The notes under the pieces were generated by a model. The model did not search any database. It was not told the origin of the DNA and saw only the letters and a list, made by a program, of their open reading frames with translations. A program made the translations under genes and the position numbers. 64,000 bases of DNA from Adhaeribacter aquaticus DSM 16391 (GTDB taxonomy: Bacteria; Bacteroidota; Bacteroidia; Cytophagales; Hymenobacteraceae), in assembly GCF_000473365.1 (NCBI RefSeq), contig NZ_KI421517.1, positions 4,352,296-4,416,295 of the forward strand. The letters run 5' to 3'. This document shows positions 1 through 64,000 of this stretch, in pieces (within the stretch, counting starts at the first letter, position 1; each line of letters opens with the position of its first letter).

Positions 1-1031
1 ATCCCTAAGAAACCGCAGCGAAAACCGAAACCTAAGGCCACTGAGCTTTCTGGTTCCCAAACCAGGGAAGCATCATTTAGCTGCAATTTTTCCATTGCCG
101 ACCGTAGTTCTTCAAACTCACTGGTTTCTACCGGATAAATACCGGCGAAAACCATAGGCTTAACTTCCTCAAAACCCTGGATAGATTCTTTTGTTGGATT
201 TTCTACGGTAGTAATGGTATCCCCTACTTTTACTTCTTTGGCATTTTTAATACCTGAAATCAGGTAACCTACATTACCCGCCTCCATTTCATTGCGAGGC
301 TCCTGGTTTAGCTTTAATACGCCAATTTCATCGGCGTTATACACTTTATCAGTATTTACAAATTTAACTTTGTCGCCTTTTTTCAGCGTACCGTTCATAA
401 TCCGGAAGTAAACCTCTATACCGCGGTACGAGTTAAAAACCGAATCGAAGATAAGAGCTTGTAACGGAGCTTTAGGATCGCCTTTAGGAGCTGGGATACG
501 CTCGCAAATAGCATTTAATATATTTTCGATACCAATACCGGCTTTGCCGGAAGCATGAATAATATCACTTTTATCGCACCCAATTAAATCAATAATTTCG
601 TCGGAAACTTCTTCCGGCATGGAATGTGGTAAATCAATTTTATTTAAAACCGGAATAATTTCCAGGTCGTTTCCAATAGCTAAATATAAATTTGAAATAG
701 TCTGAGCCTCGATACCTTGTGAGGAATCTACAATTAAAAGGGCACCTTCACAAGCGGCAATAGACCGGGACACTTCATAAGAAAAGTCTACGTGGCCTGG
801 GGTATCAATCAGGTTTAGTATATAATCTTCGCCTTTATAATGATAAACCATCTGAATGGCGTGGCTCTTAATCGTGATACCGCGCTCCCGCTCCAGGTCC
901 ATGTTATCTAATAACTGATCCTGCATTTCACGCTCTGCAACCGTAGAGGTAAACTCCAACAAACGGTCAGCAAGCGTACTTTTTCCGTGGTCAATATGGG
1001 CAATTATACAAAAATTACGAATGTTCTTCAT
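1..1031 (-). CDS. lepA: Elongation factor 4 (LepA), 5' part; runs off the window
   Basis: This is a translational GTPase that acts on the ribosome and is proposed to back-translocate or remodel stalled elongation complexes. Reading the minus strand from the ATG at 1031 gives [19 protein letters not shown], which is the typical LepA start with its G1 loop. The G2/G3 region ([12 protein letters not shown], then DTPGHVDF) and the G4 motif NKIDLP follow. About 343 of the usual 600 or so residues are visible and the reading frame is open to the window edge, so the C-terminal LepA-specific domains are missing only because the window ends. A TAnnTTTG promoter box lies 19 bases upstream of the ATG. 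The identification is secure. Confidence 0.95.
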
Positions 1032-1050
1032 ACGTGCTTTAAACGAAGTA

Positions 1051-1058
1051 CAAAAGTA
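1051..1058 (-). promoter_or_regulatory. Candidate -7 promoter box for lepA
   Basis: The minus strand reads TACTTTTG, which fits the Bacteroidota sigma-A -7 consensus TAnnTTTG. It ends 19 bases before the lepA ATG. No clear TTG -33 element is visible at the usual spacing, so only the -7 element supports the call. Confidence 0.45.
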
Positions 1059-1142
1059 CAAATTTTATGTTGAAATATCTTGCTTTTAGAATTTGGAAAC
1101 CTGTAAATACTCTTCGTTTAAAGATTTTATTAAATTCTAAAC

Positions 1143-2783
1143 CTAAATATGCCCATGATGTTCTGTTCCATCAACAGAAGCTTCGGATAGTAATTTTAAA
1201 AGTACCCCATTTGTCCAGCCAAAACCATCTTGCAACGCATATTCTCCCCCTCCTGCAGGTGCATGCGGATCCTCTACATTATATTTTTCTACCAGTTTAC
1301 CAGTAGCTTTATAAATTTCAATATTTAAGTGTATCCACCTTTCTTTGATACGGTTTGCCAGGCCAATAAAACCATAATGCCGGAGCCCCTGAATAGCCAT
1401 CCATTGGAGCGCTGCCCAACCATTTGGGGCATCCCATTGTTCGTGGGTGTGATTTAAAGTGATAACCAATCCACCTGGCTTTAAGAAGTCATTGTTTAAC
1501 CTTTCAGCTACGCACTCGGCTTGTTTAGGTAAGGCAATGTTAAAATACAATGGGTAAACTGCCGCCAAGGTTAATGCCGATGTATGATGATGCGTCTTAA
1601 AATTATAGTCCATAAAAAAACGCAGCTTGGGGCTCCAGCAGTATTTTAAAATAGCCCGTTTTCTTTTGGTCGCTTTCTCTTTAAAAAACTCTGCTTCCTC
1701 ATCGTCTCCGTTTAAGGTAGCTACATGAGATAAGGTACACTCCATGTAATAAACCAAACAATTTAAATCTACCGGAATTAAATCGCAGGTATGTATAGTT
1801 TCCATTGTTTTTCCGTCTGCAAACCACCGGCTGGTAAAATCCCAACCCGATTCTGCTCCGGCCCGGATATTCCGATACAAGTCTTCCGGATTCTGCGGAC
1901 TAAACCGGGACGTGGCTATATCTTCTATATAGGACTCCGGTCTAGGTTCAGCACAATCATCATAGAAACGGTTTAGTATAGACCCATCCGGTAACCTGAC
2001 TACCCGTCGGTAACAAATATTTTTTTCGTTTAGACTGTCGGCACCGTCCATCCAAAATTCATATTCTTTTCTTAAAGCCGGACCATACGTTTTATAAACT
2101 CCTTCCCCTTTTATTTCACATAACAACTTTAACATTAAGGCATAAAAAGGTGGTTGTGAACGGCTTTTGTAGTAACTCCGGTTACCGTTAGGTATATGCC
2201 CCACCGTGTATATGAGGTAGGTAAAATTATCCACCATTTGTTCAATTAGCTCTATCTCCCCATCTTCCTGTAAACCTAACATGGTAAAATAACTATCCCA
2301 GTAATAAATTTCCCGAAAACGCCCCCCTGGCACCACATAAGGATAAGGCAAATGTATACGCGAACTAAAATCGTTAACAACCGGACGGGTTAAAATAGGC
2401 CAGAGCTTTTTAATATGCTCCGTAACTGAAAGATTAGAATCAGAGGTAAAATTAGTACCTGGTTCGGCAGGCAGCTTAAAATTACGCAGCACAAATTCCT
2501 TTAAATCAAAATCCGGATGATCTTTCTCGGCTTCATAAGCCTCCATAATAATTTCCGGCTCCAGCACCGGAATACAATCCGGGAAGGTTTTAGAATCTGC
2601 GAATATGGCTTTAAGCTGAACAGCCTTAAATAATTCTCCGAATTGGATTTCTGGTCGTACCTCCCCTGTTTCAGAAAGATACTGAAACAGAAAGGACAAA
2701 CTTATTGGGAAAAGCCAAATCAGGTTCTCAATAATTTCTTTATCTAAAAAATCTTTAATTAACAACTGAAGCAAATCAGACAT
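1143..2783 (-). CDS. treF: Alpha,alpha-trehalase, GH37 family, cytoplasmic
   Basis: The enzyme hydrolyses trehalose to two glucose molecules. The 546-residue protein carries both GH37 signatures: PGGRFREIYYWDSY in the first half (about residue 150) and QWDAPNGWA near the C-terminus (about residue 450). The ESGWDFTSRW segment near residue 313 holds the family's catalytic acid Asp, and the GGGEYALQDGFGWTNG stretch near the end holds the catalytic Glu region. The N-terminus has no signal peptide, so it resembles the cytoplasmic TreF form rather than periplasmic TreA. It is divergent from the mutase gene across a 231-bp gap. No other trehalose gene lies nearby, so a role in using internal or imported trehalose is inference. 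Confidence 0.92.
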   Translation of the reverse strand: MSDLLQLLIKDFLDKEIIENLIWLFPISLSFLFQYLSETGEVRPEIQFGELFKAVQLKAIFADSKTFPDCIPVLEPEIIMEAYEAEKDHPDFDLKEFVLRNFKLPAEPGTNFTSDSNLSVTEHIKKLWPILTRPVVNDFSSRIHLPYPYVVPGGRFREIYYWDSYFTMLGLQEDGEIELIEQMVDNFTYLIYTVGHIPNGNRSYYKSRSQPPFYALMLKLLCEIKGEGVYKTYGPALRKEYEFWMDGADSLNEKNICYRRVVRLPDGSILNRFYDDCAEPRPESYIEDIATSRFSPQNPEDLYRNIRAGAESGWDFTSRWFADGKTMETIHTCDLIPVDLNCLVYYMECTLSHVATLNGDDEEAEFFKEKATKRKRAILKYCWSPKLRFFMDYNFKTHHHTSALTLAAVYPLYFNIALPKQAECVAERLNNDFLKPGGLVITLNHTHEQWDAPNGWAALQWMAIQGLRHYGFIGLANRIKERWIHLNIEIYKATGKLVEKYNVEDPHAPAGGGEYALQDGFGWTNGVLLKLLSEASVDGTEHHGHI

Positions 2784-3014
2784 AAGTTTATGGTAGTTCC
2801 TAAAATTTTGTATTGTTTTACGGTGTTCTGGATAGGAAGTAAATTTTCCTCTCTTCTTTTTATTATAAAAGGTAATCCAAATACCCGAATACCGAAATAT
2901 CTATATATTATTTTACCGCTTAAGGTTACGCTGAATGGATAATTCCTAATAATTATACCTAGTTATTTTCTGTACCTTCGTTATTTAAACAAAAGGTGCT
3001 TTTATATTATAACC

Positions 3015-6000
3015 ATGCTGCCAACCTCGACAGAAATATATAAACCCAAAAATCACATCCGGATAGTAACCGCTGCTTCTTTATTTGATGGGCACGATGC
3101 TGCTATTAATATTATGCGCCGGATTATCCAGGCTTCCGGGGCCGAAGTGATTCACTTGGGCCACAACCGCTCGGTGATGGAAATTGTAGACTGTGCCATT
3201 CAGGAAGACGTGCAGGCCATTGCTTTGACCTCGTACCAAGGCGGCCATTTGGAATACTTTAAATACATGTACGATTTATTGCAGGAGCGCGGCTGCGGAC
3301 ATATTCAGATATTTGGCGGCGGCGGAGGTGTAATTCTTCCCTCTGAAATTGAAGAACTCCACCGCTACGGCATTGCCCGCATTTATTCTCCCGACGACGG
3401 CCGTGCCATGGGATTACAAGGTATGATAAATGACATGTTGCAACGCTGTGACTTTCCTACCGGCCAAAACTTGAACGGCGAAGTAAACCACATTAAAGCA
3501 AAAGATGCCAAATCTATAGCCCGCCTAATTTCCGCCGCCGAAAACTTCCCTGCTGAATACGAGAAAATAAAAGCGCAGCTTATTTCTTTATCTGATCAAG
3601 GAACATCAGATATTAATTATAGAAATACTCCGGTCTTGGGTATTACCGGCACTGGCGGCGCGGGTAAATCGAGTTTAGTAGATGAACTGGTGCGCCGGTT
3701 TTTAGCTGATTTTCCGGATAAAACCATTGCCATTATTTCGGTAGACCCTTCTAAACGTAAAACAGGCGGAGCTTTGCTAGGCGACAGAATCCGGATGAAT
3801 GCGATTAGCAACGAGCGGGTTTATATGCGTTCGCTGGCAACGCGGCAAAGCAACCTGGCTTTAAGCAAATATGTGCAGGATGCGGTAGATATTGTAAAGG
3901 CCGCCAGTTTTGATTTGATCATCCTGGAAACGTCGGGCATCGGCCAATCGGATACGGAAATTATTGAGCATTCGGATATGAGTTTGTACGTGATGACGCC
4001 GGAATACGGAGCCGCCACGCAACTTGAAAAGATCGATATGCTGGATTTTGCCGATGTTATTGCCCTGAATAAATTTGACAAACGTGGCGCCCTGGATGCC
4101 ATACGCGATGTAAAAAAACAATACAAGCGCAACCACCAGCTTTGGGACACCCCCGACGATCAGGTACCGGTCTTCGGCACCATTGCTTCCCAGTTCAACG
4201 ACCCGGGCATGAACCAGTTGTACAAGGCGGTAATGCTGAAGTTATCCGGAAAAACCGGGGTAATATTTGATTCGCAACTATTGGCTACCGGCGAAATGTC
4301 GGAGAAAGTATATATCATTCCGCCCAGCCGCACCCGTTATTTATCAGAAATTTCCGAAACCAACCGCAACTACGATAAATGGGTAGAAAAACAAGCTGAT
4401 ATTGCCCAGAAGCTCTACGGCATTCAGAAATCAAAGGAAGCCATACTGGCCTTAAACATAGAAGATAAGGACCGGCTGATTAAACAATTGGACCAGGCTT
4501 TTACCGAACTGGAACTGCAACTGGATGGGCAAAATAAAAAGCTGCTGGAACGCTGGCCGGAAAAAGTACAATCGTACAAAAATGAAGATTTTATTTTTAA
4601 GGTGCGCGATAAGGAACTGCGGATTAAAACCTATACCAAATCCTTATCACAGCTCGATATCCCTAAAATTTCCCTCCCCCGCTACGAAGCCTGGGGCGAT
4701 TTATTAAAGTGGAATCTCCAGGAAAATGTACCCGGCGAGTTCCCGTACACGTCCGGCGTATTCCCGTTTAAGCGCGAAGGTGAAGACCCAACCAGGATGT
4801 TTGCCGGCGAAGGCGGCCCGGAACGCACGAACCGCCGCTTCCACTACGTGAGCTTAGGCATGCCTGCCAAACGCTTATCTACGGCTTTCGATTCGGTTAC
4901 ACTTTACGGCGAAGACCCGGATTTTCGACCGGATATTTACGGTAAAATTGGCAATTCCGGCGTATCGGTTTGCTGTTTAGATGATGCCAAAAAGTTGTAC
5001 TCCGGCTTTAACCTCGCCGACCCGAAAACTTCTGTTTCCATGACCATCAACGGTCCGGCTGCTGTATTAACGGCTTTCTTCATGAACGCCGCCATTGACC
5101 AACAGTGCGAAATTTATGTTAAACAGAACAATCTAGAGGAAGAAGTAAACCAGAAGATTGAAGAAATATTTCGGGCCAAAGGTCAGGAACGGCCGCGCTA
5201 CCAAGGCGAATTGCCTGAAGGTAACGATGGTTTGGGTTTAATGTTTTTGGGTGTAACTGGGGACCAGGTGTTGCCAAAAGACCTTTACGAAGAAATTAAA
5301 GCTAAAACCTTAGCTGCTGTTCGGGGTACCGTACAGGCCGATATTTTAAAAGAAGACCAGGCGCAGAATACCTGTATTTTCAGTACCGAATTTTCGTTAC
5401 GCTTAATGGGCGATGTACAGCAATACTTCATCGACCAGAAGGTACGCAACTTCTATTCGGTTTCTATATCGGGTTACCACATTGCCGAAGCGGGCGCCAA
5501 CCCGATTTCGCAATTAGCCTTTACCCTAGCTAATGGCTTTACCTTTGTGGAATATTATGTGAGTCGCGGTATGGATATTAATGCCTTCGCCCCTAATCTT
5601 TCATTCTTCTTCTCCAACGGCATCGACCCGGAATACGCAGTAATTGGCCGGGTGGCCCGTCGTATTTGGGCCAAAGCCATGAAGCTGAAATACGGGGCTA
5701 ACGCGCGCTCCCAGATGTTGAAGTACCATATTCAAACTTCAGGCCGCTCGCTGCACGCCCAGGAAATTGATTTTAACGATATCCGTACCACGCTGCAAGC
5801 CTTGTATGCTATTTACGACAACTGTAATTCGCTACATACTAATGCTTACGACGAGGCCATTACCACGCCAACCGAAGATTCCGTCCGCCGGGCAATGGCC
5901 ATTCAACTAATCATAAACCGGGAGCTGGGCTTAGCTAAAAACGAAAACCCACTGCAAGGATCTTTTATTATAGAAGAACTGACCAATTTAGTAGAGGAAG

Positions 6001-6422
6001 CTGTTTTACTAGAATTTGACCGGATTACTGAACGTGGAGGTGTATTAGGTGCGATGGAAACTATGTATCAACGTGGCAAGATTCAAGAAGAAAGCTTGTA
6101 CTACGAAACCCTCAAGCATACTGGCGAATACCCGATTATTGGGGTAAATACGTTCTTAAGCAGCAAGGGATCACCTACCGTTATTCCGGATGAGGTCATC
6201 CGGGCAACTGAAGGAGAAAAGCAATACCAGATTTCCATGCTCCAAAATTTACAAGCCCGCCATGCCAATGCTACAGAGGAAGTTATAAATAACTTACAAC
6301 AGGTAGCTATTAGTAACGGTAATATTTTTGAGGCTTTAATGGAGGTGGTAAAATATTGCTCACTGGGTCAGATTACACATGCATTATTTGAAGTAGGCGG
6401 GCAGTACAGAAGAAATATGTAA
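3015..6422 (+). CDS. icmF: Fused B12-dependent acyl-CoA mutase with MeaB-like GTPase (IcmF type)
   Basis: IcmF-type enzymes interconvert isobutyryl-CoA and n-butyryl-CoA, and in some cases related branched acyl-CoAs, with adenosylcobalamin. The 1135-residue chain shows the IcmF order. First comes a B12-binding domain with DGHDAA at residues 25-30 (cobalt-ligand His27), SYQGGH and a Gly-rich GGGGG loop. Next is a MeaB-like G-protein chaperone with Walker [10 protein letters not shown] at about 211-219 and NKFD near residue 350. Last is the mutase TIM barrel from about residue 560. Ordinary methylmalonyl-CoA mutase is two chains with a separate MeaB, so the fusion is diagnostic. Substrate preference cannot be settled by eye. 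It stands alone, with no acyl-CoA dehydrogenase or epimerase beside it. Confidence 0.9.
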
Positions 6423-6607
6423 AATAACTTTAACTGGAGTTGCTTTTTTGGAATTTTTTAGTTAATTTTCAATACAAGCTCGTTCAAATGCTGATATATT
6501 AAATTAATTTTAATAAAAATCTTTAAAATTAACATTATAATAACATTTGAATATAACAATTTTAGGCTTTTAGCGTTTATTTAGTAAAAGATTTAACAGG
6601 TATTCCC

Positions 6608-6736
6608 ATGAAAAAGATCGCTACACTCTCCTCCATTCTGGTATTAGGCACACTAGGTTATTTTGTTAAAGTTTGGGTAACACCTGAAGACATCCAATTA
6701 AACTTACTTGATGAAGATATTCATCTTTATTTATAG
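6608..6736 (+). CDS. Small hypothetical peptide, 42 aa, one hydrophobic segment
   Basis: An ATG at 6608 opens a 42-codon frame ending in TAG at 6736. It starts MKKIATLSSILVLGTLGYFV, which looks like an uncleaved signal anchor or signal peptide, and is followed by an acidic tail rich in Asp, Leu and Ile. A good intrinsic terminator begins 14 bases after the stop, which supports a real transcription unit. I do not recognise a family. It could be a secreted or membrane-anchored micropeptide, or the last piece of a decayed gene. Confidence 0.5.
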   Translation: MKKIATLSSILVLGTLGYFVKVWVTPEDIQLNLLDEDIHLYL

Positions 6737-6750
6737 AAACTATGATATTG

Positions 6751-6786
6751 CAAAAAAAGCCAATCCTGTAAGATTGGCTTTTTTTG
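6751..6786. terminator. Intrinsic terminator after the 42-aa peptide gene
   Basis: A perfect 15-bp inverted repeat (arms 6751-6765 and 6772-6786, loop CTGTAA) has a GCCAATC/GATTGGC core flanked by A7 and T7, so it can work on both strands. Confidence 0.8.
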
Positions 6787-7028
6787 TTACCTCTAATCTA
6801 AGAAAAGAACCTTAACTATAATTATGGCTTATTTACCTCCTGATGCTGTATTTATAAATTTATGAAAAGTCTACATTAAATACGTCATCAAAACTAAGTT
6901 GCTTAAATAGCGAGAGCCAACTATTCTTTTACCAGAACTCCAAAACAACCTGAACATTGTTGGCTAACATTTTTACTTTAAGCACTTAATAACAAGGTAT
7001 TTAAAAGATTTTAAATCCTTACAAGTAC

Positions 7029-7667
7029 CTAAACAAGCTCCTCTTTATTTAGTAAAAAGGCTTCTAAGTTTTCTTTCATATAATTTTTAATTCGGGGCCT
7101 TAATTGTTTTTCCATTACCTCCGGATCTAAAAGATCCAGGTTAAGCAGCTCAGAACTAACAAACTTTGAATTAAGAATATAATAAATAGTACCCAACATG
7201 CTGGATATGGTCATTTCAACATCTACCGCTTTAAAAGATTTATTCTGAATTCCTTCTTCTATGATTTCTCTTAATATTCCTATATTAGCTAAAACATTTT
7301 CTACTACAAAGTCGCTTAGTTCTGTGCGGCTTACAAGAGATATTTCCCGATGGATAATCCGGTAAAAACTATCGTTAAGGGTCAAACGATTTACATAAAT
7401 TTCAAAAGCAGTAGTTAATTTTTGCCACGAGGATATTTCTTGTTCTTTAACCACCAGCAACATTTGCCGCATGCCTTTAATTTTTCGTTCCAGTACAGCT
7501 TTTAATACCCCATTTTTAGAACCAAAGTAATAGTTTAGCATGGCCATATTTACTCCGGCTTCACTGGCCAGATACCGAGTCGAAGTACCTTCATATCCCA
7601 GTTCAGAAAATATCCTTTCAGCTACGTTCAGTATATTTTCTTTCTTATTTTCTTTTGTTCTTTCCAT
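7029..7667 (-). CDS. TetR/AcrR family transcriptional regulator
   Basis: This is a probable one-component repressor of 212 residues. The N-terminal 60 residues form a TetR helix-turn-helix: ILNVAERIFSELGYEGTSTR, then ASEAGVNMAMLNYYFGSKNG, where the YYFGSK signature marks the end of the recognition helix. The remainder is the variable all-helical ligand-binding and dimerisation domain. The ATG at 7667 gives a natural start. It is divergent from the FKBP gene over 332 bp, and no transporter or enzyme is next to it on the same strand, so its target and ligand cannot be named. Autoregulation in the divergent gap is common in the family but I saw no clear palindromic operator. Confidence 0.88.
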   Translation of the reverse strand: MERTKENKKENILNVAERIFSELGYEGTSTRYLASEAGVNMAMLNYYFGSKNGVLKAVLERKIKGMRQMLLVVKEQEISSWQKLTTAFEIYVNRLTLNDSFYRIIHREISLVSRTELSDFVVENVLANIGILREIIEEGIQNKSFKAVDVEMTISSMLGTIYYILNSKFVSSELLNLDLLDPEVMEKQLRPRIKNYMKENLEAFLLNKEELV

Positions 7668-7999
7668 CGTACAGCTTTAAAGTGCCGTTAAGTATATCCT
7701 CAAATTCTTTATACATCAAAGGGACTTGACTTTATATGTATCCCTTTAGGCTAACAAATGTTTTAAAAATTTAAAATTAGCAGAACTTCAGATACCTAGT
7801 TAGTTTAGTATAACATTATAATGCTAAGTAATTGACAGACTTTATTTTAATTTAAACTTAAATGAGGTAATAAAGTAAAAGGAATAATTCTTTAAAGTAA
7901 CTCCTGAAAAGTGTTTTCGTTCAGGAAGTAAAAGTGTAGCTTTGTGCCACTTTTTAATAAAACTAACAGCGCACTTACCCGTGCATAACTTTAATTAAA
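7668..7999. other. Divergent intergenic region between tetR-like and FKBP genes
   Basis: The 332-bp AT-rich gap holds the promoters of both flanking genes. The only element I can support is the TAGCTTTG box at 7937-7944. No open frame or RNA gene is visible. Confidence 0.5.
7937..7944 (+). promoter_or_regulatory. Candidate -7 promoter box for the FKBP gene
   Basis: TAGCTTTG matches TAnnTTTG exactly and lies 55 bases before the ATG at 8000. A TTTTCG stretch about 17 bases upstream is a weak -33 candidate. Confidence 0.45.
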
Positions 8000-8623
8000 A
8001 TGAGCTTCAACAGCACCCAAGAAAAAATCAGTTATATAATTGGCCGGGATATTGCCAATAATTTGCTTAAGCAAGGTATTGAAGTAGAAACTACTAACTT
8101 TTTTAAAGGTTTTCAGGAAGTATTAAATAATACTAACTCCTCTTTATCCCAGGAAGAAGTTCAGTCCGCCATGATGGAGCTGCAACAATTAATGCAAGCT
8201 CGTCAGGCCGAAACTGCCGGCCGTGCAGGCGAAATCAATAAAGCAGAAGGAGAAGCCTTCCTGGCTGAAAATAAAAATAAAGAAGGTGTTGTTACGTTGC
8301 CAAGCGGTTTACAGTACCAGGTACTAAGAGAAGGAAACGGAGCTACTCCTGGCCGTACTGATAAGGTTACCACTCATTACCACGGTACTTTAATAGATGG
8401 TACTGTTTTCGATAGTTCCTATGACCGCGGCCAGCCAGCTACTTTTCCGGTAAATGGTGTTATTGCTGGTTGGACGGAAGCCCTTATGAAAATGCAGGAA
8501 GGTGCTAAATGGCGTTTGTTTTTACCTTCTAACCTGGCATACGGTGCACAGGGAGCTGGTGAAGATATTGGACCAAACTCCACTTTAATTTTTGATGTTG
8601 AATTACTTTCTGTTAATAAGTAA
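8000..8623 (+). CDS. FKBP-type peptidyl-prolyl cis-trans isomerase (FklB/Mip-like)
   Basis: The protein accelerates proline isomerisation during folding. Its 207 residues comprise an N-terminal helical dimerisation domain of the FKBP_N type (about 1-90, starting with the typical ISYIIGRDIANNLLKQG) and a C-terminal FKBP domain (about 95-205). That domain has VTTHYHGTLIDGTVFDSSYDRG and the conserved LPSNLAYGAQGAG flap. There is no signal peptide or lipobox, so a cytoplasmic FklB-like role is more likely than a surface Mip. It is monocistronic, with a promoter box upstream and a strong hairpin just after the stop. Confidence 0.92.
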   Translation: MSFNSTQEKISYIIGRDIANNLLKQGIEVETTNFFKGFQEVLNNTNSSLSQEEVQSAMMELQQLMQARQAETAGRAGEINKAEGEAFLAENKNKEGVVTLPSGLQYQVLREGNGATPGRTDKVTTHYHGTLIDGTVFDSSYDRGQPATFPVNGVIAGWTEALMKMQEGAKWRLFLPSNLAYGAQGAGEDIGPNSTLIFDVELLSVNK

Positions 8624-8630
8624 ATTCTTG

Positions 8631-8673
8631 AAGAAGCATAAAACTATATATCTGTTTTATGCTTCTTTTTTTT
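8631..8673 (+). terminator. Intrinsic terminator after the FKBP gene
   Basis: A 14-bp stem (8631-8644 with 8654-8667, loop of 9 bases) built on GAAGCATAAAAC/GTTTTATGCTTC is followed by a run of T on the plus strand. Confidence 0.8.
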
Positions 8674-8841
8674 GCCATAACATCTTCTTATTGTTAAAGA
8701 GGTTTTGTTCCGTTTTCACTAACGAAGCCTTAATTCTTGTTCTCTCTCCTTTCCACCCAATTTGTTTATCCTTTCCTGTTGTTTTTAACCCTGAATCCCG
8801 GTTTAAGGATTCTGAAACATGCAGGTATGCTTCTAATATTA

Positions 8842-8849
8842 TAAATTTG
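8842..8849 (+). promoter_or_regulatory. Candidate -7 promoter box for kup
   Basis: TAAATTTG fits TAnnTTTG and ends 17 bases before the ATG at 8867, which would give a very short leader. A -33 element is not obvious. Confidence 0.4.
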
Positions 8850-8866
8850 AGTAAACTTTTACTTTG

Positions 8867-10816
8867 ATGGCAAGTAATCATCATCATACACACCGGGTTT
8901 CTACGGCTGGTTTGCTAATTTCCCTTGGAATTATATACGGTGATATTGGAACTTCTCCACTTTACGTAATGAAAGCCATTATAAAAGAAGGAGGAAATAT
9001 TATAAATACCGACCTGATCTACGGCGGTATCTCCTGTATTTTCTGGACCCTGACCCTGCAAACCACCTTAAAATATGTAATTCTTACCTTAAGGGCCGAT
9101 AACAATGGGGAAGGAGGTATTTTTTCTTTATATACCCTTGTACGGCGTAAAGCTAAATGGCTTACCATTCCGGCCATTATTGGTGGTAGTGCTTTGCTGG
9201 CCGATGGTATTATAACACCTCCTATTTCGGTTTCATCAGCAGTAGAAGGACTTCGACTCATTAAACCGGATATTCCTACTGTTCCCATTGTTATAGCTAT
9301 TCTAGCGGTTTTATTTCTACTTCAAAGTTTTGGTACGCAAATAGTAGGTAAAGCATTTGGCCCAATCATGTTTATTTGGTTTACCATGCTGGGCACCCTA
9401 GGTTTGCTCAACACCTTACACCATCCGGAAATATTTGCCGCCATCAATCCGTATTATGCTTTTCATTTATTGACGTCTTACCCGGGTGGTTTCTGGTTAT
9501 TGGGAGCTGTCTTTTTATGTACTACTGGGGCTGAAGCTTTATATTCGGACCTAGGCCACTGTGGACGGGGTAATATTCGGATAAGCTGGATTTTTGTTAA
9601 AATTTGCCTCTTATTAAACTATTTCGGGCAAGGTGCCTGGCTAACCTTGCACCTGGGAACGGCTTTAGATGAAAATGACAACCCGTTTTATCTGATCATG
9701 CCCGAGTGGTTTTTAATTATAGGTATTACCATTGCCACCATTGCGGCTATTATTGCCAGCCAAGCATTAATAACCGGCTCTTTTACGCTTATCAGTGAGG
9801 CAATAAGACTAAATATGTGGCCTAAGGTTAGGCTAATTTATCCCACTAATGTAAAAGGCCAACTCTATGTCCCCAGCATGAACCGTTTACTTTGGCTTGG
9901 TTGTATTGCGGTTGTATTATATTTCCGGGAATCTTCAAACATGGAAGCAGCTTATGGTTTATCCATAACCATTACCATGTTGGCTACCACCATTTTATTG
10001 TGTTATTACCTCTACATGAAGAAGTTTCCAATAATCACCATTATATTATTTTTACTGGTGTATTTAAGTATAGAACTTTCCTTCCTGGTAGCAAACTTAA
10101 TTAAATTCCCGCATGGGGGCTGGGTATCAGTGGCTATTGGTTTAACCCTTATAGGGGTAATGTATATTTGGTTACGAGCTTTCTATATCAAGCGCCGGTT
10201 AACTGAATATGTTAAATTAAACCAATACATAGAATTCCTGAAAGAATTAAGTGAGGATAACACGGTTCCCAAATATTCTACTCACTTAATTTTTATGACA
10301 AGTGCAGATCGCAAAAATGAGATTGAATCTAAAATAATTTATTCCATTTTTCAAAAGCGGCCCAAAAGAGCAGATATCTACTGGTTTTTGCACGTTGACA
10401 TTACCGATGAACCTTATACCATGGAATATAAAGTGCATCATATTGCCGAGAATGATGTTATTAGGGTAGATTTTAGATTAGGTTTTAGGGTAGAACAACG
10501 CATTAATTTATTTTTTAGAAAAGTTATTGAGAACCTGGTAAAGAATAAAGAAGTAGATATAACCAGCCGCTATCAATCTTTAAATAAGGCTAATGTTATT
10601 GGTGATTTCCGATTTGTTGTACTGGAGAAATACTTATCCATGGAAAATGATTTACCTTTCATGGAAAAGCTTATAATGGAAGCCTATTTTTATATTAAAG
10701 ATTTTACCAATTCTGAAGATAAGTGGTTTGGCCTGGACACCAGTTCTGTAAAAGTTGAGAAAGTACCACTTATTATAAAACCTGTAAGGGAAGTAGAACT
10801 TATCCGGATAAAGTAA
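8867..10816 (+). CDS. kup: Low-affinity potassium uptake protein Kup
   Basis: Kup is a proton-coupled potassium importer of the HAK/KUP/KT family in the inner membrane. The 649-residue protein begins near the family's first helix with LGIIYGDIGTSPLYV, the Kup hallmark, followed by DNNGEGGIFSLYTL. About twelve hydrophobic segments fill residues 15-440, and a soluble C-terminal domain of about 200 residues follows, as is usual. A TTG lies directly before the ATG (TTGATG), but the ATG at 8867 is the better start. A short His-rich stretch (SNHHHTH) sits at the very N-terminus. It is monocistronic with a hairpin after the stop. Confidence 0.94.
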   Translation: MASNHHHTHRVSTAGLLISLGIIYGDIGTSPLYVMKAIIKEGGNIINTDLIYGGISCIFWTLTLQTTLKYVILTLRADNNGEGGIFSLYTLVRRKAKWLTIPAIIGGSALLADGIITPPISVSSAVEGLRLIKPDIPTVPIVIAILAVLFLLQSFGTQIVGKAFGPIMFIWFTMLGTLGLLNTLHHPEIFAAINPYYAFHLLTSYPGGFWLLGAVFLCTTGAEALYSDLGHCGRGNIRISWIFVKICLLLNYFGQGAWLTLHLGTALDENDNPFYLIMPEWFLIIGITIATIAAIIASQALITGSFTLISEAIRLNMWPKVRLIYPTNVKGQLYVPSMNRLLWLGCIAVVLYFRESSNMEAAYGLSITITMLATTILLCYYLYMKKFPIITIILFLLVYLSIELSFLVANLIKFPHGGWVSVAIGLTLIGVMYIWLRAFYIKRRLTEYVKLNQYIEFLKELSEDNTVPKYSTHLIFMTSADRKNEIESKIIYSIFQKRPKRADIYWFLHVDITDEPYTMEYKVHHIAENDVIRVDFRLGFRVEQRINLFFRKVIENLVKNKEVDITSRYQSLNKANVIGDFRFVVLEKYLSMENDLPFMEKLIMEAYFYIKDFTNSEDKWFGLDTSSVKVEKVPLIIKPVREVELIRIK

Positions 10817-10842
10817 TTAATTTCGATTTAGATAAAATAATT

Positions 10843-10878
10843 AAAAGCTCTTTTGCATTAAGCAGAAGAGCTTTTTTC
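10843..10878 (+). terminator. Intrinsic terminator after kup
   Basis: AAAAGCTCTT at 10843-10852 pairs with AAGAGCTTTT at 10866-10875, with a small inner TGC/GCA stem, and is followed by T-rich sequence. Confidence 0.75.
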
Positions 10879-10966
10879 TTTTCAGAATAAAATTGGCACC
10901 AATATGGCAACATAAGAAATTATACGTAATAAGTATCTAGTATAAATACCTAACTAAGCTTACAAG

Positions 10967-11572
10967 ATGAAACTAGCCTGGATTTTATTTGCCTTTACTA
11001 TGTGCTCATTACTTGCATTTGCTATCTGGCAAAATAAAAATATAAAACATGAAAATATTGTATCAGATAAACCACAATCATACGAAGCAACCAGTGCAAA
11101 TGGCGGAAGTGCCGCCTCCAAACAGAGCTTCTTAGGGAAAAAACCAAACGGCTCTGGTATTGCTAAAACGGAAATTTCAAAAGAATTTGTAGCCGACAGC
11201 ATTATTGCCTTTGGCTTAAGCTTAAAAGGCACACCTTATTTAGCAGCGGGCATTACTCAAGAAGGCTTTGACTGCTCTGGTTTTGTATCTCATGTTTATG
11301 ATAAACATGGTATAAAATTACCGCATTCTTCTGCCCTACTAGCGAAGGAAGGAGTTCCAGTAGATCTGAGCCAGGCACGTAAAGGAGATTTACTCATATT
11401 TACAGGTACTAATGAGGCAGACCGAACACCAGGTCATGTTGGTATTGTACTTACGCACCCCGGGGAGAAGCTAGAATTTATACATGCGTCTTCCGATGGA
11501 GGTGTAAAAATCAGCAAAGTGGATAGCACCGGCTATACAAAACGATTTTTACAAGTAAGAAGGGTGCTGTAA
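10967..11572 (+). CDS. NlpC/P60 family cell-wall endopeptidase, membrane-anchored or secreted
   Basis: This is a probable D,L-endopeptidase of peptidoglycan stem peptides (C40 family). The first 22 residues (MKLAWILFAFTMCSLLAFAI) form a signal anchor, then comes a polar linker to about residue 70. The NlpC/P60 domain has catalytic Cys103 in FDCSGFVS, His157 in PGHVGIV and the third polar residue His173 in FIHASS. GDLLIF, which usually precedes the His, is also present. The 201-residue length is normal for a single-domain member. The start ATG at 10967 keeps the signal segment intact. The structured minus-strand element follows downstream and is convergent with this gene. Confidence 0.9.
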   Translation: MKLAWILFAFTMCSLLAFAIWQNKNIKHENIVSDKPQSYEATSANGGSAASKQSFLGKKPNGSGIAKTEISKEFVADSIIAFGLSLKGTPYLAAGITQEGFDCSGFVSHVYDKHGIKLPHSSALLAKEGVPVDLSQARKGDLLIFTGTNEADRTPGHVGIVLTHPGEKLEFIHASSDGGVKISKVDSTGYTKRFLQVRRVL

Positions 11573-11581
11573 ATAATTGCT

Positions 11582-11627
11582 AAAAGAAAAAGCCTGGTAC
11601 CCCATCTGTTGATGAAGCTACCAGGCT
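11582..11627 (-). terminator. Intrinsic terminator of the minus-strand small transcript
   Basis: AGCCTGGTA (11591-11599) pairs with TACCAGGCT (11619-11627), with an inner CATC/GATG stem. Read on the minus strand, the hairpin is followed by TTTTTCTTTT. On the plus strand there is no T run after it, so its direction is minus. Confidence 0.7.
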
Positions 11628-11734
11628 CTATAAATCCTTTAAAATCCCGTCAAGCAATTAACCTGTTGTTCAAGTTAACTATCTTTCGATCTTAAAGAAC
11701 AATTGTTGTGTCTCAAACCAGACGGAAGTCTGTG

Positions 11735-11803
11735 TTAAAACTGAACACCATTAGAAGGTTCAACATTGTTCAGGCTTGACAAAATTTGTTTGGGACTAGA
11801 CAT
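11735..11803 (-). CDS. Possible 22-aa peptide behind a strong Shine-Dalgarno site
   Basis: ATG at 11803 opens a frame that begins MSSPKQILSSLNNVEPSNG and ends with TAA at 11735. The perfect ribosome-binding sequence sits 4-5 bases upstream, ideal spacing. The peptide is polar with no signal or membrane segment and matches no family I know. Its start overlaps the stop of the 19-codon frame at 11796-11855 (ATGTCTAG), a layout that would allow translational coupling. It may instead be incidental to a structured RNA. Confidence 0.3.
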   Translation of the reverse strand: MSSPKQILSSLNNVEPSNGVQF

Positions 11804-11855
11804 TTAGACCTCCTTTCTTTAAATCCGACATCTCTTTCTGGGTTTCACCAAGCAT
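11796..11855 (-). CDS. Possible 19-aa leader peptide overlapping the next small ORF
   Basis: ATG at 11855 gives MLGETQKEMSDLKKGGLNV and a TAG at 11796-11798. The last codons overlap the ATG of the 22-codon frame, and the Shine-Dalgarno sequence of that frame lies inside this one. No ribosome-binding site of its own is visible, and the length is too short to be convincing alone. Confidence 0.2.
   Translation of the reverse strand: MLGETQKEMSDLKKGGLNV
11808..11818 (-). promoter_or_regulatory. Extended Shine-Dalgarno sequence
   Basis: The minus strand reads AGAAAGGAGGT, complementary to the CCUCC anti-Shine-Dalgarno core and its 3' flank in 16S rRNA. Such sites are rare in Bacteroidota, where the anti-SD is known to be sequestered on the ribosome, so this one stands out from every other gene in the window. 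Confidence 0.55.
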
Positions 11856-11929
11856 CTTATGGTTATTAGCCGAAAGCCGTAGCACTCGCTACTTATATAA
11901 TACTAAACTAAAATTAATGAATTAAGATT

Positions 11930-11937
11930 CAAAATTA
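11930..11937 (-). promoter_or_regulatory. Candidate -7 box for the minus-strand small transcript
   Basis: The minus strand reads TAATTTTG, an exact TAnnTTTG match, placed so that transcription would begin near 11923. No well-spaced TTG -33 element is visible. Confidence 0.3.
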
Positions 11938-12072
11938 ATTGCACTTTTTTTTATATATTTTTTTCAAGTCTTTGAAAGAAAAGAAATTAAGCACTTTTTT
12001 ATTTAAAAATATATTATATAATAGTATTTAATATTGAAACACATTGAAAAACAACAAGCTACAGAGTTTTAT

Positions 12073-12429
12073 TTAGCGCCTAATAAAACACCAAACCCAT
12101 CCTAAAAGTATAACTCCTTCAGCAGCTGCATCTAATAAATAAACATCAGGTATCACATCATTGGTGGCGTAATAAATATCTGCCACCATTAAGGAAAAAG
12201 CTCCTCCAACACCAAGCGTATAAACGGAGGCAGAAAATTCTTTTTTTAAGGCCGCTACCAATAAACTTAAACCTATTATAGCTACTATTAAGCCAAAAGT
12301 TTTAACCAGCCAGATATCAGTTTTAGGGCCGGTTACTAGTAAAAAACTGGTAATGTGTAGTATAGGCCAGACTCCGGTAATAAAAAAGTAAATTCCTTGT
12401 AACCAAAGTAATTTCACTGGGGTTTTCAT
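12073..12429 (-). CDS. Hypothetical small membrane protein, four helices
   Basis: I chose the ATG at 12429 (MKTPVKLLWLQGIYF) because the longer frame, up to 12588, begins with unconvincing sequence that runs into the divergent promoter region. The resulting 118 residues contain four hydrophobic segments: about 7-30, 41-65, 70-90 and 98-116. There are short charged loops between them. No catalytic motif is visible and I do not recognise the family with certainty. Similar four-helix proteins are common in Bacteroidota and often unannotated. It is divergent from the DUF2147 gene at 12576. Confidence 0.7.
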   Translation of the reverse strand: MKTPVKLLWLQGIYFFITGVWPILHITSFLLVTGPKTDIWLVKTFGLIVAIIGLSLLVAALKKEFSASVYTLGVGGAFSLMVADIYYATNDVIPDVYLLDAAAEGVILLGWVWCFIRR

Positions 12430-12575
12430 GTTATTAAATCTAAGCCAAAAATTTATTTTAACTTCTCTTTTACTACCAATAAAAAATACTGTTGTATGTT
12501 GTACGGTAGGTAATATAACTATTAAAATTATTTTGGTATATTTCGAAATAGGCCCCCTACCAAAACTCCTGTTAT

Positions 12576-13013
12576 ATGAAAAATCCATTCATCTTTATTT
12601 TACTACTAGCAGTAATTTTTTTATCCTCTTTTATTCAAAATAAAAAAGACATCCCCATAGGAACCTGGATGAACGAAGAAAAGGAAGCTAAATTTGAAAT
12701 TTTTAAATCGGGTGATAAGCTACACGGCAGAATAACCTGGTTGAAAGAACCTTTGCGAAATGGCAAACCAAAAGTGGATGAAAACAACCCTCAGGAAAAT
12801 TTAAGAAACCGTCCGCTTATTGGACTGGTATTTATGAAAGATTTTAAACCTGCTGGTAATAATAAATGGGAAGACGGTACTATTTATGATCCAAAAAATG
12901 GTAAAACCTACTCCTGCTTTATGAAGGTTATTAGTAATAACAAAATGGAGGTGAAAGGGTATATTGGAATTTCACTGATTGGACGGTCGCAAACATGGAC
13001 CCGGGTTGAATAG
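12576..13013 (+). CDS. DUF2147 family secreted protein
   Basis: This is a 145-residue exported protein of unknown function. The first 20 residues are a signal peptide (MKNPFIFILLLAVIFLSSFI). The mature part follows the DUF2147 plan: IGTWMNEEKEAKFEI at the start, RITWLKEP, RNRPLIGL, WEDGTIYDPKNGKTYSC in the middle, and MEVKGYIGISLIGRSQTWTR at the end. The family forms a lipocalin-like beta barrel, and its biochemical role is not established. A bidirectional terminator follows the stop immediately, shared with the convergent Gre-like gene. Confidence 0.88.
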   Translation: MKNPFIFILLLAVIFLSSFIQNKKDIPIGTWMNEEKEAKFEIFKSGDKLHGRITWLKEPLRNGKPKVDENNPQENLRNRPLIGLVFMKDFKPAGNNKWEDGTIYDPKNGKTYSCFMKVISNNKMEVKGYIGISLIGRSQTWTRVE

Positions 13014-13052
13014 AAATAAAAAAGGCTGGTTTAAAACCAGCCTTTTTTATTT
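13014..13052. terminator. Bidirectional terminator between the DUF2147 and Gre-like genes
   Basis: A near-perfect inverted repeat (13014-13032 with 13034-13052) has core GGCTGG/CCAGCC and long A and T flanks, serving both convergent genes. Confidence 0.85.
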
Positions 13053-13540
13053 TAGAAAATACTTTCAATTCTATAAGTTTTATCCCGAAAAGAAAATTCC
13101 TCCCCTTCCGTTTTATCAACCATTGCTTTAAATAAAGGTGACATAGCTGAGATTGCAAAGAACTTCTCCCCTTCTACAGTTATTTCACCTATGCTTACCG
13201 AAATAAAAAACTTCTGCAGGTTAGTAATAATAACACTACCTAACATAATATTTTTATTCTCTTTAGTTGCATTAATTCTTTTTAATATAGCCATTGTAGA
13301 GATAGACTCGTCCAGTTGCTTAGCAAACATATCCCGTTGTATCTGGCATGCTTCCCTAAACGATTCAAATTTATCTTCTATGGCTCCCTGGTGTTCATTG
13401 GCACTTTCCTGAGCTTCATCCATTGCGCTTTTAGCATTCTGTATCTGCGCATTCTGAATTTTTATACATTCAGTTAAAAGGCGCTGCTTTAAAGCCAGAT
13501 TCTTTGTAGTTTCAGTCATAATAGGCGTATCGTACATCAT
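13052..13540 (-). CDS. GreA/GreB-like transcription factor, short Bacteroidota form
   Basis: The 162-residue protein has an N-terminal coiled coil (about 10-85) and a C-terminal FKBP-like Gre domain (about 100-162) with ISVSIGEITVEGEKFFAIS and PLFKAMVDKTEGEEFSFRD. The acidic loop region ESANEHQGAIEDKFESFREA resembles the Gre coiled-coil tip. Members of this family are often mislabelled 3-oxoacyl-ACP synthase in databases, but nothing here resembles a thiolase fold. A second ATG at 13519 (MTETTKN) is also a plausible start. A role in rescuing or modulating RNA polymerase is inferred from the family. Confidence 0.75.
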   Translation of the reverse strand: MMYDTPIMTETTKNLALKQRLLTECIKIQNAQIQNAKSAMDEAQESANEHQGAIEDKFESFREACQIQRDMFAKQLDESISTMAILKRINATKENKNIMLGSVIITNLQKFFISVSIGEITVEGEKFFAISAMSPLFKAMVDKTEGEEFSFRDKTYRIESIF

Positions 13541-13833
13541 TAGCAGGCGAATTTTTTAGTTCAAAAACCCTAGTATTCGAAAAAGAAATAATAATGTTGC
13601 TTTAAGCAAAGAAAAAATTATACCTAACCTATGGAGATAGGTTTGAACGCAATTATAGCAGATGCTGATTTATCTTATTATTAAATCAGAAATTTGAACA
13701 AGAAAAATTTTAGAACTAAAAGAAAATTCGAAACTTAGTCCTCTGTTCCAGTATCGGCACTACAGTTTAGCTGCCACTTATAAATAAATTTCTTCTGGTA
13801 ACAACAAGGTTTAACAGCTGAACTTTAAGAAAA

Positions 13834-14472
13834 TCACCCATTCATAGTAAATAAGAATACCAGGTATAAAAACAACCACAAACCACCCATAAAATGCCAG
13901 AATAAATTGAGCATTTTAATTTGCTGCAATACAAATGGGTTTCTGATATAAATCAGGGTCCGGATTGGATCAGCAGCCATATGCTGTGCCTTAAAATATA
14001 AAAAAGATAAAAACCCCAAACCAGCTAGTATATGCACAGCATGCAATGCCGATAACAAATAAATATAGGTACCTGTGGCCATACCGGCAAAACTCACGCC
14101 ACTTCTGGATATTTCATTCCAGCCGCCTAATTGGGAGAAAACGAAACAAAATGTTAAAAGAATGGTGTAAAGGAAAAATCTTTTAAGCTTAGGTAAATTT
14201 TCTTTTTTATAGGCCGGCAACGTTTTTCTTAATGTAAAACTACTGACTAATAACAGTAAAGTGCTAATATTAAAATATTTAGGAAATTTATACTGAACGG
14301 CATTAGCATCCAAAGATCTGGTTTGTAAATAAGCTACTACTAATATCAGAAATAAAATAGCTATGCCCCCAATACTTAAATAAAGCATCATCATGAAAGG
14401 ATGTACTTTTTCTATTTTAGAAAAAGCAGAATCTCGTGGGGTATTAATTTTATTTTTTTTGTCGAAATTCAT
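13834..14472 (-). CDS. Cytochrome c oxidase subunit III-like protein
   Basis: This is a membrane subunit of a heme-copper oxidase, 212 residues with five hydrophobic segments at about 25-48, 68-82, 100-120, 140-160 and 185-208. It has the subunit III features ATGTYIYLLSALHAVHILAG (His pair) and NLFWHFMGGLWLFLYLVF at the C-terminus. The five-helix length fits the short subunit III form paired with quinol or caa3-type oxidases. No subunit I or II gene is next to it, so it is either an orphan copy or separated from its operon. A gap of about 290 bp with no evident gene lies downstream. Confidence 0.85.
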   Translation of the reverse strand: MNFDKKNKINTPRDSAFSKIEKVHPFMMMLYLSIGGIAILFLILVVAYLQTRSLDANAVQYKFPKYFNISTLLLLVSSFTLRKTLPAYKKENLPKLKRFFLYTILLTFCFVFSQLGGWNEISRSGVSFAGMATGTYIYLLSALHAVHILAGLGFLSFLYFKAQHMAADPIRTLIYIRNPFVLQQIKMLNLFWHFMGGLWLFLYLVFLFTMNG

Positions 14473-14738
14473 TTATAATTCTCCTTCTGTCGTCGCACCC
14501 TTTTATATTATTAGCCAGCCTATTGTGCTATACTATAAAAATATTTAAGGGTTGTACTTTTGCTGTAAGTTGCTTTTTAATTATATCGTAAAGTAGAGTA
14601 AAAAAGTATTGCCTTAATTTAATAAATTATTCTGAAATTGCCAGATAATTTAACTTTAGCTTAATATCCCGGTTTAACAAACCAGAAAAAAGCCAGGAAC
14701 TTCCCCGTTTTAGCCCTGTAAAAACAGTAAAATAGTAG

Positions 14739-16796
<2,058 letters not shown>

Positions 16797-16880
16797 TATC
16801 TTTTGAATTACGATTTAGAGTACCTATTTTTGACGTTCGGAATTTAGAAGATTACCTATTTCCGTTATTAACTATTAAAA

Positions 16881-17744
16881 ATGAATAAACTAAGAGGTAC
16901 GGGCGTTGCCCTGGTTACACCCTTTACAAAAGATTATCAAATAGATTATGAAGGGCTGGAAAAACTCCTTCATTTTACCCTAACTGAAGGGGTAGATTAT
17001 TTAGTTATAAACGGCACAACAGCTGAATCTGCTTCAACAACCCAAGTTGAGAAAGAACAACTGCTGGCTTTTATAAAACAATATGTAAATGGTAAGGTAC
17101 CTCTGGTATATGGTTTAGGTGGTAATAGTACAGCAAGTGTTCTGGAAAGCATAAAAGCTACCGATTTTACCGGCATAACAGCTTTATTATCTGTTTCTCC
17201 TTATTATAATAAGCCCTCACAACAGGGCATTTACCAGCATTATGTGCAAATAGCTGAGACAAGCCCGGTACCAGTAATTTTGTATAATGTGCCTGGCAGA
17301 ACGGGCAGTAATATTAGCGCTGAAACCACCCTGCGCCTGGCTAAGCATAATAATATTATTGGTATCAAGGAAGCTTCTGGCAACCTGGAGCAATGTATGC
17401 AAATTGCCAAAAACAAACCAGCCGGTTTTATGCTAATTAGCGGCGACGACATGCTAACGCTTCCTATGCTTACTTTTGGGGCCGAAGGGGTGATATCAGT
17501 TCTTGCCAATGCATTCCCTGGTAAATTTTCTAAAATGGTTCGTTTAGGCATGGACGCTAATTTTACTGAGGCGAGTTCCATTCTGTTTGAACTGGTAGAT
17601 ATCAATCCACTTATGTACGAAGAGAGCAATCCAGTAGGTGTTAAAGCAATATTAGAGATGTTTGGAATTTGTAGTGCTTCTGTAAGATTACCATTAGTAG
17701 AGGCCTCCCCTTCATTAAGAGACAGAATACAGGATCACCTATAG
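16881..17744 (+). CDS. dapA: 4-hydroxy-tetrahydrodipicolinate synthase DapA
   Basis: DapA condenses pyruvate with aspartate semialdehyde in the first committed step of diaminopimelate and lysine synthesis. The 287-residue TIM barrel has GTTAESAST near residue 45 (pyruvate-binding Thr-Thr), YNVPGRTG near residue 135 (catalytic Tyr), and the Schiff-base lysine at about residue 163 in GIKEASGN. GDDMLTLPM follows. The length is typical. It sits downstream of ligA in the same direction, with no terminator between them. Confidence 0.96.
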   Translation: MNKLRGTGVALVTPFTKDYQIDYEGLEKLLHFTLTEGVDYLVINGTTAESASTTQVEKEQLLAFIKQYVNGKVPLVYGLGGNSTASVLESIKATDFTGITALLSVSPYYNKPSQQGIYQHYVQIAETSPVPVILYNVPGRTGSNISAETTLRLAKHNNIIGIKEASGNLEQCMQIAKNKPAGFMLISGDDMLTLPMLTFGAEGVISVLANAFPGKFSKMVRLGMDANFTEASSILFELVDINPLMYEESNPVGVKAILEMFGICSASVRLPLVEASPSLRDRIQDHL

Positions 17745-17875
17745 TAATTATTCAACTGTGTTACCAATAGGATTATATTAAATATTTATTGTATTTTTAA
17801 TATTAATTTTATTAATTTGAATTAACCACTAAACAAGGGGTTGATATAGTTCTGGATTAGAAAGGAATCTTGTTT

Positions 17876-18184
17876 ATGGAGATAGATACTAACTCTGTAA
17901 AATTAATGAGAAATAATTCCTACGATGACCAATCTGACTATCAGCATAAGCTAAATAAGTTAATATATGCTAAAAACTTATTTTTTACGCTTGGTTTGAT
18001 ATTAACCGCAATAAGTTTAATAACATTTGGGTTTGCGAAAATAGCAGAAAGCAAGAATCAAATTATCAATTATGTATTGCTTTTTTGTGTAGCACTCAAT
18101 GTTGCTACATTTTTAGCCATAGTACCTGTTCATAACAAAGTACGATGTTTGAAACAACGAAACTTGTTAAAATCGAAAAAGTAA
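17876..18184 (+). CDS. Hypothetical protein with two membrane helices
   Basis: The 102-residue protein starts at the ATG at 17876; a TTG two codons earlier is less likely. It has an N-terminal polar stretch, hydrophobic segments at about 34-54 and 66-88, and a basic C-terminus ending in LKSKK. I do not recognise a family. A 17-bp perfect terminator hairpin starts 37 bases after the stop. Confidence 0.6.
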   Translation: MEIDTNSVKLMRNNSYDDQSDYQHKLNKLIYAKNLFFTLGLILTAISLITFGFAKIAESKNQIINYVLLFCVALNVATFLAIVPVHNKVRCLKQRNLLKSKK

Positions 18185-18220
18185 AGAAAACCGTTATTGA
18201 CAAATTAGAATATAGATTTT

Positions 18221-18259
18221 AAATACAAAAGGCTACCGAATTGGTAGCCTTTTGTATTT
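18221..18259. terminator. Bidirectional terminator, 17-bp perfect stem
   Basis: Arms 18221-18237 and 18243-18259 are perfect complements around the loop GAATT. The core GGCTACC/GGTAGCC is flanked by AAATACAAAA and its mirror. The right arm runs into the stop codon of the convergent Fe-S protein gene. Confidence 0.9.
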
Positions 18260-18995
18260 AAATGGCCTTAGCAAGGACATCAGCTAAATGCAACACTTTT
18301 AAGGGTTTATTATTTTTCTTAATATAGGCCTGCAAGTGCATCAAGCAACTGGTGTCTGTAGACACAATATATTCGGCACCTGAAGCCAGCGCATTTTCAA
18401 CTTTTTGTTCAGCCATTGCCGCCGAAATAGATTCAAATTTAACGGCAAAAGTACCGCCAAACCCACAGCAGGTTTCTGAATCGTCCATCTCAATTAATTC
18501 AAGCCCGCTTATATTTTGCAGAAGCAACCGAGGCCCGGCTTTAATGCCACATTCCCGTAAAGCACTACAAGAGTCGTGATAAGTAATCTTTGCCGGTAAG
18601 GTAGCATCTGGTATTTTAGTTACCTGCAAAACATTAATCAGGAATTCACTAAATTCCATTACCTTTTTTTCTAGATTACGGTAGTTGGTAAACTCCGAAG
18701 AAGTAACAAAAATATCCGGATAGGCATTACGGACCATCCCTACGCAGGAGGCTGATGGACTGACTATATAATGCGTTTCTTCGTTTGAAAAATCCTTTAA
18801 AAATTTATGCGCTACCCTACTACTTTCTTCTATAAAGCCAGCATTAAAGGCAGGTTGCCCGCAACAAGATTGGTTAGGGTTATAACGTACCTCACAGCCC
18901 AGCTTCTCTAAAACCTTTACCATATTTAGGCCCGTTTCGGGGTAAAGCTGGTCTATAAAACAGGGAATAAAAATATCTACAATTGTTTTATTCAT
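18258..18995 (-). CDS. LutA/YkgE-like iron-sulfur protein (CCG domain)
   Basis: The 245-residue protein has two Cys-rich CCG motifs: SCCGQPAFNAG near residue 43 and TCCGFGGTFAVKF near residue 180. It also has FIPCFIDQLYP at the N-terminus. This matches LutA (L-lactate oxidation complex) and the related glycolate oxidase and heterodisulfide reductase subunits, which bind a cubane Fe-S cluster and pass electrons. LutA normally works with LutB and LutC, but neither is adjacent here, so it is a solo copy or its partners lie elsewhere. The substrate is therefore inference. Confidence 0.85.
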   Translation of the reverse strand: MNKTIVDIFIPCFIDQLYPETGLNMVKVLEKLGCEVRYNPNQSCCGQPAFNAGFIEESSRVAHKFLKDFSNEETHYIVSPSASCVGMVRNAYPDIFVTSSEFTNYRNLEKKVMEFSEFLINVLQVTKIPDATLPAKITYHDSCSALRECGIKAGPRLLLQNISGLELIEMDDSETCCGFGGTFAVKFESISAAMAEQKVENALASGAEYIVSTDTSCLMHLQAYIKKNNKPLKVLHLADVLAKAI

Positions 18996-19477
18996 GGAAT
19001 ATTAAAATCAATTTAACCTTGCCGAAAGACAAGCAATAAGGCAGGTAACTTAGATACTCAAAGTTAAATTAAATTTCTAAACAAGCTTATCTAAATTTAT
19101 GGGAAAGCCTTAAATCTGTTAAATAATTTGATTGGAAAGAAGATTTCAATACGCCTGATTAAGTATCAAAAAAATATCACCCTTCTAAAGATATTATAAC
19201 TATTTCCTACAGTTGAAGTATCAGAATATAATGCCGGCAAACATTAAGTTTTTTATAATAATAGTATATTTATTTAAGCTTATCTGACTAGGCTGGGCTT
19301 TCATTAAATGAATTCAAAAGAAATAACCTTAATTGTAAAAATACAAGGTAATAACCTCTTTTACAATATATTATTTATAAACATTAAACGTTATTTAAAA
19401 AACAAACAACATTATTCCTGTTTTTTTTATTTGTGTTATATATTTGGTAAAAATTTAACAATTTAAAAATCTAAAGA
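18996..19477. other. Gene-free AT-rich region between lutA-like and ppx genes
   Basis: The 482-bp divergent gap is strongly AT-rich. Apart from the promoter box near 19439, I see no open frame, RNA gene or long repeat in it. Confidence 0.5.
19439..19446 (+). promoter_or_regulatory. Candidate -7 promoter box for ppx/gppA
   Basis: TATATTTG matches TAnnTTTG and ends 31 bases before the TTG start codon. A CTG at 19418-19420 sits near the -33 spacing but is not a full match. Confidence 0.4.
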
Positions 19478-20347
19478 TTGAAGTTAGCAGCTATTGATAT
19501 AGGGTCAAATGCAGTAAGATGTCAAATCTCTAATGTTCTGGTTTATAACGAAACAAATATTTTTAAAAGAGTTGAATACATTCGTTACCCCATGAAATTT
19601 GGGGATGACGTTTTTACCCGTGGATTTATCTCAGACGAAAAAAAAGAAAAATTCATTAAATTTCTTCATGCCTTAAAATTATTAATGGAGTTGCATGAAG
19701 TAAAAGATTACATGATTTGTGCCACCTCTGCTATGCGGCAGGCTACCAATGCCCCGGATATAATTCGGGAAGTATGTGAAAAGCTTCAAATGAAAATTAA
19801 TGTTATTGATGGCGAAACAGAGGCTGATTTAATTAATAAAGTTATATATAATTTACTGGATGATAAAAATTACCTGCACATTGATGTTGGTGGAGGTAGT
19901 ACAGAATTTAATGTTTATGTAAATCACCAGAAAGTAGCCTCCCGCTCATTTGAGATGGGTTCTATACGTTATCAGCAAAACGTTGATGATAACCAGATGT
20001 GGGCCGATATGAAGGCATGGGTAAAGGAAAATGCACGTAAAAACCACGTTACCCGCGCTATTGGTACGGGTGGTAACATTGGTAAAATTTATGAAATGGC
20101 CGGCAAAATGGCCGGTAAGCCTATCTTCAGAAAGCAAATTGAAGAAATTGTTGAGCAATTAGAAGTCATGTCAATGGAAGATAAATTGAGTGTACTGCTA
20201 CTTAACCCTGATCGGGCCGATGTAATTGTTCCGGCATCAAGAATTTATTTGTCAGCCATGAAATGGGCGAAAATAGAAAGCATGCTGGTTCCTACCGTTG
20301 GTTTAAAAGACGGTATATTACATGCCTTATACGAAAAGTATAAATAA
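19478..20347 (+). CDS. Exopolyphosphatase / pppGpp phosphatase family (Ppx/GppA)
   Basis: The enzyme hydrolyses polyphosphate or pppGpp. The 289-residue protein starts with the ASKHA phosphate-binding loop LAAIDIGSNAVRCQI, and the second loop HIDVGGGSTEFNVY follows near residue 130. ATSAMRQATNA is the third family motif. This is the short form without the C-terminal HD domain. The start appears to be TTG at 19478, because an in-frame TAA lies two codons upstream and the first-loop motif begins at once. It converges on ppk1 with only 3 bp between the stops, pairing polyphosphate synthesis and breakdown genes. Confidence 0.88.
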   Translation: MKLAAIDIGSNAVRCQISNVLVYNETNIFKRVEYIRYPMKFGDDVFTRGFISDEKKEKFIKFLHALKLLMELHEVKDYMICATSAMRQATNAPDIIREVCEKLQMKINVIDGETEADLINKVIYNLLDDKNYLHIDVGGGSTEFNVYVNHQKVASRSFEMGSIRYQQNVDDNQMWADMKAWVKENARKNHVTRAIGTGGNIGKIYEMAGKMAGKPIFRKQIEEIVEQLEVMSMEDKLSVLLLNPDRADVIVPASRIYLSAMKWAKIESMLVPTVGLKDGILHALYEKYK

Positions 20348-20350
20348 TTT

Positions 20351-22513
20351 TTATTCTGGATTGGGTGCTACCTCTTTAATAGCCTCAACCCTTTCTTTAG
20401 AACAATACTCAAATAAATCAATAGGTTCTTCCGGCTCAACACGCAGCTTGTAAAACTCCCGGTGAATATTAAATGCCTTTTCATGCGCTTCCCGCTTTTT
20501 AATGTAAGCTCCATCTTCGCGCATGATATAGGTATTTTGATTGTCTTTTAGGTTGTAGCTTAAGATTTTGATCGCCTCCCGTTTTAGGTCCTCATTTACT
20601 ATTAAAAACATGGCCTCAATCCGGCGGTCAAAGCTACGGACCATCATATCGGCACTACCCCCATATACTTTAGACTCACCGTTGTTATGGAAGTAAAATA
20701 ACCGGCTATGTTCCAGAAATTCACCAACAATAGAGCTTACAGCAATATTTTCACTTAAGCCCTTACGCCCAGGACGTAAACAGCAGATTCCCCGCACGAT
20801 TAACCGTACAGGAACCCCGGCTTTAGAAGCTTTATAAAACTCATCTATGATTTCTTTATCCTCTAAAGAATTCATTTTCATGACAATTCCACTGGCAAGA
20901 CCTTTTTTAGCATTTTTGGCTTCTGCCCGAATCAGCTCAATAATCTGCTGACGCATGTCTTTAGGCGCCGTAATTAAATATTGGTAGTCGTTTGGCAATG
21001 AGTGTCCTGTAATTACATTAAAAAACTCTGACACATCATGGGCATAGGTCTCATCGGTAGTTAATAAACTTATATCGGTATAAAGCTTACTGGTTTGCTC
21101 GTTGTAGTTACCACTACCAATATGAATATACCGCGTTACTTTTTCTCCTTCTTTCCGGATAATCATAAGCATTTTGGTATGCGTTTTATATTTACTTATG
21201 CCGTAAATAACAAAGCACCCCGCTTTCTCCAGCTTCTCTCCTTCTTTTATATTTCGTTCCTCGTCAAATCGGGCTTTTACTTCAAACAACACTGAAACGT
21301 GCTTCCCGTTTTCAGCTGCTTTTAATAAAGCAGCCGTTACCCGCGACTGATCTGCCAACCGGTAAATGGTTTGTTTTATACCCAAAACATAAGGATCTTC
21401 AGCAGCTTGTTCTAATAACCGTACTACCGGCTCCATACTATTGTATGGGTGATGCAATAAAACATCCCGCTTTTTCAGGTAAGTGAATAGGTTATCCGTT
21501 TGCTCCAGCGGAAGGCTTAATGGTAAAACGGGTGAAGGTTGTTTAGTAAGCTTATCTTTAAAATTTGTGTGCCGGATAATTTGCCATAAACCTTTAAAAT
21601 CAATTAAATTGATATTACTAACAGAAAATATATTCCCGTTATCTATGCTCCAGCGTTCTTTCAAAGTCTTGAGCATAAACTGGGAAGCATTTCGTTCAAT
21701 TTCTACCCTTACAACCCTTCCTTTTTTCCGGGTCTTCAGTTTTAATTTTATTTCCTGGATAAAGTCCGCATCAATATCATCACTTTCCTCTAAGGTAAAA
21801 TCTCCGTTGCGGGTAATCCGGAAAAGGTTAACCGAAACAACTTCTACATTCCGGAACAATTTCCCAATCTTCCACCGGATTATTTCTTCAATAGGAACAA
21901 ATATTAGTTTGTCTTTTCTTTGAATTTCATAGAATCGGGCAAGATTTTGCGGTATCTGAATAAAGGTTAACCTGTTTTGTGCTTTTGCTTCATCTGTTTT
22001 AGTAACCACCCCAAATATTAATATCTGGTTCATAAGCAATGGGAACCCATGGTAGTTATCAAAAACCATTGGTGTAAGTAACGGGAATATGGTATTTTTA
22101 AAATAGTAACTAGCTTTCCGTTGTTCTATTTCCGTTAATTCGTCAATTTTACATATACCAAAACCCTGTTTCTCAAAGAGCGGAACCAACTCATTCTGAT
22201 ACGTTTGATAAGCATCATTAACAAATCTATGAGCAAACTCTAACAGCTTTTTCCGGAAAGGCATTTCCCGTAAACCTGAATAATCAACCCGCTCTTTATT
22301 GTAATCAATGTAGTTATATAAACTGCCTACCCGGATCATGAAAAATTCATCCAGGTTAGAGGCTGTAATAGCCAGGAACTTAAGCCGATCAAATAAACTC
22401 TTAGTTGGGTTTTTAACCTGATCCAATACCCTATAGTTAAATCGTAACCAACTTAGATCGCGGCTAATGTACTTACTCTTCTTAATCTGATCGGATATTT
22501 TATTCGGATGCAT
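20351..22513 (-). CDS. ppk1: Polyphosphate kinase 1
   Basis: Ppk1 polymerises the gamma phosphate of ATP into inorganic polyphosphate at the membrane. The 720 residues match the full-length enzyme. The N-terminal domain begins YISRDLSWLRFNYRVLDQ. The head domain follows, and then two phospholipase D-like C-domains carry the autophosphorylated His in KYKTHTKMLMI and the IHIGSGNYNEQTSKLYTD motif. ARFDEERNI and VRGICCLRPG are also conserved. Its partner ppx is directly convergent. The ATG at 22513 places the conserved N-terminus about 14 residues in, as in homologues. Confidence 0.96.
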   Translation of the reverse strand: MHPNKISDQIKKSKYISRDLSWLRFNYRVLDQVKNPTKSLFDRLKFLAITASNLDEFFMIRVGSLYNYIDYNKERVDYSGLREMPFRKKLLEFAHRFVNDAYQTYQNELVPLFEKQGFGICKIDELTEIEQRKASYYFKNTIFPLLTPMVFDNYHGFPLLMNQILIFGVVTKTDEAKAQNRLTFIQIPQNLARFYEIQRKDKLIFVPIEEIIRWKIGKLFRNVEVVSVNLFRITRNGDFTLEESDDIDADFIQEIKLKLKTRKKGRVVRVEIERNASQFMLKTLKERWSIDNGNIFSVSNINLIDFKGLWQIIRHTNFKDKLTKQPSPVLPLSLPLEQTDNLFTYLKKRDVLLHHPYNSMEPVVRLLEQAAEDPYVLGIKQTIYRLADQSRVTAALLKAAENGKHVSVLFEVKARFDEERNIKEGEKLEKAGCFVIYGISKYKTHTKMLMIIRKEGEKVTRYIHIGSGNYNEQTSKLYTDISLLTTDETYAHDVSEFFNVITGHSLPNDYQYLITAPKDMRQQIIELIRAEAKNAKKGLASGIVMKMNSLEDKEIIDEFYKASKAGVPVRLIVRGICCLRPGRKGLSENIAVSSIVGEFLEHSRLFYFHNNGESKVYGGSADMMVRSFDRRIEAMFLIVNEDLKREAIKILSYNLKDNQNTYIMREDGAYIKKREAHEKAFNIHREFYKLRVEPEEPIDLFEYCSKERVEAIKEVAPNPE

Positions 22514-22654
22514 GCTTCTATACTTTCACTAAGCCCGGCAAAAGGGCGTTACGTTACTACTTTTGCTTTTACGTAAGATTCTAAAAACTACTTTAATTTC
22601 TGGTTAAATATCTTAATTTATCCAGCATGAAACCAAGTTAAATTTTCATTTTTT

Positions 22655-22692
22655 AAAATAAAAAAGCTTGCCGAAGCAAGCTTTTTTATTTT
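22655..22692. terminator. Terminator after gyrB, 17-bp perfect stem
   Basis: Arms 22655-22671 and 22676-22692 around loop CGAA have core GCTTGC/GCAAGC flanked by A- and T-rich mirrors. It lies downstream of the gyrB stop on the minus strand. Confidence 0.85.
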
Positions 22693-22722
22693 GTCTCTTA
22701 AAATATTTTCTCTGCTTTTATA

Positions 22723-24690
<1,968 letters not shown>

Positions 24691-24857
24691 TTAACCTCAG
24701 GTTATTTATATTATGTAAAGATACAAATTTTTTAAGGTTTTACCATGGATTTCGGCTTGTTTTATCGCATTTATATAATGTTTCTTTCAAAATATTGAAA
24801 ATTTCAACAGAATCTTTAAAACCTATTTCTAAACCCAAATCAGCTGTTTTACCAGGT

Positions 24858-24968
24858 TTATACAAACACTTTTCCCCAGTAACTAATTGCCAAATAAGGA
24901 ACTAAAGTGAGTAAGGCGGAGAGAGCAAATACAATTTGTTGCACCCATACAAAATTCCGTTTTCTGAT
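24858..24968 (-). CDS. Possible micro-ORF or gene remnant with one membrane helix, after galT
   Basis: Just past the galT stop, one minus-strand frame reads RKRNFVWVQQIVFALSALL, continues through a hydrophobic stretch, and ends in SYWGKVFV and TAA at 24858. The composition (basic N-side, about 22 hydrophobic residues, aromatic C-side) is that of a single membrane helix, not random shadow coding. No ATG is in frame; GTG at about residue 6 is the only ordinary start. It is either a translationally coupled micropeptide or the tail of a decayed membrane protein. Confidence 0.3.
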   Translation of the reverse strand: MRKRNFVWVQQIVFALSALLTLVPYLAISYWGKVFV

Positions 24969-24973
24969 CTAAA

Positions 24974-25999
24974 TCAGCTTAAGCTCCTTAGGCGCTCTGC
25001 CGCCCATTCCGGAGTAATATCCCGCTGCGGATTACCTAACATCTCATAACCAACCATGAATTTCTTTACTGAAGCAGATCGTAAAAGCGGCGGGTAGAAA
25101 TGCATGTGAAAATGCCATTCCGGATGCTCTTGTCCATCCGTTGGACTTTGATGTAAGCCGGCCGAATACGGGAATGATACATTAAATAATTTATCATAAA
25201 TGGCTGTAAGCCCTTTAATCATCTGAGCAAAATCATCTTTTTCTACTTCCGTTAATTGCAGAATATTTTGGATATGCCGTTTGCTGATGATTATTGTTTC
25301 AAAAGGCCAGACAGCCCAAAAAGGTACCAGGGCCACGAAGGCTTCCGTTACTAATACAATCCGTTGCTTTTCCTGCAATTCCAGGTTCAGGTAATTTTCT
25401 AATAAACTTTTTCCATGTTGCTGGTAATAAGCAAACTGTTGGATAGTTTCTTTTGCGGGTTCTACCGGAACAGAACTTTGCGCCCAGATCTGGCCGTGCG
25501 GATGAGGGTTACTGCTTCCCATAACCGAGCCTTTGTTTTCAAAAATCTGCACGTAATTAATGTAGTCCAAACTACCTAATTCCTGAAATTCCCGCTGCCA
25601 AACGTCTATTACCCGTCTAATATCGTTGACCTCCATTTCCGGCAACGCCAAATCATGGCGCGGTGAAAAACAAATAACTTTACAGATACCCCTCTCGCTA
25701 TGTACCTTTAACAAACCTTCTTTATCAGATGACCCCTCGGGCACCTCACTTTGCAGGGCTCCAAAATCGTTTTCAAAAACAAAGGTTTCCTGATAAGCAG
25801 GATTATGCTCCCCATTTGCCCGCTCATTGCCCGGACATAAATAACATTTTGGGTCGTATTGCGGACGAACCTCTTTCTGTACTTCTTCCTGCTGCCCCTG
25901 CCACGGACGTTTGGACCGATGCGGTGAAACCAGAATCCATTCTCCGGTTAAGGCATTATATCTTCTGTGCGGATGCTCAGCTAAATCAAATGAGTTCAT
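24974..25999 (-). CDS. galT: Galactose-1-phosphate uridylyltransferase
   Basis: GalT swaps UMP between UDP-glucose and galactose-1-phosphate in the Leloir pathway. The 341-residue protein has the zinc-site [12 protein letters not shown] near residue 53 and the active-site triad [10 protein letters not shown] near residue 165, where the second His forms the uridylyl intermediate. [20 protein letters not shown] at the N-terminus and HQSPTDG with [10 protein letters not shown] at the C-terminus are all family-typical. The next gene upstream on the same strand is galM, 118 bp away, so both probably serve galactose or lactose use. galK and galE are not adjacent. Confidence 0.95.
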
Positions 26000-26117
26000 C
26001 TAAAGAATAATTAGTTTAAAATAAAACGGAAGCAGATATTAGAGCGGTTACAAATAATCTTAAAACTTTCTGCTAAAGAATGTTTTCCCTGCTTAAACCT
26101 TACCAACCAAGTAGTTT

Positions 26118-27164
26118 TTATACGGGCAGATTGCGAACCGTAAACTTATAAATGGTTGTTTCCTGATATTCTTCTCCTGGCCGTAAAATTATAGAAGGAA
26201 AGGCAGGTTGATTAGGAGCATCCGGAAAATGTTGGGTCTCTAAACAAAATCCATAATGTTTCTGGTAAACCTTCCCGTATTTTCCGGTTAAACTACCGTC
26301 CAGGAAATTTCCGGAATAAAATTGGACGCCTGGCTGAGTAGTATAAACTTCCATTTCACGTCCTGTAACAGCATCGTACACCCGGCCGGCTACCGACATT
26401 TCCTGTCCATTTTTATTCAGAACATAATTATGATCGTACCCCCCTGCTACGTGTGCAATGCGACTACCTATAATTTTAGGAGAAGTAAAATCCATTTCGG
26501 TGCCAACAACCGGCCTTAATTCTCCCGTAGGCGTTAAATCTTCATCTACTACTGTATATTTATCAGCATTCAAATACAGTTCATGATTTAGAATAGATTC
26601 TTCTTCTCCCGCTGATAAATTAAAATAACTGTGATTAGTTAAGTTTACCGGAGTAGGCTTATCAGTAGTGGCATGGTAATCAATTTTGAGTTCGTTATCC
26701 TCTGTTAAAGTATAAATTACAGCACAGCTTAAATTGCCCGGATAGTTTTCTTCCCCATCCTTACTTAAATAAGTTAGCCTAACACTATTACTACCTGGCA
26801 TGGCCTCGGCCTCCCATACAACCTTATCAAAACCTTTTAGGCCTCCATGCAAACTATTTGGGCCATTATTTACAGCTACCTGATACTCCTGGCCATCCAG
26901 CGTGAATTTTCCTTTGGCGATCCGATTACCTACTCTGCCAATAAGGGCGCCAAAATAAGGATGATCTTCTTCATATGCATCAAGGCTATCAAAGCCTAAA
27001 ACAATGTCCCCCAATTTTCCTTGTAAGTCCGGAGTTAAAATTGTAGTAATTATACCTCCATAGTTAATAACGGATACCTGCAGACCATTTAGGTTTTGCA
27101 AAGTATATTTTGTTATTTCTAAGCCATTACTGGTTAAACCAAAAGGTTTTTCTAAAATCTCCAT
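26118..27164 (-). CDS. galM: Aldose 1-epimerase (mutarotase)
   Basis: The enzyme interconverts alpha and beta anomers of galactose and glucose ahead of galactokinase. The 348-residue beta-sandwich protein has GRVGNRIAKGKFTLDG, NNGPNSLHGGLKGFDKVVW (substrate His), LTNHSYFNLSAG (catalytic His) and the C-terminal CLETQHFPDAPNQPAFPS, whose Glu region contains the catalytic base. There is no signal peptide, so it acts in the cytoplasm. It is the first gene of a probable galM-galT unit on the minus strand. Confidence 0.95.
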   Translation of the reverse strand: MEILEKPFGLTSNGLEITKYTLQNLNGLQVSVINYGGIITTILTPDLQGKLGDIVLGFDSLDAYEEDHPYFGALIGRVGNRIAKGKFTLDGQEYQVAVNNGPNSLHGGLKGFDKVVWEAEAMPGSNSVRLTYLSKDGEENYPGNLSCAVIYTLTEDNELKIDYHATTDKPTPVNLTNHSYFNLSAGEEESILNHELYLNADKYTVVDEDLTPTGELRPVVGTEMDFTSPKIIGSRIAHVAGGYDHNYVLNKNGQEMSVAGRVYDAVTGREMEVYTTQPGVQFYSGNFLDGSLTGKYGKVYQKHYGFCLETQHFPDAPNQPAFPSIILRPGEEYQETTIYKFTVRNLPV

Positions 27165-27920
27165 ATAAGTACTTACTAAAGCTTCACATTTATAGTTTAC
27201 ATTTCTTCTAAAAATCAGGCGAAATTAACTAAGTTGGTAAAGTTTATTAATAGTTTCTGAGATTTATTTTACTCCCTTCTAGTTCAATAATTTTAATCCT
27301 TTCTAATAGAATAAAAGAAACCTTTGATTAAATCTTAAATAAAATTTATTTACTTTTTATAGATAACAAGTTCTGTTCTCTGTTAAGCAGGTTGAATATC
27401 CACCTTCGCATTAAAACCTACTCCAAGAAAATTACCTAAACCTATTGACTTATTACAACCTTATTTATAACTATACCAATATTATTAAATTATTAAATTT
27501 TTAACAATTAATTTTACTGATTCTAAATAAGGCAAACTTGAAATTTTTTAGGATTGATATTTGGAATTAAAAAAAAATACCTCCATTATAGCCAACACAA
27601 TCAGATATATACTGATTTGAGACCAAATGGTTATATTATATTTTGCATTATTTTAATTAATTTTATAATTTAAAAATGTTTAATAAAAAGAAACAACAGC
27701 TTAAACATTGAATATTTTTTAATTATAATTAATTTTCTACCTATTATTTAGTAAATTTATAATTACAATAACTTAAATAATATTTAAAATCATTATATTT
27801 ATATAACCTTTTCAATACAAGGAGCATTTTTAAGCAAATAAATATTTCCCCGGCTGAACTATTATATCTTGAAAATGTTAGTGGAAAAGCAAACAAAAGG
27901 AAAACAGGTAAAACGCAGTA
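27165..27920. other. Long, very AT-rich gene-free region upstream of the protease gene
   Basis: These 756 bases are markedly poorer in G and C than the flanking genes and hold many poly-A and poly-T runs. I see no RNA gene or convincing long ORF. A tiny frame at 27875-27928 (MLVEKQTKGKQVKRSNG) ends overlapping the first possible ATG of the protease. It could be a leader peptide or chance. Confidence 0.5.
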
Positions 27921-27953
27921 ATGGTTAAATTTTTACATCACCAATTAAATTCT

Positions 27954-29231
<1,278 letters not shown>

Positions 29232-29239
29232 TTAGAAAC

Positions 29240-29298
29240 ATTATATTAAAAACAAAGAAGGCCACTTATTAAGTGGCCTTCTTTGTTTTTAATATAAT
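29240..29298. terminator. Bidirectional terminator with 28-bp perfect stem
   Basis: Arms 29240-29267 and 29271-29298 are exact complements with a 3-base loop. The core GGCCACTT/AAGTGGCC is flanked by long A/T mirrors. It separates the convergent protease and recQ genes. Confidence 0.9.
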
Positions 29299-29303
29299 GT
29301 AAG

Positions 29304-31430
29304 TTAACTGTTCCTTCTTTTAAATATGGAAATGGCTAATCTTATTTTTTGATAATCCACCTGCTCACCTAACGCTTCATAAATATCCTTCAGTTTTGCA
29401 TCTGCGCCCCATTTGGCAATAACGGGTTCTATAGCCAGATACTCTTTCTTACTTATGTAACGACTAATATCGATATCGTATCCCTGTTCGTATAGAGTGG
29501 CCATATGCGAATAAACCGTAACTAAATTTAATTTTCGCTCAGTAGCTATGGCCTCTAACGATAAGCCTCGTTTATAAGCTTCATAAGTTATTAAATGGGT
29601 TGCTCCTTTTACTTTATTGCCTTGCTCCTGCTGGCTGGTAACAAACTGAATTATTTCATTAATAAACTCATGTCCGTAGTTTTCATATTTCACCATACCA
29701 ACACCAGTAATGGCTAACATGGCTACGCGATTAGTAGGTTTCTCCTGAGCCATTTCCTGTAGGGTACTATCCGAAAAAATGACATAAGGTGGCACCTGGT
29801 TGGCATCTGCTAACTTTTTTCTTAAACTGCGTAGCTTTTCAAATAACTCGTCCTGAATAATTTCTTTTTTAGTTCGTTTATCTTCTTTCGCCTCTTCTTT
29901 TTCGGCATAAGGTTCAAATTTAACTAAATCAACTTTTGCGGCATTAAACAAAACAGCTTTACCTCGCTCCGTTAGTTTAAGAGCATACCCTTCGTCGTAG
30001 GCTATTTCCAATAAGCCGCTGTTCAGGAACTGATGTAAATAACTCAGCCAATCTAAATAAGGTACATCCCGGCCAGCACCATAGGTTTTAATGGTATGGT
30101 AGCCTTTTTGCATTATTACCTGGCTTCTGGAACCCCGTAACACATCTATTACTGTACCCAAACTGGCTTTTTCCTGCATTCGCGCCACTGCCGATAAGGC
30201 TTTTTGAGCTAATAATGTACCATCAAAAGTGGCAGGCGGATTTCTGCAGATATCGCAATTACCACAATCTTTAACCAGTGTCTCCCCAAAATACTGTAAT
30301 AGTATCCGCCGGCGACACATAGTAGCCTCTGCAAATTGCTGCATCCGTTCCAACTTGGTCAGCTGCAAATCTACCTGTTCTTTTACTCCTTCGCCCAGCA
30401 TATTACGCAGCAACATTACATCGGAGTAACTATAAAATAATAAAGCATTGGCTTTTGCTCCGTCCCGACCAGCGCGTCCTATTTCCTGGTAATAACCCTC
30501 AATATTTTTAGGAAGATTATAATGGATTACCCAACGTACGTTTGATTTATCAATCCCCATACCAAAAGCAATGGTAGCACAAATTATCTGAATGTTATCC
30601 TTCAGAAAATTTTCCTGTGCCTTAGAGCGCGCATTTACTGATAAACCAGCATGGTAGCAGGCGGCTTTGTACCCTTCATTTACCAGTTTCTGGGTTAGCT
30701 GTTCGGCCATATTCCGGCTTAAGCAATAAATTATACCAGGCTGATTCTTATGGGTATTTAAAAAATCATATATAACATTTAATCGCTTTTTAGCTGGCCG
30801 TACGGCTAGGCTCAGATTAGGCCGATCAAAGGAAGAAACAAAAACCTCCGGATTTGCCAAGCCAAGCTGTTTTGTTATATCCTGTCGGGTTAACCGATCT
30901 GCGGTGGCAGTTAAGGCAATAATTGGAACATTTGGGAATTGTTCTTTTATGTATTTGAGTTGGGTATATTCCGGACGAAAATCATGTCCCCAGGCCGAAA
31001 TACAATGTGCTTCATCAATGGCAAATAGATTTACGGTCAGCCGTTTTAAAAAGGAAAAGAAGCCTGCCGATAAAAGCTTTTCCGGCGAAACGTATAATAA
31101 TTTTATATTACCTGCTAAACAGTCGTTTTCCAGTTTGTATTGCGCTTCTGCTGATTGGGTACTATTTAAAAACCCCGCCGATACCCCATTTGCATGCAGG
31201 GCTTCCACCTGATCTTTCATCAAGGCTATGAGCGGCGACACTACTATGCATATACCAGGCAAGGTTAAAGCCGGTACCTGAAAGCACACCGATTTTCCGC
31301 CACCGGTAGGCATTAACGCTAAACAATCATTGCCCGCTAATACTGTCTCTACAATTTCCTGCTGCATGGGTCTGAAAGACTCAAACCCGAAATATTGTTT
31401 TAAAATTAAATGAGGATTTCCCTGCTTCAT
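29304..31430 (-). CDS. recQ: ATP-dependent DNA helicase RecQ
   Basis: RecQ is a 3'-5' helicase for recombination and stalled-fork repair. The 708-residue protein begins with FGFESFRPMQQEIV (motif 0). Walker A is MPTGGGKSVCFQ and the DEAH box is FAIDEAHCISAWGHDFRPEY, followed by ALTATAD and the second RecA lobe with ATIAFGMGIDKSNVRWVIH and QEIGRAGRDG. The RQC zinc site (CRRRILLQYFG, then CGNCDICRNPP) and winged helix follow. An HRDC domain (about 530-600) precedes a further C-terminal helical domain. An exact TATCTTTG box lies 19 bases upstream of the ATG. Confidence 0.96.
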   Translation of the reverse strand: MKQGNPHLILKQYFGFESFRPMQQEIVETVLAGNDCLALMPTGGGKSVCFQVPALTLPGICIVVSPLIALMKDQVEALHANGVSAGFLNSTQSAEAQYKLENDCLAGNIKLLYVSPEKLLSAGFFSFLKRLTVNLFAIDEAHCISAWGHDFRPEYTQLKYIKEQFPNVPIIALTATADRLTRQDITKQLGLANPEVFVSSFDRPNLSLAVRPAKKRLNVIYDFLNTHKNQPGIIYCLSRNMAEQLTQKLVNEGYKAACYHAGLSVNARSKAQENFLKDNIQIICATIAFGMGIDKSNVRWVIHYNLPKNIEGYYQEIGRAGRDGAKANALLFYSYSDVMLLRNMLGEGVKEQVDLQLTKLERMQQFAEATMCRRRILLQYFGETLVKDCGNCDICRNPPATFDGTLLAQKALSAVARMQEKASLGTVIDVLRGSRSQVIMQKGYHTIKTYGAGRDVPYLDWLSYLHQFLNSGLLEIAYDEGYALKLTERGKAVLFNAAKVDLVKFEPYAEKEEAKEDKRTKKEIIQDELFEKLRSLRKKLADANQVPPYVIFSDSTLQEMAQEKPTNRVAMLAITGVGMVKYENYGHEFINEIIQFVTSQQEQGNKVKGATHLITYEAYKRGLSLEAIATERKLNLVTVYSHMATLYEQGYDIDISRYISKKEYLAIEPVIAKWGADAKLKDIYEALGEQVDYQKIRLAISIFKRRNS

Positions 31431-31449
31431 TATAGTCCAACCTGAAACA

Positions 31450-31457
31450 CAAAGATA
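31450..31457 (-). promoter_or_regulatory. Candidate -7 promoter box for recQ
   Basis: The minus strand reads TATCTTTG (TAnnTTTG), 19 bases before the ATG at 31430. A TTTG lies 14 bases further upstream, closer than the usual -33 spacing. Confidence 0.5.
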
Positions 31458-31561
31458 CTTAAATGTCTGGGCAAACTAAACCTCAAATATTAATACCCGT
31501 TGTTATAAACTATTAAATGACTGTGACCTAGTTCTTTTAACCCTAAACCTACTTTAAAACT

Positions 31562-31909
31562 ATGAAATCAGAAAAAACTAATAACCTGGAACACATTCTG
31601 ATCAAATGTATCACAGCCTGCGAAACCTGTGCTACCTTATGCCTGCAGGAAGACCATGTAAAAATGATGGTGAAGTGTATACAACTTGACAGGGATTGTG
31701 CTGATATATGTGCCCTTACTTCCAGGTTTGTGGCCCGGAATTCGCCCCATGCCCAACACGTTATGCGGGAATGCATAGAGATTTGCCAGGCTTGCCATGA
31801 TGAATGTGCTAAACATGAACATGACCATTGCCAAAAATGCGCCGAGGCCTGTCAGGAATGTGTAGATGCCTGCAAAGATTGGTTAGCCAGCAAAACAACA
31901 ACTATGTAA
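31562..31909 (+). CDS. Cys-rich four-helix bundle copper-binding protein (Csp-like, DUF326)
   Basis: Csp proteins store Cu(I) inside a four-helix bundle through inward-facing cysteines. The 115-residue protein has about 16 Cys, mostly spaced as CxxxC along helices: CITACETCATLC, CADICALT, CIEICQACHDEC and CQKCAEACQECVDAC, plus a His-rich HEHDHC segment. There is no signal peptide, so it would be a cytosolic member, like Csp3. It is monocistronic between convergent genes, and no copper exporter or chaperone lies nearby. The stop codon lies inside the left arm of the terminator hairpin. Confidence 0.85.
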   Translation: MKSEKTNNLEHILIKCITACETCATLCLQEDHVKMMVKCIQLDRDCADICALTSRFVARNSPHAQHVMRECIEICQACHDECAKHEHDHCQKCAEACQECVDACKDWLASKTTTM

Positions 31910-31961
31910 GATAGAAAAAGAAAAAGCCCGATAAATCGGGCTTTTTCTTTTTCTATCTTAC
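31906..31961. terminator. Bidirectional terminator with 26-bp perfect stem overlapping a stop codon
   Basis: Arms 31906-31931 and 31936-31961 are exact complements around loop TAAA. The core GCCCGA/TCGGGC is flanked by purine and pyrimidine mirrors. The TAA of the Csp-like gene lies in the left arm. Confidence 0.9.
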
Positions 31962-31969
31962 TATTAAAA

Positions 31970-32302
31970 TTAACGAAACATATCTATAATGGATGTTATT
32001 ACAGAAAGAATCAAGCTAAAGATCAAGGCCCAAAAAAAGCCATTAACACTAAAGCCAGCTAGTAAAAAATCTGCCAGCAAAATAATCACTGCGTTAATTA
32101 CTAATAAAAAAAGGCCTAAACTTAATATAGTTACCGGAATGGTTAAGGCTACCAAAACTGGCCTCACAATAGCATTTAAAATAGCTAACACAACTGCTAA
32201 AAGTATGGCACTGGTAAAACCAGCTATTGTAACACCAGGCAAAATATAGGCCGCAATCATAGCTGCCAGACCTGTTAATACTATTTTTATAATAAATCCC
32301 AT
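31970..32302 (-). CDS. Phage-holin-superfamily-IV-like membrane protein (PF04020 type)
   Basis: The 110-residue protein is nearly all hydrophobic, with four helices at about 3-22, 28-48, 52-75 and 85-105. It has the family's ILNAIVRPVLVALTIPVTIL and short NAVIILLADFLLAGF motifs. Despite the holin name, such proteins are common chromosomal membrane proteins of unknown function and no lysin or phage gene is nearby. The ATG at 32302 gives the normal start. It converges on the Csp-like gene across the shared terminator. Confidence 0.85.
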   Translation of the reverse strand: MGFIIKIVLTGLAAMIAAYILPGVTIAGFTSAILLAVVLAILNAIVRPVLVALTIPVTILSLGLFLLVINAVIILLADFLLAGFSVNGFFWALIFSLILSVITSIIDMFR

Positions 32303-32374
32303 AGCTATATTTATTTCAGATCAATTTAGTAAATGATTATAAAGATTAGCTTTACGGAATCTTGCTAAAAGCGG

Positions 32375-33484
32375 CTATTTCTCCGGTACTGAATAACCAC
32401 TAGCCACTAATTTCCTCTGCGATACCGCCATCCAGTTACACAGTTTATATAATAACCGGGCCCCCACGTTTCCATTCCAATCCGAATCGCCTGGCGCTAC
32501 TTCGCATAAATCAAAACCAATTATTTCCCGGCCAGAACGTACTAAAGCTTTAATCAGGTAAATAGCTTCTTCGAAGGCTAAACCACCAGGTACCGGTGTG
32601 CCGGTAGCCGGGCATAGTTTCGGATCTAAACCATCAATATCAAAACTAATGTAAACCTTTTGCGGCAATTGGGCTATTATTTTTTTGCATTGTTTCTTCC
32701 AGGAATCACCTTCGTACATGTCTTCTTTTAGTACCGCATCGTAAAAAGTAGCAATACGCCCGTTAGATAACCGAACTAATTCTGCTTCTGATTCAGCCAT
32801 ATCCCGGATACCTACCTGAACCAATTTTTTAACTTGTTTTAGTTTCAGAGCATTATACATAATAGAAGCATGAGAATACTCAAACCCTTCATATGCCACA
32901 CGTAAATCAGCATGCGCATCTATTTGTAAAATACCAAACTCTTCGTTTCTTTCAGCCAAAGCATGAATCAGACCTAATGGAGTACTATGATCTCCACCAA
33001 TTACGCCAACTAATTTTCCGGCAGCTAAATGATTAGCCGCTTTGGCTTTTAACCACTCCAATAATTCCTGACCTTTACCCGTTACAGTTTGTAACAATTC
33101 GCCAACTGTTTCCTCGGATAAATCTGTTCCTCCGCCTTCTAACCAAGTGATGTAATTTTCTGCTTTATGCCGTAGGTCGGTGCTGGTTTGCAGCCATTCT
33201 TCTGAAATTTCTTCCATAGCAATTCCCAACTTCCACGCATGTTCTATGGCTGGCTCAAATAAATCTAACTGAAAGGAAGCTTCTTTTATAGCTTGCGGAC
33301 CATAAGCAGTACCGGCATTATAAGATACAGTTACTTCCCAAGGGACTGGTATCAGAACCACTTCGGCCTCTTCTACGGAAAATGGTAACCCGTAAATTCC
33401 ACTGGTGGTATTTCCTACACCACTCGGATCAAAGGCATCAATTTTTTCTTGTTTGCTTTTTGCAAATGCTGACTTATCGTCCAT
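32375..33484 (-). CDS. Agmatinase/arginase family ureohydrolase
   Basis: Ureohydrolases use a binuclear Mn centre to hydrolyse agmatine, arginine or formiminoglutamate. The 369-residue protein has all metal ligands: GGDHSTPLG, IDAHADLRVAYEG, and SFDIDGLDPKLCPATGTPVPGG, with GFDLCEVAPG completing the site. The TGTPVPGGL stretch favours agmatinase over arginase. It has an extra N-terminal segment of about 50 residues and an internal helical insert (about 110-150) typical of the Bacteroidota group. No arginine decarboxylase or polyamine gene is adjacent, so the exact substrate remains open. A near-consensus -7 box (TATATTTA at 33507-33514) precedes it. Confidence 0.85.
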   Translation of the reverse strand: MDDKSAFAKSKQEKIDAFDPSGVGNTTSGIYGLPFSVEEAEVVLIPVPWEVTVSYNAGTAYGPQAIKEASFQLDLFEPAIEHAWKLGIAMEEISEEWLQTSTDLRHKAENYITWLEGGGTDLSEETVGELLQTVTGKGQELLEWLKAKAANHLAAGKLVGVIGGDHSTPLGLIHALAERNEEFGILQIDAHADLRVAYEGFEYSHASIMYNALKLKQVKKLVQVGIRDMAESEAELVRLSNGRIATFYDAVLKEDMYEGDSWKKQCKKIIAQLPQKVYISFDIDGLDPKLCPATGTPVPGGLAFEEAIYLIKALVRSGREIIGFDLCEVAPGDSDWNGNVGARLLYKLCNWMAVSQRKLVASGYSVPEK

Positions 33485-33799
33485 AAAATGAGTAATAATT
33501 TTTCGCTAAATATAAGGATTGGGTAATATCCGGAGGGTTTTTATAAATTTATTTCCAGAACAAATTTCTGGAAAAGATACTTAAATATGGTGGGTTTTAC
33601 TTTATTTTAAAAGTGATAGTTTTTTGCCAGGACCTTATCAGGAAACATACTTCTATGCTTTGGCCGGTGTATAATGCCAGCATCAGCTAACCTACAGCAA
33701 TTTTTTAATTCGTGCGTTATTGCTGCAGGCAACAAAATATTAAAAAGTAAGCGCTGCTAATATTATAATATTTAAACCAAATGCTTATACCTTCCTATT
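33485..33799. other. Gene-free region between the agmatinase gene and cheC
   Basis: The 315-bp stretch has a perfect 9-bp inverted repeat at 33552-33574 (TTTCCAGAA, 5-base spacer, TTCTGGAAA). It could be an operator or weak hairpin. A 28-codon plus-strand frame at 33674 shows no protein character. Confidence 0.4.
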
Positions 33800-34429
33800 T
33801 TAGTTTAATTCATAAAAATTATAGGATCTAATTATATCCAAAATTTTAGTAAATGTCTGGGTATCAAAAAATAAAAATAACGGTAGTTCAACCATTTCTT
33901 CAAAATTAGTAAAATGGGTAATTACTGTAAAAATGATCGGCTGAAAAATAGGACTATTCGAAAAGACATTTTTAAGCGAATCGGCTAAAGCTCCTTTTTG
34001 TGGGTGAGACGGCGGAGAACCATATATATCAGCCTTTAAAATATTTGCCAACTGCGTCACAAAAGCGCCGGTAATAATATTGCTGATTTCCAGGAGTAAT
34101 GATTCCTGCATTTCGTTTAGAGCGTTTTCGTAAGGAAGCTCCATATACAAACAAACCTGGGATAGCTTTTCAATATGTTTAGCTGAGAAAACCATTAAAG
34201 TAGTGCCATTAAAGTCGCCTTTAATATCAGATTGAATGATTTCATGGGTTCGTTCAAATTTCTTTAAAATCTCCAATACTTCATTCGCATTGATTAGCTC
34301 CATATCGGGCACCTTAAGTAAAACCCTATCCTTAGAAATGGAGGCAAAAGAATCAGCTGCCCGGGCCAAACCTATATTCAGGATTTCCTTAATAATGTCT
34401 TTCTCTAAATCGCTAATTTGAAGTTCCAT
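33800..34429 (-). CDS. cheC: CheC-like CheY-P phosphatase
   Basis: CheC family proteins dephosphorylate CheY-P and help adaptation. The 209-residue protein has the internal two-fold structure of CheC with both phosphatase motifs of the form [DS]xxxExxN: D11-E15-N18 in DIIKEILN and a second in SLLLEISN near residue 115. It is the last gene of the chemosensory operon, 36 bp after cheA. I prefer the ATG at 34429 to the TTG two codons before. CheC in other phyla often pairs with CheD, but no cheD is in the window. Confidence 0.8.
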   Translation of the reverse strand: MELQISDLEKDIIKEILNIGLARAADSFASISKDRVLLKVPDMELINANEVLEILKKFERTHEIIQSDIKGDFNGTTLMVFSAKHIEKLSQVCLYMELPYENALNEMQESLLLEISNIITGAFVTQLANILKADIYGSPPSHPQKGALADSLKNVFSNSPIFQPIIFTVITHFTNFEEMVELPLFLFFDTQTFTKILDIIRSYNFYELN

Positions 34430-34465
34430 GTACAACTCTTTAAATAAAGGTAATTAGCCCGGTTC

Positions 34466-36118
34466 CTATTTTTTAGTTAAAAAATAACGCGTTATCGCCG
34501 GTACATCTAATACTAAGCAAACCTTACCCGAGCCTAACAGGGTTACCCCTCCGTAAATCTCGATGGCATCAACTGGTTTGTTTAAAGGTTTTACCACGAT
34601 ATCCTGCTGCCTGAAAAGCTTATCTACTATCAGACCTAATTTTCTATTATTATATGTAACAATTATTATATTCTGAACCAACCCTTTTAAACGGCTTTTA
34701 CTTCCCAAATCCATTGTTCCAGGATCACCATTTAAAAATTCGTTCAGGTAAATAACTGTAATGGTTTCATTTTTTATTTCAGCCACCAAAAGGCCGCCAA
34801 TCTCATGCAATTCAGAAGTCTCAAAAGCCACTACCGAATCGGTATGCATGAGCGGAATAGCGTAAAAATTTTCGGCTACTTCAAACAGCAAAGCTCCTTT
34901 AACGGCTATAGAAGTAGGTAAATGCAAGGTAAAGGTGGTTCCTTTGCCTTTTTCCGAATCTACCCGAATCCGACCGCCAATAGAATCAATAGCATTTTTC
35001 ACCACGTCCAGGCCAACCCCGCGCCCAGAAAATTCAGTAATCTCTTTGGCCAATGAAAACCCTGGTTCAAATATGTAAGATAAAGCTTCCGAGTCTCGTA
35101 AATCTTTTACCACGTCTGCCGGTAAAAAACCTTTCTGCACAATACCGCGTCTTACATCTGCTAAGTCTATTCCCTTTCCATCATCCCTTAATTTAATCTG
35201 TACCATCTCCCGGTCGCTCTGGGCGGACAAGGTTATATTACCTACTTTGGGTTTTCCAACTTTTTCGCGTACATCGGCCGGTTCTATACCATGCGAAATG
35301 GCATTCCGCATAATGTGCAATAGTGAATCCGTTATTATCTGGAGGATGTTCCGGTCTATTTGAATATCCTGTCCACTTACTTCCAGGTGAATGTCCTTTT
35401 TCTCAGCAACTGCTATATCCCGGACAATGCGCGGAAATTTATTAAACAAAGAACCTATTGTTACAAGCCGCGCATCCATTACACTGTACTGCAAATCTTC
35501 AGTAATGCGGTAAAGGTGCGCACTTACAGCAGCCAGGTCCGAGTGATTCAGTTCTTTACTAATGGATAGAATCCGGTCCCGGTCTATAATTAACTCCCCC
35601 ACCAGGTTTAATAAATGATCCAGTTTTTTAATCTGGATATAAACCAGGTCCGAGAGGGTAATATTTTTTGCATTGATATATTTAGCTGAACGGGAAAGCT
35701 CTTTTTGTTTATCGCCACCATTTTCCTGTTCATTGGCATTCTCAACTACTAATTCCAGGTTCCGGATAATATTCTCATCCGCCACCTGGTAGCCTTCATT
35801 ATCAACGTTGTTGATTAATTCTCCTAATAAATCAATTCCGTCGAATAAAACTGTAACGGTTTCGTCGGTAAAAGCTAGCTCTTTGTTCCGGATCAGTTCA
35901 AAGGCAGTTTCCAGCTTATGCGATAAATCCGAAATCTGAATATACCCGATAGCTTTGGCATTAGCCTTCATATTGTGCAATAACCGGAATATTTCAGCAA
36001 GCAATCCATCATTATTAGGATCTTTTTCCAGCTCGCTGATATGGCGGTTTAAAGCATCATAGTACTCTAGCGCTTCGGCAATAAATATTTCTTTATATTC
36101 TTGTTCTCTCGATTTCAT
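34466..36118 (-). CDS. cheA: Chemotaxis histidine kinase CheA (short form)
   Basis: CheA autophosphorylates under receptor control and passes phosphate to CheY and CheB. The 550 residues contain a P1 Hpt domain with His48 (LLHNMKANAKAIG), then a P3 dimerisation helix pair near residue 165. The P4 kinase has N box LLHIMRNAISHGIE, G1 DDGKGID, G2 GRGVGLDVV and GKGTTFTLHLP. A CheW-like P5 domain covers about 400-550. A P2 CheY-docking domain is absent, as P1 and P3 are joined by only about 40 residues. The canonical HxxKGSA of P1 is altered to HNMKAN. It sits between cheB (18 bp) and cheC (36 bp). Confidence 0.93.
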   Translation of the reverse strand: MKSREQEYKEIFIAEALEYYDALNRHISELEKDPNNDGLLAEIFRLLHNMKANAKAIGYIQISDLSHKLETAFELIRNKELAFTDETVTVLFDGIDLLGELINNVDNEGYQVADENIIRNLELVVENANEQENGGDKQKELSRSAKYINAKNITLSDLVYIQIKKLDHLLNLVGELIIDRDRILSISKELNHSDLAAVSAHLYRITEDLQYSVMDARLVTIGSLFNKFPRIVRDIAVAEKKDIHLEVSGQDIQIDRNILQIITDSLLHIMRNAISHGIEPADVREKVGKPKVGNITLSAQSDREMVQIKLRDDGKGIDLADVRRGIVQKGFLPADVVKDLRDSEALSYIFEPGFSLAKEITEFSGRGVGLDVVKNAIDSIGGRIRVDSEKGKGTTFTLHLPTSIAVKGALLFEVAENFYAIPLMHTDSVVAFETSELHEIGGLLVAEIKNETITVIYLNEFLNGDPGTMDLGSKSRLKGLVQNIIIVTYNNRKLGLIVDKLFRQQDIVVKPLNKPVDAIEIYGGVTLLGSGKVCLVLDVPAITRYFLTKK

Positions 36119-36136
36119 TCGTATTTACCGGAGCGC

Positions 36137-37225
36137 TTAAATCCGATGATATTCTGCAAACCTATTTATATATTCAGGTATTTGCGTTAAACTTATCACT
36201 TTTGAAATATAGCCTTTATCAATCGCAGACTTGGCCATTCCAAAAATGGCAGAAGAAGCTTCATCCTGGGCAACGGTTTCTCCTCCCTTGCCAATGATAG
36301 CTTTAGCTCCGGCGGTACCGTCCTTTCCCATTCCGGTTAAGATGACCCCTAAGGTATTAGCCCCTGCAACTTTTGCTACAGATTTCATTAATAAATCCAC
36401 CGACGGACGATCAAATTCATGAGACGGCTCCAGAGAGAAATCCACTCGTAAATCTGTTTTAATCCCCATATGTCGGTTTACAATCATATTTTTATCTCCT
36501 GGTGCTACAATAATTTTTCCTGCTTCTAACCGTGTACCCGTTTTACCTTCTACCACCTTTAAGGCAGTAAGGCCTTTAAGGCGTTGGGTAAATGTCCTGG
36601 TAAATTTGCCAGGTAAATGCACTGCAATCAAAACGGCGGAGCTTAAATCAACCGACAAATCTTTTATTATGGCTTCCAGAGCCTTTGTTCCGCCAGTAGA
36701 AGCTCCCATTACTACATATGAACTCGGATTCAGAAACCTTGCAGTATTTCTATTTATTACAGAAGCATCCGTTACTCGTTTACCAGTACCTGCCTGATAT
36801 ATTTGTAATTGCTCGTGTTTTATATCCATTACTGCCCGCACTTTCTGGATTATTTCATCCTGAATTTTCCGAAACTGAGGAAATCCAGTATAACTGGAAA
36901 TGTGCACAAAATCGTAAACACCCACTTTCAATGCTTCAAAAATAAAATCCTCCGGCAAGTTTTCTGTTCCTATAATTCCTAAAATAGGCACCTTAAACTC
37001 CTGCTGGATTCTTCGAAAAGTAAACATCCTGCTGTTTTTCGGCAGATGGTAATCTGCAATAACCAAATCAGGAGTATGCTCTTTAATTTTCTGAAGTAAC
37101 TCTTCCCCGTTCTCAGCAGTATCCATAACTTCCAAGTCTACTTCTGTATTTAGTATATCAGAAAGTACCAACCTTGAAAAACTGGAATAATCAGCTATAA
37201 TTATTTTAATCTTCTTTATAACCAA
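36137..37225 (-). CDS. cheB: Chemotaxis protein-glutamate methylesterase CheB
   Basis: CheB demethylates or deamidates receptors when phosphorylated. The 362-residue protein has an N-terminal receiver domain with phospho-acceptor Asp58 (VIADYHLP), although the usual acidic pair near the start is reduced to ADYS. The C-terminal methylesterase has catalytic Ser in MGASTGGT, His in VHLPGKFT and Asp in LTGMGKDGTAG. The start appears to be TTG at 37225: an in-frame TAA is two codons upstream and no ATG occurs before residue 34, inside the receiver fold. No cheR partner is found in the window. Confidence 0.92.
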   Translation of the reverse strand: MVIKKIKIIIADYSSFSRLVLSDILNTEVDLEVMDTAENGEELLQKIKEHTPDLVIADYHLPKNSRMFTFRRIQQEFKVPILGIIGTENLPEDFIFEALKVGVYDFVHISSYTGFPQFRKIQDEIIQKVRAVMDIKHEQLQIYQAGTGKRVTDASVINRNTARFLNPSSYVVMGASTGGTKALEAIIKDLSVDLSSAVLIAVHLPGKFTRTFTQRLKGLTALKVVEGKTGTRLEAGKIIVAPGDKNMIVNRHMGIKTDLRVDFSLEPSHEFDRPSVDLLMKSVAKVAGANTLGVILTGMGKDGTAGAKAIIGKGGETVAQDEASSAIFGMAKSAIDKGYISKVISLTQIPEYINRFAEYHRI

Positions 37226-37279
37226 ACCTTACTATCACGCTACTGCTTTATTATCAAGAAATGTCCTTAGCTAAAAGGG

Positions 37280-37651
37280 TTAGGCATTTTCCTTTAAAGC
37301 ATTTCCAACCACTTCCAGCACCTTATCTTCAGAAAAAGGTTTTACGATATAAGCCAATGCTCCATGATCCATGGCTTCAGTTACAATAACTTCCTGACCA
37401 ACGGCACTCACAATTATTACCTTCATGTCAGGCTGATCCTTTTTGATTCCTTTCAATACATCCAATCCGGTATTATCTGGTAAAATTACATCCAGGGTAA
37501 CTAAATCAGGATTGGTTTCTTTGGCCATTTGTAAGGCGGTTTGCCCATTAGGCGCCTCTCCTACCACTTCATAACCAGCGTCAGTTAGCATGTTTTTCAA
37601 CATGGTTCGCATGTAAAATGAATCATCTACAATTAATATTCTCTTTTTCAT
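37280..37651 (-). CDS. cheY: Chemotaxis response regulator CheY
   Basis: This is a stand-alone receiver domain of 123 residues, the phosphorylated output of CheA. The acidic pair is Asp9-Asp10 (VDDSFYMR), the phospho-acceptor is Asp54 (LVTLDVILPDN), Ser/Thr is in IIVSAVGQ, and the conserved Lys is in YIVKPF. Its output partner is not obvious, since no flagellar switch genes are in the window. It may act on gliding, pili or another process. Confidence 0.93.
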   Translation of the reverse strand: MKKRILIVDDSFYMRTMLKNMLTDAGYEVVGEAPNGQTALQMAKETNPDLVTLDVILPDNTGLDVLKGIKKDQPDMKVIIVSAVGQEVIVTEAMDHGALAYIVKPFSEDKVLEVVGNALKENA

Positions 37652-37695
37652 AATTTTATGTATGCTATAATCTGAAGATGCTTTGTACCTTAAAG

Positions 37696-38214
37696 TTATT
37701 CTTTAAGTTGCTGAACTTCTTCACTGGTTAAAATTTTAAATATATCAAGAACAATAATCAAACGCCCCTCATGCTTTCCTATTCCTTCAATGAAGTTATC
37801 ATTAATGTTGATGTCCTGAATAAAGGCAGGTGCTTTATCTATTCGGGAAACCGGGATAGATAAGGACTGCGGCACATCCCGCACAATCAAACCAATAGTA
37901 TAATCCTTCGCTTCCAGAGCAAGGGTATAAGTTTTTTTAGGTTTCAAAGAATCATATTCCTCTACTACCGGAGTTATTTTAAACCGTTCCTCCAGGTCCA
38001 TAATGGCAATAATATCGCCGCGGATATTAGCAACACCCTTTATAAACGAAGGAGTTTTTGGCATCCGGGTAATTTCAGGCGTAATGGTTACTTCTTTTAC
38101 CTGCTCTATCCGGATACCATATTCTTCGCTGCCCAGTTTAAATACTATTAAATGTATAACCGGTTCCACCACCAAATCCCTTCTGCCTGTAGTAGCTTCT
38201 TCTTCCTTTGCCAT
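37696..38214 (-). CDS. cheW: Chemotaxis coupling protein CheW
   Basis: CheW links the receptor tip to CheA. The 172-residue protein has a short charged N-terminal extension and one CheW domain (about 20-165), with VFKLGSEEYGIRIEQVKEV, MPKTPSFIKGVANIRGDIIA and IIVLDIFKIL. It begins only 5 bases after the receptor stop, so the two are almost certainly co-translated in one operon. Confidence 0.94.
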   Translation of the reverse strand: MAKEEEATTGRRDLVVEPVIHLIVFKLGSEEYGIRIEQVKEVTITPEITRMPKTPSFIKGVANIRGDIIAIMDLEERFKITPVVEEYDSLKPKKTYTLALEAKDYTIGLIVRDVPQSLSIPVSRIDKAPAFIQDININDNFIEGIGKHEGRLIIVLDIFKILTSEEVQQLKE

Positions 38215-38219
38215 GCTGG

Positions 38220-41200
38220 TTATTTATACTTAGCTCCCCCTTTTTTACCCGAATCTTTTTTAGCATCCTGTGCATCAGGTCCCGGCGTTGGTGCCTGTAC
38301 AGAAGGCGGATTAGGAACCTGCGAAAGAGGAATATTTTTAGAGGTACTTCTAGGTTCAGGTACACCTGGCATTCCAGGACGGTTCATTTCCGGAGCCCGA
38401 ACATCCACTGATCTACCAGAAGCCCGATAGTTGGACATGGCAGACATTTTCCGGAATGTTTTACCTTGTGGAATGTAACTTCCGTTTAAAAGTTTAAAGG
38501 CTGAGATTCCTTCCTGTAAGTCTTCTGCAATTTCATTCAACTGCTGGCTGGATGCTGTTAACTCCTGCATCGAACCAGATAATTGTTTGGCAGTACTTGC
38601 AACCTGTTGCGTACCTGATGCTGTTTGTTCAGCAATTGCTACCACTTCTTCTACATACTTAACTACATCTCCAATAGAAGATTTCTGCATTTCAGTAGCA
38701 GTTAAGATATCCTGTGAAGAACGTAAGGTTTCACCACTGGAAGTCGCAATATTCTTAAAGGCTCCGGACGCTTCAAAGGTTGCATTCTTACCTTTTAATA
38801 CCCGACCCTCCATCGTAGAAATTGCAGCTGCGGCAGAAGAAGTATCTTTTTTAACATCTTCTACCAGAGTAGCAATTTCACTTGCCGATTTTCGGGATCC
38901 CTCGGCCAGTTTCCGGATTTCTTCGGCTACTACCGCGAAACCTCTACCGGCTTCGCCCGCACGAGCTGCCTCAATGGCCGCATTCAAGGCCAATAAGTTG
39001 GTTTGTGCTGCGATATCTGTAATTACACCCAATGATTTAGAAATTTCCTGGGAACGGGTACTTAATACTTCAATGGTTTTGGCCGTTAAAGCAGCAGCAG
39101 TAGAAATTTCTTCCATGTTTTTCACCACCTCAGCCACAGTTTTCAAACCTAATTGGGAAGTTTCCTCACCCATAATAGCTGATTTGTTTACCACATCCGC
39201 TTTATTAGCAGTTTCCTTGGTCGCTTTCATGATTTCCTCAATCAGCTTAAAGGCCTGATCCGTTTTTAACGCCTGGTTCTGAGCACCTTCTGCCATTTGT
39301 TGCATAGCTAAGGCCACATCTACGGTTACCCGGCTCATTTCTAAACCTTTAGCAGCCATTTCTTCTGACGAAGACCCAACTACTAAAGAGCTATCATTGA
39401 TTTCTCCTAATAAGGAATTCAGGTTATCAACCGCCAGGTTTAGTGCATTGGCCATCGCTAAAATATCACCAGCGGTGTGTATCTCTACTTTTTGGGTTAA
39501 ATCACCTTCCGAAATAGACCGCACCACTCTGGATACTTCCAATACTGGCGTTACAATAGACTCTAACAGGTCATTCAGGGTATCAACCAGTTCCTTCCAG
39601 CTTCCGCCTACTCCATGTACTGTGGCACGCTCTGTTAATTTTCCTTCTACCCCTGCTACTCTTGCTACCCGGCTTACTTCACCTGCTAAACGGTTCAGGT
39701 CATCCACCATCCGGTTAATAGTATCTGCCAGGTCGGCTACCTCGCCTTTTGCTTCCAGCGTTAACTTCTGCGTTAAGTCGCCTTTTGATACAGCCGTTAC
39801 AACTTTTACAATTCCGCGAACCTGGGTTGTCAGGTTACCAGCCATTATATTTACGTTATCAGACAAGTCTTTCCAGGTACCGGCTACACCCTGTACATTG
39901 GCCTGACCGCCCAATTTACCTTCGGTACCCACCTCACGGGCCACGCGCGTTACTTCCGAAGTAAAGGAGTTCAGTAAATCCACCATGGTATTAATGGTGT
40001 TCTTCAGTTCCAGAATTTCACCGCGGGCATCAATCGTAATTTTCTTGGAGAAATCTCCAATTGCCACCGCAGTGGTTACTTCGGCAATATTACGTACCTG
40101 ACCCGTTAAATTACCAGCCATCATATTTACATTGTCGGTCAGGTCTTTCCAAACGCCACCCACACCTGTTACTTCCGCTTGGCCGCCTAGTTTACCTTCG
40201 GTACCTACTTCACGTGCCACCCGGGTTACCTCACCAGCAAAAGCGTTCAGCTGATCTACCATGGTATTTATGGTATTCTTCAGCTCTAATATTTCCCCTT
40301 TTACATCAATGGTGATTTTTTTCGATAAATCTCCGGTAGCTACCGCAGTGGTTACATCTGCAATATTCCGTACCTGCGTGGTAAGGTTACCCGCCATCAG
40401 GTTTACGTTATCGGTCAAGTCTTTCCAAACTCCGCCTATTCCTTTAACATCAGCCTGACCGCCTAGCTTACCTTCGGAACCTACTTCACGCGCTACCCGG
40501 GTTACCTCAGAAGCAAAAGCGTTTAGTTGGTCCACCATGGTATTGATGGTGTTCTTCAGTTCCAGAATTTCACCACGGGCATCAATTGTAATTTTTTTAG
40601 ATAAATTACCGGTTGCCACTGCCGTGGTTACCTCAGCAATATTACGTACCTGGCCCGTTAAGTTACCAGCCATGTAGTTTACATTATCGGTTAGGTCTTT
40701 CCAAACCCCGCCTACTCCTTTTACATCGGCCTGACCACCTAGCTTACCTTCAGTACCCACTTCCAATGCTACCCGGGTTACCTCCCCGGCAAATATATTC
40801 AGAGAATCCACCATCCGGTTAATATTCTCTTTCAGATCAAGAATCTCGCCGCGGGCATCAATGGTAATTTTCTTAGATAAATCCCCGTTAGCAACCGCAG
40901 TAGTTACCTCAGCAATATTACGCACCTGACCGGTCAGGTTAGAGGCCATAATATTTACATTGTCGGTTAACTCCTTCCAGGTGCCCCGAACTTTGGGCAC
41001 ATTGGCCTGGCCGCCCAGTTTACCTTCAGTACCTACTTCACGAGCCACCCGGGTTACCTCATCCCCGAAAATGTTCAGGGAATCCACCATCTGGTTCAGG
41101 TTTTCTTTCAGATCTAAGAATTCACCGCGTACTTCCACGGTGATTTTCTGGGTTAAATCGCCCCGCGCTACAGCCGTAGCTACTTTGGCAATGTCCCTGA

Positions 41201-43724
41201 TTTGTGAGGTCAGGTTGCTGGTCATGGTATTAACGTTATCGGTTAATTCCTTCCAGGTACCTCCTACATTTGGTACAATTGCCTGGCCGCCCAGTTTACC
41301 TTCGGTACCTACTTCACGAGCCACCCGGGTTACCTCATCCCCGAAGATATTGAGGTAATCCACCATTTGGTTAATATTATCTTTCAGCTCCAGAATTTCG
41401 CCCCGGGCATCAATGGTAATTTTCTTCGATAAGTCGCCATTGGCTACTGCCGTGGCTACTTTAGCAATATCACGCACCTGACCGGTTAAATTACCAGCCA
41501 TTATGTTTACGTTATCAGTTAGGTCTTTCCAGGTACCAGATACGCCCTGTACTTCGGCCTGGCCTCCCAGTTTACCTTCGGTACCTACTTCCCTTGCTAC
41601 CCGGGTTACTTCCCCGGCAAAGGCGTTCAGCTGATCAACCATCGTATTAATGGTATTTTTCAGTTCTGATATCTCACCACGGGCATCAATGGTAATTTTC
41701 TTACCTAAATCGCCGGTGGCAATAGCAGTGGTTACTTCGGCAATATTCCGTACCTGGCCCGTTAAATTACCGGCCATCATATTTACATTGTCGGTCAGAT
41801 CTTTCCATACACCGCCAACACCTCTTACTTCGGCCTGGCCGCCCAGTTTGCCTTCAGAACCTACTTCCCGCGCCACCCGGGTTACTTCAGAAGCAAAAGA
41901 GCTTAACTGGTCAACCATGGTATTTACAGTATTTTTTACTTCCAGAATCTCCCCACGTACATCAGCGGTAATCTTCTTAGACAAGTCTCCGGTAGCAATG
42001 GCTGTGGTTACCTCGGCAATAGAACGCACCTGCGTGGTAAGGTTACCGGCCATAATATTTACATTATCGGTCAGGTCCTTCCAAACTCCGGCCACATCCG
42101 GCACATTGGCCTGGCCACCCAAAATACCTTCGGTTCCTACTTCGCGCGCTACCCGGGTCACCTCCCCGGCAAATACATTTAACCGGTCCACCATGGCATT
42201 CATGATGTTTTTCAGATCCGCCAATTCGCCTTTTACCTCAACCGTAATTTTTTGATTTAAATCTCCACGGGCCACAGCAGTAGCTACATTGGCAATATCC
42301 CGTACCTGAGAGGTAAGGTTAGAAGCCATGTAGTTTACATTATCGGTCAATTCTTTCCAGGTTCCTTCCACACGCGGCACATTGGCTTGTCCGCCAAGTT
42401 TACCTTCGGTTCCTACTTCACGTGCCACGCGGGTTACCTCGTCCGAGAAGATATTCAGGGAATCCACCATCTGGTTCAGAATATCCTTTAACTCGGCAAT
42501 CTCACCCCGTACGTTAACGGTAATCTTCTGCGTTAAATCGCCTTTCGCTACAGCCGCCGCCACATTTGCAATATCACGCATTTGTGAGGTCAGATTGCTG
42601 GCCATGGTATTTACATTGTCGGTAAGTTCTTTCCAAACGCCACCAACGTTAGGCACCTTTGCCTGGCCACCCAATTTACCTTCGGTACCTACTTCCCGCG
42701 CTACCCGGGTTACTTCATCCCCAAAGATGTTCAGCGAGTCCACCATGAAATTGATGTTCTCTTTTAATTGCAGGAATTCTCCTTTTACATCTACCGTTAC
42801 CTTTTGCGTCAGGTTACCCTGCGCAACTGCGGTGGATACTTTGGCAATATCCCTTACCTGAGCAGTAAGGTTACCAGCCATTATATTTACATTGTCTGTT
42901 AATTCTTTCCAAACCCCGGCTACGTTCGGTACAGAAGCTTGCCCACCCAGCTTTCCTTCTGAACCTACTTCCAGCGCTACCCGGGTTACTTCCCCGGCAA
43001 ATAAGTTTAGGTTATCAATGGTTCGGTTAATGGTCTCGGCCATTACTTTAAAGTCGCCCGATACCGGAATCTGGAATGTTTCATCCAGGTTTCCGCGGGA
43101 TATATTTTTAAGTACTTTACCTACCTCCAATACCGGAACAGCAATCGAATCAACCAGACCATTGATATTATTAATCATGTCTTTCCAGAAACCGGAGGCA
43201 TTCTCAGCCGATGCCCGCGCTTTCAGGTTTCCTTCTACTCCGGCAACTTTAGAAATACGCGACACTTCGCCCCCTACGCCCCCTATCATCTCCACCATGG
43301 AGTTATAAGCTTCGGCGATATCAGCAAAAATATCATTGTTCTGCTTTGTTAACCGGACGGACACATCACCCTTTTTGAAAGCATCCAGGGCGTATAATAC
43401 CCGGTTCAGCTGATCATTAATATAAGGGTTATCTAATGACGCACTTTTGGTAGTATCAGGAGCAGCTGGTGCTGATACCGGTTTTTCTTCTTTTCTTTTT
43501 TCAGAAACAGATTTAGCTGAACCTGACTCCCCCACTGGCAAGGCACCAACCTTTTTGCCATTTTTCTTTGGCAGATCAGCCGGCTCCGGAGTAGCCTCTG
43601 CTGCCGGTGTGGTTACCGGTTCTGGCACCACTTTCCCTTCTGCTGGTTGCTCAGGCGGATTGTTATTTTCCGCTTGACCAATCAGTTTGTCTTTGTTCAA
43701 CTTCATGTTTTTTCCTAAAGCCAT
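38220..43724 (-). CDS. Giant soluble chemoreceptor with 14 tandem double-HAMP repeats
   Basis: This 1834-residue methyl-accepting-type receptor has no membrane segment and no recognisable ligand domain. Residues 1-105 are charged and disordered, starting [17 protein letters not shown], with a Pro/Glu/Ala-rich linker and Lys clusters. A half HAMP unit precedes residues 153-1440, which are 14 units of exactly 92 residues; the middle twelve begin EVTRVA(R/L)EVG(T/S)EG. Each unit reads as two HAMP motifs (WKELTDNVN and GDLTQKITV types). The chemoreceptor signalling domain (about 1441-1770) has the hairpin tip [20 protein letters not shown]. The C-terminus ends without a CheR-binding pentapeptide. 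The repeats resemble fungal Nik1/Os-1 kinases, but the output here is a chemoreceptor. Confidence 0.92.
39405..43268 (-). repeat. Fourteen 276-bp tandem coding repeats (poly-HAMP region)
   Basis: Fourteen consecutive units of 276 bp encode residues 153-1440 of the receptor. The twelve between 39681 and 42992 are close in protein sequence; the outer two (39405-39680 and 42993-43268) are diverged. No insertion or deletion breaks the period. Adjacent copies differ at many third codon positions, so the array is old rather than a recent expansion. Confidence 0.93.
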
Positions 43725-43830
43725 AACTTGCGCTCTATATTAAAATATACTGGGTGGATCTATTAATTAAACCCCGAAGGATCTGTTTTAACTCTAATGT
43801 ATAACAATAAAAAACGAAAAATTCCGGTGC

Positions 43831-44577
43831 TTATTTTACCAGAAATTCCTCGGCTAAGGCCATATAATCTTTGGCTCCGTTGGATGCCGGATCATAATCG
43901 ATTACACTTTTCCCGAATGATGGCGCTTCAGCTAACTTTACATTTTGCCGGACACGCGAAGAGAAAATGTATTCATCCACATTTTCCTGCAAGTATTCTT
44001 CCACTTCTAAACTTAATTTCCGGCGCTTATCATACATAACTACCACAATGCCTTTTACCCGTAATTTTGGGTTGAACGCTTTCCGAACCTGAGCGACAGT
44101 GTTTAATATTTGATTAAGACCTTGTAAGGTTAAAACTTCCATTTGTAAAGGAATCAGCACTTCCTGAGAAGCCGCCAGGGCATTAACCGTAAGTATAGAA
44201 AGTGAAGGCGGACAATCGATCAGAATATAATCAAATCCTTTGGCATCAGCCAAAATATTTTTTAAAAAGCTTTCCCGCTTTTCCTGCGTTACTAATGAAA
44301 TTTCAATATCCACTAGTTCATTGGATCCGGGGGCAATACTAAGGTTTCCTTGATGAACCAGAATATCAGCTAATTGTTTTGTTCCGGTAAAAACATCTGC
44401 TAACGTAACAGCAGGTTCTGTTACGCCCAAGGAATAAGATAAATTAGCCTGTGGATCTAAATCGACCAGCAATATCTTTTTGCCTAACTTACTTAATGCA
44501 CTTCCTAAATTTATTGTGGTAGTAGTTTTACCTGTGCCTCCTTTTTGATTTATCACAGATATTATGGTTGCTGCCAT
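43831..44577 (-). CDS. ParA/Soj-family ATPase, probable positioning factor for the chemoreceptor array
   Basis: ParA ATPases dimerise on ATP, bind DNA non-specifically and position plasmids, chromosomes or protein clusters. The 248-residue protein has the deviant Walker A KGGTGKTTTT (residues 12-21), VDLDPQANLSYSLG, DYILIDCPPSLSILT (Walker B) and the C-terminal DNA-contact region with DKRRKLSLEVEEYL. No parB follows. Instead the giant receptor gene lies 106 bp downstream on the same strand. That order resembles ppfA next to the cytoplasmic receptor gene tlpT in Rhodobacter sphaeroides. The chromosomal Soj role is the main alternative; lack of parB argues against it. Confidence 0.88.
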   Translation of the reverse strand: MAATIISVINQKGGTGKTTTTINLGSALSKLGKKILLVDLDPQANLSYSLGVTEPAVTLADVFTGTKQLADILVHQGNLSIAPGSNELVDIEISLVTQEKRESFLKNILADAKGFDYILIDCPPSLSILTVNALAASQEVLIPLQMEVLTLQGLNQILNTVAQVRKAFNPKLRVKGIVVVMYDKRRKLSLEVEEYLQENVDEYIFSSRVRQNVKLAEAPSFGKSVIDYDPASNGAKDYMALAEEFLVK

Positions 44578-44870
44578 CTATTAGATAGAAAAGTTGTCGT
44601 GATGTTATGTTGCTCTTTATTTCCGGATACTATACTATAAAATGTTACTAAAATCTTACTACAAATTTTGAATATTCACACTTTGGCTCAAAATCAAATA
44701 TTCATTTTCTGTTTAATATTACATAAATATTTTCGAATTCAGCAACTGTATTTAATAAGTACCTATAAATCAAAATAATATTTTATTTATATATACTGTA
44801 TTACTTTTTTACCACCCGTTCCCTTTTCCTTTCCTGCCCTAATTATTTTTTGACAAAAAACTCCGGCACT

Positions 44871-45350
44871 TTAAAAATTAACTTTTAACTTGAAATCAGA
44901 AACCTCTATTTCAAACCAATCATGAGTTAAAAAAGTAAAATAATTTACCCCGGCAGTTGGCACATACAGGTTATTATCATTATTTAATTTACTGCTTACC
45001 TCCGAAACAGCCGGATTATGTGCCACCACTACAACCGTATTCCAGTGGGGAGCCAACTGAGCAAGAAACCGCAAAAGAGTGGCTGTTGCACAATTATACA
45101 GCTCTTTTACCGAATAGATCTGATGCAATGGTAAACCAAGACCAGAAGCTAAAATGCGAGCTGTTTCTGTTGTTCTTACCGCAGCACTACTAACAACCGC
45201 ATCAACAGGTAAACCAAAATTAGCCATCCATTGGGCTGCTGTCTGAGCCTCAGAAATACCCTTCGCAGAAATATTTCTATTAGAATCTGTTTGTCCTGTT
45301 ATGGCCAGTAATGCGTCAGCATGGCGGCAAAGAAAGAGGTTTTTAGGCAT
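44871..45350 (-). CDS. SixA-like histidine phosphatase
   Basis: The 159-residue protein belongs to the histidine phosphatase (phosphoglycerate mutase-like) superfamily. It has the RHG-type motif as CRHADA near residue 8, the second Arg in VVSSAAVRTTETA and the catalytic His in VVAHNPAVSE. This short RHA form matches SixA, which removes phosphate from His of Hpt domains, although many members act on small molecules. About 290 bp of AT-rich sequence with no visible gene separates it from parA. A link to the nearby CheA Hpt domain is possible but only inference from proximity. Confidence 0.82.
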   Translation of the reverse strand: MPKNLFLCRHADALLAITGQTDSNRNISAKGISEAQTAAQWMANFGLPVDAVVSSAAVRTTETARILASGLGLPLHQIYSVKELYNCATATLLRFLAQLAPHWNTVVVVAHNPAVSEVSSKLNNDNNLYVPTAGVNYFTFLTHDWFEIEVSDFKLKVNF

Positions 45351-45508
45351 AAATCTAATTAACAGGATTTATACGTATATATAGAAAAAAGTTACGTAAA
45401 AATTGGGGTAAACGAACTTTCCAAAATTAGTGAGAGTTGTTTTATTAGAAAAAAATTACAAATCTTGGAGAAAATTTGGCAAAATAGGCCAGGTTATATA
45501 GCAGCAGA

Positions 45509-47938
45509 ATGATTAAAAATTTAGTAATTGTTGAGTCACCGGCCAAAGCAAAAACTATTGAAGGCTATTTAGGAAAGGATTTTGTGGTGAAGTCCAGCTT
45601 CGGACACGTGCGCGATTTGCCTAAAGATAATAATGCCATTGATATAAAAAATGGTTTTAAACCTACCTATGTAGTTTCTGAAGATAAAAAAGAAGTTGTT
45701 TCTCAATTAAAAAAGCTTGCTAAGGAGGCCGAAATGGTATGGCTCGCATCGGATGATGACCGTGAAGGTGAAGCTATTTCCTGGCACTTATCTGAGGCTT
45801 TAAACCTAAATGACGAAAAAACCCGCCGGATTGTTTTTCGGGAAATTACTAAAAACGCTATTCTTAATGCGATAGAATCACCGCGTAAAATAGATATAGA
45901 TCGGGTTAATGCGCAGCAAGCCCGTCGGGTATTAGATCGTTTGGTAGGTTTTGAACTCTCTCCTATTCTATGGAAAAAGATAAAAACCGGCCTTTCTGCT
46001 GGTCGGGTGCAATCCGTGGCGGTGCGATTGGTTGTGGAAAGAGAAAGAGAAATTGAACGCTTTAAAGCAGAATCGGCCTACAGAATTGTTGCCTACTTAC
46101 AAGTAGATGGCAAAAAACTGGAAGCAGAATTGCCTTCCCGTTTTAAAACGCAGGAAGAAGCGCAGTCTTTTCTGGAGAAATGCAAAGGGGCTACTTACAC
46201 CATTGAAAACCTAGAGAAAAAACCTACTAAAAGAAGTCCTGCCGCACCTTTTACTACCTCCACCTTACAACAGGAAGCCAGCCGCAAACTGGGCTTTTCG
46301 GTAGCGCAAACCATGACGGTAGCACAAAAGTTATATGAAGCCGGTAAAATATCGTATATGCGGACCGACTCTACTAATCTATCTCAAGATGCCATTAATG
46401 GAGCCGCTGCCGAAATTGCCAGCTCTTTTGGGGATAAATTTGTAAAAACCCGTCAATATCGCACCAAATCCAGTTCAGCGCAGGAAGCCCACGAAGCTAT
46501 CCGGCCAACCGATTTTAGTGCAAAAGATGCAAGCTCCGACAGAAGTGAACAGCGCTTGTATGACCTTATCCGGAAACGGGCCATTGCTTCCCAGATGGCG
46601 GATGCAGAGATTGAAAAAACAACGGCTACCATTGGTATTTCCACTCAATCATCGGCTAAATTAATAGCTACCGGTGAGGTCATTACTTTTGAAGGCTTTT
46701 TAAAAGTATATATTGAGTCTAAAGACGATGGCGAACAGGATGACGATGTGCAGGGAATGTTGCCTCCTTTAGCAATTGGTCAGACGTTGCAATTAAACCG
46801 GATGCAGGCTACCGAAAGGTATTCACGTCCTGCACCCAGGTATACCGAAGCAAGCTTAGTTAAGAAACTGGAAGAAATGGGTATTGGCCGCCCTTCTACC
46901 TACGCTCCTACCATTTCTACCATTCAGAAACGGGGCTATGTTGAGAAAGATAACCGTGAAGGAAAAGAACGGGCTTACAGGGTTTTAACCCTGGCTGATG
47001 ATTCCATTGCTACCGAAACCAAAACCGAAATAACCGGCGCCGAAAAAGCTAAGTTATTTCCAACGGATATGGCTATGGTAGTAAACGATTTCCTAAAAGA
47101 TTACTTCCCTAATATTATTGATTATTCTTTTACGGCAAAAGTAGAAGAAGAATTTGACCAGATTGCTGCCGGCACCCAGGATTGGGACAAAATGATAGGT
47201 AATTTCTATGGCAGTTTTCATGAAACCGTAGAATCCAGTCAGAATATTGATCGGTCTACAGTGGGTGGAGCCCGGGAGTTAGGAGCAGATCCGCAAACAG
47301 GTAAAAAAGTAATTGCCAAACTAGGTCGGTTTGGGCCTTATGTACAGCTAGGCGAGGAAAATGAGGAAACTGGTGAAAAGCCTGTTTATGCCAGCCTGCG
47401 GAAAGGGCAGTTTTTAGAAAGCATTTCAATAGAAACTGCTTTGGAGCTCTTTAAATTACCACGCGTTGCAGGCACTTTTGAAGAAAAAGATATGACAGCC
47501 GCCATTGGCCGGTTTGGTCCGTTTATCCGGCACGACAATAAATTTTTTTCGTTGCCGAAGACGCTTGACCCGTATACTGTAACAGCTGAAGAGGCTATTG
47601 AGCTTATACAAGCCAAGCGCAAAGCGGATGCAGAAAAACTTATTAAATCCTTCGAGGAAAACCCGGAAGTACAAATATTAAATGGCCGTTTTGGTCCATA
47701 CATTTGTGTAGGCAAAAAGAATGTTAAAATACCTAAAGGAAAAGAACCAAGTGAACTTACCTTAGAAGAGTGTTTAACTTTAGCCGAACAAACACCCGAT
47801 AAACCTGCCCGGGGCGGATTTAAAAAGAAGGCTGCTTCGAAAGAAACTGAAAAAGAGGCCACACCAGCTAAAAAGAAACCAGCTGCAAAAAAAGCCACTA
47901 CTGCTAAAAAAACTACAGCAGCCGCTAAAAAGAAATAA
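45509..47938 (+). CDS. topA: DNA topoisomerase I
   Basis: TopA relaxes negative supercoils, balancing gyrase. The 809-residue protein has the Toprim domain (VIVESPAKAKTIEGYLGKDF, then ASDDDREGEAISWHL), the catalytic Tyr in ISYMRTDSTNLS, and SAGRVQSVAVRLVVERE. The C-terminus carries several GRFGPYVQLG-type topoisomerase repeats instead of classical four-Cys zinc ribbons, and then a Lys/Ala tail like histone H1 (PAAKKATTAKKT) from about residue 780. The tail probably binds DNA non-specifically. The ATG at 45509 gives the normal start, and a long hairpin follows the stop. Confidence 0.97.
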   Translation: MIKNLVIVESPAKAKTIEGYLGKDFVVKSSFGHVRDLPKDNNAIDIKNGFKPTYVVSEDKKEVVSQLKKLAKEAEMVWLASDDDREGEAISWHLSEALNLNDEKTRRIVFREITKNAILNAIESPRKIDIDRVNAQQARRVLDRLVGFELSPILWKKIKTGLSAGRVQSVAVRLVVEREREIERFKAESAYRIVAYLQVDGKKLEAELPSRFKTQEEAQSFLEKCKGATYTIENLEKKPTKRSPAAPFTTSTLQQEASRKLGFSVAQTMTVAQKLYEAGKISYMRTDSTNLSQDAINGAAAEIASSFGDKFVKTRQYRTKSSSAQEAHEAIRPTDFSAKDASSDRSEQRLYDLIRKRAIASQMADAEIEKTTATIGISTQSSAKLIATGEVITFEGFLKVYIESKDDGEQDDDVQGMLPPLAIGQTLQLNRMQATERYSRPAPRYTEASLVKKLEEMGIGRPSTYAPTISTIQKRGYVEKDNREGKERAYRVLTLADDSIATETKTEITGAEKAKLFPTDMAMVVNDFLKDYFPNIIDYSFTAKVEEEFDQIAAGTQDWDKMIGNFYGSFHETVESSQNIDRSTVGGARELGADPQTGKKVIAKLGRFGPYVQLGEENEETGEKPVYASLRKGQFLESISIETALELFKLPRVAGTFEEKDMTAAIGRFGPFIRHDNKFFSLPKTLDPYTVTAEEAIELIQAKRKADAEKLIKSFEENPEVQILNGRFGPYICVGKKNVKIPKGKEPSELTLEECLTLAEQTPDKPARGGFKKKAASKETEKEATPAKKKPAAKKATTAKKTTAAAKKK

Positions 47939-47968
47939 TTCCTAAATCTTAGGATAAATCTGAATTTG

Positions 47969-48027
47969 AAAAACGCCTTTACCTTTTATATTTTCTAGTC
48001 GGAAAAGTAAAAGGTAAAGGCGTTTTT
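47969..48027. terminator. Terminator after topA, 20-bp perfect stem
   Basis: Arms 47969-47988 and 48008-48027 are exact complements (AAAACGCCTTTACCTTTTA type) with a 19-base loop, followed by T-rich sequence on the plus strand. Confidence 0.8.
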
Positions 48028-48054
48028 TATTCTCTTACCTTATGTTATCGCTTC

Positions 48055-48750
48055 ATGGAAAAGAAAAAAATTGTAATACTTACAGGGGCTGGCATAAGTG
48101 CCGAAAGCGGTATTGCTACCTTTAGAGATGCTAATGGTCTGTGGGAAGGACACGATGTAATGGAAGTGGCCTCACCGGAAGGCTGGCGAAAAAATCCGGA
48201 TCTGGTACTTGAGTTTTATAACCAGCGGAGAAAAAATGCCCTGGATGCCAAACCTAATCCTGGACATTTTGCGCTGGCGCAACTAGAACAAAAGTATGAG
48301 GTTACCATTATTACGCAAAATGTAGATAATTTACACGAAAGAGCTGGTTCTACTAAGGTTATTCATTTGCATGGCAGCTTGTTTCAATCCCGGAGTACTA
48401 TCGACGAAAACTTAGTTTATGATATTAATGGCTGGGAATTGAATGCTGGCCACACTTGTGAAAAAGGTTCTCAACTAAGGCCTAATATCGTTTGGTTTGG
48501 TGAATTGGTACCTCTCATGGAATCATCTATCAAAGAAACACAAGAAGCTGATATATTTATGGTAGTAGGAACTTCCTTAGTAGTTTATCCGGCTGCCGGC
48601 CTGGTACATTATGTTTCAAAACAGGTACCGGTTTACGTCATAGATCCCCATTTGCCCGAAATAACCAAGCAACCCAACTTACATTTGATACCTGAAAAAG
48701 CTGGAGTAGCCTTACCGGACTTAGTAACAAAGTTATTATTAGCTGCTTAA
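48055..48750 (+). CDS. cobB: Sirtuin NAD-dependent deacylase, class III type without zinc cysteines
   Basis: Sirtuins remove acyl groups from lysines using NAD+. The 231-residue protein has LTGAGISAESGIATFRD (NAD loop), ITQNVDNLHERAG, and the catalytic His106 in HLHGSL. Tyr55 and Arg58 in FYNQRR form the YxxR motif that in SIRT5 and CobB marks desuccinylase or demalonylase activity. The small domain, normally with four Zn-binding Cys, has only one Cys here (HTCEKGSQLRP), so it cannot hold the usual Zn. Similar Cys-poor sirtuins are known in Bacteroidota. It is monocistronic after topA. Confidence 0.9.
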   Translation: MEKKKIVILTGAGISAESGIATFRDANGLWEGHDVMEVASPEGWRKNPDLVLEFYNQRRKNALDAKPNPGHFALAQLEQKYEVTIITQNVDNLHERAGSTKVIHLHGSLFQSRSTIDENLVYDINGWELNAGHTCEKGSQLRPNIVWFGELVPLMESSIKETQEADIFMVVGTSLVVYPAAGLVHYVSKQVPVYVIDPHLPEITKQPNLHLIPEKAGVALPDLVTKLLLAA

Positions 48751-48758
48751 CTGGAGAT

Positions 48759-49838
48759 TTAAAATTCCAGCGACCATTTGGCCATTGATTGGTAATAAAG
48801 TTCTCCCTGATATATGAATAGCGGAGAAGTAATATTATTATAATATAACTGCCCGGTACCAAGGCCTTGTTGTAGTTTTATGGGATATTGCGCCGTAAAC
48901 TGACTTATGGCATTCAGGCCAATATTAGATTCTAAGGCAGAAGTAACCCACCAACCAATTCTTCTTTCTTCTGCCAAGCTAATCCATTCAGCCGAAGCTT
49001 GTAAGCCTCCTATTAAGGTAGGTTTCAGGATGATATACTGCGGCTGAATAAAATTCAGCAGCTCTACTTTACAGCTTTTCTCTGAAATACAAATAAGCTC
49101 TTCGTCCAAGGCTATGGCAACCGGCGATTCCTGGCATAAACTTTTCATTAATTCAGCCTGCCCCTGCTTTATAGGCTGTTCAATAGAATGAATATGAAAG
49201 GCTGCCAACTGCTCTAATTTTGGTAAGGCATCTTGTGGGTTAAAAGCCCCATTAGCATCTACCCGAATAATTAGCTCAGCTGCTGATGCCACAGCCCTAA
49301 TAGATTTTAAAATTGCTAATTCGGTATCAAAATCTAAGCTTCCAATTTTTAATTTTAAGCAGGAATACCCTTCGTTTAGCTTTTTACTAATTTGCTCCTT
49401 CATAAACTTTTCATCTCCCATCCAAATCAGCCCATTTATGGGAATACCAGCTTCACCTTTTGAAAAGCTATTCTGGTAAAGCATCCGGTTGCCGCCTGCT
49501 TCATAATCCATTATGGCCGTTTCAAGTGCAAAAATTAACGAAGGATATTTATTGTATTTTCCGCTATTTAATATTGATTTTAAGGCAACAAGGCCCGATA
49601 TAGTCAATTCTTTATTTAAGTCTGCGACCAAAAGGCTTAGGGTATGGTTAAAGCCTGCATGGTGCTCCAAACTTAATCCTGGTAAAGGTGCGCACTCTCC
49701 TATTCCAAATATATGGGGCATTTCAGAATCTGCTAACTTTAGAAAAAACACCTGGTGTTGCTGCATAGCCCCGCGGGAAGTACGGGCACTAAATTTAAAT
49801 TGCAGGGTATGAGGTATTATTTCTATTTGCAGGGCCAT
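48759..49838 (-). CDS. menC: o-Succinylbenzoate synthase, enolase superfamily
   Basis: MenC dehydrates SHCHC to o-succinylbenzoate in menaquinone synthesis. The 359-residue protein has the enolase-superfamily layout. It has GECAPLPGLS in the capping domain, then the KxK pair in LKLKIGSLDF (near residue 165), metal ligands in IRVDANGAF, IEQPI and ALDEEL, and the catalytic Lys in ILKPTLIGG. SALESNIGLNAI closes the barrel. Some relatives are dipeptide epimerases or N-acylamino acid racemases, so the call rests on overall likeness. Other men genes are not in the window. The aminotransferase gene is divergent. Confidence 0.85.
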   Translation of the reverse strand: MALQIEIIPHTLQFKFSARTSRGAMQQHQVFFLKLADSEMPHIFGIGECAPLPGLSLEHHAGFNHTLSLLVADLNKELTISGLVALKSILNSGKYNKYPSLIFALETAIMDYEAGGNRMLYQNSFSKGEAGIPINGLIWMGDEKFMKEQISKKLNEGYSCLKLKIGSLDFDTELAILKSIRAVASAAELIIRVDANGAFNPQDALPKLEQLAAFHIHSIEQPIKQGQAELMKSLCQESPVAIALDEELICISEKSCKVELLNFIQPQYIILKPTLIGGLQASAEWISLAEERRIGWWVTSALESNIGLNAISQFTAQYPIKLQQGLGTGQLYYNNITSPLFIYQGELYYQSMAKWSLEF

Positions 49839-49866
49839 AAAAAAATGATAAAAGGTTTATGAAGAA

Positions 49867-49874
49867 CAAAGATA
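49867..49874 (-). promoter_or_regulatory. Candidate -7 promoter box for menC
   Basis: The minus strand reads TATCTTTG (exact TAnnTTTG), 28 bases before the menC ATG. Confidence 0.5.
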
Positions 49875-49992
49875 AGTTGCCTTTTCAGATAAACTATTGC
49901 CTATTTACTTTCTGCTGAAGCTTCGGATTTTTCTTTGAAATTAAATTAAAATTTTATCTTGCCCTTAACATTCATCTCACTACTATATAAAA

Positions 49993-51087
49993 TTGGAACT
50001 TATAAGTTTAGCCTCCGGAGCCTCTTATTTTCATACTCCATCAGTAGCCAGCCAGGTTGCCATCAAAGGAATTCAGGAACATAAAACATTTTATGGCTCT
50101 CCGGAAGGCACTTTGGCATTACGCCAGGCAATAGTAAACCGGTATAAACAAGTAAATAATGCCTCGGTAAATTTAGGTCAGGTGATTGTAACTCCGGGTA
50201 CTAAACAAGCCTTATACAATATTTTACAGGCAATTCTGCAACCAGGAGATGAAGTAATAGTACCCATACCCAATTGGGGAGGCTTATATCAGGTGCTGCA
50301 GCATTTAAAAGCTAAAATTGTTTTGCTTCCAACATCACCGGAAGATGGATATACCATAAATCCCGAAGCACTTGCCTCTTTAATTACTGCTAATACAAAA
50401 CTATTTTTATTCACCAACCCTAATAATCCTAGCGGGCGCATATACAACAAAACAGAAATAAGCCAGTGGCTTGAAGTATTAGATAACCATCCGGAAGTTT
50501 ATGTTTTATCCGATGAGGTATATGATTTGGTTACGTTTGAAAAGTCTATACCTTCTTTATATGAATTCGAGGATAAATTCAACCGGTTTTTGGTAGTAAA
50601 TGGATTCTCTAAATCCTTTGCCATGACCGGGTGGCGCTTAGGATATTTAATTTGCCCATTAGAACTATCCCAAAAATGCATTGAATTTCAACATATTATT
50701 TATGGCAATGTGCCCGAATTTATCCAGGATGCTGGAGTAGCAATTTTGGAAAACATATCCGCCGTGCAAGCTCCAATTTTTACTGCTTTAAAAGAAAACA
50801 AACAGCAAATGGAATTGTTTTTAGTAGACCAGCACATACCTTATTTCAAATCAGAAGCCGCTTATTACTACTTTCCTGATTTATCTGGATATTTGAATGA
50901 TGTTGTTCCAGACAGCTATCAATTAGCTGATTACTTGAAACGTAATTATAAGGTAGAAATATTACCTGGCGATTTATTTGGAGCGCCAGGTTTTGCCCGA
51001 CTTTCCTTTGCTATTCAGAAAAACAAATTAATAGAAGCTCTTAAAAGACTTCAGGAAGCATTTACACAAATTAAAAATCTTTCTTAA
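49993..51087 (+). CDS. Class I/II PLP-dependent aminotransferase
   Basis: This is a fold-type I aminotransferase of 364 residues. It has the cofactor and substrate motifs FYGSPEGTLALRQAI, IPNWGGLYQ, NPNNPSGRIYNKTE and SDEVYDLVTFE, with the Schiff-base Lys in GFSKSFAMTGWRLGYL. It resembles aspartate aminotransferase-like proteins, but substrate specificity cannot be fixed by eye. The apparent start is TTG at 49993; an in-frame TAA lies 27 bases upstream. The protein therefore lacks the N-terminal arm of about 30 residues found in most relatives. The gene is followed by a MATE exporter with its own promoter box. Confidence 0.87.
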   Translation: MELISLASGASYFHTPSVASQVAIKGIQEHKTFYGSPEGTLALRQAIVNRYKQVNNASVNLGQVIVTPGTKQALYNILQAILQPGDEVIVPIPNWGGLYQVLQHLKAKIVLLPTSPEDGYTINPEALASLITANTKLFLFTNPNNPSGRIYNKTEISQWLEVLDNHPEVYVLSDEVYDLVTFEKSIPSLYEFEDKFNRFLVVNGFSKSFAMTGWRLGYLICPLELSQKCIEFQHIIYGNVPEFIQDAGVAILENISAVQAPIFTALKENKQQMELFLVDQHIPYFKSEAAYYYFPDLSGYLNDVVPDSYQLADYLKRNYKVEILPGDLFGAPGFARLSFAIQKNKLIEALKRLQEAFTQIKNLS

Positions 51088-51132
51088 CTGCTTTTATTTA
51101 TCCGGATAACCATTGAGAACCGTAAAGGTCCT

Positions 51133-51140
51133 TACCTTTG
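51133..51140 (+). promoter_or_regulatory. Candidate promoter for the MATE transporter gene
   Basis: TACCTTTG matches TAnnTTTG and ends 18 bases before the ATG. A TTG at 51113-51115 lies 17 bases upstream, near the expected -33 spacing. Confidence 0.5.
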
Positions 51141-51158
51141 CAGGCCTAAATTGAACCT

Positions 51159-52493
51159 ATGATTTCCGAGGATTATAAAAAGCATTTTAAAGCTAATTTC
51201 CGTTTGGCCTTCCCAGTTATTCTTAGCCAACTTGGCCATATAATGGTTAATGTTGTAGATAGCATGATGGTGGGTCAGTTAGGAACAGTACCTTTGGCGG
51301 CGGCTTCTTTAAGCAACAGCATATTTACGGTTATTCTGGTTTTCGGATTGGGTATTTCTTACGGTATTACGCCCCTGGTGGCGGCGGCGGATGGCCGAAA
51401 AAATAAAAACCGTATTTCATTATTGCTTATTAATGGGGTAATGGTGTCTGTTATTACGGGTGTTATTTTATTTTTAGCTGGTTACTTACTTTCGCCTTAT
51501 TTATATTTTTTAGATCAACCTGAAGCAGTAGTTGCCCTTACCATTCCTTATTTAAATATCTGTTTCTTTTCTTTGATACCACTTATGGTTTTTCAAGGCT
51601 TTAAGCAATTTGCAGAAGGGCTATCGCTCACCAAGCAATCCATGTACATCTCGGTTTTTGCTAATGCCCTGAATATTATTGGCAACTACATACTTATTTA
51701 TGGTAAATTCGGCGCACCAGCCTTAGGATTTATTGGCGCAGCCATCTCTACGCTATTGGCCCGGGTAATTATGGCGGGTATCATGGGCATTTATATTCTT
51801 TATTCTGAAGAACTTAAGCCTTACCGCCTGCATTGGGAAAGGCAGTTTATTTCTATGCTATACATGTTCCGAATAGTGAAATTAGGGTTCCCTATTTCTG
51901 TGCAGATGCTATTTGAAATGGGTGCCTTTAGTTTCTCAGCGGTCATGATTGGGTGGTTAGGTGCCAAAGAATTAGCCGCGCATCAAATTGCTATTAGCAT
52001 TGCTTCTGTTACTTATATGATGGCAAGTGGAATTGCGGCTGCCGCTACCATCCGGGTAGGAAACCTCTTCGGACAGGGATATATCTCTGAAATGCGCAGT
52101 GCTGGCTTTATAAGCTTTATAATGGCAGTAGCTTTCATGTCTGTATGCGGTTTAATTTTAATTATTGCCAAGAATTTTATTCCTCAATTATATATTCAAG
52201 ATCAGGAAGTAATTACCCTTGCGGCCGGATTACTTATAATAGCTGCCTTATTTCAGATTTCGGATGGTGTACAAGTTGTAGGGCTGGGCGCTTTAAGAGG
52301 ATTGGAAGATGTTAAAGTACCAAGCATTATTTCGCTTTTGGCCTATTGGGTATTAGGCCTTCCAATGGGATACATTTTATGTTTTCGGTTAGGGTTTGGG
52401 GTTAACGGCATCTGGACTGGCTTATTAGCAGGCCTTTCATTAGCAGCCTTGCTTATTTTTCTTAGATTTAAAAAATTAAGTTTAGTGAAGTGA
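51159..52493 (+). CDS. MATE family multidrug efflux transporter
   Basis: This is a cation-coupled drug or metabolite exporter of the NorM/DinF type. The 444 residues form about twelve hydrophobic segments in two similar halves. The first half has FPVILSQLGHIMVNVVDSMM, VGQLGTVPLAAASLSNSIF and GISYGITPLVAAADGRKN, and the second half has KLGFPISVQMLFEMGAFSFS and GVNGIWTGLLAG. The ATG at 51159 begins with a short polar N-terminus as usual. Substrates cannot be predicted. It is probably transcribed on its own from the box at 51133. Confidence 0.92.
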   Translation: MISEDYKKHFKANFRLAFPVILSQLGHIMVNVVDSMMVGQLGTVPLAAASLSNSIFTVILVFGLGISYGITPLVAAADGRKNKNRISLLLINGVMVSVITGVILFLAGYLLSPYLYFLDQPEAVVALTIPYLNICFFSLIPLMVFQGFKQFAEGLSLTKQSMYISVFANALNIIGNYILIYGKFGAPALGFIGAAISTLLARVIMAGIMGIYILYSEELKPYRLHWERQFISMLYMFRIVKLGFPISVQMLFEMGAFSFSAVMIGWLGAKELAAHQIAISIASVTYMMASGIAAAATIRVGNLFGQGYISEMRSAGFISFIMAVAFMSVCGLILIIAKNFIPQLYIQDQEVITLAAGLLIIAALFQISDGVQVVGLGALRGLEDVKVPSIISLLAYWVLGLPMGYILCFRLGFGVNGIWTGLLAGLSLAALLIFLRFKKLSLVK

Positions 52494-52562
52494 ATTTAAA
52501 TATTCTGGATTTTGTAGTAAAAGTAACGAAGAAACCACCTCTAAATCCAGATTGTATATTTA

Positions 52563-53138
52563 ATGTTTACGCAGATTCTTGTTCTGTTTTTATTCTTAAC
52601 TAACCTATCTAATCTAAAAACAGAGTCCCCAGTTAGTACCACTAAAACCGATGAAAAAGGATTAATCTGGCAGGAAAACCGCCGGTTAACCTGGGATGAT
52701 TTTAAATCAGAAGCCGATGGCAAAGATCCCTTGCACGCTATGACCTCCACCAATTTAGATGTGCGGGCCAACTGCTATGGAAATACTCTCCGGTACGAGG
52801 TTAAATGTGTTTTTGTAACAAACGATTCCTGGACAAAAAACAAGCAGTCGCAACGATTGCTGGCTCATGAACAATTACACTTTGATTTAAGTGAAGTACA
52901 TGCCCGGCTACTGCGGAAAAAATTAAGTCTGTTAAATGATTTTTGTGGCTCAAAAAGAACAGGTTTAGATAAAGTAGTTGACCAGGCCTTTGCCGACTGG
53001 AAGAAAGAGCAGGATGTTTACGACCACGAATCCAAACACGGTTTAAACCGGGAAAAACAAAAAGAATGGGAAGATGCTATCGGGCAACGATTAAATGCTC
53101 TGGCTGCTTATTCTTATAAGGAACCCGCCATTCAGTAA
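52563..53138 (+). CDS. DUF922 family protein, putative secreted Zn-metalloprotease
   Basis: The 191-residue protein has an N-terminal signal segment (MFTQILVLFLFLTNLSNL) and the DUF922 core. Its pattern LLAHEQLHFDLSEVHARLLR contains an HExxH zinc-protease-like motif. RRLTWDDFKSEADG near residue 42 and MTSTNLDVRANCYG are also family features. Proteolytic activity has not been shown for most members. The stop codon overlaps a 20-bp perfect hairpin shared with the convergent oxidoreductase gene. Confidence 0.85.
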   Translation: MFTQILVLFLFLTNLSNLKTESPVSTTKTDEKGLIWQENRRLTWDDFKSEADGKDPLHAMTSTNLDVRANCYGNTLRYEVKCVFVTNDSWTKNKQSQRLLAHEQLHFDLSEVHARLLRKKLSLLNDFCGSKRTGLDKVVDQAFADWKKEQDVYDHESKHGLNREKQKEWEDAIGQRLNALAAYSYKEPAIQ

Positions 53139-53179
53139 TCAAAAAGGGCTGCTAATAATTTAGCAGCCCTTTTTGATTA
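53136..53179. terminator. Bidirectional terminator with 20-bp perfect stem overlapping a stop codon
   Basis: Arms 53136-53155 and 53160-53179 are exact complements around loop TAAT. The core GGGCTGCTAA/TTAGCAGCCC is flanked by A/T mirrors. The TAA of the DUF922 gene is in the left arm. Confidence 0.9.
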
Positions 53180-53182
53180 TGC

Positions 53183-54730
53183 CTACTCGGGTTTACCTAA
53201 ACCTTTAATAGCAGGACCAGAAAGTACTTCGCCTGTAGCATCAAACCTGGATCCATGGCATGGACAATCCCAGGTATTTTCTACTTCGTTCCAATTTACG
53301 ATACAACCCATATGGGAGCACACCGCCGACATTTCGTGTTTCTGCCCCAGAGCATCACAATATACGGCTACTTTATTTATACCGCGCCTGATCACCCGGC
53401 CTGTTCCGGGCATAATCTCGGAAGGATCAGTCACTTCTCCTGGGGTAACCCAATCTTTATATTGGGCAGCAACATTTAAATTTTCCTTCAGAAATTCCGG
53501 AGCAGATTTAACCCTTATTCTTCCAGGATCATAAACATTGGCCCATGCATTTGGGCGGCCCATGATTAAATCAGTAATTAAAACTCCAGCAATGGTGCCG
53601 TGCGTCATTCCCTGACCAGAATCTCCGGTAGCTATATACACATTGTCTTCTCCCGGATTTTTGCCTATATAAGCTACATAATCGGTTGGCTCCATTACCT
53701 GACCAGACCAGCGATAAACCACATCGCCAGCCATGGGTAATTTTTCCCTTACCCATTCTTCTAAACATTCAAGCCGTTCCTGTTCATTTTCTTCCTGCCC
53801 TGTTTTGTGGTCTTCTCCTCCAACAATTAATAGATTATAAGCATCTTCACCCGATTGTAAACTATCCGGGTGCGTATCTTTTACTAACCTAATATAGTGG
53901 TAAGGTTCAGAATCGTCCCAATATAATCCGTTAGGAATTGTTCCTGGTAATACTTTGAAGCCAATTACATAGGTGCGGTAAGGTGCTTGTTTGGTATGAA
54001 TAGCGACTGTATCATTAACCGGCGAATTAGTGGCAACTACTACCTGTTTTGCGGTAACCGTAAAACCACCACTTGTTCTAACAATATGATCTAACCCTTT
54101 TTCAAAAGAAATCACATGCGAATCGGTAAAAATTTTGCCTCCTTTAGCTAGTAAAGCATGACTTAAACCAACTAAATACTTCAACGGATGAAAAATGGCC
54201 TGATCCGGAAAGCATAAACAAGGCCCGTTAGATAAGGATGGAATGGGTGTATTTTTTAATTTAACGAGGTTTGCAAAACCTAATTGTCTGGCGGCAGCCA
54301 GTTCTTTATCTAGCTGATCTTCGGTACTGCTGGGTTGTAAAAACAGGTAACCGTTTAACCGTTCAAAATCGCAATCAATATTTTCTGTTGCACAAATTTC
54401 TTCTATTTTTTTAATGGCATAGGTGTGGCTTTCAGCCAAAATCCGGGCTTTTTTTTCACCTATTAAATCTACCATTATGTGGTAGCGGTCATCAAACGCA
54501 TTAGATAAATGTGCTGTTGTCCGGGACGTTTCTCCACTGCCAATTCCTTTTGATTCTAACACCACCACCGATTTCCCTTCCTGAGCTAATAAATAAGCAG
54601 TAGTCATTCCGGCTATACCAGCACCTACTACACAAACATCGCAGGTTAAATCCTCGGTAAGGGCGGTTGTTACGGGAAATGTAGTGCCGTGCATCCAAGG
54701 CGATAAGGTACTTCCTGTATTTTTTTTCAT
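53183..54730 (-). CDS. FAD-dependent oxidoreductase fused to a Rieske 2Fe-2S domain
   Basis: The N-terminal 390 residues are a DAO-type FAD oxidoreductase with the dinucleotide-binding VCVVGAGIAGMTTAYLLAQE, ESKGIGSGETSRTTAHL and a C-terminal IATGDSGQGMTHGTIAG motif. Residues from about 420 form a Rieske domain with the cluster ligands CSHMGC and CPCHGSRFD. The protein could pass electrons from an amine-like substrate through FAD to the cluster and then to a carrier, but substrate and acceptor are unknown. No signal peptide is visible. Relatives occur widely in Bacteroidota as single genes. Confidence 0.9.
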   Translation of the reverse strand: MKKNTGSTLSPWMHGTTFPVTTALTEDLTCDVCVVGAGIAGMTTAYLLAQEGKSVVVLESKGIGSGETSRTTAHLSNAFDDRYHIMVDLIGEKKARILAESHTYAIKKIEEICATENIDCDFERLNGYLFLQPSSTEDQLDKELAAARQLGFANLVKLKNTPIPSLSNGPCLCFPDQAIFHPLKYLVGLSHALLAKGGKIFTDSHVISFEKGLDHIVRTSGGFTVTAKQVVVATNSPVNDTVAIHTKQAPYRTYVIGFKVLPGTIPNGLYWDDSEPYHYIRLVKDTHPDSLQSGEDAYNLLIVGGEDHKTGQEENEQERLECLEEWVREKLPMAGDVVYRWSGQVMEPTDYVAYIGKNPGEDNVYIATGDSGQGMTHGTIAGVLITDLIMGRPNAWANVYDPGRIRVKSAPEFLKENLNVAAQYKDWVTPGEVTDPSEIMPGTGRVIRRGINKVAVYCDALGQKHEMSAVCSHMGCIVNWNEVENTWDCPCHGSRFDATGEVLSGPAIKGLGKPE

Positions 54731-54873
54731 AGTTTTTGGGTCTCAAATAAGATCAGGCTATTAAACTTAGTATTGAAGCAAGTTTAATAAATAGATTTTT
54801 CTATATTTATTGAAGGATACGAGCCTGAATTACTGAAGTTTTGTTTGCTTTAACTTGTTACCTTTTATTTCAT

Positions 54874-55212
54874 ATGAATAATATAGATTGGTCAGATTTT
54901 GAAAAAATAGATATACGGGTAGGTACCATTATTGAAGTGCAGCCATTTCCGGAAGCCCGTAAACCCGCTTATAAGATAAAGGTGGATTTAGGCCCGGAAT
55001 TAGGAATTAAAAAATCAAGTGCCCAAATAACGGTAAATTATTCTGCAGCAGAGTTGCTTGGCAGACAGGTTGTTTGTGTAGTAAATTTTAAGCCCAAACA
55101 AGTAGCTAATTTTGTTTCGGAAATATTGATCACCGGCTTCCCGGATTCGAATAATAATATAGTATTAACCCAACCTGGCCTACCTGTTCCAAACGGAAGC
55201 AGGCTGTTCTAA
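54874..55212 (+). CDS. CsaA/YgjH-like tRNA-binding domain protein
   Basis: The 112-residue protein is a stand-alone OB-fold tRNA-binding domain. It has FEKIDIRVGTIIEVQPFPEA, AYKIKVDLGPELGIKKSSAQ and the C-terminal GRQVVCVVNFKPKQVAN with GSRLF. CsaA was described as a secretion-related chaperone in Bacillus and resembles the tRNA-binding domains of MetRS and PheRS. The ATG at 54874 (MNNIDWSDF) is the better start; the longer frame from TTG at 54841 adds 11 hydrophobic residues unlike relatives. It stands alone. Confidence 0.88.
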   Translation: MNNIDWSDFEKIDIRVGTIIEVQPFPEARKPAYKIKVDLGPELGIKKSSAQITVNYSAAELLGRQVVCVVNFKPKQVANFVSEILITGFPDSNNNIVLTQPGLPVPNGSRLF

Positions 55213-55217
55213 AGTTT

Positions 55218-55577
55218 TTAAGGTTTATTTTGAGCACTCCCCGCCTCTACTTCTTTTAAGCTAAGGCTATCAACAATTTTTTCGTAAATTTTATCGAGCT
55301 CACTAACGTTCCGCAAATAATAACTGTAGCTTTTATAAAATTGGGCTGGTGTTACGTTATGTTTTTTTAGGATATTCTGCTGCAAAGCCTTATAGTGAAA
55401 CGAGGCAGTATCCAACGCAAGTCCCATTCGTTCTACTCTGGCCTCGGCGACATGAATATCAAATAAAATATTAGTCATTTTCTTCTCCGGCAAAAGATCC
55501 GGAGGTGGAGGGCTAATTGGAGAGGTACAAGCGTAAACAGCTGAGCAAAAGAGCAAGACAAAAAAAGCTTTTTTCAC
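55218..55577 (-). CDS. DUF4296 lipoprotein
   Basis: The 119-residue protein starts with a lipoprotein signal (MKKAFFVLLFCSAVYAC, GTG start at 55577). The DUF4296 core follows: LLPEKKMTNILFDIHVAEAR, then a helical region with HNVTPAQFYKSYSYYL. Function is unknown; the family is restricted to Bacteroidota and anchored to the periplasmic face of a membrane. No other start codon precedes the signal sequence. It is divergent from the DUF58 gene with a 61-bp gap. Confidence 0.85.
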   Translation of the reverse strand: MKKAFFVLLFCSAVYACTSPISPPPPDLLPEKKMTNILFDIHVAEARVERMGLALDTASFHYKALQQNILKKHNVTPAQFYKSYSYYLRNVSELDKIYEKIVDSLSLKEVEAGSAQNKP

Positions 55578-55638
55578 GGAGCTAAATTAGGTATTTTGCC
55601 TGAATATTTAAAATATAACGTCTGCGTTAGTATTTAGT

Positions 55639-56517
55639 ATGAAAGAACTCATTAAGAAATTACAAAAATACGAAATCAGAATTCGTCAGGCCATCCATGA
55701 CCAAATGCAAGGCGATTTCCATTCTGTTTTTAAAGGTACCGGACTTGAGTTTGATGATGTGCGTTCCTACCAATACGGCGATGATGTGCGATCTATTGAT
55801 TGGAACGTGTCTGCCAAAGGCCATGGTACCTTTGTTAAAACTTATAAAGAAGAAAAAGAGCAATCCGTTTTTTTAATATTGGACGTTAGTGCATCGCAGG
55901 CCTTGGGTACAAACGGTCAGCAAAAAATAGAAGTTGGTAAAGAAATTTGTGGGGTATTGGCTTTGGCTGCCGCCAGACAAACCAGCCAAATTGGAATGGT
56001 TTGTTTCAGCGACCAAAAAGAGAAATACATTAAACCGGGCCGAGGCACTGAACATGCCTATGCCTTGATAAAATCATTATTTGAATTAACTCCGGCCTCC
56101 GATAAAACCGATTTGGCAACTGGTATCAAGGTTTCACTGGGCATTATTAAACGTCGTAGTTTAATTTTATTGATTTCTGATTTTATAGATCTTAACTACG
56201 AACGCGAAATGGGCATGCTGGCCAAAAAACATGACTTGATTGTTATACAGCTGGTAGACAAACGGGAGAAGGAGTTTCCGGCCATGGGTATTATACCTTT
56301 ATTGGATAAAGAAAGCGGAAAAACTATTTGGGTTAATACTTCTTCTGAAGAATTCCGGCAAACCTATATTAATACTTATTCCGAAAATCAGGAAAAAATT
56401 GCTAAAATTTGCCGGAAATATAAATCCAACTACCTGACAATTTATACCAATGAAGATTATGTTTTGCAATTGGTAAACTTATTCCGGTTGCGCAATAAAT
56501 TTAGAAAAAGTGCTTAA
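55639..56517 (+). CDS. DUF58 domain protein, first gene of a Bat-type operon
   Basis: The 292-residue protein has the DUF58 hallmark GTGLEFDDVRSYQYGDDVRS, with IDWNVSAKGHGTFVKTY next, and a VWA-like fold with FLILDVSASQA (MIDAS). In Bacteroidota such proteins are encoded with a MoxR AAA ATPase and VWA proteins (Bat aerotolerance locus). Here the two downstream genes overlap (8 bp and 38 bp), giving one translationally coupled unit. MoxR, which usually comes first, is absent, since a divergent gene lies immediately upstream. Confidence 0.9.
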   Translation: MKELIKKLQKYEIRIRQAIHDQMQGDFHSVFKGTGLEFDDVRSYQYGDDVRSIDWNVSAKGHGTFVKTYKEEKEQSVFLILDVSASQALGTNGQQKIEVGKEICGVLALAAARQTSQIGMVCFSDQKEKYIKPGRGTEHAYALIKSLFELTPASDKTDLATGIKVSLGIIKRRSLILLISDFIDLNYEREMGMLAKKHDLIVIQLVDKREKEFPAMGIIPLLDKESGKTIWVNTSSEEFRQTYINTYSENQEKIAKICRKYKSNYLTIYTNEDYVLQLVNLFRLRNKFRKSA

Positions 56518-57445
56518 AAAGCTATTTATATTCTTTCTCCTGTTGCCTGTATTATCCCAGGCACAAGTATCTAAAGAAAACAAACCCCAAGGTATATTTT
56601 CGTTGGATTCTATAAAAATTGGGGAGCCGGTAAATTTTATATTTTATTTTCAGCATCCTGCTGAGCAGGAAATTATTTTACCTGATTCAAGTTTTAACTT
56701 TGCTCCATTTGAATACGTTACCCGTCAGTTTTTTCCTACTAAAACAAAAGATGGGCAAAGCGTGGATAGTGTGGTTTATACCCTACGCACCTTTGCCATT
56801 GCCCCCGTACAAACAATTGCTTTACCCATTACCATTTTACAAAATCAGGACACCCTTATAATACAATCCAGTCCTTCAGAAATTTTTGTTAAACAATTAG
56901 TAACTGACAATCCTGACCCGGAAAAGTTAAAAGCTGAAGTAAATTTATTACCGGTACCAGAAAGATTTAATTATGCTTACTGGCTCATAGGCTTAGGAAT
57001 TGGTTTGCTGCTGTTAGTTGGATTATGGCTATTGCTGGGTAAAAAAATTATAGTCCGGTACCGGCTTTACATCCTTAAAAAAGATCATTCTCAATTCATT
57101 AATAAGTTTACAGCACAAATAGATCAGTTTAATAAATCTGAATCTCTGACCATTATTGAGCAAACCATTACGCTTTGGAAAAATTACCTGACCGACTTGG
57201 AAGGTAATGCTATTAATAGTTTTACCACCAAAGAAATTGCCGCCTATTATAACGACGATGAAGACGTAACTACGGCACTTCGCCTTTTCGATAAAGCTAT
57301 TTATGGCAATATCGTTTCCGATAAATCGTCAGAAACTATTATTGCCTTTTACCTGCTCCATCACTTTGCCGACCGGAGATATGAATATATAAAAGAACAA
57401 ACCAGAAATGCTACAAACCCTGAAATCATACCTCAACTGGTTTGA
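56510..57445 (+). CDS. BatD-like membrane protein
   Basis: The 311-residue protein has a GTG start at 56510 inside the end of the DUF58 gene. A signal segment (LKKLFIFFLLLPVLSQAQ) comes first, then a periplasmic beta-rich domain to about residue 155. One membrane helix (about 160-183) follows, and then a cytoplasmic helical tail. This layout (signal, Ig-like domain, single helix, tail) is that of BatD-like proteins found between DUF58 and VWA genes. The family assignment depends mostly on position and topology. Confidence 0.75.
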   Translation: MLKKLFIFFLLLPVLSQAQVSKENKPQGIFSLDSIKIGEPVNFIFYFQHPAEQEIILPDSSFNFAPFEYVTRQFFPTKTKDGQSVDSVVYTLRTFAIAPVQTIALPITILQNQDTLIIQSSPSEIFVKQLVTDNPDPEKLKAEVNLLPVPERFNYAYWLIGLGIGLLLLVGLWLLLGKKIIVRYRLYILKKDHSQFINKFTAQIDQFNKSESLTIIEQTITLWKNYLTDLEGNAINSFTTKEIAAYYNDDEDVTTALRLFDKAIYGNIVSDKSSETIIAFYLLHHFADRRYEYIKEQTRNATNPEIIPQLV

Positions 57446-58457
57446 CCTGGATTGGTTCCGCTACAGTACCTTTCAGTCTTACGACTGGATTGAGCCGCTT
57501 TTTCTTTATTTTATTCCGGCGGTACCTTTCCTTTTTTTACTTCGCTGGCTTATCCATTTCCGGTTTAGGAAAAAACTGGAAATTGCCTTTTTTGAAGGTA
57601 AAGCCATTTGGCACTGGAGCAGCATATTGCGTTATATACCAGATATTTATTTTGCTTTATTTATTATTTTTGTTTTGGTAGCACTGGCCCGTCCGCAGCT
57701 AACAAACGAACGGGTAGAACAATATTCGGAAGGTATAGATATTACCCTGGTACTGGATGTTTCTGGCTCAATGGAGCTAAAAGACTTTAAGCCAAACCGC
57801 CTGGAAGCAGCCAAAGAAGTGGCCCGAAATTTTATTCAAGGACGCTCACACGACCGGATAGGTTTAGTAGTTTTTGCTGGTGATGCTTATTCCTTAACTC
57901 CCTTAACCACTGATTATGATTTACTCCGCGAAAGCATTAATGATGTTCAGTTAGGAATGATTGCTAATGATGGTACGTCCATTGGAAGTGCGTTAGGGGT
58001 TGCCATAAACCGAATGCGGGAATCAGAAGGAAAATCAAAAGTTTGTATTTTAATAAGTGATGGCGAAAATACCGGTGGCAATATAGATCCGGCCACCGCG
58101 GCAAAATTGGCTTATGGGTTTAATATTAAAATTTATACCATAGGTATAGGCAAAGATGGTCAAATACCTTACACCGATGAAACAGGTAAAACCAGTTACA
58201 TCCAGACGCGCCTGGACGAAACAAACCTCCGGGAAATAGCTAAAGCTGCCTCCGGAACATTTTTCAGGGCTTCGGATAAAAAAGCTTTAAATGCTATATT
58301 TTCCCGGATCAATCGTCTGGAAAAAGCTAAAATCCAGGAAAGCCGCTTCCGCGATACCCGTGATTACTACCAGGTATACTTAACCTGGGCTATAATTTGT
58401 TTTTTACTTTGGCTGGTTATAAAAAACACCTTTCTGGCCAATGCCCTGGAAGATTAA
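57408..58457 (+). CDS. batA: VWA domain protein BatA
   Basis: The 349-residue protein has membrane helices near residues 32-48 and 73-92, a von Willebrand A domain with an intact MIDAS (DVSGSMELKD, then TTDYD and ISDGENTGG), and a C-terminal helix (about 325-343). It starts inside the preceding gene. BatA was linked to aerotolerance in Bacteroides fragilis. The family's batB, batC and batE genes are not found after it; the operon ends here with an unrelated gene 136 bp on. Confidence 0.9.
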   Translation: MLQTLKSYLNWFDLDWFRYSTFQSYDWIEPLFLYFIPAVPFLFLLRWLIHFRFRKKLEIAFFEGKAIWHWSSILRYIPDIYFALFIIFVLVALARPQLTNERVEQYSEGIDITLVLDVSGSMELKDFKPNRLEAAKEVARNFIQGRSHDRIGLVVFAGDAYSLTPLTTDYDLLRESINDVQLGMIANDGTSIGSALGVAINRMRESEGKSKVCILISDGENTGGNIDPATAAKLAYGFNIKIYTIGIGKDGQIPYTDETGKTSYIQTRLDETNLREIAKAASGTFFRASDKKALNAIFSRINRLEKAKIQESRFRDTRDYYQVYLTWAIICFLLWLVIKNTFLANALED

Positions 58458-58560
58458 ACTGCTAAAAATTAGTTAAGGCTTTTTATCCGGTTTATCTGCC
58501 CTTAATATAAGGAGAAATAACATATTTAATGTTTAAACTTAGTACCTAAACCTTAATATG

Positions 58561-58568
58561 TATATTTG
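58561..58568 (+). promoter_or_regulatory. Candidate -7 promoter box for the yggS-like gene
   Basis: TATATTTG matches TAnnTTTG and ends 25 bases before the ATG at 58594. No clear -33 element. Confidence 0.4.
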
Positions 58569-58593
58569 TGATCAATAACCGGTACAGAAAATT

Positions 58594-59271
58594 ATGTCAG
58601 TTGCAGAAAATATAGCTCATTTTCAGGAAGAACTAAGAGGCACCAATTGTAAATTGATTGCAGTTTCTAAAACTCAGCCAAATGAGGCTATTTTAGAAGC
58701 TTATGAGGCTGGCCAACGAATTTTTGGGGAGAATAAAGTTCAGGAACTAACGGCAAAATATGAGGCCTTACCTAAGGATATTGAATGGCATTTAATCGGA
58801 CATTTACAAACTAATAAAGTAAAGTATGTGGCTCCTTTTGTTCACACCATTCAATCTGTCGATAGTTTAAAGCTGCTTCAGGAAATCAATAAGCAGGCCC
58901 AGAAGCATAATCGGGTTCAGAATTGCCTATTACAGATTTATATTGCCGAAGAAGAAAGCAAATTTGGATTAGATCAGCAGGAAGCAATAGCACTCTTAGC
59001 CTCCGAAGAATTCAAGTCATTATTAAATATCCAGATTACGGGCGTAATGGGGATAGCCACCAATACCAGTTCCGAAACCCAATTACGCAAAGAATTCAGA
59101 ACCTTGAAAAAATGTTTTGAGGATTTAAAAGTAAAATACTTCTTTGATTCAGACCATTTTAAAGAAATATCAATGGGCATGAGCTCTGATTTTAAGCTGG
59201 CCATAGAAGAAGGAAGTACGATGGTACGCGTCGGAAGCTCCATTTTTGGAGCAAGAAATTATTCAAAATAA
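58594..59271 (+). CDS. Pyridoxal phosphate homeostasis protein (YggS/PLPBP family)
   Basis: YggS-like proteins bind PLP and keep the free PLP and B6 pool in balance. The 225-residue TIM barrel has KLIAVSKTQPNEAI (PLP Lys near residue 26), FGENKVQEL, IEWHLIGHLQTNKVKYVAP, ISMGMSSDFKLAIEEGST and VRVGSSIFGAR at the end, all diagnostic. The next gene starts 7 bp after its stop, so the two are likely co-transcribed. Confidence 0.95.
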   Translation: MSVAENIAHFQEELRGTNCKLIAVSKTQPNEAILEAYEAGQRIFGENKVQELTAKYEALPKDIEWHLIGHLQTNKVKYVAPFVHTIQSVDSLKLLQEINKQAQKHNRVQNCLLQIYIAEEESKFGLDQQEAIALLASEEFKSLLNIQITGVMGIATNTSSETQLRKEFRTLKKCFEDLKVKYFFDSDHFKEISMGMSSDFKLAIEEGSTMVRVGSSIFGARNYSK

Positions 59272-59278
59272 TATACCA

Positions 59279-59665
59279 ATGTCACACAAAACAATATTAG
59301 TTATTGGTGCCCTGCTAGGCGCTTTAGGGGTAATGATTGGTGCTTTTGGAGCCCATGGTTTAGCTAAAATTTTAGAAGCTAATGGTCGCACAGAAACTTT
59401 TGAGACTGCCGTTAAATACCACATGTATCATGCCCTGGCCATGTTGGTCACCGGCTTGATTTTATTTAATGTGCCTTCCAAGTTTATTCACCTGGCTGGT
59501 TTATTTTTCCTGATAGGGGTTTTAATCTTCTCGGGCTCTTTATACATTCTTAGTTTAACCAACATAAAATGGTTGGGAGCAATTACACCTATAGGCGGCT
59601 TGTTTTTAATTGCCGGCTGGCTGAGCCTGGGACATGGCATCTTTCATTACTGGCCTAAAAAATAA
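59279..59665 (+). CDS. DUF423 (YgdD-like) membrane protein
   Basis: The 128-residue protein has four hydrophobic segments (about 5-25, 47-65, 70-95 and 100-120) and the family motif GAFGAHGLAKIL with TAVKYHMYHALAM. Function is unknown. I chose the ATG at 59279 (MSHKTILVIGALLG); the longer frame begins inside the yggS-like gene and adds polar residues. It sits 7 bp after that gene. Confidence 0.88.
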   Translation: MSHKTILVIGALLGALGVMIGAFGAHGLAKILEANGRTETFETAVKYHMYHALAMLVTGLILFNVPSKFIHLAGLFFLIGVLIFSGSLYILSLTNIKWLGAITPIGGLFLIAGWLSLGHGIFHYWPKK

Positions 59666-59726
59666 CATTTGTCTTTGCCTATTTTAGTCTGTTGCCGTTT
59701 AATATAAAGGATCAGCAGAGATAACC

Positions 59727-59942
59727 ATGGCACAAGAAAAGAAAGACAGCAAGGGTAGTTCCGGTAAAATGAAGCCTTACGTTTCAGATAAAAAACAGGG
59801 GCAGGAAAAGTTTAAACCTGGAACCAGCAAGTTTGGTAAATTCTCTACCCGCGACGATAAACTGGAAGCCAAAAACGCTAACCGCAGTTTAAAAAAGTCG
59901 GTGCGGCAAGAGGCTAAGCAGGATTTAAGAAAACTTTTATAG
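59727..59942 (+). CDS. Small basic hypothetical protein, 71 aa
   Basis: The protein is very rich in Lys, Ser and Gln with no hydrophobic core (MAQEKKDSKGSSGKMKPYVS at the start, SLKKSVRQEAKQDLRKLL at the end). It is probably disordered with a C-terminal amphipathic helix, a composition seen in small nucleic-acid- or ribosome-associated proteins. I know no family. A 21-bp perfect hairpin terminator follows its stop. Confidence 0.6.
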   Translation: MAQEKKDSKGSSGKMKPYVSDKKQGQEKFKPGTSKFGKFSTRDDKLEAKNANRSLKKSVRQEAKQDLRKLL

Positions 59943-59954
59943 AAGCTAACCAAG

Positions 59955-59999
59955 ATAAAAGCAGAAAGCTCCAATTTTATTGGAGCTTTCTGCTTTTAT
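59955..59999. terminator. Bidirectional terminator with 21-bp perfect stem
   Basis: Arms 59955-59975 and 59979-59999 are exact complements around loop TTT. The core AGCTCCAAT/ATTGGAGCT is flanked by A- and T-rich mirrors. It also serves the convergent DUF1573 gene. Confidence 0.9.
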
Positions 60000-60012
60000 G
60001 TAAACAACTGCC

Positions 60013-60453
60013 TTACTTGATAGAGGAAGTAGCCGTATTTTTTGATGTAACGTTAGTTACGAAAGACAAAGAAGCATTACCCGTAACGGAGTTAGACACC
60101 ACTGTGATAACTTTATTATTTTGTCCTGCTTTCCCGGCACTGTTAAATTGAGCCGTAATAAATCCGGTTTTGCCAGGAGCAACCGGGGTTTTAGTCCAAT
60201 CTGGAGTAGTGCACCCGCAGGTAACCCGTACATCAGAAATTAATAGCGGCTGGTTACCGGTATTCTTAAAAGTAAAAGTATGGTTTACCACATCCCCTTC
60301 TTTTATAGTGCCAAAATCAAATTTGTTTTCTGTAAATGTTATCACCGGACCATCCGTTACCACTTTTTGATTGGCCGCCGGGGTAGCAGTTTGGGCATTA
60401 GCTACCGTAAAACCAAATGACAGGCAAAAAGCAAGAGTTAAGATTTTTTTCAT
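60013..60453 (-). CDS. DUF1573 secreted protein
   Basis: The 146-residue protein has a signal peptide (MKKILTLAFCLSFGFTVANA) and one DUF1573 Ig-like domain with FTENKFDFGTIKEGDVVNHT, FKNTGNQPLLISDVRVTCGC and TAQFNSAGKAGQ. Such domains occur in secreted Bacteroidota proteins of unknown role, related to ASPM-SPD-2-Hydin-type Ig folds. The CGC pair is conserved in the family. It is monocistronic. Confidence 0.9.
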   Translation of the reverse strand: MKKILTLAFCLSFGFTVANAQTATPAANQKVVTDGPVITFTENKFDFGTIKEGDVVNHTFTFKNTGNQPLLISDVRVTCGCTTPDWTKTPVAPGKTGFITAQFNSAGKAGQNNKVITVVSNSVTGNASLSFVTNVTSKNTATSSIK

Positions 60454-60516
60454 GTTTTGATAAAATTAATAATATGCGGTTCTGTTTGGTATTTTTTATT
60501 TGTTTAAGGTAATGTA

Positions 60517-61923
60517 TTAATCTACTAACAATTGTGAATTAAAGTTCAATAAAAACAATTCTTCTGCCGAACGGGTTATTGCGGTATATAACCAACGGGC
60601 AAATTCAGTATTTACCATATCCTCTTTTAAAAATCCGTGATCTACAAATACAGCTTTCCATTGACCACCCTGCGCTTTATGGCAGGTTAAGGCATAAGCA
60701 AATTTTACCTGCAGGGCATTTAAGTAAGGATTTTTCTTTATTTGCTGCATGCGCTCCCGTTTAGTACCTAAATCAGAATAATCTTTAAGCACCTCTTCGT
60801 ACAGTTTTTTACCCATATCGGCCGGTAAAGCCGGAGCCTCGGTATACAAAGTATCCAATAAAACCTTTACTTCCATTTCGGGCTCTTCCGGATAATCAAC
60901 AAACCTTATTTGTACATCTGCAAACCTAAATCCATAGAGGTCTTCGTAACGCACTATTTTAGTAATTTCCACAAAATCGCCGTTGGCCATAAATCCAATA
61001 GTAGATTCTTTTGGCACCCAATAATAATTATTCCGCACAATCATCAGGTAATCCCCCACCCCAATTTCATCCTCAGCAAAAAATATCTGTCGCCGGATGT
61101 GTTGGTTATAGAGGTTTGCATTCTTATTGGAGCGGCAAATTACGGTAGTATTTTCAATCCCGAATTTATCATAAGCGTACCGCAACCCATCTTCCAGCTT
61201 CTCCCCTGTCATCCGGTAAATATCTTTATAGCTCTTGGTACGCAGTTGCAGCTGTGGCTCTTCCTGCCTTAACTGTTCCCGTAGGTTGGTAGCATTCATT
61301 AAAATGCCCGATTCCTGTGCCTGCCGCATGACCTGGCGCAGTTCTATTTCCTGCACATTACACCGGAAGTTGTTCCGCAAATAACTGGCATCTAACGATG
61401 GGCTGATGGTTTGATTTACCGGTGGCAACTGAGCCGTGTCGCCAATAAGTAATAATTTATTATTTTTCTTTTCGAATACGTATTGTATCAGGTCCTGCAA
61501 CAAGCCACTATCCCCAAAAGCTTTTTCGTCTGAAATCATAGAGGCTTCATCGACAATAAAAACGGTGTCGGATAACTTATTAGGTTGGCGAGTAAAAGCT
61601 AAGCCATCTGAAAAACCATTGGACGATTGCCGGTAAATTTTTTTATGAATGGTGGAAGCCTGTATCCGGGTATAAGTAGCCATTACTTTAGCTGCTCTAC
61701 CGGTTGGTGCTAACAAAACATATTTATAGCCAAAAGTATTCAGGATTTTAACCAAAGCCCGCACAACGGTAGTTTTACCTGTTCCTGCAAAGCCTTTTAA
61801 TAAAAAAACTTCGCGGTTGCCCGCTTTATTCAGGAAGAAAGCTTCTAATTTTTTAAACAAGGCCGACTGGTCAGCAGTTGGCTCAAACGGGAAATTTTTA
61901 AGTAAGGCTTCTTCGGGACGCAT
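60517..61923 (-). CDS. RecD-like ATP-dependent DNA helicase
   Basis: The 468-residue superfamily 1 helicase has Walker A GFAGTGKTT with Lys50, LLAPTGRAAKVMA (motif Ia), FIVDEASMISD (motif II), LLIGDTAQLPPV (motif III), VICRSNKNANLYN and the C-terminal UvrD_C_2 motif ALTCHKAQGGQWKAVFVDHG. This is the short RecD2/Dda-like form common in Bacteroidota, without the N-terminal extension of RecD2. It may act in recombination or repair but is not linked to recBC here. The thioesterase gene is 60 bp upstream on the same strand. Confidence 0.88.
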   Translation of the reverse strand: MRPEEALLKNFPFEPTADQSALFKKLEAFFLNKAGNREVFLLKGFAGTGKTTVVRALVKILNTFGYKYVLLAPTGRAAKVMATYTRIQASTIHKKIYRQSSNGFSDGLAFTRQPNKLSDTVFIVDEASMISDEKAFGDSGLLQDLIQYVFEKKNNKLLLIGDTAQLPPVNQTISPSLDASYLRNNFRCNVQEIELRQVMRQAQESGILMNATNLREQLRQEEPQLQLRTKSYKDIYRMTGEKLEDGLRYAYDKFGIENTTVICRSNKNANLYNQHIRRQIFFAEDEIGVGDYLMIVRNNYYWVPKESTIGFMANGDFVEITKIVRYEDLYGFRFADVQIRFVDYPEEPEMEVKVLLDTLYTEAPALPADMGKKLYEEVLKDYSDLGTKRERMQQIKKNPYLNALQVKFAYALTCHKAQGGQWKAVFVDHGFLKEDMVNTEFARWLYTAITRSAEELFLLNFNSQLLVD

Positions 61924-61983
61924 TTAAAGACGTGGCACGTATAAATGTATGATTTTAAAGATAATAGAGAATTTTTAATTTTA

Positions 61984-62421
61984 TTATTCTGGACTAACAG
62001 TTGCCATAGAAGCCGAAGCTTTTGCAATCAAAACCGCAACATTATCTTTATTAATACAAAAAACTTCTGCCTCACAAAAGTTCAAATTTTTACCTTGTTT
62101 CAGAACCCAGCCTTTAGCTAAAAGTTTGGTACCTATTCCCGGATTTAAATAAGATACCTTTAATTCTGCTGTAACCACGGCGCAATCTTTTGGTACCAAC
62201 GTAGTTGCCGCAAAACCAATGGCGGTATCTGCTATAGTCGCAATAACGCCTCCATGAACAATGCCTCTACTCTGCAAATGCCTTTCTTCTAAATCTAATT
62301 CTCCTTCTATCAGTCCTTCTGCTATATTTGTAATTTGAAAGCCAATAAAGTTGATAAAAGATTGGCGCTCCAATTTCTGAAGTATTGTATTTTTGAAGTC
62401 TGGATTGTAGGTCTTAATCAT
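61984..62421 (-). CDS. PaaI-family hotdog thioesterase
   Basis: The 145-residue single hotdog domain has the PaaI motif SRGIVHGGVIATIADTAIGF, whose His and Gly line the active site, and a C-terminal CEAEVFCINKDNVAVLIAKA. It probably hydrolyses an acyl-CoA, but the substrate is unknown. It is divergent from the NUDIX gene with only 25 bp between the start codons. Confidence 0.9.
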   Translation of the reverse strand: MIKTYNPDFKNTILQKLERQSFINFIGFQITNIAEGLIEGELDLEERHLQSRGIVHGGVIATIADTAIGFAATTLVPKDCAVVTAELKVSYLNPGIGTKLLAKGWVLKQGKNLNFCEAEVFCINKDNVAVLIAKASASMATVSPE

Positions 62422-62446
62422 TAGGTAAAACTAAGAACGAAACCTC

Positions 62447-62941
62447 TTGGAAACAAACGTAACAGAACTTACACAATTAGTGCAGCATTACACCGGCAAG
62501 CTTCGGGTGCGGGTTTGTGGTATTTGTTTGCAGGATAAAAAAATACTGGTGGTCAACCATAAGGATATAAATGGCAGTTATAATTTGTGGTCTCCGCCGG
62601 GCGGAGGGCTACAATTTGGCGAAAAAATAAAAGAATGCCTGGTGCGGGAATTCGCTGAAGAAACCGGATTAGAAGTAATACCCGGACGTTTCTTATTTAT
62701 GAATGAGTTTTTACAAGATCCGTTACATGCCCTGGAGTTATTTTTTGAAGTACACATTACCGGAGGACAATTAAAAACCGGAATTGATCCGGAATTAGAT
62801 ACCAATTCCCAATTAATTCGGGAAGTGGCATTTAAATCCCTGCCAGAATTGCGCCAAGAAAAGCCAAAGGATTTACATCATATCTTCATAGATTTGATAG
62901 ATTTAGATGATTTATTTATACCAATTCACCGGTTTAAATAA
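62447..62941 (+). CDS. NUDIX hydrolase
   Basis: The 164-residue protein has a NUDIX box, GGGLQFGEKIKECLVREF followed by AEETGLEV, matching Gx5Ex7REUxEExGU, preceded by LWSPPGG. The substrate (nucleotide sugar, ADP-ribose or damaged nucleotide) cannot be inferred from neighbours. The start is apparently TTG at 62447, as no ATG precedes the domain in frame. It is divergent from the thioesterase gene. Confidence 0.88.
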   Translation: METNVTELTQLVQHYTGKLRVRVCGICLQDKKILVVNHKDINGSYNLWSPPGGGLQFGEKIKECLVREFAEETGLEVIPGRFLFMNEFLQDPLHALELFFEVHITGGQLKTGIDPELDTNSQLIREVAFKSLPELRQEKPKDLHHIFIDLIDLDDLFIPIHRFK

Positions 62942-63076
62942 ATTGTCAGTTGCTTTCCTTTTGTAAGGCTATGCACAGCCTGTTTATAAAAACTGAGATA
63001 GCTTCCTGTTTCTTATATTTTAAATTTTCAGCTGAAATGAAAAAAAATCAGCTTCTTTTATTTAGTTACAAATACG

Positions 63077-63964
63077 TTGGCTCCTGAAACAAAAAATTAC
63101 CGGCTCACAACCAAAATCGTCGATGAGACTTTTGATCCGCAGCATTTAGATAGATACTATCTGTATATAACTGCTGGCAAACATTCTATTCGTTTTGGAG
63201 CTACTGATGCCGAACGCAATAAATTTATTTTGCTGGAGGATTATGAACTTATAAATGTTTTTACCCCTATTCAGGTAGCCCAACAACTAGAAGATATTTT
63301 AGCAGATCACAGCTTTTTAAGAAAAGAAAGCTGGAAACAAGTGCGGGCGGCCGTTAAAAGCCAAAAATTTACTTTAATTCCCAATACCCTTTTTGAAGAG
63401 CAGGCTGCCGCAGATTATCTTAAAATCACCAGTGACTTTGATGCTTTTCACGAGCAGGTATTTACTTACAAGCATTCCAGTATTGATGCTGTAAATATTT
63501 TCGCTTTTGACAATTATTTTATAAAAGTTATAAACGAAACTTTTCCAGAAAAGCCTATCCGTTACCTGCACCAAACAAGTGCTTACATGGAGGGGCTTTT
63601 ACATTATGGCGAACGGACTCAGCAACGACGCTTGTATGCCGTAGCTGAGAAAAACAACTTAACTATTCTGGTAATGCGGGATGGTACTCTGGAGTTTTGT
63701 AATATATTCCATTACACCACGCCCGAAGATTTTATGTATTTTCTGGTGTTTGTTATGCAAGAGCAAAAGCTAAATCCAGATGCTGACGCCGTTACTATTT
63801 GGGGCGATTTAACCCACGACTCTGCTTTATTTACTCTTATGCGCAAGTATATCAGGCATGTAAATTTTGGTAATAAACCTAACGGCGTAGAGTACAGTTA
63901 CAAATTGGAAGATCATTTTGAACACCGTTTCCTTGATGTCTATAGTTTACATTTTTGTGAATAA
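63077..63964 (+). CDS. DUF3822 family protein
   Basis: The 295-residue protein matches the Bacteroidota-specific DUF3822 family, with KIVDETFDPQHLDRYYLYIT at the N-terminus and LNPDADAVTIWGDLTHDSAL near the C-terminus. The fold is probably actin-like (ASKHA) by analogy with relatives, and function is unknown. In many Bacteroidota it precedes rsmD and coaD, which would lie just beyond this window. The start is TTG at 63077, with MAPETKNYRLTTK reading straight into the conserved domain. Confidence 0.85.
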   Translation: MAPETKNYRLTTKIVDETFDPQHLDRYYLYITAGKHSIRFGATDAERNKFILLEDYELINVFTPIQVAQQLEDILADHSFLRKESWKQVRAAVKSQKFTLIPNTLFEEQAAADYLKITSDFDAFHEQVFTYKHSSIDAVNIFAFDNYFIKVINETFPEKPIRYLHQTSAYMEGLLHYGERTQQRRLYAVAEKNNLTILVMRDGTLEFCNIFHYTTPEDFMYFLVFVMQEQKLNPDADAVTIWGDLTHDSALFTLMRKYIRHVNFGNKPNGVEYSYKLEDHFEHRFLDVYSLHFCE

Positions 63965-64000
63965 GAAACCTTGGTTATAAGTACTGCTTAAAACTATTAT

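Follow-up and report, generated by a model that had tools for sequence, protein, structure and literature searches.

A candidate ParA-based system for placing a cytoplasmic chemosensory array in Adhaeribacter and related Cytophagales

An orphan parA next to a chemoreceptor gene

Why does a gene for a ParA-type ATPase, without a parB, stand directly upstream of the gene for a soluble chemoreceptor, and which part of the receptor could the ATPase recognize? The locus that raises this question lies in Adhaeribacter. The window analyzed here is the whole 64-kb stretch C1:4352296-4416295 of the 5.17 Mb genome, which is assembled in 4 contigs. On its minus strand, the genes sixA-like, parA, receptor, cheW, cheY, cheB, cheA, and cheC-like follow one another in this order, down to position 33800:

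44871-45350, minus strand: SixA-like phosphohistidine phosphatase (PF00300), directly upstream of parA
43831-44577, minus strand: orphan ParA-type ATPase, 248 aa (Pfam AAA_31/CbiA; AAA_31 E=7.6e-54), first of the gene pair
38220-43724, minus strand: soluble poly-HAMP chemoreceptor, 1834 aa (HAMP/HAMP_2 and MCPsignal profile matches)
43677-43724, minus strand: ParB-like tag at the receptor N-terminus, 16 residues, almost unchanged across the 15 family receptors that were read
43410-43676, minus strand: variable linker from the tag to the first HAMP, containing KKNGKK; its length and charge vary
37696-38214, minus strand: CheW (PF01584, E=1.1e-29)
37280-37651, minus strand: CheY (PF00072)
36137-37225, minus strand: CheB (PF01339 and receiver)
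34466-36118, minus strand: CheA (Hpt, H-kinase_dim, HATPase_c, and CheW domains)
33800-34435, minus strand: CheC-like phosphatase (PF04509, E=2.2e-12)

The preliminary description of this locus had placed a complete ParA without ParB directly upstream of the receptor gene on the same strand, and this was borne out. The two genes are separated by 106 bp. The ParA carries a deviant Walker A motif, NQKGGTGKTT, with the signature Lys, as well as the equivalents of Asp58, Asp60, and Asn64, as expected for the ParA ATPase superfamily; its solved homologues are M. xanthus ParA (8RAY) and T. thermophilus Soj. No ParB was found beside it. The single ParB_N match of the genome immediately adjoins another ParA (C1:4461199), 65 kb from the window ParA. 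A search for parS-like sites allowing up to three mismatches gave 0 matches in the 64-kb window, and the one perfect parS of the genome is at C1:1233029. The orphan state extends to other genomes: none of 68 loci yielded a ParB homologue, while the same search recovered one in 10 of 10 chromosomal control loci. A tag-linked ParA is present in 67 of the 68 (61 distinct), and four of the 68 encode a PAS-like protein instead of chemotaxis proteins.

A plasmid origin of the window ParA was rejected, as its identity to 111 plasmid records was below 60% throughout (best listed, 46%). A third Flammeovirga ParA and a plasmid ParA of Adhaeribacter swui have different partners (MAKK.FSGGL.SLL) and belong to another system. 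Other Cytophagales ParAs (L158, L159, L163, L166, and L169) likewise pair with small proteins that start with another short partner motif, MAKK.FSGGL.SLL or MKSKKDFTGGLSSLL.

The receptor accounts for the only MCPsignal match in a profile search of the genome. It consists of the tag, the linker, and the HAMP repeats (13 HAMP and 14 HAMP_2 stretches, possibly overlapping), with one MCPsignal domain; no membrane span was seen on inspection by eye. Among close relatives, complete receptors (L041-L056 and that of the window) range from 1231 to 1911 aa. The variation apparently comes from the number of HAMP repeats, which may set the thickness of the array.

Conservation was followed in 292 Cytophagales genomes, 58 of which belong to the same family (Hymenobacteraceae). 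Each of the 58 family genomes has exactly one MCP match, and 16 of them, the Adhaeribacter genome included, have a window-type ParA (73-100% identity). The receptor gene lies directly behind parA in all 16, though in one (G137) the contig ends inside the receptor. In the family regions that were fetched, parA, receptor, cheW, cheY, cheB, cheA, and cheC lie between topA/sixA and a formiminoglutamase-like gene, cheB being missed by blast in some loci. The sixA-like gene is upstream of parA in 15 parA-holding family loci; for its product, the phosphohistidine of CheA might be a substrate. The preliminary description had looked to conservation of the parA-receptor pair across Cytophagales. The pair does recur in Rufibacter, Pontibacter, Botryobacter, and Flammeovirga, in Cyclobacteriaceae, and in other families of the order, but 42 of the 58 family genomes have no close copy of the ParA.

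The kind of system is already known, since positioning by PpfA/TlpT and ppfA-like genes in che operons have been reported. PpfA of R. sphaeroides is reported to position cytoplasmic arrays via the N-terminus of TlpT, which is the proposed ATPase activator (PMC3964821, PMC7993993), and ppfA-like genes are reported in che operons of 77 of 206 species (PMC2829493). The Adhaeribacter locus resembles PpfA/TlpT, as described there, in having a ParA homologue without ParB in a che operon, a soluble receptor gene adjoining parA, and a receptor N-terminus that, judging from co-occurrence and motif form, is a candidate ParA partner. It differs in its Bacteroidota host, in the poly-HAMP receptor, which is the only MCP of the genome, in the defined ParB-like tag (TlpT again taken by its description), and in the existence of ParA-less sister lineages.

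A ParB-like tag on receptors and other proteins

Read by script, 15 of the 16 family receptors encoded beside parA start with MALGKN[LM]KL[NS]K[DE]KLI; the sixteenth (L053) was missed by the script's pattern, and its tag agrees by reading. Only about the first 15 residues of the receptor N-terminus are conserved. They are followed by 77-114 variable residues with a net charge between -16 and +4 (15 family receptors); in the window receptor, the net charge is -3 for the linker and +3 for the tag. This bears on the earlier suggestion that a Lys-rich, disordered N-terminal tail stimulates the ParA. The start given for it and the KKNGKK are present, but the basic residues after position 16 are not conserved. 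A generic Lys-rich tail was therefore ruled out as the ParA contact by the lack of conservation past residue 16, the rest of the region being variable and mostly neutral to acidic. Nor does the window receptor have a basic N-terminal tail of the FrzCD type, given its linker charge and the family range.

In its general form, MALG[KDNE]N[LIMV]K...LI, the tag is a variant of the ParB box ALGKGLSALIP. In distant families, MALG[DNEK]N[LIVM]K is in most cases followed by a basic stretch and LIP, LLS, or MIP. In the same search, ordinary ParAs were accompanied by true ParB-like proteins with sequences such as MALGKGLSALIQ and MERRALGKGLSALIP. Relative to the ParB box, Asn replaces the second Gly, and two to four residues are added ahead of the LI pair. 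It speaks against the likeness that the residue matching the activating Arg13 of ParB is Lys in only part of the set and Asp, Asn, Glu, or Gly in others. The ParB-box form of the tag, together with the co-occurrence with ParA, makes the receptor N-terminus very probably a ParB-like partner, as had been proposed; the part of it that is likely to matter is the tag.

The DNA pattern MALG[KNDE]N[hydrophobic]K had 38 matches in 36 of the 292 genomes of the order, and the reversed control had 1. On the same strand and less than 600 bp behind a ParA match lay 35 of the 38. In a draw of 392 genomes from the phylum, the tag was found in the Adhaeribacter genome and in one more, in the latter with Phe for Leu. 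A chance start pattern was thus ruled out by the single control match and the single other match in the phylum draw. One match (G078:C8) lies within another open frame but not in its reading frame and probably arose by chance, and a second match in the Adhaeribacter genome, obtained with a looser pattern (L081), runs into a stop within two codons and is not a gene start. Variant tags outside the pattern were found on reading the loci of G163, G017, and G074, and looser ones in G039 and in G066, with MASGKEIKRDRLIP. The tagged genomes total 41. In 36 of them parA is adjacent, and in five (G017, G039, G064, G066, and G074) it is unlinked; G064, for example, has a tagged receptor with no ParA match nearby. 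The partner ParAs in the five unlinked genomes are presumed.

Outside the family, MCP-bearing genomes number 50 (G006, G046, G094, G095, G126, G132, G133, and G157 were left out, and in G134 the sequence breaks off where the receptor starts). In 19 others of these genomes the receptors showed no tag, and none of the ParA loci taken from the same 19, which did not include every lower-scoring ParA, has the pocket signature of tag-linked ParAs (see below). One genome (G238) has a partial tag, MALGKN (MALGKNSQKETLAEG), without a window-type ParA among the ParAs found. Fulvivirga marina (L234:7992-12949) has the parA-receptor pair with a receptor that lacks the tag; by eye, this receptor starts with a globin-like stretch.

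The tag is also found on other proteins. Behind parA, the tagged protein is a CheW in G214, Reichenbachiella faecimaris, Ekhidna, and a Cytophagaceae MAG (loci L057, L199, L201, and L207), and the extra tag match in G214 belongs to another CheW, whose gene lies in this row some 3 kb upstream of parA. In four f21 genomes without an MCP match (L069-L072), a tagged PAS-like protein of 215-216 aa is encoded behind parA. Two Elusimicrobiota MAGs (L203:5771-6859 and L197:1133-3202) have a ParA 56-57% identical and a tagged protein of about 100 aa that starts with M[AP][MI]GKNVNL.DR[IV]IK. In L203 the gene for this protein follows parA directly; in L197 it is about 1 kb farther away, and two open frames intervene. 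The small proteins had no meaningful Pfam or NCBIfam match; their C-terminal halves are ribbon-helix-helix-like, with weak Arc-like profile matches (E=0.009 and 0.27), and they look like DNA binders. An integrase-like frame was observed upstream in L203. Judged from this distribution, the tag goes with the ParA rather than with the type of cargo.

Residue differences in the ParA partner pocket

For M. xanthus, PMC12462528 assigns ParB residues L11, L15, L18, and I19 to a hydrophobic groove at the ParA dimer interface. It proposes ParA residues Y81, E82, D110, and E117 as contacts of R13 and describes Y81 and E117 as invariant. We compared these positions, in M. xanthus numbering, in 174 ParA matches, of which 161 are distinct (62 tag-linked, 52 ParB-linked, 42 other, and 5 unlinked). 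All 52 ParB-linked ParAs have Tyr81, Gly113, and Glu117. Of the 62 tag-linked ParAs, none has Tyr81, none has Gly113 (Asp in 57), and 2 have Glu117 (Ser in 52). Many rows are closely related, and the counts do not represent independent events. The Tyr and Glu pocket positions are mostly Ala and Ser in tag-linked ParAs. The window ParA has Ala and Ser there, and its Gly113 is also replaced. Of the five unlinked ParAs, one (G074) keeps Tyr81 and none keeps Glu117. Positions 116, 150, 152, 155, and 192 are mostly hydrophobic in tag-linked ParAs.

In a ParA tree of 110 rows, from which a text filter dropped Flammeovirga and other rows and in which labels mix inside the tag-linked side, a branch (99/98) separates the ParB-linked ParAs from all 49 tag-linked rows used, which group with 4 unlinked and 3 other rows. 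An AlphaFold2 prediction of a natural ParA and tag as a single chain (no dimer) gave a mean pLDDT of 86.7 for ParA, with the tag undocked at a pLDDT of about 45-55.

The system shares with ParABS the ParA fold, the hydrophobic partner groove, and a partner peptide of the pattern LG-x-x-L...LI. Unlike ParABS, it has no ParB or parS near the window ParA and a sensory protein as its candidate partner; the window ParA is without Tyr81, Gly113, and Glu117, and in the tag Asn takes the place of Gly and the 2-4 extra residues are present.

The tagged CheW proteins call to mind a different role, in which the ParA would be a polar or assembly factor that anchors or nucleates arrays at the pole, with no partitioning over the nucleoid. 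In Reichenbachiella, Ekhidna, and G214, a ParA-like ATPase is accompanied by a CheW with an N-terminal partner region, as in Vibrio ParC/ParP and Halothiobacillus ParC-CheW; ParP is described with an array-integrating domain (PMC5706961), and a CheW is named as the ParC partner in Halothiobacillus (PMC10241942). Unlike in ParC/ParP, the candidate partner in the window is the receptor, and the window CheW has no tag. Moreover, position 238, which in M. xanthus ParA is needed for DNA binding (PMC12462528), is basic (Lys or Arg) in all 62 tag-linked ParAs, which fits nucleoid binding. We consider a polar or assembly role unlikely.

Relatives without the ParA and a proposed mechanism

The 42 family genomes without a close copy of the window ParA belong to two genera, the larger of which is presumably Hymenobacter, and each has one MCP. 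Because the receptor is present there without it, the window-type ParA is dispensable in some lineages. In eight ParA-less loci whose surroundings were read, the receptor gene adjoins topA and is accompanied by the same che genes, and neither parA nor sixA was found. For seven of these eight, a genome-wide ParA search to E 1e-35 gave best matches that are 39-40% identical. The seemingly intact gene row without parA and sixA in these eight loci would agree with a ParA unconnected with array placement, such as an expression regulator or a passenger of the operon, the conserved receptor N-terminus then serving something else. But within the family the tag is absent where the ParA is absent, it accompanies the ParA on cargo proteins that are unrelated to each other, and differences in the ParA groove go along with the tag; we regard such a ParA as very improbable.

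Receptor N-termini with and without ParA were compared up to the first HAMP. With ParA, 41 of 43 loci were read (L051 and L053 were not; 37 distinct), and without ParA, 27 of 28 (L288 was not). The tag is present in 41 of 41 receptors with ParA versus 0 of 27 ParA-less family receptors, while a basic patch, [TAS]R[KR][KRS]G, within 60 residues before the first HAMP is present in 0 of 41 versus 26 of 27, a contrast that rests on one pair of lineages and may be a single event. The patch is mostly TRKRG or TRKKG (L073-L080 and L283-L302).

These patches bring in FrzCD of M. xanthus, a cytoplasmic receptor which, according to PMC5716589, binds DNA itself by a basic N-terminal tail. The likeness to the Adhaeribacter receptor would lie in placement on the nucleoid, here proposed, and the ParA-less relatives may resemble FrzCD more closely: since FrzCD binds DNA in this way, direct DNA contact through the basic patch is, by analogy, a plausible substitute for the ParA in them. 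Could the receptor array itself be tethered to DNA by a basic receptor tail, with ParA in a secondary role? The patch may be a fallback of the ParA-less lineages. In ParA-bearing family members, however, linkers are mostly neutral to acidic, and the tag is sequence-specific, has the form of a ParB box, and is also carried by CheW and a PAS-like protein. Direct tethering with a secondary ParA is quite unlikely.

An array-partitioning system of the PpfA/TlpT type with a re-keyed ParA-tag pair is the best explanation of the locus, with a probability that we put at about 0.8. Placement of the internal sensory array on the chromosome is probably the work of a ParA motor. In this mechanism, a dedicated ParA would position the cytoplasmic chemosensory array and share it out at division. 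The nucleoid would carry ATP-bound ParA dimers, and the receptor tag would bind the groove at the dimer interface in the manner of the ParB N-terminal box and trigger ATP hydrolysis by ParA. An array displaying many tags at once would move along the nucleoid and spread over it. Insulation from the ParA-ParB pair of the same cell may have come about with the hydrophobic groove kept, the pocket for the ParB arginine rebuilt, and the tag altered. Two outcomes that would have told against the preliminary description were not observed: the receptor gene adjoins parA in every family genome with a window-type ParA, and the 68 loci yielded no ParB homologue. Weighing against the mechanism are the family genomes that have the receptor without this ParA, the varied residue at the Arg13 position, the five unlinked genomes with the Tyr81 of G074, the untagged pair of Fulvivirga marina, and the partial tag of G238. 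The gene row, the orphan ParA, the tag, its co-occurrence with the ParA, and the pocket change can be read from the sequences; the binding of tag to ParA, activation, array movement, and insulation are what we infer from them.

A wider reading is held more tentatively, at somewhat less than even odds. One ParA clade might read a portable 15-residue tag on any cargo, be it a receptor, a CheW, a PAS-like protein, or a small ribbon-helix-helix-like protein, insulated from the chromosomal ParA-ParB by the rebuilt pocket; where the ParA was dropped, the receptor would have lost the tag and gained a basic patch that ties it to DNA. In a partial search of the open literature, we found no prior report of the shared tag, of the tag on differing cargo, or of the paired pocket difference.

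How several ParA systems in one cell avoid each other is described as an open question (PMC10241942 and PMC12462528). The paired differences in ATPase pocket and short peptide, with sister lineages that have neither, make partner specificity testable with peptides, and the tag may serve as a ready label by which a protein of choice is moved on the nucleoid. For the Cytophagales, the locus provides a concrete model of how cells with a single cytoplasmic chemosensory array may pass it on to their daughters.
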